From Owenia fusiformis (Eukaryota > Annelida > Polychaeta > Sabellida > Oweniidae), in NCBI GenBank assembly GCA_903813345.2, contig CAIIXF020000001.1, positions 30,493,915-30,557,914 on the forward strand: DNA of 64,000 nucleotides. Reading direction: 5' to 3'. How positions within the stretch are numbered: the first letter of the stretch is position 1; every line of letters starts with the position of its first letter. Of this stretch, positions 1 through 64,000 are shown piece by piece. A model generated the notes under the pieces. That model saw only the letters and a program-made list of their open reading frames with translations. It was not told where the DNA came from and did no database searches. Made by a program: the position numbers and the translations under genes.

Positions 1-11960: not shown

Positions 11961-13104
11961 TCAAATGATTCTAACTTGAATTATGAATATTTTCTGATCA
12001 TGAACATGGGTGTATCCTTTAGATCCATTCATTATCTTCAAGAAAAGTATATATAATGATAATTTAGTTAATCAGACCTAAGTGATATTGAAGGGGTAAT
12101 GGAGCAATCAACATACTTTTTCAAAAATGTTGACCTAATTTTCACCAAAAATGCAACCTATTATTATATTGTTGATTTGAGACATGTTTGATTTCCTAAA
12201 AGTAAAATTTGATTGCTCCAGGGACTTTAAAGATACTGAATTTGGATGACCAAAATGAACTGAAACCAATGGATAGCATGAGATTTTTCAATGGAGAAAT
12301 AACATAAAATATTATAAATCACCTTATAGAACATCATGAAGAAGAAGAGATGAAGATGAGAAAGATATTGAAAATAGAGGCAAATTTAAAATGATAAGAA
12401 ATTTCTCTGGAATAATACCAAATGAAAGTAAAGATTTGGTTTTAATTATAAATCAAACAAATCTTTATGTCCATATGACCAAAGCCTAATCTGGAACTTT
12501 TCCTCAGTCCCATCCACATAATGCGGTCATTAGAGATAATAGCATGGTAATTATTTCACCCTTTGTTTCTCTAAAAACGCCCACTCGACATTTATTTTGC
12601 ATTCGATTACATACAATTCTAAAATTTTCATGCTAATCAACTATACACCTTAGTTGAAAATTGATCAATAAATCTTCTGAATATTGAACTATAGAGGAGC
12701 TTTCCCTTATACCTGTCATTTACATATGACCCAAGTTAGCCACCTCGTGGTGAAACTGGGAACTGACTACTGGCATCTACTGAAGGTTATCATGTCATTA
12801 CATTTTTATATAACTTATTGATACCTGGCTGCAAAAGAATGAAATAGATAATGTACAATTCAGATTTTATAAGTTTATTATGAGACCCCATGTCCATAAC
12901 AAGCACAATCATGACAATGGGTGATATACTGACATACATTTTCATTTTTGATTTATTCAATTCTTGCATTACAATTCGACAATTATCTTGGATGCCAAGG
13001 TGTAAAGTTTTCATACCTTGGAATCACAGGATAAAATAAATGGACTGAAATGGTACTTTAAAAACTGTTCCAATTATAAGGTGTTACGCTTCAAGAGGTT
13101 TTTC

Positions 13105-13700
13105 TCTTAGCAGTGTAGAGTGTACATATTGTATTCAAACATAGACAGAATAACAAAATGTACGCACACACAGTGACCATTTAATTGAATGAATCAATGA
13201 ACGGTAATGTACATGTTTATTTTGGATATACATTTTGCATGAAACCCCATTTTTCTTTTCTTTAAAGCATATATAGTTATGGGTGTATTATCTGCTGAAA
13301 CTCACGCTATAGGCTGATCCATTCATTTCTGTGTTAAAATATTTATTCCATGTTATTTAAGAGGAAAGGTGAATTTCGTCATTGTTAAATGGAAGCCCAA
13401 GACCCTACCTAATTATAAAAAATTAAAGAGAGTAAAAATCGTCTATTGTTTTTGATATTTTAAAGCTTTTTAAATAAAATAGCACATATTATATCGCATT
13501 TGTATCTTTAAAACAAAAAATGGTCAAACTAATATATACATTTCAAAGCATATGAGTGTTCTTGTGCCTACAAAACCTTATTGAATCACCAGTAGCCTGT
13601 AATATAAACACAAATAAATCTTTTAAAAATAACTGTTACAAAATATTTGAATTTTGCGCATCTTGTCGAGTCTTTGATCACGCTCTTTTAATAGTAGACG
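13105..13700. repeat. 0.6 kb dispersed repeat, copy 2
   Basis: Partner of 1180-1815. It keeps the same order of blocks and adds bases such as the GTTCTTGTGCC insertion near 13557. It could be an old segmental duplication or an unnamed non-autonomous element. Confidence 0.75.
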
Positions 13701-13714
13701 ATCACTGTACATAC

Positions 13715-14030
13715 AGTGCCTTATGTATCGAATAGTTATGCAAATTAAAGTATGTCCAGTAAAAGAAAATGTTATATGACCAATACAAGAAAAGATATTT
13801 CACTTCTTGTGATATTGTAATGTGGGGTCTATGGGGAATCAACCCGAACGAGAAGTCATATTTTCAAAAAAGATTAAATTTTCAAAGTTGATAAACAATA
13901 ATTTTCGAAACAATATTTTTAGATGTATTTTTACATGTAGATTTCAAATATGATTTCACTTTGACTGAATTTTGAATATTAAAAGACGTAAATCAAGATC
14001 ATTTCTACTCGCATATAGTCTATTGATCTA
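13715..14030 (-). repeat. Repeat family I, inverted partial copy
   Basis: Reverse complement of about 60340-60640: ATGGGGAATCAACCCGAACG, then GATTTCACTTTGACTGAATT and TTTCTACTCGCATATAG. Confidence 0.7.
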
Positions 14031-14059
14031 AAAGATAAACTTGTCTTCATTGTCAGAAA

Positions 14060-14275
14060 ATAGTCATAATCCAAGAAAAAACCTGCTGAAATTGTTTGCA
14101 ATAACCCACAACTCTTTTGAACCAAAACCGTTCACTGATATATGAATTACATGTTGTATCAAAGATTATGTTTTTTTTACGAAAAATGGCCGCCATTTTG
14201 ATATTTAGCAGCCACTTTGAAGTTCTCTTCTTCTTCAGGGTAGCTCCTTTGTCCCTAGGCATCAGCATATAAATA
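14060..14275. repeat. Family B core fragment joined to family A
   Basis: AAAAATGGCCGCCATTTTGA, then TTGTCCCTAGGCATCAGCAT, running directly into family A units at about 14283, so two pearl-like families are fused here. Confidence 0.55.
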
Positions 14276-14282
14276 CACTGGT

Positions 14283-15409
14283 ATTTAAGTACCAAACACT
14301 TCACCTGGAAATGCATAGACAAGACTTTAGACAAGATTTTAAGACGGAAAATCCAAAATGGCTGCCTTGACATTTATCCAGAATGCCAAAAAACTAATCA
14401 GATCTAGATTTTCATACTAAGAATTATCCCTGAAAATTTGAAATTGATCTACCAAACGCTTCACCTGGAAATGCATAGACAAGACTTTACAGACAAGATT
14501 TTAAGACGGAAAATCCAAAATGGCTGCCTTGACATTTATCCAGAATGCAAAAAAACTAATCAGATCTAGATTTTCATACTAAGAATCATCCCTGAAAATT
14601 TGAAATTGATTTACCAAACGGTTCACCTGGAAATGCATAGACAAGACTTTACAGACAAGATTTTAGGACAGAAAATCCAAAATGGCCATCTTGACATTTA
14701 CCCAGAATGCCAAAAAACTAATCAGATCTAGATTTTCGTAGAATCATCCCTGAAAATTTGAAATTGATCTACCAAACGGTTCACTTGAAAACGTGTAGAC
14801 AAGACTTTACAAACAAGATTTTAGGACGGAAAAATCCAAAATGGCTGACAATAAAAAAGTGATTATGAGTTTTTGATGATTTCTTTTAACAAAATTATCA
14901 CATATATCTATTATTAACAATAACATAGACTTTTACAACAAAGTACACCTGAAATTATTTATAAAGCTACCAAATAGTTAAAGTATGAAATCTCAAAAAC
15001 ACCCACCACGCAATATGATACAAAGTATTATCGCACGCTAACTTTTCTTAAGACACTAAAACTGGCTGCCATGACTGAGCTAACAGGTCCAAAACCTAAT
15101 CAGATGTAGAATGAAGTGAGCTGAACCAGATGTTAAAGTTTTAAAAGCAACTGGGAAGCCATTTTTCTGAAAGTTTACAGACAAGGATTTTAGCATTTGA
15201 ATTCAAAATGGCGGACAGGAAGTAGGTATTGAGTAAAAAAATGTTCATTTACATCTGTGTGCACTCATTAGTTATCCCTGAAAATTTGAAGGTGATATCT
15301 GTAGTAGTTTTGGAGAAAACTGCCGGACATACGTACAGACGGACAGACAGACAGAGGGTTGGACGCGCCTAGGCCGACAATATGGCCCCACACTATGTGG
15401 TGGGGACTG
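14283..15409. mobile_element. Pearl-like element, family A, copy 2
   Basis: Three to four tandem units of about 160 bases (same words as copy 1), the ATTTTTCTGAAAGTTTACAG spacer, a shortened GACGG/GACA tract near 15335 and the hairpin end GTGGTGGGGACTG. The 5' terminal ATGTCCCCACCA is missing. Confidence 0.72.
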
Positions 15410-16572
15410 AATAAAATTTGTACCAAATCCATTTATTGAGTTATCAAAAATTACATTTTTTAAAAAAAAATGGCCACCATTTTGAAATTCAGCACCCATC
15501 TTGGAAATCATAGCTCCTTTTTCCCTAGGCATCAGTGTACAAAATTTGAACCAAATCCGTCAACTTCTATGTGAGTTATCAAAGATTACATTTTTTATGA
15601 AAAATGGCGGCCATTTTAAATTAAGTTAATCAAATTAAGCGGACATATTGAAAATTCCTTCCCAAGCAGAGGTTCTATTGCCATAAGGCATAAGCCTATT
15701 AATTTAATTAAATTTGAGAGCAAATCTGTCAACCGGTTTTTGAGTTATTGCCCGGGCAGACAGACAGACAAACGGTCGTCATTTGTTGCTGCTGCATAAG
15801 TGTTCACATTCATTTTCTTCTTTCTTCTTCCTTTGTCTTGATTTGATTGTTTCAGGCTCTACAGACTTGAGACTGCTAGTAGTGGGTTAAATATTTTGAT
15901 CCGGCCGGAAAACTTTCACCTTCCCCTTACTGATGTTCTTATGTTATATATCTTCTGTCAGTTCCTTCCTCTTATTTGTGATCGGTCTTCTAACTTCTCA
16001 TAGTTTACCCTCTTTGCAAAGAATATACTGTTTCATATTCATTTGTTAATGTTGTCTTCCCTCACAATTTTCCAGTGCTTCGAGATGATATTTTCCTGCA
16101 TATTGTATTTAATACATATCCATTTATTTCTTGTTATAGCTTTAGTATACGAATTTAGTATGTTACTCCTATAACCTTGACATTGTAGTTTTTCCCAGGC
16201 TGGTAGCTGTTTGTTGCATCTTCCAATTGACTGCAGATTCTTGAAATCCTTATTATTTGTGATATAAATATTCCATAAGACTGGTTTCTATGAATATTTC
16301 CAGATAAATCAGGATATGAGACTATTTGGAAATTGAAGTTTTCCCTTTTTTCGTATAGTTTTGTTATGTTTTGTTTATTTATCTTCATTTGTATGTCCAG
16401 AAAAGTTATTTCTGTATCCTTCTCATTTCCCTTGTTTAACACTAGTTCTTCAGGATAGATGTTCTTCATATTTGTCTCCATTTCTCCATCGTTGTTTATA
16501 GCACCAACGGATGTATGAACGGACGGATGGATGGACGGCTTTCCTATATCCCCCTCGAACTTTGTTTGGTGG
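15410..16572. mobile_element. Pearl-like element, family B, split by a retroelement fragment
   Basis: Core units (GGCCATTTTGAAATTCAG-type) run to CAGACAGACAGACAAACGG at 15755-15777. After about 720 bases of foreign DNA, the ACGG tract resumes at 16506 and the family end CTTTGTTTGGTGGGATAAAA closes it. The intruder holds reverse-transcriptase sequence. Confidence 0.65.
15850..16490 (-). mobile_element. Reverse-transcriptase 3' region, degraded retroelement
   Basis: Within 16155-16481 the minus strand encodes ITFLDIQMKI, LYEKRENFNFQIVSYPDLSG and SYGIFISQIIRISRICSQ. This is the pattern seen after the RT palm in non-LTR / Penelope-type reverse transcriptases (FLD-h-h, YdKRddF-F, GNIp-s-YG-ISQlIR-sRicS). 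The reading frame then shifts, and weak similarity (GYRSNILNSYTKAI) continues further. It is clearly dead. The family is uncertain between Penelope-like and LINE. Confidence 0.65.
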
Positions 16573-16925
16573 GATAAAAAAGGTTACCCACACAAATGTT
16601 AATAAACCAGTTATCCAGCATGGTTTTAAATTCATATATTTGGCATGATTGAACCAAGGGCTTATTTAATACCCGGGGCTTAAGTTGTGTACCAAACGAA
16701 ACAACACGACATCCGAGGCTTTGTATGGTCTGCTTTAAACAATGGTGTATAGAGCGGTCAGCTTTCTCAGACCTAGGTACCTTTTTCTGTACTGTTTTGC
16801 AATCCGTTCACATCATTAGCTACATAATTGATTAACTCAAATATATGATATGTAAATAAGGGTTAATACGAACAGAATAAAGAGGGAAATGTACTTGAAG
16901 TGGCGATTGTGTTTTCTGTAAGTCC

Positions 16926-17192
16926 GTGTTACCCCCCTAACCCAGCTCTATAGCGTGGTATAAGGTGACCTGATTATGCAAATGAGAAGACCCCGTTGGT
17001 TTCCCCTTAGAACAATCAAAACGGACGCGGACAATCTTCATTTTAACTGTTCTTTCTCAATGTTTCGTGACCAAAATTCACTAAACTATAGGAAATATGT
17101 TAAGTTATAAGGATGGATTGATTTTACTTACCAATCACCAATATGAGCTGGCATAATCAGCTCTGGACTTCATGTCCCTAGGGGGGTAACAC
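16926..17192. mobile_element. Small inverted-repeat element (267 bp)
   Basis: Ends GTGTTACCCCCCTA and TAGGGGGGTAACAC are perfect 14-base inverted repeats. A second inner pair (CAGCTCTATA, and CAGCTCTGGA in the other orientation) extends the similarity. There is no coding capacity. Family unknown. Confidence 0.65.
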
Positions 17193-17600
17193 ACATCGTC
17201 AGAATCAAATTCAAGTTATCGCACCTCTAATCTAATTGGTTGATAGAACAGTATACAGTAAAAGGTCGAACGCAGAATACATTGAAATTGCGAACGAGGA
17301 ACGTTCCGGGTATTACGTTCCCCCTTGATTGAACATTGTTCAATGTTCTTTCATTATACGAGCATGGCCAAAGGAAAACCGGTCTTATCATAGAAATTAA
17401 ATTTGTACTACAGAGCCAAAAATGTGGCCAAGATTAAGAGGAAAATGTGCTTCATTCAAATCCAACTTTTTGGTCTATATATGCAAGGAAAATTGTTAAG
17501 AAAAGCCATGGCTCATTTGAAAGGTCTCTTTGTAATCAAAAAATCAGAATATTGAAAAAATCTGGGATAAGACCCCTTTTCCTGTGGCCTGGCTCATACT

Positions 17601-18175
17601 AAATTTCATTGGTTTCTTTAAAATGACCACGATTTTATGGCCATTTTACAAAACATTCTCAAAATGGAGGCTAATTTGAACATACAGAGTGAAGTTGTTC
17701 TGACTATACACGCTCAGAGATATATTTCATGTAATAGCTCTAATCATCCTTCTTATCTCTTGTTTCAACTCTGTGATGCTTTTAACAGGGCCAGGATTTA
17801 CCAAGGGGGTTCAATTTTTCCCCTGTCTGGGGGTTCCTTTTATAATGAAAGGGGTTGGGGGTTCAAGGCAATGGAGAGGGGGGCTTGCACAATGGAAACA
17901 GTTTCAACAAACAACGAAAAGGGGGTTTGAGGGGAATGGAGGGGTTTGCACGAGCCCACACGAAACCCCTCACACTATGCCCATGCTTCTACAGTTCTAG
18001 TAGATAAAAGTTTTGGGATTCAAATTGGTTGATTAAAATGGCCATAAAATCGTGACCATTAGAACTAGGCCAATGAAACTTAGTAGAATGACAGAACATT
18101 GAACAAGGTCTTACTTTATTGGAAAACTGAGTTATTGGCATTTGATTGGGTTCTCCTTTTTGACTCACCCTGTAC
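17601..18175. mobile_element. Inverted-repeat element ending CACCCTGTACA
   Basis: 17605-17645 (TTCATTGGTTTCTTTAAAAT, then CGATTTTATGGCCATTTT) is the inverse of 18030-18085 (AAAATGGCCATAAAATCG, then CCAATGAAACTTAG). The right end GACTCACCCTGTACA is mariner-like; its left partner was not found. A GGG-rich insert (17788-17985, starting CAGGGCCAGG) lies between. Confidence 0.45.
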
Positions 18176-18832
18176 ATATAAATAATGAGTCCTTTTCTTG
18201 ACAAAAAAACACCATGAGATAATGATTACTATTACGGACATGTGATTAAAAATTAAGTCAAAAGATACATTGATTTGAATAAACACATGATAAGCACAGG
18301 CAATATTAGGTTTACATAGCCATACCATTTCAAAGTTATATTTTCTCTAGTCTAATCCCAACTGAGCTATACATGATAAAAGGAGATATTTGTAAAGAAT
18401 GCATAATCCAGACAGGTGCAGGATAATGGATATCTTCACATATATAAGCCCTTACAGCCTTAGGGATTTGCAAGCCTTGTATAACTATAAAAAGAAAATT
18501 ACTATTGTGGCTATTTGTGAAGGATGATTGTCAGGATTGTTGTGTAAATTGAACATTGAGAGATCCGTATAAGGGTCAGTAATTGACCCGTCACTCATTT
18601 ATCGCTGTTTTGTACCAACAATAACTGTTTACTATGCAGAACTCTCAAAATCTTATGCAGTTCTCTGGATTATAGGGGCTTCAACGGGTTTTGATCCAAG
18701 CTTTACCACAAGTGGAATTTGGCTCTCAGAAAAAAATCAATCACCTGCTATATTCAAGATCCAATATTGAAACAAATGTTCACGTTCAAGTAACTTTCCT
18801 ACAAGTGAAGTACTGAACTAATTTGAAATAAC

Positions 18833-18919
18833 ATCAGATCTAGCAAGCTCATTGAGCAAAAAATATTCCAGAATTGAAACAATTTTTTGTTTTTGTTTAG
18901 CTTGCTCGCTAGATCTGAT
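18833..18919. mobile_element. 87-bp hairpin element, TIR ATCAGATCTAGC
   Basis: ATCAGATCTAGCAAGC at the left is mirrored by GCTTGCTCGCTAGATCTGAT at the right, around an AT-rich loop with TGTTTTTGTTT. No clear target duplication. Confidence 0.6.
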
Positions 18920-19186
18920 TCTCCCTTTAATGTTGAAATATTACAGTGTTACATAATATTCTATTGCCATTGCCATTAGTTACAAACCGTATCATCTAAA
19001 TTAGTTTTATAGCTTTTGAAGCAATATGATATGTGGAGCCCCACTCCAGGCTATGTCTTTCCATGATACTCATGGTCAGTTGATCTCTGAAATTTATTTA
19101 ATTGGTCTATTACATTTTCAGCAAAACTGTATGGGCGATATATGAAGGTACTCTTGAACTCATGACTCATGGCTTTCTAAAAAGCT

Positions 19187-19475
19187 GCCCTGTCAACCCT
19201 CACGCATTAGGCGTGATTGTCACGCATTTGCTGGAAAAATAGAAATCACGCATCAATTTAGCGTGTATGATCAAATATCACGCAAATCACGCATTTTGTT
19301 GATATTCTTAAAAATCGTTTTTTGTGAAATGCCGACACGGTAAAAAAGCGAACGGCGAAAAAAAGCGAACGCAATCCGTTCGGTCTTTGCACGTGATTGC
19401 CGTTTATGTCACGCATTTGGTACAAAATATGTGTGCATATCACGCATTTGTTTTGAAAATATTTACACCTGCGCT
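19187..19475 (+). repeat. Repeat family E, diverged copy
   Basis: Starts CCTGTCAACCCTCACGC and repeats CACGCATTTG-type words in both orientations, with GCGAACGCAATCCGTTCGG matching the GAACGAAATGCG region of the other copies. Ends are eroded. Confidence 0.55.
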
Positions 19476-20485
19476 GATCTCAAGACAACAACAGTGCCAG
19501 GTGGTTGTATCCAAGGCTCTCCATCTACCTGAACTGGCAGGTCATACCCCCCCCCCCAAATGTTTGAATCAAGGCAATGTTGGTTTTTGGAAAATAAAAC
19601 CAATTTGTTAAGTGGGTCAATGAATGAGATCCTTGTATGCAAGACAGCTCATCCCTAAACTTTGGGAAATCCCCTCCTCTGGTAACTGTTAAGACTGTTC
19701 AGAGTTTCAGATCATATCTTCCGCACATTGATATCATTTCTAATAGTAATAACAACAGAAAGCAAATGATTTGTTCTACAACACAGTTTAATGTTCAGAT
19801 GAATATGTGATCAGGGTACAATATACAGAACATCATCATTATCACAAACTTCAAACCAATCACTACTATGTCAAACATGTACAATATTAAACTGGTATTT
19901 ACAATACATGTACAATTTCTTCAACTCTTACAAACAAGATTTGTGTAACGAAATGACAAACTTGAAAGTTTCATTGTTAGCACTCAACAAAGTATGCCTT
20001 TCATATGATGAAGCAATATTGAGGAATGATTATTATACTGGTTGATACAATTCATTTAGGGTTCTTTTGTAATCGAATAAATTGTGCTCTGGAGAACTCA
20101 GTTTTATTGCAAATGAATGGTAAATATGGTCAAAGCAATTATACGTCTATTAAATAATGCATTTATTGAAGCAGACTATTTATCAAAGTTTGACCTCAAA
20201 TAGCCTGCACAGTATGATAAAACCTCAAGTAAAAGTTTGGGGTTTTCTTCAATGTTCACCCTTTTCATGTTTTCTGGAAAATGTACAAGGGGGACAGCAG
20301 CATGAAGGTACTGTTATATAATATGTCATTGTATTGTTTGGCTTTCAAATATTTCAGAAATTCAATTTTTCTGGATAAGGTATCAGACTTGAAACCCCCA
20401 AACATGGGGTGTAGGATACATATAAAATATATACATATATAAGAAATGTAATTATAAGGACCTTTGAGCCTAAGAATTAGATATA

Positions 20486-21334
20486 CAGGGTGTCTCAAAA
20501 AATGGACCCAAAAGTATATCAACAGGACAGAAAAACCAATCAATATATTTCTCCCATATACACAGTTTTTAGTTCAGTCTTGCCTTTTTGATGCCTGCAT
20601 CCTTACTGCTGCTTGTTCATCACATTTGATAATGTTTCCGGTGAAACATATTTGGATTTCTCTTCAGAGATTTCTCTTCAGATGTTGGCTATACGTTCTT
20701 CTAGGTCTTTTAGCTTGTGTTAACCTTAAAACGCTCCTTCAAATAGGCCCAAAGTTTGAGGATGACGGCAGCAGAACAATCACAAAGAACTAGGTCAATT
20801 AGCGTCAAATGATTTAGGAGTTCTACCTTCCAGAGTTATGCAGGCTAGCCTGGAGACCAAATGATATCCAAATGAGAACACAGTGGTTTCAAAAAGAATG
20901 AGCCCCTCCAAACAATGCAAGGGCCACGCAAGAATTCCTATGGGTGCAGTTTCTTGAACGTCTGATCTCTGTGTGAGGACCTCCCTATTCAACAGATTTG
21001 ACACCCCAGACTTTTTCTCTGGGGCTACTTGAAGAACCATGTTTATGCTAATTCCAAGTCAAGAGACCAAGATCAACTTAGGACCAGCTTCAGAAATTCA
21101 AAACATTCCGCTGGAAACATCAAATGTGATGAGCAACTTAGCAGTAATGATGAAAGCTGCCATTGAAATATCAGGAGGTTACATTCATCATGTGGTGTAA
21201 AAAATGTTGAAGCATCAAAAATGCAAGCCTCAACTAAAGATTTTGTATTGTGGAGAAAACATAGGCCTACATGCTTTAGCTACATGCCCATAAAAATAAT
21301 GTCTGTGCTGTTGATATACTTTTGGGTACACCCT
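20486..21334 (+). mobile_element. Palindromic mariner-like derivative
   Basis: Left CAGGGTGTCTCAAAAAATGG, then CCCAAAAGTATATCAACAG; right CTGTTGATATACTTTTGGG, then TACACCCTATA; TA flanks the left end and TATA follows at the right. The plus strand from about 20940 shows a decayed transposase C-terminus (frames spelling DTPDFF and FLWGYLKNHVYANSKSRDQ). This is like the PDLTPLDFFLWGYLK region of mariner-type transposases. The left third, read on the minus strand, has a second 3' end (LKLWAYLKERF). The element thus looks like two inverted 3' ends joined. Confidence 0.65.
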
Positions 21335-24300
21335 ATATAGCATTTAATATCAATCTCAATGATTGTTATTTTAACATGGTACTTATGAGGTCAATTTGAA
21401 ATGTGAACATTGAGCTGCATCAAGCTAATATCAGAATATAACAGCTCTGCAGGTCCCTGTCTGTAACTCATGTTCCATCCACAAAAAGCAATCAGCGCTA
21501 ATATAATTTAAGGTTAAGACCACCAAAACAGACAGCTCCTGAACCATGTTATGACAGTTTAAGTTGATACATCTTAAAACATTCCCTCAATCTGGTGAAC
21601 ATTATATAAGGTTACGGATTCAATAAAAGTTAGGTACACATGGTATGGGTAATGGAACGTTCATAAAAATTAACCATGATTTTACATAATTCATGTACTT
21701 TAATACAAATAGGTGTTTTAATGTAAAAATATTGAGGCTATCAGAAAAATAAAATATAAAGTTTCATTCCCGCATCATTCTATAAACTATATCTGATAAC
21801 TAATTTGTTTTCGAAACTGAATTAGTCAAACTAAACTTTCAGGAAGTAATTAATCAAGATATGATGAGCTTATTATGTAATGATAGGATCAGATAACAAT
21901 AGAATAAATTTCGGTCAAAATAAACTTTCAGGATGTGGGGATTCAAAAGATGATAAATTGATTGTGCAATACTAGTAACAGGATCAGATAACAATAGGAT
22001 CCTACGCAATAACTGACAAGTATAAATAATTTTCTTAGAAAATACAATAAGAAAATAAGAATTTATAGCATTTGCCTCCAGGAGTAATGGCACACTATTA
22101 CACTGAAATGATGCTTAAAATTGAAGACACGCATCACCTTGTTTGAAATTGGAGACATATATCATCCAATGCCAATTCTTTTCAAGGAAAAGAAACTTAT
22201 TCTAACACTGTATAACAGTGAATATTATATATTCAATTTCAAATAACATCATTTTAAACTTCTGAAATATCTTGTAGTGAACACCTACTAACACTGAATG
22301 TTTTTCTCAGCAAAAAAAATGTTCAATATACACAGGTTTTACTGTACATTCTTTTGGGATTAAATCTTAAACTGGAATTAATTTCAAGTGAAAATCAAGG
22401 TCACATTTATGCTACCTGCTTCAGTGGCATCACTTAGAAAATACAACCTTTTTGTTGTGTATTCTTTATACACTCATTATGCAGCATGATATAAGTCCAC
22501 TATTACTTACTACCCCAATAAATGTAAGGTGGATTTGCATATTTTCTTATTTTGACATTTGACATGAGCAAATCTCCCTCACAGAATTTAGCCATCAAAC
22601 CCATGTAATTTGAAGAGATTTTAAATAAAGTTGAAGTTTTATAAAAATAATTATACACACTTTTATAATGTTCGTTTCTACAAGTGATTATTTATCAATA
22701 TGACGCCATTAGTAGCCTTAAAGATGTTCTATTTACTCTTGTAACAAAGGTGCTCTACGGATAACAATTTATGTTTCAAAACTTTTCAATTTTTGATCTC
22801 TGGACATTCGGGTATTGCATCTCGAAATGAGCACTTCCTCAAAAAACGAAATCCAAAAAGTAAGTATAGAGGGAAAATCTGTAAATACAATTTCAGCTTT
22901 TCTTTAAGGTAGAGTATTGCGCTGGGTTTAAAGGGATTACCAATTAGCAATACTGTTTGACAGGTAATTTCGTTTTCCATCAAAAGTTTTCCATCTACTT
23001 CAATGTACAAATTCAAAAATGGTGGATATTTCAAGAGCCAGATATTAAGCCGAATAGTTGTCAATATGAAGTATCATCTGATTATCATTGCTTATGATAT
23101 TGGTAAAAGTGTTTTGTCAATGAAGTGAAGGGAAGAGGTAAGGAAACTGCAGATATTGGTTGGATTTTCATCTCAAAGTTCCATTCATCCAGGTATCCAA
23201 CTATATGATCTTGATGGCTAAGTTTTGTAGGGAGATTTGCTTATGTAAAATGTCAAAAATAAGAAAAAACGCAAATCAACCCCACATCTATGGGAGTAAC
23301 TATTACATGCTTGACTACCTCAGTTTATATGCTTCGATGCCTCTGCCACAGGAATGACTGAATACCTAAAAAAAATACCATTGACAATATTTTTCAGACA
23401 TGAAGGCATTTATCAGCATTTGGTCAAATTACCAGAAAACGGTGAGTCTAAAGAGTAGCAAAACCAAACCAACAAAAAATATGATTGCTTTTGCCTTACA
23501 GTATCACACAAATTATGAATAATTATTGTGTTCAAAAATAATCGTAAACTTAAATTTATAGCACTAATAATATATGCATTGTATAATCAATTCTTAAAAG
23601 TAAAGTATTGATCTGATCTATTAACTCTTCTGGGGCCCAGGCCAAAAACTTAGTCTGGTAAAACAAGCCTAATGTCAAATAAACTAGCAGACTGGGAGAT
23701 TTACTCATAGTCTAAAGCTAGTGAGAGACTTTGATTTATCAAAGCACAAAACATGTTCCAATAACCAGCGCATTCTCCAAGGAAATCAGTGCATGTTGAG
23801 AAATAAATTATTACCTAAGGATGGACCTACTAATTCTCCCCTGTGTAAAGTTTCAAAGTAAACTATTTTCTGAGTGGTTCTCCTTTTTATATTGAACACT
23901 AATGACTGAATAAATTACTGTTTACATAATTCCTTTTTCTTACTCTTTTCTAATCTTTACATCGAAATTATCATACCAATGATGACACTTGCATTATTTG
24001 GGAGAGAATATTTTGTTTGCTCTTTACAATCATACTCATCAGGCATTGTCTTACCTTCCCAATAAACTCATGGTCAATTGATCTCTGTAATTGATTTTAC
24101 TGGTTCAATTTCAATTTTAGGTTTACCTCTATTCTAAAGGATAGTACAGGCTGTGGATCCCACAATAGGCTCACCGGATCCCTCCTAAACTTTGTAGGAT
24201 TAACAATCATATATTAAGTTGCAAAATATCAAACCCATCTGTTTTGTCTTTTGAAGCTCTTATGAATGATTGAAAATAAAAAGAGAATACTGTATAAATT

Positions 24301-24489
24301 ACTTGCTGTCTATGGTGATAAACCTGAAAATAAGAACATAAATCACAGATTCCAATTTCGAGTACAAAGCTTCAGAACTCGACAAACTTCACAAATTACA
24401 ACAACCTTGTATTGCGAAGAGAATAACGTAGGTTGTCAAAAGTATATGTCATGACGTCCTACCTTGTCAACTCTAGTTTGTTTTCCAAG
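21335..24489. other. AT-rich DNA downstream of the receptor gene, no gene recognised
   Basis: Minus-strand ORFs at 21854-22093 and 22786-23064 have no recognised product. I looked here for the missing 3' exons of SYCP2 and saw no convincing coiled-coil exon. Confidence 0.5.
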
Positions 24490-25539
24490 TTATAATATAC
24501 TAGTGTTTCGACTAAACGATTCCCTTTTACATTTTCTGCGTCGAAGAAATTTACATAATGCCTGTCGAAAATCCTTTCCTATGAAAAAGTAAAACAGGAA
24601 ATTAATAGATGAGTTGCATGTTAATATTAAATTACCAATTAAGTTTAGGTAGGTACTTCGCACTTTGTCATCATCACGTATAAGATATGAAAGACAAGCA
24701 ACAGTCCAGACTAGTGATGATATAATAAAAACGGACACGATTCCTATCATCTGAAATGTAAAATGTCTCTCCCTTCTCTGATGATGCGTAAGGGATGACA
24801 CTGCCTTAGCTGATTTACGTACGGATTGAATCAGGCGAATATTGAGTCCCATAGTAACAATTACAGGCCCCATTAGTCTGAAAGTAGTGTTTAGGATTAC
24901 ATCATAAAACAGTTTGTAGTCTTTTGAGTTGTATAAAGCCGTTCCATTAAGGCCAAATACATCATCACATGTTCTATTGTTTAAGAACCATCCCTGCTTC
25001 TCGGCCTTGACTTCAAAGATACGAGGAATGCTGAATACAAAAGCAGCCATGGCCAGTAAAACAGCGCAAACATGAGCTGTTGTTTTATTGAAAATCTGCA
25101 AAGCATTGTGTGGTTTACACACATATATATATCTATCCACTGTTACCAGTACAATCATCCACGTTGCCCATATTTGGGTTGATGATACCAACAAAAATAA
25201 TGTTGGTAATATCTGTATCAATCCATTGTTTATGTAAATTTGAAGAGGATAAAAACGTACATGAGTTAACAAGTTGATGATAGCCAGGAATATAACGGTG
25301 AACAGGTAACTTATATCGGCAATGGCTAGGTACTTTAGCACAATAACATGGGTCGTACTTGGTCGTATCTTTGATAATCCCAGAACTGATAATCCATTCC
25401 CAACAGTGCCTAGCAATCCTATCAGTACATGAAGTATATTGGTAACTGCATGCGCCACTAAAGGACTAGTGTTGTTGGTGTTTACTGAGCTGTAAATAGC
25501 ACTCGGGATCAAGCAAGTTGAATTCATCATTCCTTTCAA
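24490..25539 (-). CDS. Class A (rhodopsin-like) peptide-type GPCR, intronless
   Basis: A 349-residue seven-helix receptor, complete with start and stop. Helices by eye: about 31-54, 66-90, 105-140, 153-172, 213-236, 261-286 and 297-320. Class A marks are GN (47-48) in helix 1, LAIAD (71-75) in helix 2, DRY (135-137) after helix 3, NFLFY (313-317) in place of NPxxY in helix 7, and a basic helix 8 (KDFRQALCKFL) and tail. N-terminal sequons (NST at 6, NNT at 22) fit an outside N-terminus. The missing helix-3 cysteine and the INFLFY end recall FMRFamide-receptor-like neuropeptide receptors, but the ligand cannot be told. It lies on the same strand as SYCP2, about 3.1 kb past its last visible exon, so it is downstream of or nested in that gene. 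No UTR introns or promoter are evident. Confidence 0.93.
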   Translation of the reverse strand: MKGMMNSTCLIPSAIYSSVNTNNTSPLVAHAVTNILHVLIGLLGTVGNGLSVLGLSKIRPSTTHVIVLKYLAIADISYLFTVIFLAIINLLTHVRFYPLQIYINNGLIQILPTLFLLVSSTQIWATWMIVLVTVDRYIYVCKPHNALQIFNKTTAHVCAVLLAMAAFVFSIPRIFEVKAEKQGWFLNNRTCDDVFGLNGTALYNSKDYKLFYDVILNTTFRLMGPVIVTMGLNIRLIQSVRKSAKAVSSLTHHQRRERHFTFQMIGIVSVFIISSLVWTVACLSYLIRDDDKVRSTYLNLIGNLILTCNSSINFLFYFFIGKDFRQALCKFLRRRKCKRESFSRNTSIL

Positions 25540-28500
25540 GTCTTATGACAAGTGAATAATGGGATTCCAATAAGCAATTCAACTTTTTAAATCATTAACT
25601 GATTTCATGTCCACTATATGCTGGGATTTAAAATGTAATTAATCTATTTATATGAACTTCATCATTATATTTATTTTATTTTTTCATATTTCCATTCATC
25701 TTAAAATAATGTCTGCAGAAAATATTTTCTTCAGTGTCAAGAAGTCTATGAAATATATCGCCCACGTTACAGGTAATCAATACATGTAATGGTGACTATC
25801 TCCTTTGTATAACACTATCCAAATAAAATAGGTAATCTTTCAGCTAAGTCACTTAGCCGTTTTTTTTTCTTAATATATGCTTCCCATTACTAATAATATT
25901 CATTCTTTTACAATCCATATATATCTCTACTTGTTTGCCATAATTAAAATATTCACATGACAGGTGTCATAATTAATGCACATTAGTCTCGGCATAGACC
26001 TGCATTCATACCAAAGTACAAACGTAAACAACTAACATAGTCAGGCAGTAAACTGTTCATTTCCAATATTTTTACAAACATTTATCCAGCTGTAGATGCT
26101 TAGTAAACCTGCTGAATGTAACTAATTGTAGAAGTCCTGTGAGATACATTTCGAAAATCATTAAAGTTCAGTTATGAATGAATGTCTTAAAGTGATTTAC
26201 AGCATCTCTTTATTCAACCATATAAGTACTTACTTATTTTGCAGGTCATTAAATTCCAGTTTATACTTTATAATGGTAATATTTCTACTGATCCAAATGT
26301 ATAAATGTTTGTTAAACTGCCGGTTCCACATTGTTTATCCAGCCATATATATTAACAATAGTAATTTATGCAGTTTCCTGTTAAGATAAATAAATATTCC
26401 CTTTAAAAATGTGCATTATTTGTAAAAAGCGATCAAAACAGTTATTAATGTTTAATCAGACTGCTATTGTTAGAAAAGTCCTTTCAATCCAATATATTCC
26501 TAATCTCTAAACAGAACAATCATTTATCACTTCTCATCCCGCTCATATCTTCAGTGGGAATTGAAAGTCTAAAGACCTCTTGATGAAATGTACAATCGAA
26601 AACATATTTCTTTGCGGTATTAATCCGAATGATCATTGAACTATGTCATTTCACAAATGAGGAATGAGTCTTAATAAGTCTCTGGTTTAACCTCACAGCA
26701 TTTCACAAGGTGTCTTCATTATCCCTCATTGAGTATCATAATATTAATAAATTTTCATCAGCACAGTGTTACTTGTTATAGTATTTTGTTTCATTACTCC
26801 TATTCATATCATAAAAAACTTCAGGATATGAAGCACCACAGGTTGTGTGTAAGAACTCCTATTAAATGATTAAATCTAGAAGTGGGTGAATATATATGGT
26901 GGCTATAGATGCCACTTGCATCTAGCGATATTATTCACTAGGCAATATATGCATGGTATGCCACTATTCATGACTTCCTAACATTAGCAATAAGCGCATG
27001 TGAACGATGATGTTCTTCTCATATGCTTACACCAATATATATACCAATTTCCAATTGTATGGCAGTTTGGATCATCATAATGTGATAGAGGGCTGCCAAA
27101 GTCATAATACATTCATTACTGCATCGATTGCAAATGCAATTAATTCTTATTGCTTAATTGTTCATCATGTGCAACCTATTTAGATTCTGCTTCACAGATT
27201 ATCAAAACACAAAAGAACAGTCCAGTTTATAATATCCTCCAATCAGATCCAATATCATGAAGTATTTACCAGTTTAAGGTTAATTTGTTTCAGTGAATGG
27301 AAGCTAATTAGAAGAAAACTTCACTCAAGCTGTCACTCACACATATCTACAAATACACGAATCCATGAAAAGTAAGAAAAAAATATTTCAAAAAATGTAT
27401 TATCTTCAAACCTCACAAAAATACTTCACCAGAGGTCCTCAAATATCACATGATTTATAGGCTAACGATCTTCATATTATCTAATCAAATGTTTTATCAC
27501 CTGTATCAACAAATGCTTTTTAGTGTATAAAGGGTCTTGTCAACATAAAACTATTTTTTAATCTATTTGCGCAATGTCTCCACTCCATCTGTAAGTGATC
27601 AGTTGTGTTCAAGACAACTGCATTTATTACATTGGAGATAAGATTTATTAAATTATTACTTCTCAGACTGTGCTCAGAAACTGTAGAATGTTTCCAACAG
27701 ACACATAAACAGCTCTCTTCAGCTAATTATTTTCATAGCACTGACTAAATCAATTTTCATCACTTATCATAGACACATGCACATCTGATGTAGACTTATA
27801 ACATGTTGACTCCAAATTCACAGTGGGATGAACTGTATCTATTTTCAAAAACAATTTCCCAAAACAACATGAACTGTTTACTTCAAGCATTCAAATACAA
27901 GCATGTTTTTCAAGCAGAAATAGCTTTATTGGGTTCGATTTCTTATTTGGGAATTGCTGTGTGGTAATTATTTTGGTGATTGGCACGATGCAGTTTGTTA
28001 ATGAGGCTTCAATGTAAATAAGGCAACCAGTCAAACACACAGCTAGCTAGGATATCCCTCAAACTGAGTGAAAAATTTGTTCAGCTATATTAATAGACTA
28101 AATCGGAATAGAAATAATCTTGGTTTACATCAAAATTCAGTCAAAGTGATATCATAATTGAAATCTTTTTATAAAATTACATCTAAAAGAGTGGTTTCAA
28201 AAGTTGTTTATCAACATTGAAAATTTTCGATGAAAATGTGACTTCTAGCTCTGGTAACTACCTACTGGCATCTGGTATTGTCAAATTATCTAGTTCAGAT
28301 TTATCAGAACTGTGTACATGCTCTGTGTTTTCTCATGAATTTTTGTCAAAATACCATGTCAATATAAGTGCCAAGGGATTTAAGACTCAAATTATATTCC
28401 CTTTAATCAAATCATTTGGGTATAATATACTTATTCTTATCACAGGGGGACATCTGATTGATGATCAGTGCTATTTTATGGAGATTCTCCCCTAAGGTTA

Positions 28501-28664
28501 ACCCTATAGTCTACTACATGATATAAGACATTCCCATAATATCTGAGGTAAACATAAAAATCAATAGCCCCTGTAATAACCATATTTTAGCCAAACATTT
28601 TGTTAATTAGTGAAAAATGGTGAAATCTGAAAAATTTATGTAAGTTATATTAGGTTCAACTTAC
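25540..28664. other. Spacer between receptor and last visible SYCP2 exon
   Basis: AT-rich. It contains the family I fragment near 28.1 kb. No in-phase coiled-coil exon was found, so either the 3' exons are short and missed here or they lie beyond the receptor. Confidence 0.5.
28085..28275 (+). repeat. Repeat family I, partial copy
   Basis: TAGAAATAATCTTGGTTTAC through AATGTGACTTCTAGCTCTGG and the end ACTACCTACTGGCATCT. It explains part of the plus-strand ORF here, which is therefore not a gene. Confidence 0.6.
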
Positions 28665-28759
28665 CTGCTTTCCAGCTGGCTTGCCCAGTGGGTGGACATT
28701 TGTTTCTGGGTGCATTTAAGTGATGCCCTTGTAAATTGGTCCAATTGATGTTGCTTGCT
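28665..28759 (-). CDS. SYCP2: SYCP2 exon ad, Cor1-like coiled coil (last visible)
   Basis: 95 bases between TGTTTCAG and GTAAGT; 31 codons plus two bases. It reads SKQHQLDQFTRASLKCTQKQ, then MSTHWASQLES. Human SYCP3 reads [20 protein letters not shown], then IEHVWKTQQDQR. The coil must continue in one or more exons that I could not find down to the receptor gene at 25539. Confidence 0.88.
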
Positions 28760-31700
28760 CTGAAACAGGAACACTTCCAATGAGTATATTCAATCTTTTG
28801 TATTGTGGGACCCCTAATTTCTAGTTCTTTTCTTGTTATAATACTATGTAATATTAACTTTTTAATTTTCAAACAACATAAGAGAAAGCATAATAACTCT
28901 GATACTATAACTGATGACATTTTGTACATTATGACATCTTCAACATTGCCTGATTAAATGATCACTCTGTGAAGTGCTTTACAAAACACACACAATACAA
29001 ATGATGATATCAATGAGAAGTCGTTAGAAATGAAATAAAATAATGCAAAAATGCTCAGTGACTGATAACAAAAGTCGCTGCATGAACTGAAACTCTATCT
29101 CTATTAGGGAATTAATATGCTTTTTGTCTACAGGGGCTGATGAAATTCACGTGTATTGTGCAGATTCGAGGGACAATTCACGTTACATGCGCCAAGCAAA
29201 AGAAAATATGAGAGGGGTGATGAATAAATCAGCCATTACGGACCACGTCCTTCAGAATAATTGTGTAATGGACTGGAACAATACTACAGTTTTGGACAAT
29301 GACAATAAGAGACTTAAGATGGTTTAAAGAATCTATTTCTATAAAGAAGGAATGAGTTTTTGGTGAATTAATATGACTTAATATTGTTTTTATTTAATTG
29401 TTTTGTAGTGCTTCAGTTCAGTTTTTATACAGTTGAAAACGGATCCAGACAGGATCCGTAACGTCCTGTTTAGTAAAATAAAGGTTGTCAAAAGAAGAAA
29501 AAACATTTTTGTAAGATATGATTTATGTGGCACTCACACAGACATTTCAATTTGAATTCAAAATATTTCAGTTATTGGCCCTTTAAGGTTGAGTCCATAA
29601 AATTCTCCTTTCATAATTTAAGCCTAGAATATTTTCAATAAAATAAGGTCATACAGATCCCATAGTCTTCCTCTGAAAGTGGGCTTTTGGAGGATAGGCG
29701 GATTAACTGATTGAGCAGTCCATCCTCACAGACTTTTTATTCATTAAAATGATGGAAATAATCATCTAATGCATAAAATAAATGACAAAACAATATTAAA
29801 TGATATTTACAAACGGCATAGTGGAAAGGTCATATTCCTACTAATAAGTAATCAGGCGAGTCAGATGTTATTAATAGATTCATTTCCATACCCATCAGAC
29901 AAAACTGACTGAAATCAAATAACTTTTAAGAGGATTGTGAAATAGATTGGTAATTATAAGACTATTTGCTGCTCAAATTAATTTGAAATTGACACTGCCA
30001 TTCAAAATTCCAAGAATTGCATTGTCCTAGATTCTACAAATCTATTGCTCAGCTCATTAATCTTATTGAAGTACAATATTAAAAGAATAGGATTTATATC
30101 TATACTATATATACTTATTTCTTCCTCATTTTATTTATCCGAACTAACTTCTAATATTAACAGTAGCATGATTGAGAGTTTGGAGTAAAGCACAGTTGAA
30201 ATCATTTAAAAGGCTACTGAATATTATTTGAGGTACCATATTTTATATTTGAAAGTATAATCACACAAATACATTTATAGACTTGAATGGTGATTGAACT
30301 AAGTTCTTAAATTCCCATTTCAGTGCAAAGTTGTCCACCTCTCAATTCATCAAAAATCAACAAAATTGCACTTCTCGGGTTAAGCTTACCCTTAATGTTT
30401 TCTGAAGGTCGGCGCCAAATGAGTTGAGGAGACTTGACATGCCTGTTGAGAAGTCTTGATTGATGTCAGGCACCTCATATCTATGGCTCTCTGAGGGGGT
30501 GGATTCTAGAGGACCTCCTTCCCCATCAATATCTTCCTGATCAAAGTCAGACAGGTCAGCAACCTCTACAAAATTAAAAGCTTTTAAGAGCTGTTTCATG
30601 TATTCACGTATCAACGGAATTACTTATCTAACATCCTCTGTTAATCATTTTCCATCATCACAGTCAGGTTTAATAACAAAAATCACCAGATTCTTATTCT
30701 CTCCCATGGACCATACTTAGAAAAATTGAGATAAGTATGAGAGGAACTCTTGATTCTTGTATACTATACCAGTGATTTTTTGAACTAAGTGAAAAAATCT
30801 AATTCAACCTGAAAGAAATGGTCCACAAATTAAAATGGGTCAAAATATCCTAACTTTTCATGATTTACAAAATCCAGTTTTTTATTCTTTGATGTTTATG
30901 AGTACAGACCAATATGGCAGGACAGCATTTTCTTAGTGCCATAATCTAGATATACGCCTCACTTTGTAAAAGCATATTTTCTATGTATGACAACCGGCGT
31001 TAACTCTTATTAGCTTAATTCACAATAACTAGAATTTAATGACAGACTAGGCCTTTTTCTCACTTGCTAATGCAAATAATGACTTGGTAAAAAGGGATTC
31101 ACATTCTTGTTATGATATTTTCTAGCTTGCTTATATTAGTCATAGATCGATGAAAATAGTGTATCAATTTCCTGAATATGGTAAACCCAAGCTGAGAAAA
31201 TAAAGAGCTGAACAATGAATGATTTACTGAACCTTATTTCAGTTGCATTAGAACAAAGAGATCTAAATAAATCAAAAAATAAGCAAAATAAATCCATTAA
31301 AACATGATAAATGCTATTGCTTTGGATTGTAAGGAAGGTGATTATACCATTACCGTGTAGCAATTAAAAATCAGTAGTATTTCATTAAGATGAAAGACAA
31401 ATAACACCACAACACACGGTGTAAACAATATCACATCGTTTATATTAGCCATGTATCAATCTATGAAACCCATTACCAAAATAGTAAGTTAGTTACAGAC
31501 AAGATTCCATGACCAAAATTGGTTCCCAGGTATGGTGTGCCAAGTGAAGATATATCAGAGACCACCTATTACTACAAGATTTTAATAACAATTTTAAAAA
31601 TAGACATATACTGTATTCTTTTTCTCATTTCTTATGACATAAATATATTAAACAACAAGAGACTTCTCCAACTTCTCCAATGGCCAATGGCATTGAAGAT

Positions 31701-34700
31701 TGAATTTGAAAATGTATAATTTTGGTGACCAAAATTAGGCTGAAAACAATGGATAGAATTAGTTTTCCCTACAGGAAGATAACAAGGGTTAATATGTTGT
31801 TTTCAACTTGATCACATTTTAATCCCATGCCCATTTCAGAAGTAATTGACACAATTCAGACGAAACTTTTGATGGGGTAAAATTTAAAAAAGGAAGGTTC
31901 TGATAACTTTGCTTTGAGGAAAATAGGTTGCAGAAATGGTCAAAGATATGAGTGTGTTAAATCATTTCCCATATCATACACCACCTGGTCTTCATAATAA
32001 AGTACTCAAAATCATTACAATACTGATAAATAATAAAAAAACAAAAAAAACAATACATATAAATACCAACAAAATATAAATAAATCTCACCTTGTTTTTT
32101 ACGCTTATAATCAAAGAGGTTCCTTGGTTTGAATGATTGGGCTTCACTATTGTCAACTTCAACCATATTGTCACAATCACCAACTTCATTAATATTGTCA
32201 ACTTCACAATCATCATCCGATAAAGGTTCTATCTCAGACACATCTTGCCAATAAGTTAAGAATAAATACATTTGACGACAAATAATTTATGTCAAAATGT
32301 AAGTTTTAAACAAGTGGTGGAAACATTATGTTGGATAAATAGCTTACTGGACTACTTTGTTGTATTAGTTTACAATGAAAATAGTGTAAATCATTCAACA
32401 TGAATATAACATGAGAACTTGAGTGTTAGGAAACAACATTTAAGATAGCTTGTTTGCAGATTAGTTCGCCAATTACAAAAAAATAGAATGGTACATTTTA
32501 GATTGACTTGTCCTATTAAGAACAACTAAATTGCTGATCATCTCAGCGAAAACAAACAACTTATATACAAAATATTAGCATGACAAAAATTCAACAGCTG
32601 CAAATGGTTACAAAAGTGTAACGATTTGTTACAGATATCAATTGTCTAAACAAAACTCCAAAAACTTGTCACAAAAATGAAGACTATAACGACACGTCAG
32701 TGCTGACATAAAAAGGATATTGGAAGTTTCCGTTTTCTTCTTGCTTTTGGTTTCACCTCAGATACTGGACCTAGAGGAAAATATAGATAAATTGATTCTA
32801 GTTATACAGAATGCCATCTTTAAAATCCATAATGAACTACACATATATGGACAATTGGTTTCCATCTTCAGGCGAAATAAGACTATAATATCCAGGATTG
32901 GTAAATTTGATACATATGAAAATGATTTACCAGATTTACAGTTGTCATTATCAGCTTCCTCATATATATCATCAAAGTTGAAAGCTTCTAAATTAGCCAG
33001 CATTCTTTCCTGAAAAATAAATATTATCATTGGCGATATAACCTCTATTGACATAATTAACTAGAGTAGCATATCTACCCTACATAAAATTATACTGTAC
33101 ATGTACTCCAATATATTAAAATATTTACAATAGCATCACTACCTACATATACTAACCTTATCACACTTTCAAAGATTCAAAAATATTCCAGTGTAATTTA
33201 ATCTTTTTGCGTGAAAAAGATGGCGATGGCAGCATTTGAGACTTTCATTGCACTCTATGCTCACCTTGGGTGTTTTAGGTGTATTTACAGGTGATATTTG
33301 GCAATCACTAGTGGGCTGTGTACTCAAGTTGAAGTCATACTCATCATCATCAACAGCATCTCTACATGCCTCCATAGAACTGTAATGGCTAGTGGCCTAC
33401 AATGAAATGTTGTGTTTGGGAGGTCTGATGATAGAATTGAGAGAGGTATTGATTATCATAATGATGATATTGTCTTTTGTTCACCATTGATTTTGGTATA
33501 TACTTCACACTTTATGCATAAAAAACTGAGACACGACTCCTTGATTGGCCACGTGTTTTTGTTGTGCAACACCCCACAGTCTCATATGATGTATATGGGA
33601 TCTGAACAACCAAGCCAAGTACTCTTATATAAATAAATATTGCCATGTGTGTAAAGCTCATTGAAATACATATGTAAACATGTAACAATAATGAGCAATA
33701 CGAAAAAATATTTTTCAAATTGATTGCGGATTTCAAGTACCTCACTACAAAGACCACTTAAGTTTGTGTTTTTTTCATGACATTCCAACATTGATCTAAT
33801 CCATGTTTGCCACCCACGGGAGATGTACTTTAAATTAGAGATTTAATAAAGAATCTTAATGATATTAATCAAATTTTATTCAATTGAATAATATTGATTC
33901 AAAAACTTAGCATTTTTATCTTTACAATTGTTATTGTAAACTATAAATTAATGAAAATATTAGATCTTTGTGTAACTGGCTGTAAATCACCTTCCTTCGT
34001 GTTTCTTTTCATTAGTTCAAAGTGAGGCATTTAACTGAATTTAAATGAAAAAAGAGATGGCTTAGATTCCCTATAATATGAATATCAGCAAATATTTGAA
34101 GAGGCTGTCTTTAAGAAACTGATTTTAAGAACCCCCAGCTTTAATTCTTTTTATGATATGTTAACTGGTGGGTTTAATATTCTAAATTGTTTTCAAAAAA
34201 GAGTAAAATATCATTGAATAAGAGTTGATTCAATAAGCTCAATGTTACATTTCATAAAAGAATGATGTATAATTGCTTCAATGCTGACATGTAGAGACAG
34301 GGCAAATTTCATAAATGAATGGACTATAAACGATGAAAAATATAATTGTTACCTCAGAGAATGTAGATATCTTCATTTCTTGAGTAAAGGCCGTCTCACC
34401 ATCAGATTCAGACATGCCTGTAATTAAAAAAAAATTATAAAAACATCATCTCAGTTAAAGAACAAAGTAATCAGAATTACAACATATTAATAAGATACAA
34501 TAAAAAGTACCTAACAAGGCATTATAACATGCAAAATGTCACCACCTGCTATTTGTTACAGAAACCATGTGTTACAAAAGCCACAGTCCACTTGTGGTGG
34601 TGACATAATAACAATATGTCTAATAAAAACTAGGAACCAATATCTGAATTATATTTTGGGGAATATCAAACACAAACATTAGAATCAATCGTTTTAGTAC

Positions 34701-37700
34701 TTACAGTTCAATCTATCTGAGGTTTTTGGAGTGATTGGAGTCTTGCAGATCTGAACATCAAGAGAACCATATTGTCTTTGTCTGGATTTAGACTTTGCTG
34801 ATATTTTGGGGGTCTTCTCAACATGCGATGTTGTGGCTTCAAAAAGGTCACTTCTGGGCTACAAGCAATGAGCAAAATTAGTGTCATGGTAATATTTCTA
34901 ACCTAATATTACGGTTGCATTTCAACAGTAACAATTTACAGTAGATTGGATTATGAGGAACAATCACTATTTATTGTGAGTTATCTAGTAATATCTTCAG
35001 AGACAGAGTACATGTTTAAATGTTGGAAACCTACTTTGAATATTTTTTTCTTCTGTTTGGGGGACCTGCTTATAGTCTGTTTCTGCTTTTGCTTTACTGA
35101 AGATTCAGAATAGTGAAGATTAGGGGATTTGGTCATTTCATTTGTAACATCTAAATTGTTTTGATCTTTCTTCTTCTTTCTCATGGGAAGCTCACATTCC
35201 TGAAAACACCAAGAACATTTCAAGCAATACAAAAAACATCCAGAAAACAATTCCAAAATAATTTTCTCTATTATGACATACAGTGCAGAAAACACTATTA
35301 GACTACACTGGTTATTTTAGACATTTAAAAAAGACTTCCCAAGGACCGCATAGTCCACAGCAACAAAACAACAATGAATTTATGTTCACAATCATGCACT
35401 TTCAGGGATCAACTATTGTGTATTATATCACTCCAAGAATACTGAGTCTTTTCATCACTGAAATATGCAGCACATGCGAACCTGGTCACTTGGTACTTCC
35501 ATATCATAGAATGAGATCATATCTTCCATATGGTTGTCAACCTGCTCAGCAGCTAGTTTAGATTTTATTGCTTGAAGTTTGCTTTTGTGTGAGTAGGATG
35601 ACTTTGGTTTTGGTTTCTTCTTGCGGCCCAATGATGTCAGCCAACTTGCCTCACTCCTTGTCTCATTATTCTCATCTGTATCTGAGAATATATTCTTCTT
35701 TGCCCCATTTCTTTTCATTTTCTGGAATATGAGAAATTGAAGGAGACCTGGATAGGCTGTTTTTTTTTATCAAAATTAAAATCTTAATAAAATAGCCTAA
35801 ACATTCAATATTTCATCAGAGGTCAGTCAAAAAGAAGTAAAAGAAATCTGGAAGGAATATAATTTACTCAGTGGGACCCCACCATTACTATCCAATCTTT
35901 GTATGTAAAGTTATGAGATGTACCTTTGCTTCAGGTAGAGACTCTTTCTTTCTGGAATGTGCAGATATATTGAAGCTACTCACGACTGACCCAATATCAC
36001 TGAAACAATGTAATACAAGGTATCGATTACTGTTGATATATTTTGATCTTGAAACATTTCTCTCCACACACAATTACTGACTGAATGTTTTATTGAAAAT
36101 GGCATGTACACATACCTTTCAGATTTCTCAGTGTAATCTACTTTCTTCCGTGGACGTTTGCTTCTCTCTGCTGGTGCTTTGTTCATTGATGAGCTGGCTA
36201 CCAATCCCTTAAATATTTTTTAACATTTTCTGTTTGTATGAAAACTAGAAGAAAAAGCACCACAATAAAATCTTTATACTGTGTTTATATTACCAAATTC
36301 ACCTTGAGTACAACCCAAAATCAGACAATCATTCTAAATTAAACAATATTGGTATTGAATTTGATGGTGTATCAATCATTATCAACCTGACAGATCTTGG
36401 CAAAGTTGGCCACTGCATTTTCTTCAGCATCAATATTTGACACATCAGCATCTTCTGCTTCTTCATTGAAGGTTTCATCTATCTCTGGGCAACCATCACT
36501 AATCCCTGATAGATCTTTTCTTTCCTTTTCAATACATCTTCTGAAACTCAAAGTTCTATACTATGGAATTTAATACTAGTATCTACCCATGTATTGAATG
36601 CTTTCTTAGCCAATTACTGTAATATAAATTTATTAGCGTTTTTATACCTGAAACAAATGAGAGAAATAGACGTTAACTAATACCGCACATTTATCTTAAT
36701 AGTAAATAATACATATGGAAAAGTTAATATTTTGATAGTTTTGATGGTCCTTTAAACCTTCTCCTTACCTTTGGTGACTTTCAGATTCACCATATCTCTT
36801 CTCTCTGTATTTCTTGAGAGATTCACTCCTTGATGCAATCAACTGCCTTTTTTCATCAAGAGATAGATCTTTGTTCTGGATGTTATTTTCTGTAGGCCTT
36901 TGTTTCTTTTCATTGATTTTTTCATGAGCTGATTGAGGTTCATTTCTTTCTATAGAGATATCTCTTACTTGATAAGAGTCATTGCTTTTTATTTTTTGAT
37001 GATTTTCAATGTTTGCTAATGGCTTTCTAGATTTATCTATCTTTTTACTACAGAATGGAACCTCCTCAGTGTTCTGAGCATCCTCTGCTGGGTCCTGATA
37101 CACAGCTGTAATGTCCTCATTTGTTGATGAGGTTTTCTTCTTATGTCCTTTAACTTTAGCCTGTTTAGGTTTTTGCACAGCTTCCTTTTTCTGTTTCCCC
37201 AACTCATTGTTTGATTCCATGTAGCTATATTTTGCTTTACTGAGGTTATTTCGATGGGCATTTGAGGTTTCCTGTTTGTTCCAGTTCCCATATATATCAA
37301 TATCAGCTTTAGAAGAACAAAGAGGATGTCCTTGTTTTCTACCTGCATCAGGTTCAAAGTCAAACATATCAGCGGATGCTTGAGAAGGAGTTACACCAAC
37401 CTCAGCTTTATATTTAGATTTGAAGAACTTGGGTACTTTCTGTGATGAATTATTAAGAGATGCAAATACCTGTTTTTGTTCACCAGTTCCATCTTTTTTG
37501 GCAGGTGGTGAGGATAAATTAATTGGAGAAGAATTCTTGATCTGACTTGTTTGACTATATTGACTCTCCATGAAGTCAAAGTTATCATGCATATTTTCAG
37601 GTATATCAATGGATGATTTAATGGCCTCTGTCTTTTCAAATGTCTTTGCTGGAGGTTTAAACTTACTTTGTTTGACCCTTTTGGGTTTTGGCTTATTCTG

Positions 37701-40700
37701 GGTATTGCCTTCTTTCTTAGTTTCTGTATTACTCTGTGATTCATTATCTTCAACAGTTCTATTTGATTCACGACCTTTACATGTTTTAATAGCTTGTGGC
37801 AATTTTGCTTTGTTTTTTGCAGACCTGCTTCTTGTTGCTCTTGTTGTCTGTTTTTCATCAACACCATCTGTCTCAAATCCAAATGATCTATCAATTTTAT
37901 CAATTTCAGGACTAAAATCATTCAGTTCAGTGTGTTCTACTTCCAAATCTTTATGTTTATGTGATTCATCCATCACTGGATTTGGTTGTTTTTCTACTTC
38001 AACTATTAACTCCCCAATGTCATCATCATCAGACTCTCCTGATATCTCGTCCTTGATTGACTTGTTTTTCCTTCCCCTCTTTGCTCTTGTTGTTGGTGCC
38101 GCTCTGGGTTTGGATTTCTTGCCCTTATTAGCTCGTCCTCTTTTTGTTGCACCTTTTCTCTTTGTAGGCTGTTGTGTGTTCTCTTTGAAATCATCAACAC
38201 TCTTCTGGGACCCATCTTCTAAAGAATTAAGGTAGAGTGAATCATTTAGAGCATAAATCAAATTATGTTTTGTGTTATTCAATATTAATATATAGTTTTC
38301 ATAACTCTGGTCTTGGACAATTGACTCTAAAAAACAAATTCTATGTAACATGTAAGAGCCTGCAACATCAACATACTTTAATATAAAGTTTCTTTCTTGA
38401 AAACATAAAGGCTTGACAAATTTGCTCAACAAGTAAGCAGCATGATTAATGCAGATTATAAGGGGTGCATGAACCACTTATAATTTCTTGGTTTGTAACA
38501 ATTTATTGTGCAAGCGACAAATTATTCTTAACAAATGTTGGCATATTTTAGAATTAGAAAAAGGCTGTGAGCCCCTTTCATATCCAAACTGTCAGGGTGT
38601 TCCAGCCCCAACTCAATCCTTTTATTCATGTTCACTAAATGAGGTAATAATAAAATAGTACCATGGGTACTGCACTCACATGGGAAGGTTACAATGTTTT
38701 TAATGTTTGACAGTGGGAGCTAAGAATAATTAAAGTTTTTTGCACATTATTAAAGGTTGAAAATATTTTTGTAGAAGTACTTGGCTAGCTGTAATTAAAA
38801 ACATTGGTATTTATTGATCCAAGCTAATATACCCTTTTTCATAATGAAGCTGGAACAGAGGAATTTCACAAACACACTAAAAGGTAGCTTTAAACATGAT
38901 TTTTCTGCATTAAAAGTGGCGGCCATTTTGAAATTTGCAACATATTTTGCCTAAACTTGTAAACAAAGTATTGCTAACCTATAAATTTGTACAATTTCAA
39001 GCAAACTGATGATGTAATTGTGAATTTATGACAAAAAAGCTAAAAACCTGATTTTTCTACAATAAAATTGGTAGCCATTTTGAATCTTTACGACATATTT
39101 TACTGAAGCTCGTAGACATTATTATTATTTACCGCCATTTTGAATAGCAAGCTTTTGAGATGCCACTCATGGAACAATTGACAACCTTATATAGACACAT
39201 TTTAAAAATTCCAATTGTCTTGGAGGATTTTGAATTAGCTGCCAATGTGTTGACAAACAGACGGATGGACGGACAGGCAGACAAGTGGGCGATAACAATA
39301 GCTCACCATGTGAGCTAATAAAAAGGTTAGGCACTTTGTTGCTTTATTGAACACAGTTTATATCCCAAGATTATCTCGGTCCTGTAATTAGTACCTTTAA
39401 TTGTTGCCAACCCTGAAACTGATTTTGGTGTCTTATCATTAGATGTGATAGTCCCCTCCTCAGTAATATTACTCAATGCTGGGCTCTTTGCTGCACAATA
39501 TACTGTCTTGTTATATCCTGTGTAGTTGGGGTCCTCTATCAAGATTTTATCTTTTAATTTGGCCACCTGCATAACATAATATACAAAGGACATAAGTGAA
39601 AGGTTATGAATATGGCTGGGAGCATAAAATAACAATTGTGTAAAATTCTGCTGTGATTGTATGTGGATTGTGGATTACCTAAAACCAAGGGGATGGCAAA
39701 CCAACATTTCATGTTTTTCCCTTGATCAAGTAAATACATAGTTACCTGTTGTATTTTTTCTTCTTTGGACAATGATTCTGTGATAGGTTGACTGGAAACA
39801 TTAATCTCAACAGGACATGAATCTGGTATTGTGTCCACATCACACTCTTGAACATCTACAAAAATTATGAGCAGATATATTATCATAAGTATGCAATTTG
39901 GGAATAGTGTATAGCATTCTCACTGTAATTGCCATTAATTATCCAATAAATGTTCATGTCATGAATGATAAAATGCCGCTTAATTTTGTGTTTATTTTCT
40001 GCTATTAGAACATTATCTTGTGCTATAAAATTACAAATAGAAGTATGTAATTAAAGATTGTTTTAATAATATAAATAATAGTATTAAATAAACAAGTGGT
40101 AGTAAAATAAGAGCTATTGCACACCTTCATCCTCCTCATCCTCTGAGGCATGTGCTATTGCCTCACTAACTTTCAGCCTTCTCTCAGCAATATCAAGAGA
40201 CATGTCAGGGGAAACCGGCTTCTTCACTTCTACGGGCACAGGGGCCATTACAAGTGGAGTTTTCACACGTCTCACACCATGACAGGACTTGGGAGTTTTA
40301 GAACCTGCAGGAGCTGCACATTGAGATGTACATGATTAGTTGCAGAACTACATGTATTTACTGGATTTTACAAATACAACTATGCAAAATAACCACAGTA
40401 ATTCAGGGTCTGTATTTTTCATTTAGGGTTACAGTTTAATAACAGTTTCGATAAAGCATATATCTTTACAGTATTTTGAATGGAGATGCAGAAATCAAAT
40501 ATTCCTGAAATAAAATAAATAAATGTACAGGGGTTTCTGAAAGGTTAACAGACATTAGGGTCTAACTGAAAATATACAAAGCAACAATTTGTCTCAGATA
40601 TTGGTTGTGGCTCAAATTGACATCCCATACAGCCAGTCAGAAAGCATGTTATATGTATATTGTAATTTATATTTAAAAAAATTGAAGCATTTGTAGGGTA

Positions 40701-43700
40701 GTGAGACCAATAAGGAAGATTAAATAGACTGGCTCAATATGAAGAAAAATGGAACTGGAAAAAGAATGAGCCAAATATTCAGGAAGATTAGCAAAGTATA
40801 ATCTGAGTCCTAAAAGACACTGAAAAAATAAGTTCTTGATTTGTGGGCTAAATCTAGCACCTTACTGATCTTCATATCTACAATTAAGATCTGGGGAAAG
40901 TACAAGCAGATTTTCCAATTCACCTTTTCTTAATACCGATTAAGTCAGTTTTTCTTCATCTTACTTATTTTTGCTATGATACTTCAAATATTAAATTTTT
41001 CTGGAAATAATTTCTGCCCTATGTGACTCTGACAGACTGGATAGTAAATTTGTAGCATGACTAAAAATATTATCTTGACATTTGTGTATTTTCATTGAGA
41101 CCCCTTAGGTCTGTCAACATTTCTTATTTAGAAACCCCTCAAGATTTAATAGGTGTGAAAATCCCCATCTTAAACCTATGGGGGAAAAACAAGGAAGTAT
41201 AAATTTGTTCCTCCGCGAACTGCATTGCAGTGGGAAATATTTTGACCTTATTAGGAAAGATTTTCGCGTCTCCTCTTTTGAAGAGGGAACAACGATCTGC
41301 TCAATTATTTATCCCTTTTCAGGAACAATTGCAAAAGGGATTTCTGCATTTCCTGCAAAGATTTATTGAAACCTTTGCATATATATGGATATTTTTGGCC
41401 CACCCTGTAGATTTTACTTAAACATACCCCTGTCTTTGTCTGGACTCTTAGAATTAGGTTGAGAAGATTTTTCCAGTGGTTTGGATTGCAGAAGACTAGT
41501 GCTTCGACCTGATGAAGTGTTGCTACTTGCAGTATGTTGCGTGCTGGAGGTTGTTGTTGGCATCTGGATACAAGGATTCACTACTACATGTATGATATAC
41601 TACAGATATGTTCTTATTCAAGCTAAAAAGATGGCATACTAGTCTTATAATCTATAATATGGTAATTTCTGATTTGAATTGTTATTCATATATCAGCAAA
41701 ATGTGGTGAGATTTATAAATGAAAAACAAACCTCAATATTTCTGTTATATCTAGCTGATATAGCCATTGGTTGTAAAGGCATCGATACTTTTGGTTGTCT
41801 TGGGCATGGTTTTCCAACCTGAATTGTTTAAGGTTAAATTTCTAATGTTATTGGTATGTATACATTAGAAAGTATGACAAAATATAACATTTTGAGAACA
41901 ATAACTTTCCTGTCTACCTACAGGTAACTGATACTTTGGGCAGAAATGATGTCATTGCAATCAAAATAATAATTAATACACCTCTATCTTCACTTCAAAA
42001 TATTTGGGATTGCTCAAATTCAAAATAATATAACCATTAAGATTTATTTGAGTGAAATATATTTTCATCTCTGGGGACGAGAACCTTATTGGTTTCATAC
42101 TGTTATTTACAAGATTTTTTAATTCTTATTTAAATTCAAACCTTAGTAGTAAGTTTATCAGCAATTCTCTTGGCTAGGTCATCACAAAGATTTCCCATAT
42201 CAGTCTGTTCATCAGCAATAGAACTTGGAATCTAGAAGAAATCAGACATAAACAGTAACCTTTAGAATAGAATACACCTGCAAAACACACATTTCAACGA
42301 CATAGTTCTGAACAATAAATTGGTTTATAATATTCCAAAGCAATTTTTAAATCAATAATTATGTTAATCCTCTCATTATTATCAATTTAATTTATAGGTA
42401 AGATGACCTCTAATTAATAAATGAATATTCTATTCTTCCACACTTATTATCATGGGATTTCAGGATCCCTTAAAAGCCAATGATATTATGTATGAGTACA
42501 TGCCTGGTAGTCATCTTCATTTTCCGTAGTTTTCAAGTTCACATGAATGGACTGGATTGACCTGGATACCTTTTGACCAATCTGAAGACAAAACTAATCT
42601 TTAGAAATAAGATCAACGATTAAATGTGTAAAAGACATTCAAGGCAATGCCTATAAATCAGAATTTGCATTACAATATAATAATAATCATGTGGCAATTT
42701 CTTGTATGCTAAAAAGCTCATTATAACAGCTATTGCTTGGTACATTGAAGAATGAAGATATTTCACCAATATCACTATGGCAGCATGGGGGCTATAAAAG
42801 AAACAGTCCAAAAGAAAAAACAAAAAGCATAAACATGTATTGCACTCAATTCATAGGATCTATGTATTCATTCATTGTATAAAAGCTTAAAATTAAAATC
42901 AGTCAGGTTCATTGTTCAAGTATAATTCTGAGATACCCCATGTCATTTAAAAAATCTGTACTAACAGATGTACCATATTCCCTGGGATTAGCACACGGGC
43001 ATATAGAAAATTCAAAAATACCTCCTTTAGACCATTCTAATAAACACCGATACATGGAAGAAGTCAAAGGCTCATGTAGGGAAACTTTCCTTGGAAAGAA
43101 TGGATTATTTGCAACATCAGAACGAAATAACAACATATTTTTACAATACTGATATGGATTGATACTGGAGAGTTTACGGTAAATATAGCTAAAATGAACC
43201 AAGAATCTTAACTAAATAATATTGAAAATATCCCCCGTAGAGCCCCACAAATTTAAGGAATTGTTTTTCCTGGTTATCTTCATTATTTCCACAAGAGACT
43301 GTTGGATTATCCATCTAAAGTTATATTTATGTGCAAATGGGCAAGGTTAATAATTTGAAGGATATCACTCCATCGCTTCTCAATTTTCAAGATTGGCACT
43401 ATCACGCCTTACCATCGCGTAAGCAGGCGTCACCGTACAGCGTCAAAAAATAGCGGAGTACAGTTTTCTGTACGGTAACGCAAATTAAACTGCTTTGAAG
43501 CAAAAACTATGACAAGGGTTTAAAAAAAATTAATTTGATGAAAACTAATACGATTTCATGTGAAATAAAAACAGCATTCTCTTAGAAATGGTTTTAACTA
43601 ACTGATTATGATAAACGTTTTACGAGCACTGTTCGGATTTTTTCTGAGTGAATCGGCCCACATAATCGACCCAAGTGAAAAAAGGTTGTTTTTTCACATT

Positions 43701-46700
43701 TCGTTTGGTTATTATTTTCCCTGCCGTCTGAGAGTATGGATTATTTTTTTGAGAAAACGTATTTATTGACTACACATTTTAGAACGGGCGAAGATTCAGC
43801 AAACAACCATGCATTATGTATATTTAAAAAAGATCAAATTTGAACGGTGACGCACCAGCTGTACGGTGACGCCATGCTTTGATGAACTAAATGAGACTAA
43901 GATTGTATGAAATGGAAACTCTGGAGTATGATCATTTGTTCATATATAGCGCCGTTACATACATAACGGAAGGTTACTGGAAATGTATGATACGGTAAAG
44001 ATAATGAAACCAAAAACTCTCTTGTTGCTATGTTATTGATGTTTTAAAACAAGGGATGTCACAAGTAAATCTCATCTTGCATGTGTGACTTTTTAGGATG
44101 AAAGATGCAATATATTGCATGGGGTAAAGATGGCTGTGTAGGCTATCTTTGTTAGTCAAATGAGAAAAGTCTGGTTTAGTTCAAATGATACCAAAGCATT
44201 ACGTCAACTTTGAAATAGTTAATTCCATGAAAACTAAAATTATCGAAATTGATACTTCCTGTCCGCCATCTTAAATGCGAAGGTGACGGCTGTAACCTTC
44301 GCTTGATACTTACCAGTGACAATTTACATGTAGATCTGACGCTTCTTTACCTCTTGTTCGAACAGTAAGCTTAGAGCTCTTCATAAAATCTAAGGAAGCG
44401 TCACCGTACAGCTGATGCGTCACCGTACAGTTCTGATCTTTTTTGAATAAATACACTGAATGATTTTTTGCCGAATATTCATCTGTTCTAAAATGTGTAG
44501 ATAACAAATACATATTCTCATAAAAATAATCCATACTCTCAGACGACAGGGAAAATAATAACCAAACGAAAAGTGAAAAAAAAAAAAATTTCTCTCGAGT
44601 CGATTATGTGGGCCGATCCAGTCAGAAAAAATCCGAGCAGTGCTCGAAAAACTTTTGTCATAATTAGAAAGTTAAAACCATTCTTAAGAGAATGCTGTTT
44701 TTATTACACCCGAAATCGTATTTATTTACGTCTAATTAATCTTTTTAAAACCCTCATTATAGTTTTTGCTTCAACTAAGTTAAATTTCGTCACCGTACAG
44801 AAAACTGTACTACTGTATTTTTTGACGCTGTACGGTGACGCCTGCTTACGCGATGGTTAGGCGTGACTATTTCATGAAATAAAAACATAAATGCCACATT
44901 AAAAGTGATTTACTGGAGTTATGTATGTGTGCAGGTTTACATTCTAAATACATTTCAAAATTTTATTTGATGATTCAATTAAGTATTTAAACAGAAAAAA
45001 AAATGTAACACATGCAATGACCTAAACTGAAATACAATGTACCAGTATGGTTAAACAAAACCACATACAAGAATTTGGCCCTGACATGAATAATATGCAA
45101 AACTGATGGTTGCATGCAGTTAAAAAACATTCAATATTTCATCAACAGTCCCATATAACAAAAGAAATTGAATGCATAATCATACAGCAATCACATTTCA
45201 CAAAACGTTTTACAATTGACAACTAATAAATGTTAATTCATGTATTTTATCATATAATAACAATAAATAATAAAAACTATTATTGGAACCCATATTTTTT
45301 AATAAGAATTGTACTTTTAAACAAGGTCATCAACCTAATAAAGGAAACACTAACATTTAAAACAACCACAAAAGCCAAAAGTATATAGGTCACATGATCT
45401 AGTTCCAAGAGAAAAAGTGACTCAAGCTTGACTTTTTGGATAAATCTCTATAAGGACAAAAACTATTTTGCAATAATTTATTTGTGAGCAAACATGCTCA
45501 CTTAGACATATTAAAGAGAAGATCTTTACACAAAATATCCGCATATTTTTTTTGTTTATCCAGTCTTAAGCAACCTAGAATAGATCAGCAATGAAAGGAT
45601 ATTGATTCAAACAGGTTAAAAGCCCCATATGAAAAGACCAGTGTAAAGTTTGAAAATATAGTTTAAGCACTCAAATATCATAAGTGAGTTTAAGCTTGCA
45701 TATAAAATCGAATCGCCAACCTATACGTATGACCAATCGCCCATACAAATACATCGCTTAAATAACTAGCGTTCGCGTTTAGGTTGTGAAAAAAAGTGGT
45801 AGCTTAAACTCTCTATTTTTCATGACCTATTAAACCATTTGAGACATTTTTTAAAAAATTCATTTTTGAATATTTCTTATATTTTTATATATTTGAATTT
45901 CCCTCCATTTTAAAAACAATTAGATCATCAAATATGACACTTATCACTATTTTCTCTACTCCTTTAAATAGATCAGCCAAAAAATCATATCATTTCAACT
46001 ACTCAATCTATGATTTTATGCATATATAAACTTTTAAAGCCTTTTCAAACTTTGATGTCACAATGATATGCTGTGATGTCACTCAGGTGGTAAAATATTC
46101 TTTGAAATATTATCAATTTTTTATAAAGCAATATTGTTGGCTTATCTCTAGGTTGAAAATAAATTTTCATCATGTTTTGAAAATATCTATGTAAATATAT
46201 ATAAATGGCCACCTTTGTGTACTTTTCTTGCATTTTCAAACAATTTTCTTTATTTTTAAACAAAATAGGTAAGGATGTCTGTTATGCAATGGTGTAAATT
46301 ATAACTTACAATGCATTTGCATGACAACTAATATGTTATTTGAAATATATAATTTTTTTGAATATAAAACCCTTCAAAATCAAGTTTTAAGTTTTAACCA
46401 CTTTGGACTTATAGGGACTTATTGGGACTTTGGACCTATAGGGCTATAATTATAAAAAAGTGATCTGAACCTTTTCTTTTTGTAAGAAAAACTGCGATTT
46501 TTATTTTTTTTAAATTAGCTGTAACAAACACCTATTATTAAGTACTTTACACCAAGGCATAATACAGTATATACATTCTAATCACTTTTATGCTAAAGAA
46601 ATTGGATAATTGTTTGAAAAATATATGCACAAACAAGTTGTTCAAAGAAAGTACTTTGTAAAGTTTTAGTTCTCAATGAAACCAATGACACAAAATATGA

Positions 46701-49700
46701 TAATTTTTTTTCAACTCACACAGGCAACATAGAATTATTTTGCATTAGCTACTTAGTTTAATATACGAGGGGTGATTAAAAGGAATGGACAAAATTTTAT
46801 AGGCATACTTAACATTACCCAATCAGTCTAATTTTATTAGAGATTAGGTCATTCAATTATCTACTAAATGTCAAATTCTTATTTAAATGCATTCAATATT
46901 GTTAAGAGAGAAAAATGATATGCCCCCCGACATTTTTTCAAATGAAATTTCTTTAAGTCATGACAAATAGAACTTGGATGATGAAAAAATATTCTTAAAC
47001 TTTCCATTGGGCTTTTAAAGTCCCCTTCTCTACGATTTAATACTAGGTTTCTATCATTTTCCTTTATCAAAGCATAACATGCAGTAATGCAGGCTTAAAC
47101 AGTCTTATAATGTGCCGTATACTCACCCAGTCATTTCAGTTGCTAGTACTAAATTCATTTTTCTGTTGTCTTTTGACCCGACCCGAAATTACCCGACCTG
47201 AACACTTTTTTCTGGCCCAACCCAACGAATACCTGACCTATGACACCTCTACTATTCCAGAATGAAGTCAACATACAAGTACAAACACATACAGAAATAC
47301 TGTTGCACTTATCTTCATCCTGTTGCATCTCAAATACATTTAAAATCAGGTTCTGTCATTTACCTTATTTGGAGTTTTCAATGTGCCATCAAGGGCCCCT
47401 TGTATGCTGCAATGTGGCTGGAAGGCAATGGTCACCACTGTATCAGGTATCATAGGGCCAAAACTGATCAGATCCCTGACAGGGTGCTTGAGGTAAAGCT
47501 TCACTATGTTGTCTTCAAGACTGTATTTTTCAACCACCTTGTGATGAATTGACACAGTCTCCCACAACAATTCATCTTCCTCCTCCTCCTACATAACATG
47601 ATATACAATGTACTTGTATAAAGAATTTATGTGCATTATAGCATTTATATACAAGAGTAGAATTATAGGAATTATTATAAGTGCAGCTGACGATGATTCT
47701 TCGAAAATGTATCAAATCATATACATTTATTACCAGTTTTGTCCAGACTTTAAAAACTCATTGGTTTAACATATGAGAACATATTGGAAGGTTTTAATCT
47801 AAATTAAAGCGATTATAATTCTTTAAGTTATGGTTCTCAAATCTCAATGTGACTTTTCCGCAATATAAATGGTAGCCATTTTGAATTTTTCCATGAATTG
47901 TCAAAACTTAAAGACTTCATTAGGTTTTAGATAAAAATACTAACTGGATAGGGCAGTTATAATATACAATAGTATATACAAAATATAAAATAAATCTTGT
48001 CTAAAATTACAAGGTGGTTTTAATATCATGATTTTTAACACAGAAATTGTTACCACATGTATTCTAATATTGCATAGATGACTGTATCACAGTGAACAAT
48101 TAACAAAAGTTATTTAACCAATAATAAGTTTGATGAAAATACCAATCATTCCAAAGAGTAAAGAATACTATAGTATATGCATATTTTGAAAAAAGCAGCA
48201 ATACAATAATTTCACTTCACACAATGTGAATTTTTTATTCATTGATTAAATTATTCATATTCACAAAGCCTGGTTCTAAATATTTAGTCAAGAAAGATTT
48301 TATTTCATTGAAAGATGGCAGCATTGTGAAAAACTTGTTTAAATTCCAAACATGAGGGAATGAAAAGAATTTAATCAATTCAACTAAAAGTGAATATGAC
48401 AATGGGGAATGATTCACGCTATCAAAAGAAGTACTAGGCCCTTTGAATATCTGATTTAAAAACTTGAAACATGATAATAATAATAAAGTTAAATTGAATG
48501 AGCAAAATTCAGGAAATTGGATACTTTTTCAGATTTGTATATTTTGGACTGAATTGTTCCCAATTTATCGGCTTATTTTCATGGGTTTTCTACAGATTAA
48601 AAGTGTTAAAAGTCTGTTCTAATAATAAACAAGGCATAAACATGCAAAATGACCGACCAATGAACACCAACACTGACCAACTGCAGAACAGCATCCACAA
48701 AAAGTTGGAGACCATAACAGTTAAAATATGTCACCATTTGTGGCAATGACATAAAAAGAGGTCCAATTTTGGATGAATGAAAGAGACTTTTGCAACTTAA
48801 GAGACCTCCTCTACTATATGGGTTCTACCATTTAGTAAAATAAAACAAGAATAATGACCTGACTTTCTGAAGGCTCTTGATTACAAAATATTGTAATCCT
48901 TCTGCTCCCACAATTAAAATCCACCCAGAATTCTGAATATTTGGCATCTTGTGGTTTTTCTAGTTGAATACTTCCTAAGTAGGCAGCATCACAGGGAATA
49001 CTAAACACACTGTAAAAAACATGCACCTTCTAAACATGCAAATTATTCCACTAATTGATATTTCAATTGTCTGAGGTAAAAATAATTAAATATTGGTAAT
49101 GTTCTTATAATTGTCTAATTAGCAATTACAATAAAATGTTATTTTGAGATATGATTCCGAACAATGATAGTTTTTCTTTTGCAAAGATCTATCAATTACT
49201 ACTATAATTTTATGTCTTACTTTCTTGGGAAAGTAGTTTCATTTAGGTGGTTTAAAAACTCCCTACAATCCTACAAGAGAAAGTTAATTTCATATCAATG
49301 ATAATGATGATGCTAAAATAAATGTGAAATAGCATTACACAAATAATGTCGATAAAATAACCTTTACCCGAGACATAAAACTGAAGGGTAAATGCAATAG
49401 CATCTCTGATATACAATGTATCATCTATTTGCTGGTACAATAGACATGTCTATTTACATTTTTATTTTTTCATCTAATATTTATCTTTATTTAATTCAAA
49501 CTATCTAGTTAACAACTTATGTACATGACTATAATAATAGTAATATATATATATATACATGGGCTTTCAACTAATTGAAAGCCCATGATATATATAATGA
49601 TAATAATAAGTAATTCACACATGTGCTTCAAGGTTAATTAAGAGGAAAGAAGTACCGTTTCAAAGTCTGAATCCCTAACATCCAGAAAAGCTTTCTGAAC

Positions 49701-52700
49701 ACCTTTGTCACTGAACCAAAATTTAGCGAAGCATTCCCGCTGTGGCTTCTGGATCAGCCTGAATAAGCACTCTATTACACCAACTTGAAACTCATAATCT
49801 AAAGTTAAACAAGAGAAAAATTAACAAGGTCTGTTGGGCAATAGTTGGAAATAGAACAGAATCAAAACCACTCAAATGACTAACAACCAAAATTAATCAA
49901 TTTAAAGTCGTGAAAGAAACAACAAAAAAGGGGTGGGTGTGGACGCTCTTAATTACATCAATTACATTTATAACAATCCTTGTATCTTCAATTAACTCAT
50001 TTAACTGGAAATTATAAGATACTGTATAAGTTAAGTCCTTTTTTACTAAAAACAAGTCATTGTGAACTTGAAGAATTAGAGTAGTTAATGTCACTGTATC
50101 ATAATAGAGACAGGTAATATAAATCATAGTTTACCTCCAATTGTCTGAATCAGTGCTGCAAGAAAATTGCTGAAAAAGGAAAGTGTCGAGTGTCAAATAA
50201 TGCTGTCATGGGGGCATATTATTTTGAACAACAAAAGAGATGATCTTAAGCAATGATCTGACAGTAGGTTAACTGTATAACTGAAATCATCTTTTATAAA
50301 GGACAAGGTACATTTGCAACTTTGAGTACTACATATAGTTGAAAAGATATTGTGGATTCTAAATGTTAAACTGTTGCATGTTCAATGACAATAGGTGGCC
50401 ATTGAAGGAAATAATGATCCATTGTCAAATTTATTACAAAAAACAACAGAGCATATGTTTTGTTTGATTTTTTGAAATGCATCTTGTAAAGCATTGTACA
50501 CAAAATAAATAAAAGAGTTAGAAGGTTGAAAGGGAGCATTTTGTACTTTAGAAGAATTCATATTTTGCAAGGACTTCATTTTGTATAATTTTGAGTTGTG
50601 TAATGTATGTTTCAAAGATTTTGTTCTTAAAAAAGGTGTGCTATATCTAAAATGCTCGTTCTCCTTTTGTTTTTTCTTGAAGACACCTGCTGCTAGTGAC
50701 AGTAAAAAACAATCACATAGATTAATAAAAAGTTGAAGTCTTAAACAGAGGACCAACGTTACTTTTGTCTCTATGTGAAAGTTACATGAGTTTTACATTT
50801 TTAAAAATCTGGGCTGAAATAGATTATCTTTTTTTTGTTCTTGAACCTGTAAATTTGCAAAGTGAAACTTTCATTACAATGTACCAGTATACCTTCATAT
50901 GCTGTTATTATGTGTACAGGGTGTCAAATGGCGTTGTGCCCCCTATCCCCAGCATAAACTAGAAGAGGTACACATGCATACTATATACCATTGGAAAGAG
51001 CATTTAATTGTTCTTAGAGTGTGAAAAGATGAAGATGGATGATAGAAAATAATATATGATTTGGACCAACTTTTAAAAGAGAGTTTGACTATCCCTCGCA
51101 GCTTTAAACGGCTGCCAGTCAGGCTGGATATCAAGTTAAAGGGGCATTGAAAAGAGCAGTGTCTTGAGCAGAGATCTCAATACTTTTTGAGGTTCTCCTG
51201 AAGGATATCTATGGAATATCTGTTTTCTACAGCTTCAACTTCCATAAGTAGCTGTGTTTTATCCATTAATATGGGCTCAATTTGAACTGAAGCATTTAAG
51301 TCAGAGTTGTTGCTTGGGTATTCACCAATACCAAAAAGGTCTATGCAGGAATTTTTAAAAATCAATAAAAATAGCACTATACTGGTGCATTTCAAATGCT
51401 CATGAAACTTTGATGCAATATCTGACCATGGTCATCTAGGGTTCATTTTATCCAGAATTGAATGCTCTTTCTAATGATATATATAATGTATGTGTACTTC
51501 TCCTAGTTAATGCTGTGGAAGGGGGGCACAACGCCATTTGACACCCTGTATACCATTCTACATTCACCTTCATATGTATATGATATACATGTACCATCAT
51601 GCTACTTTGGCGGGCAACATATTGGTAAGTATCTATTATTGACAGGTATTTATGCATTATTAGCTTTATATACTGGTAGCAGTACAATTACCTGAAAATT
51701 TACTGGTAGTTTTATATGTATTTTATTCATACCTGTTTTATTCAAGTTATTTTTGTTAAAGATATAATCTCCCAATATAAAGCCCCTACATTGTAATAGT
51801 GATAATAACAAACATAATTAGAAATGGCAACTCCACAGAGAAGCAAATCCCAACAAATATTATATTTCACAACATAATATTTCAGTATGATATAGCCATA
51901 TTTCAAAGAGATCTCTGCATTGAGTGGCTGTTTTAGATTTTCTGAAGCACAAATAACATAAAAAATTTATCTTCTTCTAAGGCCACTGTATCGTGGCCTT
52001 CCAGTACAGATATATTCCTGCATGAACAACTGGTCATGTCGTAATCATAAAATTTGAAATCATATGTCCGCCATTTTTCCACATCACAATTTGAATTGCG
52101 AGTTTTGGTCTTATTACCTCACCAAAAATTCCAAAACACACATAAAGTGATCAGTGTATTAGTTCACATCTTCTGGATCGCTAACTTAGAATTTACAGCC
52201 AGTTACTAATGTCAGACGTTAACGACATTTCGTCCAGTTTTCGAACATCGCCATTTTTCTTGGAGCCATTTTGTTTTAATTTTAGACGAAATCCTGATGA
52301 AATCATGTCATATCTCATCAAGGAGCCGAGCTGGGTCCGGTTTGATTAATGATTTATTTATCTGCCGATTTTCAAAATATTCAATAATGTTATGACACCA
52401 CAGCCAGCTTTTTTCCAATAGAGTTCACAGTATTCCAGATGAAATCCCCTCTAGCCAAGTATTGGCTAGAGACTCAAGTAATAAAAAATGATACAATATT
52501 TGTGATCTAAAATAAAGTATTCAATTTGAGTATAATATACCCATACTTTGAAAAATATCTCAAATGAATGCAAATTCCAACATTGAGTGGTCATTTTGGA
52601 CTTTCCGAGACTTGAATTAGAAAAATGAATCTACATGTACTTGTACTTTTAGAAATGAAAATGTTATGATTTTTGAAAAAAAATCCACATCAGGCAGCCA

Positions 52701-55700
52701 CTTTGTATTTTACAAGGCACACATCTGAGAAAACAAGAGAGAGATATATGTGAGATAGATATATTCTATGGATACACTTAATAAGTCTTCCATCATTTCA
52801 AACAGTAGTACTCATTACTTTGGTTGGTATGAAAGTGGCGGCCCTTTTGAAAATATTTTGCACAAAACTATTCAACAATATACATCTTTCCACCAAATAT
52901 GAAAACCAGTCCACTAGTATGAAAATTATTTTCTGGATGGATTGACAGATGAACTGACAGAGGGACTGACTGATGGATGGTGAGCTTCGCTATATCCCTA
53001 ACCCTATATCCCTAACTTCACTCGTTGGGATAATCATGTATTCATCATCACAGCAAAGAACATGGAATTCAAAAGTATGTTATTGATCAATGTGCGTGTA
53101 AGCATTTTTATGCTGAGATGGATTTATTATTACACTATGAAACAGTCTGAAATGATTTTGTTTGGTCAGAAATATAAAAAATTGTATATAATTTTGATTG
53201 AAACATTGAAACAAAGGCAAGAATTATAATCATTATTTACTCAGAGTAAAACTGAGTAAAATTCCTCTCCTTTGTTTGCAGACATTTTCAGACTTACCAC
53301 TTGTCCATTGCCACCTCACCCAATTCAATGTTATACATCCTTTTATCCAAAGTCCTTCAAGAGTTTGAACATTAAATTCTGTTTTTTCAATGATCAATTC
53401 ATTTCTAACTTGACAATGGAGATTGCAGAAAGGCAATTTTGGAAAGTCTTTGGATGGTAAGAAGAATTTTGAAGCATTCAACTTAAATAAACACTCCCCC
53501 CTAGCTATGCCAATGGTGTATAAGTTTCAATGCAATGAATGCAATATCTATAATCAATGACCTTACCCAATGAGTTATTTTCCATCCCAAATTATACATT
53601 ATGTTATTGAAAAATCCATGACATCTTACTAAATGGTGAAAAGTAAATGCACCCTGCTTCTGACTAACAGAGAATTAGTGGATGTTTACTTACATTAACT
53701 CTGTGAATTCTGGCACTTGATTTAATTGTTGCCTCACAGAAGAAGGACATCTCTCCAGTAGTAAATTTAGGGACTTCAACATCTACAAAATAATGCAGTG
53801 AGGTGATAAAAACATTTAAGGGGTTGGAACTTCTATTTTTGGTAGATTTGGACCATGACATTTTGCATCCATCTTATAGCATTACACATCATCTCAAATA
53901 TGAACATTGAAGTGTTGCCACATTGACAAAAGAAATGGAAAGTTGAGTTTTGATGATAAAATCTAATATTATTTATGACATACATATATACTATCCTAGC
54001 TGCAGTGCACAACAAATAATATCAATTATTTTGGAAAATATTCTTTATAATGAATGTGTTAGAATTGTAATTGTTTCTACACAACAAAGCAGATGTGTAA
54101 GGAAAACGTGAGAATAAAACAGTAATGAAATTCAGAATCAATCCCATAAAATATTGCAGAAATTAAAGATTAACATTTTACAATATTAAACATACATTGT
54201 ATGTTCTAACACCTCTTTAATCCAAACACCTTTCAAGATTCACATATTAAGAAAACCCTGAAATGTGAACACCTGATAATTAAAACACTTTTGGTCAGTC
54301 CCAGAGATGTTCAGATGAGTCAGGTTTTACTGTATATACAGTAGTTCTCAACATGTAAAAAAAATGAGAAAACTATTTAAGGAATAAAGATTTATGTATC
54401 ATTCTATATTGGAAATATAAAAGCATGAGTGTATGTACTAACCCAAACACATAATGCACGAAGGCGAAGCCTGAGTGCATTATCAGTGGGTTAGTGCATA
54501 CACAAATGTTTTTATATTTCCAATATCACGGGGTACCATCGAATAATTTTGGCAACGTACCGGAGAACGACATTTTACTAAGAAATGGCAATAATTTAGC
54601 ACAATATATTTTTAAACTAGAGAATGCATATATCAATGAATTAACACACTGAAATGCTTTAAGCTGATTGGCTGAGACACGCTTGGCATGTTTAAATATC
54701 TTATGATTATTCATAAATTATATGTACATGTACCTCCATTTTTATATGAAAGCTGAACTTGACATTTGTGACATCTGATAGGATCATCAATGAAAACATG
54801 GAGATCATTCTTCCTTTTGCTGAAATTCAAACAAAATATATTGAAACAAATATTTAATGCTTCATGCAAATTAGCTGAAACAAAATAAAATGCCATATCC
54901 AATTATATAATTTCCAATGTCAATTATTGTGAAATGAAATTAATGAATGACATATTAGTGTAACAGATATTTTACTATACATAATTTCTATCACATCTTT
55001 AATTTTATTGCTTAACCAATACCCCTCCCCTTAAATCTATGAACAAAGAACCTTTATCTTTTGGCTCTTTAAACAAATCTTTCCATCGTTCTTGATAATC
55101 AACAAATTGTTCCTTTTGTAAATGTATGAATGGAATCTAATTTCTTTTGAAATATTTGTTAAAACAATGGAAGTAAATTTCAGTAATTCTGACATGTACA
55201 TACCACATTTACTGAACAATTTCTGCGAGTATAAAAGAGGCAAGCAAGATTAGAGGATCACTGAGTTAATACAAAGTAAGGTTTAATGTTGCAGATAATT
55301 GGTGATTAAAGCTGCCCACCTGCAAATCCACATTCTTCAATATTTCATATAAGCTGTACAATTTCCATGATTTACAACTATATAATTTAATAATTTAAAT
55401 ATTCCAACTAAAATAATTTGACTTTAACAGTATGTTTAGTTAACCTTTTAACCCATGGGTTATGACTAAATGTGACCCTACACTATCACAATTAAAATAA
55501 CACCAAGAACAATTAAAGCATAAATCTAATCTCAAATGCAATGCTCATGCTCTATTTGGGCTGACCAAATTTCATTCTTGCTGTTTTTCTGTTGTAATCT
55601 GATCTAAATAAACTTGGTTCGAGTGATGAGAAAAACGAAACAAGACAATCAAAATAATACTAATTCGATAAGCATTTAAGTGTTATTAACTGAGTTACAG

Positions 55701-58700
55701 AGAAGGGCATAGAAAATAATCCAAGCGAAACAGAGTTTGAGGAATTAATTACATGTTCCTTTTGTGAATGGCACTCACCTCGGCTACTGTATTCAGACAG
55801 GGTCTGAAAAACACAGAGATTAAATGTTAATTAAAGACCAATTTTTAGATAAATGTTTAAATACACTAGGTATTATGTTTTCTAAATCCTAGATTTTTCT
55901 ATTTAGTCTTTTATTTAGTTTTTTCAGTGAGTTGTAATTAACATTAAACATGCAACAGAAGAGGTTAGAACAACATACATTTATCTGGTATTATAGTTTA
56001 ACGTGTGCCTGTGGAAAAGATGTATATCTTGTTACACTTCTTGAAGAATGGGTAGCTTTTTAAGACAAACAGTCATTCTTTTCATAAACCGTTCATCTAA
56101 GTTGGTTGGTGAACTTTAATTAACATCCACTGAGCGAAAGAAAAAAAAAAAAAAATTCCATAGTGAAGTGAAACACTTGGGATGTGAAGCTTTGTGCACA
56201 CAATCATTAAACATGTGTGTTGCTTTTATTAAGATGCTATTACTGTCACAACAACCCTTTTTACTGACACATTAATAAGATGACGGTGTATAAGATCTAA
56301 TGAAAAAAATCTTCCAACCTTGATTCTTTTATTTCAAATAAACCTGGTCCTTATTTAATTTTCACTGGATAAAGACAGTTGCATGGGATTCCATTAGAGA
56401 GGCCCTTTCTTCCCTTTCTTCTTATTTCAATCATTCAGTCTCAGCACATTCGTGAAATACATTTCTCATCAATTAGGTACCTCCTCCTTTTTGTCATGTA
56501 AATATTACCAATGTAAATTGAAATAAATTATATCGCTAAAGATTGCAAAAAAATTGCTAATCTATCACTGTTGACTCTGGTCAAGGTATTTGTATTATAC
56601 ATGTGTCATCCAGGGGTAGTTAGATGTTTGTTCAATGTCAAGTTTGTTTGGTTACACTGCCTTCAAGTACCTCTATGATTGAATAGTCATTTATTATTAT
56701 TTGTCACATTGTTTCCTCTGTTCTTGAGATATGATAACTGGATAGAGATGTATGGGAAATTCCATTAAGAACAATCCTATTTAAAACCTCTTAATCACAC
56801 TCAGGACTGATCATTTACCCCTAAAATACCCCCTATGAGAAGGAAAGGATATTTGAACTCTTCAATATGATTTTCAATCTTGCCTGCTGGGGCAGAACAA
56901 TGCAACAATTATAGTTTGTCAAACAAAGCATATTTAAACAATATATTGACCATGGGTAGCAACATTCTAATAACAGGCCAATTATCAAAGTATTAAATTA
57001 TTTAATTAAAGAAAGGATTTTAATAAAGTTAACAATAATCTTTGCAACTTACAATTATTGTTTCCAACGTATCTTCCAAAGTCTTTTCAAAATATGAACT
57101 GGTCTGTAGCAAATGTGAGATACACTCATAGGTTTCTACAATGTAAAGAAAAGAACTGCGTGATTATTTTTTATATTTTGAATTCTTGATTAACAGTAAC
57201 TAAACTGTTATTCTAGTGTATGGCGCATTATTAAATACATCTGCCTTTTTATTGTTTTCCCAACAATTGTTTATTTAATTACTTTTCAAAAACAATTGCA
57301 TAAAATATGAACTTTTTTAAAACTTTGAAATACAATACATTCAGTTAAGGGATAATGACGTTTATAAATCTGGTACATATCAGCATGTTATATTCATCAT
57401 TCAATCATCAAACAATACAAAAGATAAACCAGACAGTTTTTAACAATACAAGCATACTTCTTGATTCATTATGTCACAAGTTTTTCGTTTCATCCATAGG
57501 ATTCTTTGATCAATGCATAATGCAAAAAAAACTTGTAAGACAGAGAGGGGTGTGGCAGTATGACCCTAATCTATCCCACATGTGCCTAGCAATAGGGGTC
57601 AAACAAAGATTAAAATATTATGCAAAATTAGTCTTCACATTTACATAAATAACTAGACATGTGCTTTATGAAATATAAAAAAAAACAATCAAAATGTTTT
57701 CATTTATAGGTCAACGAAGGTGAATCTAGGTTAGACAAGAAAACAGCAACTCCCTAAAGTAGCAGGCCTAACCAAACAAAATATATTTATTAAATCACCC
57801 GTGATTTTGAACATTTCATTACAGAAATAGCTAACCTGCATGCAGAGTGTAGTTATAAACTGTACCTCTGCCTAGTACAGACTTTATTACAGTTTAGCAG
57901 CCCCGCCCCAAAGATTGGTGCCTGTGACAGCCCAGGTTATAAATCATTTCAAATCTACCACGCTGACCTTATCTCAACCAATCAGAGAAGTGGAAGGAAC
58001 ACGTGCTAAATATGTGCTCATTAACTCTGCAGTGATGTCAGAGGAGATGACCATATAGAAAGTCGTCCATATTTCGACTCTGATTGGCTCGGTGAGATCA
58101 GAGATTTATTGCAAACTGAAAGAGTGAAGACAAAGCTCTCTTTTAAAAAGTGAAGTCGAACGAATGCAAAGGGTAAGAAATAGCCTTGCAGTATTGCTAT
58201 CTCTTTTTGACAAAATCAACACCAATGATGTGACATGACACTGTTCTAGAAATCCCTTCTTGAGAAGAGGCCCTATGCCTAGAAGGCAATGACTCATATT
58301 TGAATTATAGTAGATAATATTTCTTCTGAAAAAGGGAATCATTTTTAGATTTCAGTGACCATCTTAAACATAAGCCATTAGTACATCAATTTTTCTAAAT
58401 TCGTTCATTTACTTGTATGTAAAGCCAAGATTTGTCTCATTAAATGTGATTATTATGTGGAAGGTTGTCAAAAACATGTACATACCAAATTGTCATATAT
58501 GTTTTGACAACTAAAGAATACTCATTTCCACAAATGGAGCACATTGTCATATTTACAACTAATCTAGACAATACTTAATCATTACTTCCACTAATTAACA
58601 TGCCTCTCTAGAATCTTTGTTTTTACAAGAAAAACTGAACTGACAATTTCTTAACCTCATAAGTAATTAAACTTTTTTTATGACAAGAGTGGCTGACAAG

Positions 58701-59181
58701 TCATGGAGCCAATACACACTCCCTTTCTCTTATTACATACAGTGGATTAAATAATCTAAAAGACTTCATTTTTTAAGTCATCTTTATAACTTGAACTTAA
58801 TATAAAGGAAGGTGAATGCATAACATCTTTCACATGAATAATCAGTCACATTTACTATGTACCACTCAGTTTCAACTATTCTCATCAAAAGAAGGATGAG
58901 ATTTCATTGTTTCTCTTTTTGTGTTTGAAATATGTTTTCTATATGGTAGATTAGATGTTAATAATACTCTTTGCCCAATCAAAATCTGGACTTTTCAATT
59001 ACTCTTTTGGCATTAATTGATAATATGCAAATAAATTATAAATACTTATCATTTTTGGGAAATACTCAAAAATGACTGCATCATTTGGCTCATGGGGGTT
59101 GTTTGCCAAATGCTGCACCACCCGCAAGATGACAGACACCCAAGAACATTCTTCTTGGCTGTTGCTGGTCTTCTTCAGCTC
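28665..59181 (-). CDS. SYCP2: Synaptonemal complex protein 2, 30 exons seen, both ends missing
   Basis: SYCP2 is a meiotic chromosome axis / lateral element protein that pairs with SYCP3 through a C-terminal coiled coil and binds axis partners through its N-terminal domains; it acts in germ-cell nuclei. Thirty exons (listed separately) join with consistent phase into about 1,638 codons. Counting from the first visible residue, about 1-215 match the armadillo-like domain, 216-341 the Spt16M-like domain, 342-1589 a low-complexity K/S/E/D-rich region, and 1590-1638 a coiled coil. The best matches to vertebrate SYCP2, recalled from memory, are DYEFQVGVIECLFRL (human DYDLQVGIVEALCRM), EFWVDFNCGS (human EFWIDFNLGS) and KKNIFSDTDENN (human KKNLFSDTETEY). 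Human SYCP2 is about 1,530 residues, so this protein is somewhat longer. The start codon exon and the last exons were not found. Introns are loaded with transposon remnants. Identity is very likely; exact exon edges are by eye. Confidence 0.93.
29124..29470 (+). mobile_element. Penelope-like GIY-YIG-region remnant
   Basis: A 67-codon ORF with NKSAITDHVLQNNCVMDWNN, then TTVLDNDNKRLK. This resembles the C-terminal nuclease region of Penelope-like elements (SAvaeHa...H.idW....vl). It lies in the SYCP2 intron between exons ac and ad, on the opposite strand. It is broken and lacks any partner domain. Confidence 0.5.
30390..30565 (-). CDS. SYCP2: SYCP2 exon ac, start of C-terminal coiled coil
   Basis: 176 bases between TTTTGTAG and GTAAGC; 59 codons with the carried base. 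An acidic opening (DLSDFDQEDIDGEGG) leads to SLLNSFGADLQKTLR. Human SYCP3 has NMLEGVGVDINKALL at the same place just before its coil, so this is the Cor1-type lead-in. Confidence 0.88.
32091..32243 (-). CDS. SYCP2: SYCP2 exon ab, acidic
   Basis: 153 bases between TTGGCAAG and GTGAGA. Acidic: EIEPLSDDDCEVDN, then a NLFDYKRKKQ end. The acceptor has a poor pyrimidine tract. Confidence 0.78.
32931..33009 (-). CDS. SYCP2: SYCP2 exon aa
   Basis: Opens after TTTTTCAG with ERMLANLEAFNFDDIYEE. Two in-phase GTAAAT donors lie nine bases apart (exon end 32931 or 32940), a possible three-residue alternative donor. Confidence 0.78.
33265..33396 (-). CDS. SYCP2: SYCP2 exon z
   Basis: 132 bases between CATTGTAG and GTGAGC, 44 codons, phase 0. 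An acidic run DAVDDDEYDFNLS followed by SPVNTPKTPK. Confidence 0.84.
34353..34417 (-). CDS. SYCP2: SYCP2 exon y (65 nt)
   Basis: Short exon between TAATTACAG and GTAACA. Acidic peptide SESDGETAFTQEMKIS; phase fits both sides. Confidence 0.8.
34536..34607. mobile_element. Mini family A-like element without core repeats
   Basis: Begins ATGTCACCACCTG and ends CTTGTGGTGGTGACAT, inverted copies of each other, only 72 bases in all. It looks like a pearl-type element reduced to its two ends. Confidence 0.6.
34705..34858 (-). CDS. SYCP2: SYCP2 exon x
   Basis: 154 bases between GCTTGTAG and GTAAGT, 51 codons plus one base. It contains SRQRQYGSLD and a TP/SP-rich end (KTPITPKTSDRLN) of the kind found in many cell-cycle kinase substrates. 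Confidence 0.84.
35035..35199 (-). CDS. SYCP2: SYCP2 exon w
   Basis: 165 bases between GTTTTCAG and GTAGGT, 55 codons, phase 0. Two lysine-rich clusters (MRKKKKDQ, SPKQKKKIFK) flank a serine-rich middle. Confidence 0.84.
35482..35721 (-). CDS. SYCP2: SYCP2 exon v with conserved FSDTD...SWL motif
   Basis: 240 bases (80 codons) between ATATTCCAG and GTTCGC, phase 0. KKNIFSDTDENN, then EASWLTSLGRKKKPKPKS matches human KKNLFSDTETEY, then DISWLREPKSKPQ at similar spacing. It is a rare island of conservation in an otherwise drifting region, and so is a second strong anchor for the gene call. Confidence 0.93.
35924..35999 (-). CDS. SYCP2: SYCP2 exon u
   Basis: 76 bases between TTGTTTCAG and GTACAT; encodes SDIGSVVSSFNISAHS, then RKKESLPEAK. 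Phase 0 out. Confidence 0.82.
36116..36207 (-). CDS. SYCP2: SYCP2 exon t, basic
   Basis: 92 bases between ATTTAAG and GTATGT. A basic stretch ERSKRPRKKVDY, a likely nuclear-localisation or DNA-contact patch. Confidence 0.83.
36387..36540 (-). CDS. SYCP2: SYCP2 exon s, acidic
   Basis: 154 bases between GAGTTTCAG and GTTGAT; 52 codons with the two carried bases. Strongly acidic: IDETFNEEAEDADVSNID, then NAVANFAKICQ. Confidence 0.85.
36769..38218 (-). CDS. SYCP2: SYCP2 large exon r (1,450 nt)
   Basis: The largest exon, 483 codons plus two bases, between TTCTTTAG and GTAAGG. It is very rich in K, S, E, D, N and Q and predicted disordered. Near its start are repeated basic clusters (KRKGATKRGRANKGKK, RAKRGRKNKS) that look like AT-hook-type or nuclear-localisation patches. 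An acidic cluster GESDDDDIGE follows. Further on are phenylalanine-bearing short motifs (NFDFMESQ, DMFDFEPD). The last third is glutamine/lysine rich with helix potential (DEKRQLIASRSESLKKYRE). The opposite strand also carries a 221-codon ORF, which is a shadow. Confidence 0.92.
38870..39323. mobile_element. Pearl-like element, family C
   Basis: Two diverged core units (AAGTGGCGGCCATTTTGAAA and TTGGTAGCCATTTTGAATC) are followed by AACAGACGGATGGACGGACA and a perfect hairpin TAGCTCAC-CAT-GTGAGCTA, then ATAAAAA. It has the same plan as families A and B with a different hairpin. It sits in the SYCP2 intron between exons q and r. Confidence 0.6.
39395..39566 (-). CDS. SYCP2: SYCP2 exon q
   Basis: 172 bases between TTATGCAG and GTACTA; 57 codons plus one base. 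A disordered segment (KLKDKILIEDPNYTGY, then an NDKTPKS site). The frame joins both neighbours. Confidence 0.82.
39746..39855 (-). CDS. SYCP2: SYCP2 exon p
   Basis: 110 bases between TTTTTGTAG and GTAACT. DVDTIPDSCPVEI recalls human LQDVIPDSQAAEK. It leaves in phase 0 after KEEKIQQ. Confidence 0.85.
40125..40313 (-). CDS. SYCP2: SYCP2 exon o
   Basis: 189 bases between ATGTGCAG and GTGTGC. It contains a basic patch (HGVRRVKTPLV), a proline/valine run, and a helical acidic end (ERRLKVSEAIAHASEDEED). Two SP/TP sites could be phosphorylation targets. Confidence 0.82.
41428..41563 (-). CDS. SYCP2: SYCP2 exon n
   Basis: 136 bases between GTATCCAG and GTATGT; 45 codons plus one base. A serine/threonine-rich disordered stretch (TTTSSTQHTASSNTSSG) ending in SPDKDR. 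Confidence 0.78.
41732..41818 (-). CDS. SYCP2: SYCP2 exon m
   Basis: 87 bases between CAATTCAG and GTTTGT, phase 0. A proline-rich linker with KPCPRQPKVSMPLQP. No domain is recognised. Confidence 0.75.
42142..42231 (-). CDS. SYCP2: SYCP2 exon l
   Basis: 90 bases between TTCTTCTAG and GTTTGA, phase 0. It encodes IPSSIADEQTDMGNL, then a basic helix DDLAKRIADKL. It follows the Spt16M-like domain, as the human linker does. Confidence 0.75.
42504..42581 (-). CDS. SYCP2: SYCP2 exon k, possible GC donor
   Basis: 26 open codons between GTCTTCAG and CAG|GCATGT, phase 0 on both sides. It encodes IGQKVSRSIQSIHVNL, loosely like human RKQGISVAKTSLHILF. The donor would be GC rather than GT. It is included because the frame and position fit; it could instead be an unspliced intronic ORF. 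Confidence 0.55.
43403..44865. mobile_element. Long-inverted-repeat (foldback) element with 5-bp target duplication
   Basis: Arms of about 470 bases (43403-43873 and about 44397-44865) are inverted copies with moderate divergence. The outermost bases read CACGCCTTACCATCGCGTAA and its complement. ACTAT (43398-43402 and 44866-44870) is duplicated on both sides. The word CGTCACCGTACAG or its complement occurs near each outer end and twice near each inner end, in mirrored orientation. The spacer of about 520 bases has no transposase. CAC ends plus a 5-bp duplication are features of Transib-type transposons, but the family is not established. Confidence 0.85.
45687..45833. mobile_element. Small inverted-repeat element
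   Basis: GAGTTTAAGCT at the left and AGCTTAAACTC at the right flank about 125 bases that include CpG-bearing words unlike the surrounding DNA. Low support. Confidence 0.35.
47364..47588 (-). CDS. SYCP2: SYCP2 exon j, Spt16M-like domain
   Basis: 225 bases (75 codons), phase 0 at both ends, between TTATGTAG and GTAAAT. It opens with an acidic run EEEEDE and continues LLWETVSIHHKVVEKYSL, matching human HQWEAVTVPEEKVQIYSI. It ends in a beta-rich segment with VKLYLKHPV and TVVTIAF. Confidence 0.92.
47840..47960. repeat. Family C core fragment
   Basis: TAAATGGTAGCCATTTTGAA and neighbouring words match the family C units at 38.9-39.1 kb. No ends seen. Confidence 0.45.
48650..48752. mobile_element. 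Short family A-like end pair
   Basis: Starts AAAATGACCGACCAATGA and ends TGTCACCATTTGTGGCAATG then ACATAAAAAG, resembling the ends of the 34.5 kb mini-element. The inverted pairing is weak. Confidence 0.35.
48859..49009 (-). CDS. SYCP2: SYCP2 exon i, start of Spt16M-like domain
   Basis: 151 bases between TTTTTACAG and GTCATT; 51 codons after joining. VFSIPCDAAYLGSIQLEKP and SEFWVDFNCGSRRITIF match human VFTFPCLSAFLGKYELQIP and EEFWIDFNLGSQTLSFY. The donor GTCATT is weak by consensus, but the next exon is in frame. Confidence 0.94.
49221..49270 (-). CDS. SYCP2: SYCP2 exon h (50 nt)
   Basis: Between CTTGTAG and GTAAGA; encodes DCREFLNHLNETTFPR plus two bases. Human has DCRIFLNLVNGMLGDK directly after the preceding segment. 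Confidence 0.9.
49558..49587. repeat. Perfect 13-bp stem hairpin in a TA tract
   Basis: CATGGGCTTTCAA, loop CTAA, TTGAAAGCCCATG, with TATATATA on both sides. It lies in the intron between SYCP2 exons g and h. Confidence 0.85.
49656..49798 (-). CDS. SYCP2: SYCP2 exon g, armadillo-like domain core
   Basis: 143 bases between AACTTTAG and GTACTT. It encodes 48 residues including DYEFQVGVIECLFRLIQKP, then FAKFWFSDKGVQKAF and RDSDFET. Human SYCP2 has DYDLQVGIVEALCRM, then KAFKRIKDSEFET at the same spacing. This is one of the two strongest identity anchors. Confidence 0.94.
50135..50169 (-). CDS. SYCP2: SYCP2 exon f (35 nt)
   Basis: Small exon between CTTTTTCAG and GTAAAC. It completes codons from exon e and reads INFLAALIQTIG, matching the human segment before AGDYDLQV. 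Phase agrees on both sides. Confidence 0.8.
50915..51550. mobile_element. Mariner-type MITE with about 90-bp terminal repeats
   Basis: Ends TACAGGGTGTCAAATGGCGT and its exact complement; identity holds for the first 29 bases and continues imperfectly to about 90 (GTACACAT..., GAAAGAGCAT). TA is at both borders. The centre is non-coding. It lies in the SYCP2 intron between exons e and f. Confidence 0.85.
51825..53032. mobile_element. Pearl-like element, family B, long copy
   Basis: Starts CAACTCCACAGAGAAGCAAA, then TCCCAACAAAT. It runs through several diverged CCGCCATTTTT / CATTTTGGACTTTCCGAGA units, reaches GGATGGATTGACAGATGAAC and ACTGACTGATGGATGGTGAG, and closes with CGTTGGGATAATCATG. Intronic in SYCP2. 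Confidence 0.6.
53694..53782 (-). CDS. SYCP2: SYCP2 exon e, armadillo-like domain
   Basis: 89 bases between TTTTGTAG and GTAAGT; 29 codons plus two bases. MLKSLNLLLERCPSSVRQ aligns with human IIKKMNAMLDKMPQDARK. Confidence 0.87.
54407..54525. mobile_element. 119-bp palindromic hairpin element
   Basis: TATTGGAAATATAAAAGCAT through GCACGAAGGCG is mirrored almost base for base by AAGCCTGAGTGCATTATC through TTTTTATATTTCCAATA. No loop to speak of. It lies in the intron between SYCP2 exons d and e. Confidence 0.75.
54734..54819 (-). CDS. SYCP2: SYCP2 exon d, armadillo-like domain
   Basis: 86 bases between AATTTCAG and GTACAT. After the carried base it reads as 29 codons with no stop, including MISMFSLMILSDVTNVKF, which parallels human SFVPRICSLVIDSRVNI. 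It ends in phase 0. An ORF in another frame here is a shadow. Confidence 0.82.
55779..55803 (-). CDS. SYCP2: SYCP2 microexon c (25 nt)
   Basis: Very short exon between TTTTCAG and GTGAGT, encoding TLSEYSSR plus one base. Its size and phase are exactly what joins exons b and d without a stop. The residues correspond to human VIHDVSDEGK. Confidence 0.7.
57053..57135 (-). CDS. SYCP2: SYCP2 exon b, armadillo-like domain
   Basis: 83 bases between a TTCTACAATGTAG-type acceptor and a GTAAGT donor. It enters with one base carried over and leaves in phase 0. It encodes a helix-like segment with CISHLLQTSSYFEKTLEDT, corresponding to the human stretch around QKMVAWFEKSKD. Confidence 0.8.
57136..59045. 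other. SYCP2 intron with a less AT-rich island
   Basis: Between exons a and b. It begins with a family B-like start (AACTCCCTAAAGTAGCAGGC near 57750). Around 57900-58100 the DNA is richer in GC and has CCAATCAG and GATTGGCTC words. This is a possible repeat or regulatory segment with no further support. Confidence 0.35.
59046..59181 (-). CDS. SYCP2: SYCP2 exon a (first visible), armadillo-like domain
   Basis: The frame opens after a TTTGTAG acceptor and ends before GTATTT, giving 45 codons plus one base. It includes WVSVILRVVQHLANNP, which aligns in position with human NVSAILVSVGRCGKN, and ends FPKMI, followed by a K completed in the next exon (human MIKQ). It enters in phase 0, so at least one upstream exon is missing. 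Confidence 0.8.
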
Positions 59182-59697
59182 CTACAAAGGCATACAAAAG
59201 AATAAATACATACATTCCTAGAGCATGAGTATTTAAATTATGAAATATGAATTGTTTCGGACAATTTATATTAAAGCTTTTCTATTATAGCATGTAATAA
59301 CATTTATATTACAGCATTTATATGGTTTTTATTAAAAAATAACTGGGATAGTCTTATGATACATTTCTCAGCAAATGATGACTGCATCTGCCTTTCATGG
59401 GACAAAACTCTTTACTACATGCACCCTTTTGTCTACTTTCACAGCTAAATGCTCAGTACCATTGATATACTTATAAAAATCAATACAAGGCATTTGCCTC
59501 CCTAAATCTACTTGTTTGAAGACATATATTGAATGACTATGATTACCTACTTAAGTTTGTTATTTATGAGATTGGAGAGCAAATACATTGAAACAACAAC
59601 CTTATAAACTTTGAAAAATCTCTAAAATGAGTAGAGAACATCTGGAACAAGGCACAGACGTGAACAATATCGTACCTAAAACACAGCATTGTGGTCT

Positions 59698-60125
59698 TGT
59701 TGACCAAGAAAGCAAGATGGCCGCAGAAAAGTTAATCAGCTCTAGAACTTATCACTGTGTAACATATGTAAAAATTTGAACGGTTTGGCTGGAAACCTGT
59801 AGACAAGTCTTGAAAGTGAAGATTTTAGGACGGAAAATCCAAAATGGCCACCTTAAAATTTACCCAGAATGCCCAAAAACTAATCAGTTCTTGACGTTGA
59901 TATGTAGAAACATCCCTGAAAATTTCATATGAATCCCTCAAATGGTTTGGCTGGAAACCTGTAGACAAGTCTTGAAAGTGAAGATTTTAGGACGGAAAAT
60001 CCAAAATGGCCACCTTAAGATTTACCCAGAATGCCCAAAAACTAATCAGTTCTTGACGTTGATATGTAGAAACATCCCTGAAAATTTCAGATGAATCCCT
60101 CAAATGGTTAGAAAGTTATTGAGTT
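59698..60125. repeat. Family A tandem array with one family H unit
   Basis: One H unit (GCAAGATGGCCGCAGAAAAG) is followed by two full 160-base A units, each starting GGTTTGGCTGGAAACCTGTA. No ACGG tract or hairpin end is present. Confidence 0.7.
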
Positions 60126-60336
60126 TAACCTCCTTACTATTCTTTCCTTAGTTGCAAGTTCTGGATCCATATCCATCGAAACCATTTTTCCGCAATAACA
60201 TGCAACTGATACTTGACAATAATATTCACCTTTCCCCAAAGTCCAAAGTGTACTCATTTGACCGCTGCGCTGATTGGTCGATGAAAATCAATGACGTCAA
60301 AGCAGGGCACATTTCGCACCAAAACTTCAATAGACT

Positions 60337-60759
60337 AGATGCGAGTAGAAATAATCTTGATTTACGTCATTATATATTAAAAATTTAGTCAAAGTGATGT
60401 CATATTTGAAATCTGCATGTAAAAGTACATCTAGAAATATGGTTTCGAAAATTGTCTATCAACTTTGAAAATTTAATTTTTTTTGAAAATGTGACTTCTT
60501 GTTCGGGTTGATTCCCCATAGAGCCCATGTTACAAAATCACAAAAAATAAATTATCTTATCTTGTATTGGACAGACAGATTTTCTTTTACTGGACATATT
60601 TTAATTTGCATAACTATTAGATACATAAGGGTTATATGAAAAATGAACCACGCAAATAGATGTAATTTAAGTTAAAGGGGACTTTCTACCATACCCGCCA
60701 TGCTATCTGACCCGAACGAGCCATCTGGTGGTGAATCTGGTAACTACCTACTCGCATCT
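60337..60759. mobile_element. Repeat family I with 12-bp inverted ends
   Basis: AGATGCGAGTAG at the left, CTACTCGCATCT at the right. The interior contains GGGTTGATTCCCCATAGAGC and TGCATAACTATTAGATACAT. Inverted partial copies occur at 13715-14030, and partial copies at 12700-12785 and 28085-28275. The flanking 60205-60336 segment with TGACGTCA is itself repeated near 62.6 kb, so the element may be larger. Confidence 0.6.
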
Positions 60760-61221
60760 GCGTTATTACTATTAGATCGCCGAATGAGTGAAATATATCT
60801 CATTATAAAATGATAACAAAACTAAGTGAAATATATTTTTCTGTAATTTTCCCTTAAGCTGTGTCTTAAATACACAATCCGGTAAATCAAACCATAGAAA
60901 TAATTGTGATACGAGTGCTAGTCTTTTAACAAAGTGAATCCAATTACGCAAACTAAAGATTGACAATCATTCAAACATTAAGACTGTATGGATTAGGAAT
61001 ATACATTAATCATGATTATTCAATTAAATAGTTCATTATGTTTCTAATAAAAAATATATATGAAGAACAGTTTTAAATGTCAGAGTCCACTTGCTTTTTT
61101 TCACCGGATTGCCCAAATAATTTGCGATTGGTCTTGTATTTTTGCAATTCAATGTTGAAGTAACTAATATTCATCATACTGTAGTATTTTGCATTTTAAT
61201 TGCAATTCTAAGCTTAATAAC

Positions 61222-61408
61222 AGGGCCGTAGCCAAAGGGGGGGGGTGAGCGGAAGGAGCGACCGCTCCCCTCCGGCCAGAAATTCTTTCAAAATCATGCG
61301 GGTTTTCACCATTCTGAGCACTTTTCGCATGATTTTTTGCCAAAACTGTCAAAAAGCCCCCCCCTTGGTAAAACCGCTCCGGCAGATAAATCCTGCATAC
61401 GGGCTTGA
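61222..61408. mobile_element. hAT-like MITE
   Basis: Starts CAGGGCCGTAGCCAAAGGGG, with AGCGACCGCTCC inside, and ends CCGCTCCGGCAG, then GCATACGGGC. CAGGG-starting, G-rich ends recall hAT MITEs. No clear 8-bp duplication. Confidence 0.45.
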
Positions 61409-61619
61409 ATTGCCGGAGTTTGTTTCATGTAGGTCTACGTCCAAAAATATCTTGAAAGTTCTCTACAAAGTTCGATATTTAAAAGAACGCCCATGGGCCT
61501 TTCAAGAGATAAGTCTCTTCAAACAGACGATCGTGTGTAATCATGATTAATCATGTGTAAAACAAGCAACTCTGGTATATCGTCTCAAAGCATACATGAA
61601 CGGCCTTATCATCACTCAC

Positions 61620-61663
61620 CAGTCATCACTCACGTAACCATTGTCAAATTCTTCCGCAGACAT
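61620..61663 (-). CDS. Weak candidate first exon (15 residues)
   Basis: The minus strand reads ATG then SAEEFDNGYVSDD with a strong GTGAGT donor, phase 2. It lies upstream of the first visible SYCP2 exon and is in the right orientation. There is no similarity to known SYCP2 starts, and an intermediate exon would still be needed. Confidence 0.15.
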
Positions 61664-61765
61664 AAAAGTATATTATTATATTGTATCTAATGTATATATT
61701 GTAATTTAATAATTTGTTTTTGTATTAATTTGCTCTCCAAATTGGAAGAAATAAAGATCCATACC

Positions 61766-62217
61766 CAGGCCTGTCAACTTGGGAACACCTAACATGAGTG
61801 ACTTGGAAATGTTGAACACCTCCCCTCAAAATGTGGACACCTTGGTCCAAATCTGAACACCTTGATCCAAATTTTGAACACCTTGGATTAAATTTTATTA
61901 CATCTTGCCAAATTTTGAACACCTCAAATTTTTCGCGCTCGCTAAACTCGCTCGCTAACCTCGCATGCGTGACATATACGCAATTCGCGTGAAAAGTCCG
62001 AACGAAATGCGTACATTTTTTTTCCGGCGTTCGTATTTTTACTGTGTAGACGATCTTTTTTAAAATATTTTCTACAGAAATATTTTTGCTTGACAATTAC
62101 CAGGTAAAATGCGTATTTGCGTGACATTTTCTGTCACGCAAAAATAACTGGCGTGACTTCAAATTCTTCAGCAAATGCGTGACAAATACGCAAATTGCGG
62201 GACAGTTGACAGGCCTG
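61766..62217 (-). mobile_element. Repeat family E, complete copy with TIRs
   Basis: 452 bases with perfect 14-base inverted ends CAGGCCTGTCAACT and AGTTGACAGGCCTG. CATACC is present directly outside both ends, although the right flank is itself a CATAC repeat. The minus strand has an ORF with KYAFYLVIVKQKYFCRKY and FRSDFSRELRICHA, nearly the same as in the 7.5 kb copy. CAG ends suggest a hAT-related non-autonomous element. Confidence 0.75.
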
Positions 62218-62584
62218 CATACCATACCATACCATGTGGTATAATAGGTGGCTGAACGTAAGTGAAAGTAACGCACCGTTGGCCCAGATTTGAGAGTCGA
62301 ATACGTTTTCTTCAAGGTTAAGTCTTCTTCGCCCCATGAGAAAATATTACACGAACTTAAGATTATCATGGGATGTTGACATTTTGACAGTCAAAAACTA
62401 AACATGGGGTTTTGTAAAGTCGGCGTAATTTGAAAATGTACAGGAAACATTGGACTCTTCACATCAATATTTCTCTATTCATTTGATTCCCCAGAACAAT
62501 ATAACAAGAAGGGGGAATATAGACGTGAGTATAATTATTAAATTCCATGACATTTATCATTAATATTATTACTACTCAACATAA

Positions 62585-62735
62585 TTTGACAATAAAGTTA
62601 ACCCGTTTCCGTCACGATTCACATTGACTTCTAATGTGTTAAGATTTTCCCGCGAAAATCTGCCCTACTCTGACGTCAGAGATTTCAGGTTTGCTAATTA
62701 TAATATTCATGAGCTGACTTTGGGGAAAGGTGAAT
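62585..62735 (-). repeat. Fragment related to 60205-60336 (CRE-bearing)
   Basis: The reverse complement shares ATTCACCTTTCCCCAAAGTC, TGACGTCA, AGGGCA and ATTTTCGC in the same order as 60228-60320. It contains the 14-base palindrome CTCTGACGTCAGAG. Confidence 0.55.
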
Positions 62736-63769
62736 ACAAGAACACAAATGTGTACAATATGATCCCGTCAAATGGTTATCCTGAAAATGAGTAGACAAGA
62801 CTTTACCGTTACAATTTTGGGACGGAAAATGCAAATGGCCACCTTAAAATTTACCCAGAATGCCAAATAATTAGTCAGCTCTAGATTTTCATACTAAGAA
62901 CCATCCCTGAAAATTTGAAATTGATCCGTCAAACAGTAAACCAGAAAACGCGTAAACAAGACTTTACAGACAAGATTTTAGGATGGAAAAATCCAAAATG
63001 GCTGCCTTGACATTTGCCCAGAATGCCTAAAAACTAATCAGTTCTAGATTTTCATACTAAGAATCATCCCTGAAAATTTGAAATTGATCTACCAAATGCT
63101 TCACCTGAAAACGCGTAGACAAGACTTTACAGACAAGATTTTAGGACGGAAAATCCAAAATGACTGCCCTGACATTTATCCAGAATGTCAAAAAACTAAT
63201 CAGTTCTCAATTTTAAAAAACACATAGACAAGACTTTACAGGCAAGATTTTAGGACGGAAAATCCAAAATGGCTGCCTTGACATTTACCCAGAATGCCAA
63301 AAAACTAATCAGATCTAGATTTTTATACTAAGAATCATTCCTGAAAATTTAAAATTGATCTACCAAACGGTTCACCTGAAAATGCGTAGACAAGATTTAC
63401 AGACAAGACTTTAGGACGGAAAATCCAAAATGGCTGCCTTGACATTTACCCAGAATGCCAAAAAACTAATCAGATCTAGATTTTCATACTAAGAATCATC
63501 CCTGAAAATTTGAAATTGATCTACCAAATGGTTCACCTGAAAACGCGTAGACAAGACTTTACATTTACCCAGAATGCCAAAAAACTAATCAGATCTAGAT
63601 TTTCATACTAAGAATCATCCCTGAAAATTTGAAATTGATTTACCAAACGGTTCACCTGTAGCGGTTTTGGAGAAAACTGCCGGACGTAAGGACAGACAGA
63701 CAGACGGACAGATAGACGGACGCGCCTAGGCCAACAATATGGCCCCACACTATGTGGTGGGGACATAAT
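62735..63769. mobile_element. Pearl-like element, family A, copy with the longest array
   Basis: Starts ACAAGAACACAAATGTGTAC, like the 8.67 kb copy, and carries five to six units of about 163 bases, some shortened. It then has GTAGCGGTTTTGGAGAAAAC, a GACAGACAGACGGACAG tract and CCCCACACTATGTGGTGGGG, then ACATAA. Confidence 0.78.
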
Positions 63770-63794
63770 AAAAAGCTAAAATCAAATTTAACTT

Positions 63795-64000
63795 GAAAAA
63801 CAGCAACTCCACGGAGTAGGAAATCCCACCGAACAAAACATGTTTTGATAAATAGCGACCATATAAAATTTCATCTACTGGTATTTAAATAAATTATCAA
63901 AGATTATGAAACATGGTTGCCATTTGGAAATTCAGCTGTTATCTTTAGATTTCGTTTTTTAGCAGAGCTCCTATGTCCCAAGGCATCAGCATATACAATT
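63795..64000. mobile_element. Pearl-like element, family B, 5' part (runs off window)
   Basis: CAACTCCACGGAGTAGGAAA, then TCCCACCGAACAAAACATG, followed by a core unit ending at the window edge with CAAGGCATCAGCATATACAA. Confidence 0.6.

Follow-up and report, generated by a model that had tools for sequence, protein, structure and literature searches.

Long inverted arms with repeated sites inside them are found in the Drosophila Galileo and Foldback-like elements (P superfamily or unassigned), which also occur as many non-autonomous copies. As described in PMC3573991, Galileo makes 7-bp duplications, and its arms range from 18 to 1250 bp; its end differs from the one reported here and its transposase is known. 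MITEs, including those of the CMC group, have no recognised coding sequence, a short conserved end and similar copy lengths, and the MITEs reported in PMC6004678 measure 116–422 bp. Transib and RAG-like (RAGL) transposons (ProtoRAG) have CAC ends and 5-bp duplications. The CMCT group (EnSpm, Mirage, Chapaev, Transib and relatives) is characterized in PMC12730594 by CA..TG ends with 2–5-bp duplications.

The window, the whole 64-kb stretch of DNA analysed here, contains a 1463-bp element that shares features with each of these systems. It was expected to be a 1.46-kb foldback with arms of ~470 bp, ACTAT flanks and CAC ends, and both the reading of its borders and the inverted blocks bear this out. 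At the left border ACTAT is followed by CACGCCTTACCATCG, so that the element starts at 43403; at the right border CGATGGTTAGGCGTG is followed by ACTAT, and the element ends at 44865. The termini are CAC...GTG, with GCCTWACC as the eight bases after CAC. The features are as follows (5-bp flank comparison for the duplications, inverted-repeat blocks for the arms, a scan with CGTCACCGTACAG for the 13-bp words).

43398–43402, no strand: left target duplication ACTAT
43403–44865, no strand (orientation arbitrary): whole non-autonomous element, 1463 bp, subfamily A
43403–43872, plus: left arm, about 470 bp
43403–43440, plus: left 38-nt end, CACGCCTTACCATCGCGTAAGCAGG followed by the word, T at position 8
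43428–43440, plus: word 1, exact CGTCACCGTACAG
43468–43480, minus: word 2, 1 mismatch, converging on word 1
43840–43852, minus: word 3, 2 mismatches
43859–43871, minus: word 4, exact
43873–44397, no strand: central region between the arms
44398–44865, minus: right arm
44399–44411, plus: word 5, exact
44418–44430, plus: word 6, exact
44788–44800, plus: word 7, exact
44828–44840, minus: word 8, exact
44828–44865, minus: right 38-nt end, beginning CACGCCTAACC, A at position 8
44866–44870, no strand: right target duplication ACTAT
43402–43488 with 44780–44866: arm block 1, 92% complementary
43482–43693 with 44576–44787: arm block 2, 83% complementary
43686–43872 with 44398–44584: arm block 3, 86% complementary

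The arms are thus three ungapped inverted blocks (83–92% complementary) that make up most of the element, as in foldback-type elements. All eight words found in the 64-kb window at ≤2 mismatches lie within the element, six of them exact and two imperfect (43468 and 43840), against a mean of 0.16 and a maximum of 2 in 100 shuffles of the window. The original prediction of an eight-fold word paired at the outer and inner ends of each arm therefore stands, with the refinement that the outer words converge, 27 bp apart, and the inner words form a direct pair, 19 bp from start to start. No tandem-repeat array of the classical Foldback kind is present inside the element, each arm having only four separated words.

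The 38-nt ends gave 137 and 136 matches genome-wide, whereas the reversed control gave 0 and 0. At least 33 matches span positions 1–1463 of the element among the 40 of 1780 first-look candidates that were scored. Of the 273 end matches, 177 were typed and listed by place and about 96 more were counted only. Among the typed ends are 52 converging pairs, 51 of which join one left-type to one right-type end; the remaining L-L pair represents two nested copies. Many dispersed copies with fixed inverted ends are expected of a non-autonomous (MITE-like) TIR DNA transposon, and they are seen here. The other 73 typed ends are partnerless. By eye, 21 of these fall in known copies or loci; the remaining 52 were followed inward, 20 for ~1.66 kb, one for 1.66 kb and 31 by a sample of 301 bp each at 480–780 bp. 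Element sequence appears in 21 of the 31 samples (20 core, 1 arm). The other ten run into other repeats, a reverse-transcriptase-like or Penelope-like frame, or nothing recognisable; judged by eye, the frame at L085 is reverse-transcriptase-like (no Pfam match) and that at L080 Penelope-like. L042, L048, L049 (which includes a stretch of N) and L073 likewise change into other DNA.

Identical 5-bp flanks were found in 35 of 43 end pairs; duplication lengths of 3, 4, 5, 6, 7 and 8 bp fit 2, 1, 35, 1, 0 and 0 of the pairs, which indicates a constant length. Three of the eight misses come from nested loci in which the ends were wrongly paired, leaving 40 real pairs, five without identical flanks. 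The flanks of L031, L033 and L040 differ, by eye, by a small indel, and those of L021 and L022 do not fit a 5-bp duplication. Copies with other ends or another duplication length had been named as evidence against the family; the other copies show the identical end type, and 5 bp fits. When 35 pairs of flanks were joined, seven matched sequence across the junction, three of them as clear empty sites. The nested copy L019 has many uninterrupted counterparts with a single TTTTA, L002 has an empty site at L036:3597–3474 (89%) and L011 one in the window at 29468–29349 (80%). The duplications are AT-rich and varied in sequence. The target follows a weakly palindromic, AT-rich consensus, roughly T-S-N-N-[WNWNW]-N-N-S-A, with biases of 44/70, 44/70 and 93/105 (each p < 1e-6 against window composition) at positions chosen once the table of 35 sites had been seen; a related mini-element supplies one of these sites.

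In the window element the left arm is ~15% divergent from the right. Copies of subfamily A differ by 0.5–1.6%, eight aligned copies being 98.4–99.5% alike, and because of this disparity the divergence of the arms predates the spread of the subfamily A and B copies. Side-specific arms are retained in 27 of 29 copies, and inversion of the core by recombination between arms was not seen in these 27. In the two others, L045 and L019, the right arm is of a mixed type and therefore records at least one exchange of arm sequence, or else an older variant. The words had been likened to protein-binding sites, which fits the agreement between the arms of the window element, where ends and words are better conserved (73/77) than the remainder (329/395; p = 0.008), in a test resting on few sites. 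Comparisons between subfamilies showed no such excess (p 0.24–0.48), ends and words being twice slightly less alike than the remainder; comparisons with the distant L060 gave p 0.07 and 0.46, the words in the second being less alike than the remainder.

No stop-to-stop frame of the window element exceeds 119 codons, and the one of that length has no Pfam match; three arm frames of this copy also gave no match to Pfam. The longer paired copies (1.7–14.9 kb) were considered as autonomous copies and rejected, since they carry extra DNA in the arm or core and no transposase was recognised in their frames; part of them belong to subfamily C, whose core is longer. Their frames of ≥75 codons were listed and judged by eye. 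Ten frames from eight long loci and two partial ones yielded no transposase in Pfam, the sole signal being the reverse-transcriptase-associated zf-RVT (E 0.036, below its cut-off). The predicted absence of a transposase thus agrees with the copies examined, in which none was recognised by eye or by Pfam. A decayed or intron-split gene is possible in copies read only in part. The search for relatives suggested by the original prediction recovered copies, as above, and no autonomous relative with these ends.

The 15-bp end CACGCCTWACCATCG is common to a wider clan with 46 ends, five of which were sampled over 300 bp each. One (L117) is core sequence of the window-element family (80%), one (L118) resembles the arms (71%), two (L116, L119) match solely sequence outside the element and one (L115) matched none of the sequences compared. 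Related ends that lack the 10-bp spacer (L058, L061/L071, L068, L069, L070) reached no transposase; L071 as a DNA query recovered mostly an inserted repeat (query 751–1707).

All the above lead us to regard the element as a long-TIR (foldback-type) non-autonomous DNA transposon with long imperfect arms, moved in trans, with a probability of about 0.87. It is putatively a new family of an already known kind of element. A non-mobile segmental or palindromic duplication would account for the large inverted repeat, and is practically negligible in view of the dispersed copies with fixed ends, the duplications and the empty sites. A Galileo-like member of the P superfamily would share the long arms, several internal transposase-binding sites and conserved ~40-bp end described in PMC3688188; we consider it very improbable, since Galileo duplications are 7 bp (PMC3573991) and none of the 43 pairs fits that length. 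MITEs, at the lengths cited, differ from an element of 1.46 kb with 470-bp arms. The ends of hAT elements are generally of the CAG/TAG type, not CAC, which makes a hAT5-type element improbable as well, if somewhat less so; hAT dimerisation domains are common in the genome (at least 146 matches, with 150 of 182 candidates scored), and for none of these 146 places is any of the 223 listed ends closer than 31 kb. Its 5-bp duplications would match the hAT5 families described in PMC12730594.

The CA...TG ends and a duplication within 2–5 bp make the CMCT group the most indicated superfamily, perhaps, an assignment we offer tentatively. Within it, movement by the intact DUF1280 transposases of the same genome, as a Chapaev/CMC-type element, appears unlikely. 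Their long open frames are many, DUF1280 scored above cut-off in four of five proteins tested, zf-AD did so in one of three N-terminal frames with a RAG1 importin-binding match just below in another, and the ends and duplications suit the group as set out in PMC12730594. However, five 3.0–3.3-kb stretches, which do not extend as far as both transposon ends, contain no word at ≤3 mismatches and one end-like match only (4 mismatches), within a coding frame of L112; no DUF1280 place has a listed end closer than 20 kb. A true Transib or RAGL non-autonomous element, as the original prediction suggested, seems to us similarly doubtful. The CAC ends and the 5-bp length agree, and RAG1-related transposases are present, one of them (L107) with a PF12940 match of E = 0.0013, below cut-off in a search so weak that none of 14 control genomes matched. 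The agreement stops at the bases after CAC: CACGCCTWACC departs from the protostome RAG-like consensus CACTWMCAAAC given in PMC7204232. The AT-rich targets and long arms also differ, no transposase was found between or linked to such ends, and a RAG1-related transposon read in this genome has other ends, CATATCGAGATTTT. Among 71 RAG1-related/CMC transposase places (merged search rows, no Transib protein among the queries), just one, L107, comes closer than 20 kb to any of the 223 listed ends, with 4.6 kb between it and a copy. It was rejected as the partner: it belongs to a transposon with ends of its own, and 71 × 223 places predict about 0.3 pairs within 5 kb, so that we take its proximity as chance.

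For the long-TIR transposon that we favor, movement in trans is probable and is inferred, as the autonomous partner was not found. A transposase from another element, presumably a DDE enzyme working by cut and paste, would bind the 13-bp words that recur close to and within each arm, pair both ends and cut exactly before CAC at either end. The excised DNA would then be inserted at a staggered break in a target that is AT-rich and weakly palindromic, and gap filling would produce the 5-bp duplication. A further reading, which we think unlikely, is that CACGCCTWACCATCG marks a transposon lineage with an undescribed transposase, CAC...GTG ends, 5-bp AT-rich palindromic targets and multiple CGTCACCGTACAG words, branching beside Transib/RAG and Chapaev in the CMCT group or outside it.

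The family is young and well defined, and its ends provide an exact probe for the transposase. If the enzyme proved hAT- or P-like, this would be an ordinary though neat long-arm element with repeated binding sites; if it lay near RAG1/Transib, it would represent a further lineage, with another end and target preference, in the group that gave rise to V(D)J recombination.

The borders of the 1463-bp element were confirmed in the window sequence, where ACTAT (43398-43402) is followed by CACGCC from 43403, and GGCGTG ending at 44865 is followed by a second ACTAT (44866-44870). The original prediction had placed an inverted-arm element with an eight-fold word between these positions, and both features were recovered. 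The arms align to each other in inverted orientation as three blocks without gaps, 87, 212 and 187 nt long and 92, 83 and 86% complementary. For a single strand of the element, the predicted fold is one long hairpin. When up to two mismatches are allowed, the 64 kb contain eight occurrences of the word CGTCACCGTACAG, every one of them within the element, while 100 shuffles gave a mean of 0.16 and a maximum of 2.

The original prediction had also proposed a search for other copies in the same genome, and such copies are abundant in the assembly (498 Mb, 525 contigs; the window lies on C1, and the long ones among the contigs encountered are C1-C12). With the element as query, at least 33 matches span it end to end (40 of 1780 first-look candidates scored). 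The 38-nt end gave 137 + 136 matches genome-wide at up to three mismatches, against 0 + 0 for the reversed control. Most copies carry CACGCCTTACC at the left end and CACGCCTAACC at the right end. Among the matches listed, at least 82 ends were typed as left and at least 95 as right, and these form at least 52 converging pairs no more than 20 kb apart, one of which (L-L, locus L019 on C6) is two nested copies. A further copy (L025, C1:30485267-30486978) lies about 7 kb before the window start.

A different duplication length in other copies had been named as evidence against the original prediction. In a table of 43 distinct end pairs, including one related mini-element (L058), identical 5-bp flanks are found in 35, whereas 3 bp fits two pairs, 4 bp one, 6 bp one, and 7 or 8 bp none. 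The duplicated sequences differ among copies (ACTAT, TACAA, TATAT, AAAGA, CCTTT and others). Three of the 43 rows come from loci with nested copies and pair the wrong ends (L019 twice, L032 once), and five real pairs lack identical flanks. By eye, the mismatch in L031, L033 and L040 is a small insertion or deletion, and the flanks of L021 and L022 do not fit. L021 has complete ends but unlike flanks (TCTAT and AAGAT) and is a candidate for exchange between copies, for which the chimeric copies of Galileo reported in PMC3573991 offer a parallel.

The 35 sites with identical flanks show a target preference. Outside the duplication, the fourth base on the left is T and the third is G or C, mirrored on the right as G/C and A, in 44/70 cases for each of the two positions, and duplication positions 1, 3 and 5 are A/T in 93/105. 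Each bias has p < 1e-6 against window composition, values that are optimistic because the positions were chosen after the table was seen. Two copies (L017 and L020) have themselves taken up inserts, whose ends are alike and of the CTCCAGAT type. The insertion points, element positions 310-312 and 1154-1156, mirror each other in the two arms, as though one target had been available to the inserts in both.

The flanks of 35 copies were joined with one copy of the duplication and compared to the small amount of sequence retrieved. Seven joins matched across the junction, and the other 28 had no such match in this small set. The clearest is L019, a copy inside another copy, whose join aligns ungapped (115/120) to uninterrupted sequence with a single TTTTA. 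The L002 join matches L036:3597-3474 at 89%, and that of L011 matches window 29468-29349 at 80%, where window 29349-29468 is a repeat. The matches of L018, L023, L035 and L047 are repeats within their own loci and are weaker evidence.

Three subfamilies were compared with gaps ignored. Eight aligned A copies, the subfamily of the window element, are 98.4-99.5% identical to one another; eight B copies are 96.5-98.6% identical mutually and share 95.4-97.0% with A; for the three C copies the mutual identity is 93.7-94.5%. L045 and L019 agree at 98.5%, and both are 92-93% identical to A and B. In the window element, left and right arm have the same base at 402/472 sites, so the arm-to-arm difference of about 15% exceeds that between the element and its relatives. 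Across 68 diagnostic sites, left and right arms keep their side-specific bases relative to the core in 27/29 copies. The simplest history is that one or a few elements whose arms had already diverged gave rise to the copies. As the right arms of L045 and L019 are mixtures of diagnostic bases, the arms may have exchanged sequence, or the two copies may represent an older variant. The three C copies have the position-8 base the other way round with respect to their arms.

In the window copy, the 25-nt ends and four words are equal between the two arms at 73/77 sites and the remainder at 329/395 (p = 0.008); in the C consensus the values are 76/77 and 346/393 (p = 0.0018). The same arm compared between subfamilies shows no excess in ends and words (p 0.24-0.48), two of three being slightly less alike than the remainder, and comparison with the distant L060 gave p 0.07 and 0.46, the words in the second case being less alike than the remainder. 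Constraint on ends and words is supported, but modestly. By analogy with Galileo, whose THAP-domain binding sites are situated within its long arms according to PMC3688188, the words would be bound by a transposase.

A wider clan was sought with CACGCCTWACCATCG and five excluded positions, the main-family spacer left out, at up to one mismatch. The pattern has 46 matches and the control 2, with 15 nt exact in 38/46 ends. The outermost 15 nt are thus shared more widely than any other part observed. Some clan ends are, by coordinates, far ends of main-family copies, and two of five sampled belong to diverged relatives. L058:1501-1860 holds a 360-bp mini-relative flanked by TTAAA that consists of little but ends and words (127 bp if a second left end at 1734 is taken), adjoining sequence that by eye resembles GPCR-coding sequence. 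Window 24490-25539 (minus strand) holds an intact 349-aa frame labelled by eye as resembling a neuropeptide GPCR.

That no transposase is present in the window element, as first noted, agrees with a longest stop-to-stop frame of 119 codons and no Pfam match for three arm frames of 119-120 codons. In copies of 1.7 to 14.9 kb, an arm or the core contains extra DNA. Ten frames of long or odd copies, from the subset of copies read (about 96 ends being unlisted), had a single Pfam match, to zf-RVT, which was weak and did not reach the cut-off. The RAG1 Pfam model found nothing in the genome at E 0.001, in a weak search that cannot show absence, since control genomes also gave no signal. Three near-identical sequences appeared weakly at E 1.1-1.2, two of them with open frames of 729 and 726 codons and the third with a broken frame of 359 codons:

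C8:5760491 (L105), RAG1-related transposase sequence
C4:30069679 (L106), RAG1-related transposase sequence
C1:15860493 (L107), RAG1-related transposase sequence

For the L107 protein, similarity to RAG1 is weak: the Pfam match (E 0.0013) falls short of the cut-off, and PDB chains align in two regions at E 0.00045 or worse. Transposons of this type end in CATATCGAGATTTT, unlike the element, and no duplication was recognised at the one copy with both flanks seen. L107 as query led to a large DUF1280 transposase group (L110-L114 and others), many of whose members have long open frames. The N-terminal frame of L112 is RAG1-importin-binding-like (E 0.00012, just below cut-off), and L110 has zf-AD above cut-off. 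These transposases may be Chapaev-like, judging from the Chapa domain description in PMC4411706. The 71 merged RAG1-related or DUF1280 places include one that is closer than 20 kb to any of the 223 listed ends, at a distance of 4.6 kb, and 0/146 hAT places lie within 31 kb of these ends. As the proximity tests cover listed ends only, any of these superfamilies may still supply the enzyme.

In ends and duplication length the element is like the CMCT group (EnSpm, Mirage, Chapaev, Transib and relatives), which has CA..TG ends in most cases and 2-5 bp duplications, as given in PMC12730594. The likeness to Transib/RAG in the original prediction stands for the CAC and the 5-bp duplication, shared with Transib and RAG-like transposons (RAGL), but not for the bases that follow CAC, as the RAGL consensus CACTWMCAAAC, from PMC7204232, is unlike the element's CACGCCTWACC. 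No published description of the family was found in titles and abstract openings, a scope that lies outside Repbase. The Owenia fusiformis repeat library reported in PMC9977687 may contain the element without a name. The family is a real, young, non-autonomous family of long-armed DNA transposons.
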